Shown here: in pieces, positions 1-26,936 of the stretch
Position numbering within the stretch: position 1 is the stretch's first letter
How the letters are laid out: every line of letters begins with the position of its first letter
Made by a program: the position numbers and the translations under genes
IMG/VR virus record: IMGVR_UViG_3300006790_000095
Location: 1 to 26,936 of that record
Origin: a virus
Reading direction: 5' to 3' (one strand)
Length of the DNA: 26,936 nucleotides
Notes under the pieces: generated by a model
Told to the model about the DNA's origin: nothing
Databases searched by the model: none
What the model saw: the letters and a program-made list of their open reading frames with translations, nothing else

Positions 1-1
1 C

Positions 2-1033
2 GCTACCGTCCAATCGACCCAACCGACGAGCCCAGCACCAGTGGCCGTCGCCCCCAGCAGCTACGTGGCGGCAGCACCGGCAGCTCCGGTGGCGGCCCCG
101 CAGGCTCCGGTGCAACAGGCACCAGTCCAACAGCAGGCGGTTACGAGCTACCCCCAAGCGGTCCCAGCTCAACCTACCAGCTACCAATCAAGCCCGTCTC
201 AATACGTCCCCCAATCCCAACCGGCGGCAGCGCCTCCGGAGGGGAATCCTTGGGAATCGGCGTTCAACAAGGTGGTGGGACTGCTGAGTCAGCCAGCCCA
301 GTCCCCGTTCCAGGGTCAACCGTCAACTCCGACCCAAGCTCCTCAAGCTATCCCGGCCAACTGGGCACAGGCGGAGCAAATCAGCCCGGGTATCAGTCAA
401 TCGGATCCCCTGACTTGGTCTCCCAACCAGGCATCCTCTCCCAACTATTCCCAAATCTCCTCGGATCTTTACGGGCAGGAAGCGGCACAGGCACACCAGC
501 AGGTGGCCGAGGCGGTGATGGACTATTACCAGATGAGTCCGGAAACTCGTCAGGTACTGGACGCGTTCGGAGCCGAGGCTCCCGCGATTCTGAACAACTA
601 CGCGCTGAACCTGGAAGGAATGCTCGACCAGGCCGTCGCGTGGGGTCACGGCGCCGCACACGCTCTTCATAATTATGCAGAGTTTGCTGTCCAGGAACAC
701 ACTGAGAACAAGGCTTACAACGAAATTCTCACCAATCCTGATGTTCTGTCGGACTACACCCTGAAGTTCTTTGGTCCTGAAGGTCCGTACCCTGTGTACG
801 AATCTGAAACCGAACTGGAAACCCAGGGCTATCCGACACAAGCTGCAGCCAATGCGCCGGGTCCCATGCCCCAGCAGATGCCTGCACCTCCTCAGCAGGC
901 AGCCCCTGCTAATTCCCGTGAATTCTGGAACACCTTTAGCGACCAGATGGTGCGGGATCCTCAGAATGCCTGGCGCACTCTGAACCAAGCACAACCACAG
1001 ATTGTTTCTAACAAACTATTTGTCGCTGAGTGA
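2..1033 (+). CDS. Probable capsid scaffolding protein, 5' end outside window
   Basis: The frame is open from base 2, so the GTG at 41 is probably internal and the gene starts upstream of the window. The visible part (343 residues) begins with a long low-complexity stretch rich in Pro, Gln, Ala and Ser. A predicted helical middle follows (around MDYYQMSPETRQVLDAFGAE), then a second Pro/Gln-rich linker and an acidic C-terminus. Its place directly before the major capsid gene, its low-complexity helical make-up and its lack of enzyme motifs suggest a scaffolding or head-assembly protein that acts inside the procapsid. That role is inferred from position; no family motif is seen. The first ~660 bases are far richer in G+C than the rest of the gene. 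A head-associated structural protein is the alternative. Confidence 0.55.
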   Translation, partial: ATVQSTQPTSPAPVAVAPSSYVAAAPAAPVAAPQAPVQQAPVQQQAVTSYPQAVPAQPTSYQSSPSQYVPQSQPAAAPPEGNPWESAFNKVVGLLSQPAQSPFQGQPSTPTQAPQAIPANWAQAEQISPGISQSDPLTWSPNQASSPNYSQISSDLYGQEAAQAHQQVAEAVMDYYQMSPETRQVLDAFGAEAPAILNNYALNLEGMLDQAVAWGHGAAHALHNYAEFAVQEHTENKAYNEILTNPDVLSDYTLKFFGPEGPYPVYESETELETQGYPTQAAANAPGPMPQQMPAPPQQAAPANSREFWNTFSDQMVRDPQNAWRTLNQAQPQIVSNKLFVAE

Positions 1034-1041
1034 TAGATACG

Positions 1042-1067
1042 CAGCCGGTAGTTAAAATTACCGGCTG
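1042..1067 (+). terminator. Hairpin between scaffold and capsid genes
   Basis: A perfect 9-bp inverted repeat (CAGCCGGTA at 1042-1050, TACCGGCTG at 1059-1067) with an 8-nt A/T-rich loop lies 8 nt after the scaffold stop. The following bases (TTAAAATCTTC) are only weakly U-rich. It may be a leaky terminator or an RNA-processing or stability hairpin that sets capsid mRNA apart from scaffold mRNA. Confidence 0.5.
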
Positions 1068-1128
1068 TTAAAATCTTCATAGTAAGACAATAGTCTGAAA
1101 ACTTTCACCCGATTAACCTACACGTCCT

Positions 1129-1133
1129 GGAGG
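1129..1133 (+). promoter_or_regulatory. Strong ribosome binding site of capsid gene
   Basis: GGAGG lies 10 nt before the GTG at 1144 and fixes that codon as the start. Most genes in the window lack so strong a site, which fits high expression of the capsid protein. The only similarly strong site, also within CTGGAGGA, is before the gene at 24512. Confidence 0.75.
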
Positions 1134-1143
1134 ATAACTAACG

Positions 1144-2307
1144 GTGTTCATTGATAACGATTTTCCGAAACTTCTGGGCGCCGAATTATATCGGCCCCAC
1201 CCAGCTTATGTTGCCGAGATGGCAACTGAGCCTGTAGTCGTACATGACTTTACACGTCAACCTGGCCAAACGGTCCAGCTTGATCGCTACAAGTTCTGGG
1301 CATCTCCCGGTACAAAGGATAGCCGTGAGCGTGTGGCTGATGAAACCATCGGTACCGCAAACAGCCGCAACATCACCAAAGAGAAGGTGCTCGTTGTGCT
1401 GAAAGAGTACACAGGTCCTGCAGACCCGTCTGATCCTACACAAGCTTCCACTTTCAAAATTGCTCGGGAGACTTTGGTGACCGCGCAGCGCCTGCTGCTT
1501 GACACCGGGAACCTGAACATGTTCCACCAGTCGATCGGCAGTTTGACTCTGTTAGACGACTACCGACGCTGGCGCGACCGGGTCTTTATTGACGAATTGT
1601 CAAAAGCTGAGGCCAACGGTGTTGCTTCATCTAGCCAGGGCGGATACTACTTTGCTGGCAGTAAAGAAAAGGATAGCTCTGGTCGCATTTCTTACACCGC
1701 TCTTGAGTATGCGGCTCAAGTCCAGCAGTTCTCTGTCAAGACTGATCTGCTGACCGTTGTTAAGGATTTGCGTAAGCGCAACGTGCCGACGTTCGCTGAC
1801 GGTCTGTATCGCTGTATTTGCGATCCGACTTTCATGATGCATCTGCGTCGTGACAATGACTTCCGCGAGATCGCCCGTTACAGCGGCAATCCTGGACAAG
1901 GCATGTACATGGCTAACCCCATGATGCCTAACAACTCCAGCTTCTACATGGGTCCTCAGGCTGGTCAAGCCTACTTCCTGGCTGGCGAACCTGTGATGCC
2001 GACTGGCGTGCAGTTTGAAGGTGTTAAGTTCTACGAGTCCACCAACTTCCCGACTAAGAACATCACCGCTTCCTTCGACAACGGTGGTAACTACGCTTCT
2101 AAAGAAGTCTCCCAAGGTTACTTCTTCGGCCCTCAATCCATCGGTGTTGGTATCGGTGGACCTAACGCTCAGGTGTTAATTAATAACAACGATGATTTCT
2201 CAAGGTTCATCATTCTTATCTGGCAGCTGTACGCGGGCTTCGAAATTCTGAATAAAGATTTCGTTACGACTGCTTTCAGCTTCGTTGAAGATGACGGCGA
2301 TCTCTGA
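1144..2307 (+). CDS. Major capsid protein
   Basis: A 387-aa protein with a GTG start behind a strong GGAGG. Early residues include a GQTVQLDRYKFW strand and an ITKEKVLVVLKEYTGP strand. These resemble the N-arm and E-loop region of HK97-fold capsid proteins, especially the N4 gp56-like family. Long helical and strand segments follow (e.g. LLTVVKDLRKRNVPTFADGL, then a Met/Asn/Pro-rich loop, then FEGVKFYESTNFPT). The length fits a capsid protein. The gene follows a scaffold-type gene and a hairpin, and it uses C-ending codons consistent with high expression. It would form the icosahedral shell. The assignment rests on position, length and fold-like pattern, so the exact family is less certain than the role. 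Confidence 0.8.
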   Translation: MFIDNDFPKLLGAELYRPHPAYVAEMATEPVVVHDFTRQPGQTVQLDRYKFWASPGTKDSRERVADETIGTANSRNITKEKVLVVLKEYTGPADPSDPTQASTFKIARETLVTAQRLLLDTGNLNMFHQSIGSLTLLDDYRRWRDRVFIDELSKAEANGVASSSQGGYYFAGSKEKDSSGRISYTALEYAAQVQQFSVKTDLLTVVKDLRKRNVPTFADGLYRCICDPTFMMHLRRDNDFREIARYSGNPGQGMYMANPMMPNNSSFYMGPQAGQAYFLAGEPVMPTGVQFEGVKFYESTNFPTKNITASFDNGGNYASKEVSQGYFFGPQSIGVGIGGPNAQVLINNNDDFSRFIILIWQLYAGFEILNKDFVTTAFSFVEDDGDL

Positions 2308-2347
2308 TCTAATACTGAACTAAAGTAAACACACATAGGAGTTATAA

Positions 2348-3160
2348 ATGTCCTACTTGTCCTCTAAAAAAATCTTTCCGGGTAACTGGACGGAGGCTCT
2401 GAATGGTTGGTATAAAAATATCGATACCAACGACGATGGTACTAACGACAAGTCCAAAGGCGGCCCTACTTCGGTACTGGCTACCCCCGGCTATCGTTAT
2501 TTCCAACAGCGCGGCTATGTGAGAGTTACTGCCACCTCTGGTGGTGGTGCAGTTGCTTCTGCTGATGTTATTGTTCCCTCTCCTTATCGGAACGACGACA
2601 CCCGCACCGACATCACCGGCATGGTGGTCTCCGGCGACTCCACTCTGCCTGCTTACGGCTATCGCGCCACTGTCGCCATCGCTTCCGGTTGGGGTGACAA
2701 CCGCACTGCCTCTGGCGTCTACGCTGCTACCGGCAACGTCATTTCCTTTGGTCGTGACAACGGCGGCAACCCTGTTGCAGCCTCTGGTGTTGGTGAAGGC
2801 TTGATTCAGGCCAACCTCAGCTCCACAACCTCCGGCGGCCAAGCTGGCGAAATCTTCTTCGCTGGTGGCTCCTCTGCCCTCGGTGGCACTCCTTTCCTGA
2901 CGGCTACCGGCGCTGCTGGTCTGGCTGCTGGCAAGGTGTACAGGGAAATCACCGCAGCTACTACCTTTAAGGTCTACGCTAAGGCTTCCGCCAACGCAGT
3001 CGCTACCTCCGGTGGCTTCTACATCTCCTCTGGCGATGCCAACGCTGGCAACTACGGTTATATTGTGGTCGAGCTTTGCTACATCCAGCCTGATGAAGCA
3101 GCTGACTATAATGCAATCGAAGCCTATCTTCCTGCTAAAACTGTTAGCAGCGGCAGCTGA
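2348..3160 (+). CDS. Abundant Gly/Ser/Ala/Thr-rich virion protein (decoration or tail)
   Basis: A 270-aa protein starting at ATG with GGAG 9 nt upstream. It is very rich in Gly, Ser, Ala and Thr, has almost no predicted long helices, and shows many short strand-like segments, as expected for a beta-rich capsid decoration or major tail protein. Codon choice matches the capsid gene (many C-ending codons), which suggests high abundance. It lies 40 nt after the capsid gene and ends just before a hairpin terminator, so capsid and this protein probably share a transcript. I do not recognise a named family. An EF-hand-like DTNDDGTND patch near residues 26-34 could bind a metal ion. Confidence 0.6.
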   Translation: MSYLSSKKIFPGNWTEALNGWYKNIDTNDDGTNDKSKGGPTSVLATPGYRYFQQRGYVRVTATSGGGAVASADVIVPSPYRNDDTRTDITGMVVSGDSTLPAYGYRATVAIASGWGDNRTASGVYAATGNVISFGRDNGGNPVAASGVGEGLIQANLSSTTSGGQAGEIFFAGGSSALGGTPFLTATGAAGLAAGKVYREITAATTFKVYAKASANAVATSGGFYISSGDANAGNYGYIVVELCYIQPDEAADYNAIEAYLPAKTVSSGS

Positions 3161-3172
3161 ATAATGTAAAAT

Positions 3173-3198
3173 AAGGCCAGTACACCACTGGCCTTTTC
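3173..3198 (+). terminator. Hairpin terminator after the capsid unit, abutting next start codon
   Basis: The 9-bp perfect stem AAGGCCAGT (3173-3181) / ACTGGCCTT (3187-3195) has a 5-nt loop and runs into TTTTC. It ends only three bases before the ATG at 3199. It probably reduces read-through from the capsid unit and, when formed, sits where the ribosome binding site of the next gene should be. Confidence 0.65.
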
Positions 3199-3612
3199 AT
3201 GATGTTGTTCAAGCATAAAAAAACAGGAGCAACCTTAAAGGTTATTTCTGAATGGGATGACGGCGATTGGAGGATGGTTCAAGATTCCGATGGCCGTTTA
3301 TTTACCTGCTGGCACGAAGAGATTGAAGCGGATGAAAAGGCTACTAAAAAAGTCAAGTCCCTGCAAGTAAAAGATCGCGCCAAAAAAGAAGAGCCGCGTG
3401 AGTTCCCCCCTGAAACTCGACTGAATATCAACACTGCTACTCCCCAAATGATCGCTGATCATATTCGTGGTGTAGGCATTCGGACCGCCAAGAAGATTAA
3501 AGATCTTCAAATGTCGCTCTCGGGTGAAAAGTTTTCGACATTAGAGCAACTGAGACAAATCAAACAGGTTGATTGGGACTCTGTGCTATCAAGTGACTTG
3601 ATTCGCCTTTGA
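3199..3612 (+). CDS. Helix-hairpin-helix (ComEA-like) protein
   Basis: A 137-aa protein. Residues 1-45 look like a small beta-barrel (KKTGATLKVISEWDDGDWRMV...). A charged Lys/Glu linker (45-70) follows. Residues 75-130 match the ComEA-type helix-hairpin-helix: LNINTATPQMI, then the GVG hairpin (91-93) followed by RTAKKIKDLQ, then a FSTLEQLRQIK second half. Such modules bind the DNA backbone without sequence specificity. Placed among head genes, it might act at the DNA-filled connector or in genome ejection, but that is inference. There is no recognisable ribosome binding site, because a terminator stem ends 3 nt before the ATG. Two successive ATGs (3199 and 3202) are possible starts. Confidence 0.65.
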   Translation: MMLFKHKKTGATLKVISEWDDGDWRMVQDSDGRLFTCWHEEIEADEKATKKVKSLQVKDRAKKEEPREFPPETRLNINTATPQMIADHIRGVGIRTAKKIKDLQMSLSGEKFSTLEQLRQIKQVDWDSVLSSDLIRL

Positions 3613-3616
3613 CAAG

Positions 3617-3645
3617 AACCCTCGGGAAACCGGGGGTTATTTCAT
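3617..3645 (+). terminator. Rho-independent-type terminator with GAAA tetraloop
   Basis: AACCCTCGG (3617-3625) pairs with CCGGGGGTT (3630-3638) with one G-U pair, around a stable GAAA loop. ATTTCATTT follows. It comes directly after the stop of the HhH gene and before a TATA-like box, so it separates two transcription units. Confidence 0.7.
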
Positions 3646-3646
3646 T

Positions 3647-3661
3647 TATACTTAAAATATC
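3647..3661 (+). promoter_or_regulatory. Candidate phage late promoter box (TATACTTAAAATATC)
   Basis: TATACTTAAAATATC lies between a terminator and the gene at 3681. Closely related boxes occur at 5922-5938 and 9727-9740, each in a short gap upstream of a virion gene, which argues for a shared promoter element. There is no convincing -35 hexamer, as in T4-type late promoters. Confidence 0.45.
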
Positions 3662-3680
3662 GCGGTAAGTTTGTTGGCAA

Positions 3681-4448
3681 ATGAGTAAAGAAAAAACAGT
3701 TAGTGAAATTTTAAAATTCACACCAGAGCAGCGTGCTGCTTATTTAAACACTATCGCAGGCGAAGCATACTTAGGCGGACAAGGTAGAGATATAGCTGGT
3801 GTTGCTTCTAATCTCATTGCACGTCAGCTCTCACCAAACTTTCCTAATGAGATGATGGGAGTCGTTACGGCTCCAGGTCAATACGAAGCTAATTTCAAAT
3901 ATTCACCTGAACAACTGTCCGCAGAAAATCTTAGAGGATTGTCCGAACGGGATCAGCAGCGATTAATTGAGATTGCAGAAAATCCTAATTTAGTCGGGGG
4001 CGCCTTTCAAAAAACAGGTGGCGCTACTTCTTTTAGAGGACAAGCTCTTTTAGATAATAGACTGCCACAAGATGTAATGTTTGAAGATAAAGGTAATTTT
4101 TATTTTGATCCTGTTTCAAGGGAAGTACAGGAAAAAGCGGTTGCTCTTTTGGGAGGAGACCCTGAAGCTATTGCTTCTTACCAACCGCAAGGAGTAGGTC
4201 AAGGAGACACATCCCCTACTGTTAATCTTCCTAATAACAGTGTTTTTATTGAAAACATTAATGTCCAACCCTATAAAGAGGAAAAGAAAAAAACTGGTTT
4301 TAATTTTCAAAATTTTATGAAACGGCAAATTTTAAATTCTGTTTTAAACCCAATGGCTGGCATGAATTTTTTAGGTGGCTACACATCTGTTAATCCATCT
4401 CTAGCTGGTATGAAAGACGGAACTATTGATAATCTCTTCGGATTTTAA
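3681..4448 (+). CDS. SleB/CwlJ-like cell-wall hydrolase, probably virion-associated
   Basis: A 255-aa protein. Residues 21-50 contain IAGEAYLGGQG and IAGVASNLIARQL, which resemble the SleB/CwlJ hydrolase signature in which an acidic residue (here Glu28) is followed by a helix ending in an N-R motif. Residues 61-70 (VVTAPGQYEA) match the conserved VV...PGQFS strand of that family. The C-terminal ~80 residues lack enzyme motifs and end in an Asn/Met/Gly-rich tail. It probably cuts peptidoglycan. Its place among virion genes, far from the GH24 lysozyme at 15016, suggests a particle-borne enzyme for entry rather than the lysis endolysin. The family call is by motif only. Confidence 0.5.
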   Translation: MSKEKTVSEILKFTPEQRAAYLNTIAGEAYLGGQGRDIAGVASNLIARQLSPNFPNEMMGVVTAPGQYEANFKYSPEQLSAENLRGLSERDQQRLIEIAENPNLVGGAFQKTGGATSFRGQALLDNRLPQDVMFEDKGNFYFDPVSREVQEKAVALLGGDPEAIASYQPQGVGQGDTSPTVNLPNNSVFIENINVQPYKEEKKKTGFNFQNFMKRQILNSVLNPMAGMNFLGGYTSVNPSLAGMKDGTIDNLFGF

Positions 4449-4451
4449 TCA

Positions 4452-4466
4452 TATAATAGAGATACT
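4452..4466 (+). promoter_or_regulatory. Possible weak TATA-like box before 4479 gene
   Basis: TATAATAGAGATACT occupies the 30-nt gap after the hydrolase gene, just before GAGG. It partly matches the TATAaTTAAAtATC boxes but could equally be chance A/T richness. Confidence 0.25.
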
Positions 4467-4478
4467 GAGGTATTGTCT

Positions 4479-4940
4479 GTGCAACTATCCACGTTTGATA
4501 AAAGTCGCGTGAGATATCATCTGGGATATTTCACTACTTCTGTTCCAGCAGGTGACTTTGCCCGTTTGGAAGAGGCTATGAATACCATTCCAGATTCGTT
4601 TTTTTACAATAAAATTATCACCCACCTTGGTCGGTGTGATACTGCAGAGAAAAAGACTGAAGTCGCATCTTCACCTTCCACTCGAATCGAAAAGATCGAG
4701 GGTGATGTTGATCGTACCATCAGCTCCAGTAATGCTAGGGAAGCGTTAAAAACATGGGACGAAATTTATCTGTATGAGACAAATGCTCTCGCGCAGATTC
4801 TTTATGTGCCAAACTATAAAGATCCCTTCCAAGCCCGTTACCGCTACGAGCGGTCAGGTGCTGAATTTATCCAAGCATTACCAGGACCGGCAGATACTGC
4901 AACTGGTTCCAATGTTTATCTAAATGCTACCTGTCGTTAA
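4479..4940 (+). CDS. Hypothetical virion protein, possible head-tail connector component
   Basis: A 153-aa protein. I chose GTG 4479 because GAGG (4467-4470) is 8 nt upstream; the in-frame TTG at 4473 would be only 2 nt from it. The protein starts with a helical segment containing RVRYHLGYFTTSVPAG, followed by a second helix (DFARLEEAMNTIPDSFF). A middle region has charged residues, and the end holds NYKDPFQARYRYERSG. The size, the mixed helical make-up and the place in the head-to-tail interval suggest a neck or connector protein. I do not recognise the family. The next gene starts 2 nt after the stop, so the two are probably translationally coupled. Confidence 0.5.
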   Translation: MQLSTFDKSRVRYHLGYFTTSVPAGDFARLEEAMNTIPDSFFYNKIITHLGRCDTAEKKTEVASSPSTRIEKIEGDVDRTISSSNAREALKTWDEIYLYETNALAQILYVPNYKDPFQARYRYERSGAEFIQALPGPADTATGSNVYLNATCR

Positions 4941-4942
4941 TT

Positions 4943-5629
4943 ATGAATTACGATCAACTCAACAGAGCTTTAACAGCCTTCCCTGGTGCATTAGTAAATG
5001 CTCCTATGACCCTTGTACAAGGGCTTGGAATGGGGTTACAGGCCGGAGTCGGTGCTCTTCAGCCATTAGTAAATCAAGGACTTAATGAGCTGGAATACAT
5101 GGGCAGTGAGGTCGCTCAGGGTTACACACCTTATGTTCGTCCTCGCATGTCTGAAGAAGCCGCTCAAGATTTGAGAGATCAAGAGTCTGAGGAATTTGGT
5201 GGCAAGCTACCTACTCAAGCTGATTTGGCAGAGCGAGCATATCAAGAAGAAGCTGTGCGCCAAGCGCAGCAGACTGACCCCTTCATGATGGCTCAGCAAC
5301 CGTCGCAAGTTCAATACGATCCGCAGACGGCGATGATGATTAACGAACAAATCTACGGTGTTAATTTTAAGGATAAGGGAAGAGGACCGAATCCCTTAGT
5401 TCAACAACTTCGAGAAGAGTTCCCTCGTCTGCAAGAATTAGCTGCTGAGCGTGAGGCACAACAAGCAGCTAACGATCCACGGGAAGCAGCTCAAGCGATG
5501 CTGCGAGGAACACAAAATGCCATGCTTGGCGATGCAGTGCCCTTCACTGATGCTGGAGAGCAGACGCTTCTTGACACTGCAGCTGCACAAGGTTTTCTGC
5601 AGCAATTAGGTCGTTTTGAACCACGCTAA
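4943..5629 (+). CDS. Hypothetical protein with Gly-rich hydrophobic N-terminus and acidic Gln-rich body
   Basis: A 228-aa protein starting at ATG 2 nt after the previous stop, with no ribosome binding site of its own. Residues ~12-48 are Gly/Ala/Leu/Val-rich and amphipathic (PMTLVQGLGMGLQAGVGALQ), the kind of segment that could touch membranes or pack as helices. The remainder is Glu/Gln/Ala-rich and likely helical or coiled. The family is not recognised. The neighbours are all virion-type, so a minor structural or ejected protein is plausible. It is followed 2 nt later by the next start. Confidence 0.5.
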   Translation: MNYDQLNRALTAFPGALVNAPMTLVQGLGMGLQAGVGALQPLVNQGLNELEYMGSEVAQGYTPYVRPRMSEEAAQDLRDQESEEFGGKLPTQADLAERAYQEEAVRQAQQTDPFMMAQQPSQVQYDPQTAMMINEQIYGVNFKDKGRGPNPLVQQLREEFPRLQELAAEREAQQAANDPREAAQAMLRGTQNAMLGDAVPFTDAGEQTLLDTAAAQGFLQQLGRFEPR

Positions 5630-5631
5630 TC

Positions 5632-5919
5632 ATGTCTTTACGTAGCTACGCTGATTACTTAGACGGGGACTACACCCCAGGTCAACTGGCACGAATGTCC
5701 GTGGCGCAGTATGGCCTCACTCCAATGAAAGAACAGGAAGCTATTGCAAACCTTCGCTATGATAAAGATCTTAAATTTGAAGATGTCGATCCAATAAAAA
5801 CAGATCGCTTTGAAGAGTTCCTCATGATGTCGAAAAATCCTGAGCAATTTATGATGAGTAAAATTAATCTACCTTCTCGTTTTGTTGCCTTGCAGAACTT
5901 TGCAGGTGGGAGCTATTGA
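5632..5919 (+). CDS. Small hypothetical virion-cluster protein
   Basis: A 95-aa protein starting at ATG 2 nt after the preceding stop, continuing the closely packed series from 4479. It is rich in Met, Asp and Lys, with probable short helices, and has no signal peptide, membrane segment or catalytic motif that I can see. The family is not recognised. Conserved spacing within the virion block suggests a minor structural or assembly role. Confidence 0.5.
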   Translation: MSLRSYADYLDGDYTPGQLARMSVAQYGLTPMKEQEAIANLRYDKDLKFEDVDPIKTDRFEEFLMMSKNPEQFMMSKINLPSRFVALQNFAGGSY

Positions 5920-5921
5920 TT

Positions 5922-5938
5922 TATAATTAAAAAATATC
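5922..5938 (+). promoter_or_regulatory. Candidate phage late promoter box (TATAATTAAAAAATATC)
   Basis: This box sits in the 31-nt gap between the genes ending at 5919 and starting at 5951. It shares TATAaTTAAA...ATATC with the boxes at 3647 and 9727. Confidence 0.45.
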
Positions 5939-5950
5939 CGAGATAAATCT

Positions 5951-6730
5951 GTGTCGTCTACAAATACCAACAAACAGCCTGTCTTTATTGATCGTCCTCT
6001 CTTCGATCACGCTCTGCTTACCACGCAGATTGCAGGCAGTGAATCGGACAGGACATTTACTGTTCAGGGTGGACAAGCGCCTGCTTTATTAGTGGATATG
6101 GACGCAGCCTTGTCCGAAGATAATAACAGCGGTGGTGTGATTGATTCGGTCAAACTAACGAGAGAGGGGGAGTTTCAAATTCCACCGGAATATACTATCA
6201 ACGTCTCTACCTCTGGTACTGCAATTACTCTGAGCAGTGGTGATGTTGTTTTTATTGAAGACGCCACTCCTGTAACGGGTACTAACAGCGGCGTTGGATA
6301 TTACACTTACACCGGATCAGTAACCTTGACAGGTGTAAATACAGCCTTGACATATTCAGGCGGAACTGCTTCAGGTTTTGATCTACGCAATCAATTTATT
6401 TATTCACAGGGTGTTGTTACTGCGTGTTTCTATCACACCCGAGGCACAACCAATCCGGTTCCTGCGAGCGGTGATTACGAGTTTATCTTCTCCAAGACAC
6501 TGAGTTCAGGTACAAATGAATTGGATTGCAGTGATGTCCTACCTCAACTTGCAGCCCCTGTACCAGCAGCTGGTGACACAGCGGGCCTGTCTAATGGCAC
6601 CCCCGTAAGGAACCGTGGCATTTATCTTGAGAAAGGTGACCGTTTATACGTTGGTATTTTCCCGTCTAAGAAGAATAGTGCAGGATATGCACCTGGTTTA
6701 GCAGTAACTGTCCAGGGCGGATTTTTCTAA
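5951..6730 (+). CDS. Beta-rich virion structural protein
   Basis: A 259-aa protein with a GTG start (MSSTNTNKQP...). It consists of many short hydrophobic/Thr-Gly strands with Ser/Gly turns, ends in the aromatic FF, and shows no enzyme motif. The C-terminal part (GIYLEKGDRLYVGIFPS) looks like a beta-sandwich edge. Such proteins are typical of tail, baseplate or decoration components. A TATA-like box lies immediately upstream, and the following 550-aa gene begins on the very next base after the stop, so the two are surely co-expressed. I cannot assign a family. Confidence 0.55.
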   Translation: MSSTNTNKQPVFIDRPLFDHALLTTQIAGSESDRTFTVQGGQAPALLVDMDAALSEDNNSGGVIDSVKLTREGEFQIPPEYTINVSTSGTAITLSSGDVVFIEDATPVTGTNSGVGYYTYTGSVTLTGVNTALTYSGGTASGFDLRNQFIYSQGVVTACFYHTRGTTNPVPASGDYEFIFSKTLSSGTNELDCSDVLPQLAAPVPAAGDTAGLSNGTPVRNRGIYLEKGDRLYVGIFPSKKNSAGYAPGLAVTVQGGFF

Positions 6731-14692: not shown

Positions 14693-14871
14693 AAGTACAA
14701 ATTGAAATGTCCATAGCAGATTGCCGTACGTTGTATCAAGCCGTATGCGATGCTTATGAGAAGTGGCCTGGTTCTCCTGCACGTCCTGCAGAAGAACAGC
14801 AAAAACTATTGCATATGCGTACTTTTTTATTTAGTATCTTATGTGAAGCTTCTTTCAATAAGGATGAGTAA
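14686..14871 (+). CDS. Small hypothetical helical protein
   Basis: A 61-aa protein. ATG 14686 is preferred over the earlier in-frame TTG at 14668, because it lies inside the end of the preceding gene in the style of translational coupling and gives a natural start (MVEVQIEMSIADC). The body is helical (DCRTLYQAVCDAYEKW, then EEQQKLLHMRTFLFSILCEASF). No family is recognised. It ends overlapping the ATG of the next small gene. Confidence 0.55.
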   Translation: MVEVQIEMSIADCRTLYQAVCDAYEKWPGSPARPAEEQQKLLHMRTFLFSILCEASFNKDE

Positions 14872-14986
14872 GAATGCAAAGGGCGGTGGCTATGTCATCG
14901 GAACTCCAAAAAAAACATCACAAGGACAAGGGAAACACTCTCGTCCTAAAAAAGACCGTAAAAAGTTGCGTGGCCAAGGCAAGTAA
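14864..14986 (+). CDS. Very small basic Gly/Lys-rich protein (40 aa)
   Basis: ATG 14864 overlaps the preceding stop by 8 bases and has AGGA just upstream. The product starts MSKNAKGGGYVIGTPKKTSQ and ends in a Lys/Arg cluster (KKDRKKLRGQGK). Short proteins with 'GTPKKTSQGxGxxSRP...RGQGK' are, as I recall, frequent in cyanophage genomes. Its function is unknown; a nucleic-acid-binding or structural peptide is a guess from composition. A longer frame that begins at 14750 includes this gene, but its upstream part is a shadow of the 14686 gene. Confidence 0.6.
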   Translation: MSKNAKGGGYVIGTPKKTSQGQGKHSRPKKDRKKLRGQGK

Positions 14987-15015
14987 AATCTGATAAAATT
15001 ACCGAAGCTAATTGT

Positions 15016-15684
15016 TTGGCCGTGAGAAACTTTGGCCCGGCTGAATACATTATCAAAAAATATGAGGGCTTCAATAATAAAGCTTACTCAGACCCTCTTT
15101 CTGATGGTGCTTGGACGATCGGCTTCGGTACTCAGTTTTACTCTGATGGTTCTCCCGTTCAGCAGGGTCATCGTATAACGCGAGAAAAGGCTGACGAATA
15201 TTTATCTGATGAGTTGCATGTCATTGAACTTGATCTGTTAGATCTAAATTTACGTTTGGACGACGCCATGGTGCAAGCTTTGGTTTCTTTCATTCATTCA
15301 GTGGGCTGGTCAGCTTTTTTATACAGCAATATTGTTGATGCCATGGATCGTGGCGACGTTACCGCCGCTGTTGAAGAGATTAACAAATGGATTTTCGACG
15401 AAGATCATAAGGCAGTTGGGGGCCTTGTCGAACGTCGCATGGAAGAAACCACGTTGTTTTTGTCAGACTTAGACGATTATTTTGCCCCTCGAATTCCGAA
15501 TATTTTGCTAAAAGCCTTTAGAGATTACGAGGCATCTGCAGAAGAAGTACAGGCGATCCGTCGTTTAGAGTCTTCGATCAGTCCTTATGTACTTGCAGAA
15601 TTTGCGAACTCTTTCGGTTTATACAATAGGAAGAGTTTCTTTTCAGAGTTCGATGTCGATCGGATATTTGAACTGCCGAGTTAA
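15016..15684 (+). CDS. GH24 (T4-type) lysozyme / endolysin with C-terminal extension
   Basis: A 222-aa muramidase. The catalytic triad pattern E-x8-D-x7-T is present: Glu17 in KYEGF, Asp26 in YSDPLSDG and Thr34 in WTIGFGT. The body (VGWSAFLYSNIVDAMDRGD ... WIFDEDHKAVGGLVERR) matches the T4 lysozyme family through about residue 155. The last ~65 residues (APRIPNILLKAFRDYEAS ... FFSEFDVDRIFELPS) are extra and could bind wall or virion. No signal peptide is present, so export would need a holin or the enzyme is particle-borne. TTG 15016 is chosen because it gives the Met-Ala start seen in several genes here; GTG 15022 is the alternative. Confidence 0.85.
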   Translation: MAVRNFGPAEYIIKKYEGFNNKAYSDPLSDGAWTIGFGTQFYSDGSPVQQGHRITREKADEYLSDELHVIELDLLDLNLRLDDAMVQALVSFIHSVGWSAFLYSNIVDAMDRGDVTAAVEEINKWIFDEDHKAVGGLVERRMEETTLFLSDLDDYFAPRIPNILLKAFRDYEASAEEVQAIRRLESSISPYVLAEFANSFGLYNRKSFFSEFDVDRIFELPS

Positions 15685-15707
15685 AATAAATTAGTAGCGA
15701 AAATTCT

Positions 15708-15992
15708 GTGGAGTCATCCAAAGAGACTAAGGAATTTCATTTACCTCTAGAAATGCAGTTCGCTATGCGTAAGGCAGAAGTCCACGCAAAAGAACTGGAT
15801 CGTGAAGAGCTTATCGTCGCCCTTTTAAATTTATACCACCAACGTCTTATGGAGTGGAACGCGATCAAAGCGTTAATGGCAGAAGAGCATGTTGATATTG
15901 AATTTGATATCCCCACCGACCTGGAGTTATCAGAGCTGGTGGGGCAAATGGAATTTGAAGATGAAGATGATGGCGGCTCTTTTGCCGTCTAA
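15708..15992 (+). CDS. nblA: NblA-like phycobilisome degradation protein
   Basis: A 94-aa protein with a GTG start. Residues 11-60 follow the NblA pattern: LPLEMQFAMRKAE (Leu14, Glu15, Gln17, Phe18, Arg21), a Leu/Arg-Glu-Glu turn, LLNLYHQ (39-45), then a helix ending in IKALMAEEH. NblA binds phycobiliproteins and directs the antenna to Clp protease. The protein is longer than ordinary NblA (~60 residues), with an acidic tail (DIPTDLELSELVGQMEFEDEDD) that might change its target. It follows the lysozyme by 23 nt and ends tail-to-tail with the minus-strand DUF3310 gene (CTAA). If correct, it is a host-derived metabolic gene that would dismantle phycobilisomes during infection. A cyanobacterial NblA-related protein of other function is possible. 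Confidence 0.55.
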   Translation: MESSKETKEFHLPLEMQFAMRKAEVHAKELDREELIVALLNLYHQRLMEWNAIKALMAEEHVDIEFDIPTDLELSELVGQMEFEDEDDGGSFAV

Positions 15993-16360
15993 TCATCTAA
16001 AAAAGCAACCAGACGGTCAATGTACCACTGCGCTTTTTTAAGTGACTCGACACCCCCTTTATGAGCTTCGCGCCAAACATACTTGGCTACGTTACCTTTT
16101 AGGTATCCTTTATATTCTTCTGGCGTTAACTGCGCTTCAATTGCTTCAATGCACTCGATACTTCCGTCACAGTAATGTGAAGGATGATTTACCGAATCAA
16201 TAAGCACAGGACGTTCATAATCACTGATCTCATTTTTATTGAATTTACTCGAAAGAGCATCTAACTCAAGTAAATCATCTTCTTGGGAAATAGCAGGCGA
16301 CGTGGCCCAGGGGACTGGACAAACTCCTCCGGGACAAGTCTCTTCTTCTTCAGCGGTCAC
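15989..16360 (-). CDS. DUF3310 family protein
   Basis: A 123-aa protein. The C-terminal half carries the DUF3310 signature: VNHPSHYCDG, IECIEAIEAQLT, GYLKGNVAKYVWR and LKKAQWYIDRL. This small helical domain is common in phages, often near nucleotide-metabolism genes; its biochemical role is not established. The frame stays open to 16723, but I place the start at GTG 16360 because it forms a GTGA overlap with the stop of the upstream gene, and the residues before it are Gly/Ser low-complexity shadow sequence of that gene. The N-terminal ~55 residues are acidic and Cys/Pro-containing. Confidence 0.75.
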   Translation of the reverse strand: MTAEEEETCPGGVCPVPWATSPAISQEDDLLELDALSSKFNKNEISDYERPVLIDSVNHPSHYCDGSIECIEAIEAQLTPEEYKGYLKGNVAKYVWREAHKGGVESLKKAQWYIDRLVAFLDD

Positions 16361-16884
16361 TGGAGCGAAAATCCACGAAGCCTCATCGCTCTCTCCCGTT
16401 CCTGTTGACGAGCCGGATCCATGTTGTCCATCACTGCTGGTTGACCCATCTGAGTCACACCGTTCGAGGCACCCTCCAGCATCCCCCGAGCAAGGCCCTC
16501 CTCCACACTTGGAATGAATCCTGTCAGTCCCGGGCGTGCTCCCGGAGCCTGACTCGGAATCACAGGGGCCATCTCCTTGCCCATATAGAATCCCCGGGAC
16601 TGCGCCTGAACCGAACCCGGATATCGTGATACAGCCTGATCCGCCATCGCTGATTGGCTCTTTAAAACCGGTTCCGGATTTCCTTCCAGTTGAAGTTGCT
16701 GTCTTTCGTACCCCTCTTCGCATACCGCCAGTCCATTGTTGTACTGATTATATGTTGGCACATCTTTACGCTGATTACCAAGCTCTGCATCGAAATCGCA
16801 TACAGAAAGGCAACGGCGTACTGCTGGGTTTGTGCCAATAAAGTTGTCACGAAACGATGCTACAGCGTCAAGCATTTTATTCAT
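16357..16884 (-). CDS. Hypothetical protein coupled to DUF3310 gene
   Basis: A 175-aa protein starting MNKMLDAVASFRDN. The N-terminal ~60 residues contain four cysteines (RRCLSVCDF, LAVCEEG); the rest is Pro/Gly/Gln/Met-rich and probably disordered, ending in ARQQERERAMRLRGFSLQ. The second half of the gene is markedly richer in G+C than its neighbours. The stop overlaps the DUF3310 start (GTGA). The family is not recognised. It is divergent from the gene at 16926, with only 41 nt between the two starts, so both promoters would have to sit within that gap or overlap the coding ends. Confidence 0.55.
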   Translation of the reverse strand: MNKMLDAVASFRDNFIGTNPAVRRCLSVCDFDAELGNQRKDVPTYNQYNNGLAVCEEGYERQQLQLEGNPEPVLKSQSAMADQAVSRYPGSVQAQSRGFYMGKEMAPVIPSQAPGARPGLTGFIPSVEEGLARGMLEGASNGVTQMGQPAVMDNMDPARQQERERAMRLRGFSLQ

Positions 16885-16925
16885 GTTTACTGCTACTACA
16901 ATGATAACAGGGAGAATTATTTAAC

Positions 16926-17291
16926 TTGGCAGAATTTCGCGGCGGATATGAACCAGATGCTCGTTTTCTAGACGAAGACGAGCAGGTCGATCTACGCAGG
17001 GCGCAGGGTGCTTTCCAGCAGCGTTCTTCGCCTGATGTAAGAGAAGATAATGCTCGACGACGTGCCTTAAGTGCCAAGGCCGCTGGTGAGTATCGTAAAC
17101 GGCAGGGATACTCTCAACCCAATCTTGGTGGCCGTATTTCAGTCGGTAAGTTTGTCCTAGATTCTTCCCCGTTTGGAGGCACTGAGTTACCTAGCTTACG
17201 GGGAAGAAACTATGGAAGACCTGGTGCAGGCGGCATGATGTATGCAGATAAACCGGATGCCGCCTTTGGTACTTTTTACGGCTTCTCTTAA
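16926..17291 (+). CDS. Hypothetical Arg/Gly-rich protein between two minus-strand blocks
   Basis: A 121-aa protein with a TTG start and AGGGAG ~11 nt upstream; MAEFRGGYEP is again a Met-Ala start. The N-terminal half is charged and helical (DEDEQVDLRRAQGAFQQ, DNARRRALSAKAAGEYRKRQ); the C-terminal half is Gly/Pro/Tyr-rich and likely disordered. No motif is recognised. It is a lone plus-strand gene facing the dCTP deaminase gene, sharing TTAA so that both stop codons overlap. The composition is compatible with a minor virion protein. Confidence 0.5.
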   Translation: MAEFRGGYEPDARFLDEDEQVDLRRAQGAFQQRSSPDVREDNARRRALSAKAAGEYRKRQGYSQPNLGGRISVGKFVLDSSPFGGTELPSLRGRNYGRPGAGGMMYADKPDAAFGTFYGFS

Positions 17292-17872
17292 ACCTTAGAG
17301 AAGACAACTTCTGCAGGTTGATTTTGATATTTACCCTTGCGGTCTTGATAACTAACTGAACAGTCTTCGCCAGTCAAAAATAAGAGCTGTGTAATACCTT
17401 CATTGACATAAATTTTGTTAAATAGTCCTGTGCAGTTACTAATTTCTAATGTTAAATAACCTTCCCACATTGCTTCGGCGGGAGTGATATTGACAAGGAT
17501 TCCCGAACGGGCATAAGTTGACTTACCCACGGCTACTACTGTGACATTACGAGGCAACTTAAGCCGTTCTTTTGCAACGCCCAGACAGTAACCATAGGGC
17601 GGAAGAATGTAATAAGAACCTTTACTATCTTTATGTAAATCAAGGGGCTTGAGGATGTCAGGATCAAAGTCCTTTGGATCACAGACGCCAGACTGAACAC
17701 CACCAAATAAAAAACAATGCTTGTCGTCGAGACGAATATCGTATCCGTAAGACCCTAAACCGTAACTAAGAATTTTCTTGCCATCTACTTCGGAAACTGT
17801 ATGATCGGCAAACGGTTCAATCATCTGGCTTTCTTTAGCCAGTGCCGCAATTTCTTTGTCGGCTAAAAGCAT
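17288..17872 (-). CDS. dcd: dCTP deaminase (possibly bifunctional dCTP deaminase/dUTPase)
   Basis: A 194-aa protein of the dUTPase/dCTP deaminase fold. The GKSTYARSGI motif (116-125) is the nucleotide-binding signature, followed by ITPAEAMWEGYLTLEISN (129-146), where Glu143 is the expected catalytic acid. SYGYDIRLD (41-49) is the conserved N-terminal strand. It converts dCTP to dUTP (or onward to dUMP if bifunctional), feeding dTMP synthesis for phage DNA. Length matches the family. GGAG lies about 8 nt before the ATG. It is the last gene of the minus-strand operon, 23 nt after the Dam-like gene, and ends tail-to-tail with the gene at 16926. Confidence 0.85.
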   Translation of the reverse strand: MLLADKEIAALAKESQMIEPFADHTVSEVDGKKILSYGLGSYGYDIRLDDKHCFLFGGVQSGVCDPKDFDPDILKPLDLHKDSKGSYYILPPYGYCLGVAKERLKLPRNVTVVAVGKSTYARSGILVNITPAEAMWEGYLTLEISNCTGLFNKIYVNEGITQLLFLTGEDCSVSYQDRKGKYQNQPAEVVFSKV

Positions 17873-17895
17873 TAGCTTTCTCCAGGTATATAAGC

Positions 17896-18477
17896 TTAAC
17901 AGATACAGCGGCCCATAGGACTATAGATATCGATAAATCTCTGGATGTTTTCATCATTCAAACCGTGTGGCGGCATGTAAACCAGGAAGGTCGTACATGT
18001 TTTATAGGATTTCTCTAAACCTTTACTGGTGTTCTTAATTAAGTACGGGCGGTTTGCTAAGACGCAAAAAGGAAAGTCAAAGATACGCTGATCCATCCTC
18101 AGCATGTCTGGGTGGTTCGTCATATACAAAGCGTGTTTGATGTTTCCCTTCCACCATTCTCTGTACAGTCGGCGGAACCAAACCGCATGAGACGATACTA
18201 ATGTACTAGACGAAGCGCGTGTCTTTTTCCATCTAACGTTTCTTTTATCCCAAAAGTATGTACCTGCCGGAGGAAATAGATACACACTTCCGTGCCAATC
18301 CTGGACATTGAGTCCGTCATCACTAGGCGTGTAATACTGTGTAGCTTGTACGAAACGATTGGCTACTTTAGAACTAGCTACGTCAAGATCTATGCCACCT
18401 AGTAATGCATGGGCATTACTCGTAAGATCTTGGTTCGTAATAAGTTCTAAGTCCTCCTGATAATTCCTGGGTCTCAT
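17896..18477 (-). CDS. Dam-like N6-adenine methyltransferase homologue with altered motif IV
   Basis: A 193-aa protein. GGIDLDVASSKVANRFV (28-43), YYTPSDDGL (48-56), W61-HG and LFPPAG (67-72) follow the order of the phage N6-adenine methyltransferase (PF05869-like) family: LDxASS, YYTxxDDGL, W-G, then the catalytic NPP[YG]. In this protein the Asn of NPP is Phe, so the base-binding Asn expected for methyl transfer is missing. The downstream region (WFRRLYREWWKGN, ALYMTNHPDML) still matches the family fold. It may be an inactive DNA-binding homologue or act on another substrate. It starts at ATG 18477 overlapping the upstream stop (ATGA) in the minus-strand operon. Confidence 0.65.
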   Translation of the reverse strand: MRPRNYQEDLELITNQDLTSNAHALLGGIDLDVASSKVANRFVQATQYYTPSDDGLNVQDWHGSVYLFPPAGTYFWDKRNVRWKKTRASSSTLVSSHAVWFRRLYREWWKGNIKHALYMTNHPDMLRMDQRIFDFPFCVLANRPYLIKNTSKGLEKSYKTCTTFLVYMPPHGLNDENIQRFIDIYSPMGRCIC

Positions 18478-18878
18478 GAGACAACGTCTTCTAACTTGTC
18501 TCCTGCAGCAGTGTTGTAATCAATCTCAAAATAACGTATGCCTTCGTGGTCGTTGACTACATAACCAGCTTTCTCAGTAGGGTCAATTTTTTGTGCTGCA
18601 GCCAATATCCTTCGAAAGGTTTCAGCAAGGTCGCCATTATTATCTCGCTCACAAGATTCTTCTGCGGCATGTAGCTCTTTAAGACTCATGAAGAACACGT
18701 TACGTTCTTGTTCCGGCTGGAAACACATAACGCCAGGGCCTTCAGCATCCCAAAACTTGCAATACTGTTTCCCCATATCCGCCAAGATAATCTTGACTGT
18801 AGTGTCAAGCATCCGAGTTTTAGTCAGGTCCGGCTCTTTACCCAAGAGACTGAACAGAAGCTTTTCTCTACGGTTCAT
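18474..18878 (-). CDS. Hypothetical operon protein (134 aa)
   Basis: The product starts MNRREKLLFSLLGKEPDLTK and is mixed alpha/beta with an acidic middle (AAEESCERDNNGDLAETF) and a C-terminal strand (GIRYFEIDYN). No catalytic motif or named family is recognised. Both ends overlap neighbours by ATGA, so it is translationally coupled between the 151-aa protein and the Dam-like protein. Its tight linkage suggests a partner or regulator of one of them. Confidence 0.6.
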   Translation of the reverse strand: MNRREKLLFSLLGKEPDLTKTRMLDTTVKIILADMGKQYCKFWDAEGPGVMCFQPEQERNVFFMSLKELHAAEESCERDNNGDLAETFRRILAAAQKIDPTEKAGYVVNDHEGIRYFEIDYNTAAGDKLEDVVS

Positions 18879-19330
18879 TTCAGTAATCCTTGTTTGCGTA
18901 ATGAATCCAGAAGTTTTACTTCAGGCCTATACGTGACAACCATTTTGCCAAGCGCCCCCTTCTGCTTGATCAGCTTACCATTTTCGTCACGCAATTTACT
19001 AAACTCTCCGGATCTAATTAAATATTCTGCTACGCAACGCAGTCGTCTTTTGAGAGGAAGTTCTGCGGTAGGAAACTTGCCGCAAATGGTAGCGGGCTGC
19101 ATGTCTTTGAAGGCAATGCGAAGGCGATTCGCCAAGGTCATATGAGAATTTTCATCCTCATCTTCATATTTTTTTAAAGCTTCAAGATATCTTTTGAGGC
19201 AATCTGTATCAAAGGAACCACTAGGCGGTATAAAAGGTTGAATTTGTTTTGCTAAAGAGTCCGGAAGAATATCGTGAAAGTTTTCTAGAGTAACCTCAGC
19301 GATACTGACATTATTAAATCGGTAACTCAT
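18875..19330 (-). CDS. Hypothetical operon protein (151 aa)
   Basis: The product starts MSYRFNNVSIAEVTLENFHD. Residues ~80-130 (LANRLRIAFKDMQPATICGK, then ELPLKRRLRCVAEYLIRSGE) are basic and helical, with a look of a winged-helix or small DNA-contacting domain, but I cannot name a family. It follows the HTH gene with an ATGA overlap and runs into the 134-aa gene in the same way. A role in DNA transactions is a guess from the operon and its charge. Confidence 0.6.
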   Translation of the reverse strand: MSYRFNNVSIAEVTLENFHDILPDSLAKQIQPFIPPSGSFDTDCLKRYLEALKKYEDEDENSHMTLANRLRIAFKDMQPATICGKFPTAELPLKRRLRCVAEYLIRSGEFSKLRDENGKLIKQKGALGKMVVTYRPEVKLLDSLRKQGLLK

Positions 19331-19749
19331 AGGTCAGGGTCGGCCAGATCGTCCTCTCTAGGTTTAGTCCTATATTTAGTGGCTCTATTAAAGGCGCTGT
19401 CATCCGTATTATTATTTGCCGCAAAAGTACCTACGAGTTGATTCCATGGAATTCGAATTGTTCCACGATGTACGGTATCGGCATTCATGTTGACGTAATG
19501 AATACCCTCCTTCCAACCTGTTTTTGCATAGCGTCCCATTGTGATCCAGTTGCGTAACGTGGATTCAGAGATGCTTAAACGACGGGCGCATTCCTCCAAA
19601 GTAATGTATTCATCAGCGTACGCTCTTGGATCGAGAACATCGGTTTCTCCGTTTTGATATCGGCTATGCCACATCGCTTCAAGACAAAGTCGAATACCTC
19701 TAAGTTCAGAAACAATTGCTCTGATTCCAGTATTTGTCGGGGATGGCAT
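19327..19749 (-). CDS. Helix-turn-helix DNA-binding protein, first gene of minus-strand operon
   Basis: A 140-aa protein. Residues 48-106 form an excisionase/MerR-type winged HTH: YITLEECARRLSISESTLRN followed by the wing GIHYVNMN and RGTIRIPWNQLV. The N-terminal helix (GIRAIVSELRGIRLCLEAMW) may dimerise; the C-terminus is charged and probably disordered. It is the promoter-proximal gene of a five-gene unit ending with dcd and may autoregulate it. The 55-nt gap to the divergent gene at 19805 contains TATAAT. GAGGAT directly precedes the ATG, unusually close for a ribosome binding site. Confidence 0.7.
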   Translation of the reverse strand: MPSPTNTGIRAIVSELRGIRLCLEAMWHSRYQNGETDVLDPRAYADEYITLEECARRLSISESTLRNWITMGRYAKTGWKEGIHYVNMNADTVHRGTIRIPWNQLVGTFAANNNTDDSAFNRATKYRTKPREDDLADPDL

Positions 19750-19768
19750 ATCCTCGCTTTTTAATTTT

Positions 19769-19774
19769 TATAAT
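19769..19774 (+). promoter_or_regulatory. Candidate -10 box in divergent intergenic region
   Basis: TATAAT sits in the 55-nt gap between the divergent HTH gene and the 19805 gene. A clear -35 hexamer is not visible on either strand. This gap must hold the promoters for both units and is the natural place for an operator of the HTH protein. Confidence 0.3.
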
Positions 19775-19804
19775 GTTAAGCTACGAGCAAATGTATGTCT
19801 ACCC

Positions 19805-20173
19805 ATGGAAGGACAAGTTCCAGCAAGTCAGCCACCGGAATTTAATACAGCCCCCTCAATCACACCTGAAAATATTCAAGCATTGAAAGAGGAGGCCCGC
19901 AGGCGAGCAATCGCACAGGCAATGCAGGATCGCCAGACCATGGAGCAAGCCCCTCCACGTCCTGCACCGCAGCCTCAGTACGTTCCGCAGCCTCAGCCAC
20001 AACGACAGTTTGTACCAACGCCGCAACCTCAGCCTATCGTCGTACGGCGCAATTTGACGATCGCTGAAGTTGGTCTTCTTATTGCAGTGTCCGTAGGTAT
20101 TCTTGCAGGTATCCAATTCACATGGAATTTTTCTACTGATATCTTGTCTCGTATTGAGATTAGGGAAAAATAA
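19805..20173 (+). CDS. Pro/Gln-rich single-pass membrane protein upstream of fibre genes
   Basis: A 122-aa protein. Residues 25-48 are helical and charged, 50-77 are a Pro-Gln repeat (variants of PQPQ), and 86-107 form one membrane helix (IAEVGLLIAVSVGILAGIQF), followed by a short charged C-terminus. Basic residues (RR) before the helix suggest a cytoplasmic Pro-rich N-terminus. There is no signal peptide or ribosome binding site. It could be a lysis-timing protein (holin or anti-holin class) or a membrane-contacting virion protein; nothing in the sequence decides. It is divergent from the HTH operon and precedes the fibres by 38 nt. Confidence 0.55.
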   Translation: MEGQVPASQPPEFNTAPSITPENIQALKEEARRRAIAQAMQDRQTMEQAPPRPAPQPQYVPQPQPQRQFVPTPQPQPIVVRRNLTIAEVGLLIAVSVGILAGIQFTWNFSTDILSRIEIREK

Positions 20174-20179
20174 AAGACC

Positions 20180-20185
20180 TATAAT
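20180..20185 (+). promoter_or_regulatory. Candidate -10/TATA box before fibre array
   Basis: TATAAT in ACCTATAATTGTAAC lies 27 nt before the GTG of the first fibre gene. It resembles the first half of the TATAATTAAATATC boxes but lacks the ATATC end. Confidence 0.3.
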
Positions 20186-20211
20186 TGTAACAGGTTATAT
20201 GCAGACTTAGG

Positions 20212-26936: not shown

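Follow-up and report, generated by a model that had tools for sequence, protein, structure and literature searches.

What does the short open reading frame behind the lysozyme gene of this virus encode, and what might its product do in an infected host? The window, which is the whole stretch of 26,936 nucleotides analysed here (IMG/VR virus record IMGVR_UViG_3300006790_000095), had received a preliminary description in which the frame was read as an NblA-like gene that serves to dismantle the host antenna late in infection. NblA brings phycobilisomes to the Clp protease (PMC7966870); a motif close to its N-terminus binds ClpC, and another close to its C-terminus binds phycobiliproteins (PMC4103541). 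The conserved N-terminal motif, L-S/T-L-E-Q-Q/E-F, is the reported ClpC binder. The comparisons presented below suggest that the gene probably encodes a phage-borne proteolysis adaptor of the NblA family, characteristic of S-EIV1-like cyanobacterial viruses and delivering phycobiliproteins to host Clp. The features concerned are collected in Table 1.

Table 1. Position of the NblA-like gene, its predicted parts and the reference genes within the window
Feature	Position	Strand	Description and basis
NblA-like gene	15708..15992	+	94 aa, GTG start, TAA stop at 15990-15992; PF04485 match and purifying selection
Predicted NblA core, residues 12-58	15741..15881	+	N-terminal motif LPLEMQF.MR and helix-loop-helix; place of the PF04485 match, predicted helices
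Lineage-specific linker, residues 59-77 (EEHVDIEFDIPTDLELSEL)	15882..15938	+	Invariant residues in 31 sequences
Acidic C-terminal tail, predicted disordered, residues 78-94 (VGQMEFEDEDDGGSFAV)	15939..15989	+	pLDDT <50 from residue ~83-85
Phage lysozyme, fixed upstream neighbour	15016..15684	+	PF00959, E=2.3e-24
Convergent DUF3310 gene	15989..16723	-	PF11753, E=4.1e-19, residues 178-236
Major capsid protein	1144..2307	+	phrog_1357 major head protein; 83.7% identical to KJ410740

Translation of the 94-aa frame returned both LPLEMQFAMRKAE and LLNLYHQ, the two motifs from which the NblA-like identity had originally been proposed, and comparison with relatives showed that the frame is not accidental: it encodes a protein that purifying selection strongly maintains. 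The core of the window gene differs from that of the related locus L004 at 30 of 36 synonymous sites but at only 3 of 138 non-synonymous sites, and dN/dS, where computable (closer pairs), amounts to 0.02-0.04 for the core and to 0.04-0.24 for the linker. The alignment places a start at this position in all family members. No obvious Shine-Dalgarno sequence was found upstream of the GTG codon of the window gene; an AGGAG-type site lies at the same place in close relatives with ATG (L005-L010). The frame starts 23 nt after the end of the lysozyme gene, and its stop overlaps that of the convergent DUF3310 gene by 2 nt. The annotated start of this DUF3310 gene is probably too far upstream, with the true start much further downstream. 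As listed, its ORF has 244 aa and overlaps an upstream 175-aa ORF in another frame by ~370 nt (15989-16884, minus strand); the S-EIV1 counterpart has 79 aa.

Judged by its major capsid protein, for which KJ410740 (S-EIV1) was the only phage record matched, the window is part of the genome of an S-EIV1-like cyanophage, and the host of the window phage would be assigned by analogy with S-EIV1 only. The S-EIV1 genome holds an orthologue of the NblA-like gene in the same place, AHV82245.1, annotated as 'hypothetical protein'; its score of 17.4 bits to PF04485 falls under the Pfam cut-off, which may explain why it carries no NblA label. IMG/VR was scanned twice, with 478 and at least 528 relatives confirmed, respectively. 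The lysozyme gene is directly upstream in every one of the 81 loci whose upstream flank is long enough, so that the position behind the lysozyme, remarked on in the preliminary description, holds across the lineage; the DUF3310 gene is likewise downstream in 81 of the 81 loci with enough downstream sequence. To avoid selecting on the NblA-like gene itself, 15 contigs were picked by the capsid protein alone, and the gene was present in 11 of the 11 that reach the position. The other four end ~1-10 kb downstream of the capsid gene, where 13-15 kb are needed, and are therefore not counter-examples. On these comparisons of sequence and gene order, the NblA-like gene is fixed in the S-EIV1-like lineage and is the orthologue of the unlabelled S-EIV1 gene.

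Several further observations were made on these genomes. A minus-strand cluster at 17288-19749, comprising a dCTP deaminase (phrog_1663, E=1.7e-50), a DNA-methyltransferase-like protein (phrog_111) and unknown proteins, is kept behind the NblA locus across the lineage. The S-EIV1 capsid gene (KJ410740 60784-62010, equal to L187 10784-12010) appears to be mis-annotated: the match of the window capsid protein, 387 aa long, covers KJ410740 60859-62007 on the plus strand, where the record has one ORF on the minus strand and a shorter one on the plus strand. The window also encodes two tail-fibre-like proteins made up of SGxTxTG repeats (655 and 279 aa, 20212-23060) and a 139-aa protein ending in repeated TTSSGEE units (24512-24931), over which repeat the opposite strand is open as well.

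Membership of the NblA family was examined by profile comparison in both directions. A search against PF04485, proposed in the preliminary description as a check, gave 26.2 bits for the window protein over profile positions 2-48 of 50 against a curated cut-off of 25 bits (26.8 bits in the genome search), and all 13 members of the first family alignment matched this profile at E<=1, with 9e-6 as the best value. When a profile of 31 family members was compared by hhalign with a 13-member NblA alignment, the two aligned ungapped over 52 columns with 97.2% probability and E=4e-11, at an identity to cyanobacterial NblA of only ~21%. Conversely, the phage-family profile found matches in 24 of 386 cyanobacterial genomes, and in the 11 of these that were also searched with PF04485 every such match falls on the place of the PF04485 match. 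An HMM of cyanobacterial NblAs scored the 31 family members at 22-35 bits (window protein, 29.1), whereas the best of 9300 core-shuffled versions reached 11.0 bits; the similarity is thus not compositional, and chance resemblance of a helical peptide was ruled out by these shuffles. Both the match above the curated cut-off and the reciprocal profile matches bear out the NblA-like identity. Among other candidate families, phrog_4326 (E=0.068, residues 8-81) was rejected as a family common to cyanophage NblAs after it gave no match in seven cyanophage records, and the TADA2A-like and gp19 families were weak Pfam matches far below their cut-offs.

Conserved residues and the predicted fold were also compared with those of NblA. 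Within LPLEMQF, the L, L, E, Q and F of the NblA motif are kept and are invariant or nearly so in the family, the invariant positions of the N-terminal motif being L12, L14, Q17, F18 and R21, while the invariant EQ pair of NblA is EM or EL in the phage family, its first Q being replaced by M or L. Helix 2 retains the leucine, tyrosine and glutamine of LYxQ. At its end, L51 and K53 of Anabaena NblA, putative phycobiliprotein-contact residues, align in the hhalign columns with L56 (kept) and A58 (changed); a search for a literature source of mutation data on L51/K53 found none. An AlphaFold2 model of the single chain contains helices at residues ~14-28/29 and 32-59 joined by a short loop, with block pLDDT values of 74-88; a weaker helix begins at residue 71, and the end of the chain is disordered. 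Had the protein lacked both a profile match and a two-helix hairpin, the preliminary description would have considered its proposal wrong; instead, a profile match and a predicted helix-loop-helix were obtained. Foldseek searches with two models against PDB and BFVD returned no NblA structure or useful match, the method being weak for two helices. Overall, the protein has a predicted NblA core, with the N-terminal motif and the second helix, that is fixed in the lineage.

The difference in length from cellular NblA lies behind this core. Phage proteins of the family are 94-108 aa long versus 55-66 aa for cyanobacterial NblAs (42 distinct sequences), a range that is usual but not defining, and the window protein exceeds it because of its linker and tail. 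E60, D67, P69, T70, E73, E76 and L77 of the linker are invariant in 31 sequences, and in the 386 cyanobacterial genomes no match of the phage profile extends past profile position 64. In the last 20 residues, 71 distinct family members have on average 8.8 Asp/Glu and 0.2 Lys/Arg, so that the long acidic C-terminal tail, previously pointed out as unusual for NblA, proves to be a property of the whole lineage. The tail ends in -PF, most often LQPF, in 64 of these 71 proteins; the seven exceptions form the window's own sub-branch, with the ends SFAV, FSAV, NCFL, KSFL, NCLL and DPVG, and the window protein itself closes with EDEDDGGSFAV, an acidic run without -PF. The linker and tail are a lineage-specific addition that would most likely serve as a further contact site or give the Clp machine an unstructured region to grip.

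Most likely, the gene encodes an active but divergent phage NblA that would hand phycobilisomes to ClpC, an activity predicted from its conserved features. Briefly, the protein would form the helical-hairpin dimer of NblA, with its N-terminal motif docking on host ClpC and helix 2 binding phycobiliproteins; these would be passed to the host Clp protease, which would release amino acids and lower light harvesting during infection. Gene order suggests transcription together with structural and lysis genes, and so mostly late expression. Points that weigh against the NblA reading are the low identity (~21%) to cyanobacterial NblA, the EM/EL pair in place of EQ, the alanine at the K53 column, a length of 94 aa where ~60 is usual, and the Foldseek searches, which returned no NblA structure.

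This prediction has two live rivals, which are, in order, retargeting or anti-Clp action and docking through an SSB-type tip. The first would make the protein a Clp adaptor or anti-adaptor instead of an antenna-breakdown factor: the ClpC-docking half would be kept, while the changed helix 2, linker and tail would recruit a different substrate, or else ClpC would be occupied and host proteolysis blocked. The invariance of the N-terminal motif is in line with such a role, as is the fact that the strongest conservation runs on into R46, E49, W50 and the invariant linker residues, all absent from NblA. However, the leucine, tyrosine and glutamine of LYxQ in helix 2 persist, and other divergent phage NblAs still caused phycobilin loss when expressed (PMC9602691), and we regard retargeting as unlikely. 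It is far less probable again that the protein is no NblA but a small helical phage protein, structural or related to lysis, that resembles NblA over its first 50 residues by chance. Short helical segments can give weak profile matches, the gene sits in the lysis module and Foldseek offered no match, but the gap between shuffled and real sequences, the location of all cross-checked cyanobacterial genome matches on NblA loci and the high-probability ungapped alignment argue against it.

The tail raises the other live rival, in which the acidic run and -xPF act as an SSB-type docking tip. Such a tip would fit into the SSB-tip pocket of a replication or repair protein, of phage or host origin, and would either recruit the NblA-like protein to the replisome or draw an SSB partner to Clp. 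The DDDIPF tip of SSB is known to dock proteins (PMC5872125, PMC7145534), and the prevalence of -PF behind an acidic run in the family is matched by the SSBs of the same phages, which end in acidic -xPF in 15 of 17 lineage records (DMTDEPF in S-EIV1 and -PF in 14 more). Two SSBs deviate, that of G001 (CFQLF) and that of its 97% relative L291 (DDNEHF); G001 is contig IMGVR_UViG_3300006810_000037 of the window's sub-branch, with SSB loci L289/L290, and the SSB of L291 stops earlier. In a census of the 109-142 ORFs of at least 80 aa in four genomes of the -PF group, this end is confined to SSB and the NblA-like protein, joined by one further protein at most. The window's sub-branch was represented by a single genome, G001, in which no ORF of this size ends in -PF. 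The sole third -PF protein of genome G029 (L434 1728-2135, minus strand), of ~128 aa and ending TLEEIPF, resembles a small SSB-like (OB-fold) protein by eye. Against a docking role stand the SFAV end of the window protein and the absence of -PF throughout its sub-branch, a spacing unlike that of the SSB tip, with two residues (usually LQ) separating PF from the acids, and a candidate tip without a known partner. A joint loss of -PF from SSB and the NblA-like protein is kept as a lead because it comes from G001, a single genome, whose near relative L291 retains the acidic DDNEHF. The likeness to SSB, namely acidic residues followed by a terminal Pro-Phe in most of the lineage, concerns the end only; the window protein lacks it, and the NblA-like protein has no DNA-binding domain. 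The resemblance is accordingly presented as a lead and not as a result, and SSB-type docking is considered improbable, more so than retargeting. The same low probability is given to the fuller scenario, in which an NblA-type Clp adaptor would have gained an SSB-style tip and would bring SSB-binding replication or repair factors to host Clp, or link phage DNA replication with the breakdown of the antenna; in the window's sub-branch, the tip would have been lost or changed on both the NblA-like protein and SSB.

If the gene works as the antenna-breakdown reading predicts, antenna breakdown would be a fixed function of the S-EIV1 lineage and not an occasional extra. The conserved linker and tail are new to this well-studied adaptor and offer a way into the transfer of NblA cargo to Clp. 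S-EIV1 is a cultured isolate, so the prediction is directly testable. In one study (PMC5332604), this lineage accounted for 3.3% of the marine cyanophage signal, and Table 2 there gives hli and ptoX, and no nblA, for the S-EIV1 genus-level group. A search for the high-light-inducible gene (PF00504) in six lineage genomes gave nothing over the cut-off. Recent work on viral NblA proteins reportedly places the gene in several marine cyanophage families. No attribution of nblA to the S-EIV1 lineage was found in the literature examined. The novelty lies in the tail and in the fixation of the gene across the lineage; phage nblA itself is already known in several cyanophage groups.

With Anabaena NblA as the query, a tblastn search of phages gave no relevant match, even though the collection includes Ma-LMM01 and PaV-LD, both of which the profile search found; absence by tblastn is thus weak evidence. 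The NblAs of these Microcystis (Ma-LMM01, BAF36096.1) and Planktothrix (PaV-LD) phages resemble the present protein in being phage-carried, but with 52 and 45 bits to PF04485 they are closer to the cellular form and lack the acidic tail, and nblA of Ma-LMM01 overlaps nrdA, not lysozyme. Phage NblA homologues have also been reported for marine cyanomyoviruses such as S-SCSM1 (QFG06501.1) and for cyanopodoviruses (PMC9602691); unlike the window protein, that of S-SCSM1 has 54 aa and no tail. S-SCSM1, S-TIM5, Syn5 and P60 gave no match in a PF04485 search, which sets them at a greater distance from the cellular form than the window gene. Cyanobacterial NblA (PF04485; PDB 1OJH, 3CS5, 2Q8V, 2QDO) shares the LxLExQFxxR motif, the helix-loop-helix and the ungapped alignment with the phage protein, but is shorter, has neither conserved linker nor acidic tail, and reads EQQF in place of EMQF/ELQF. 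The closest counterpart is AHV82245.1 of S-EIV1, which has the same lysozyme, DUF3310 and dCTP deaminase neighbours, 58% identity over residues 1-77 and an acidic tail, and differs from the window protein in its sub-threshold Pfam score and in a longer tail that ends LAPF.
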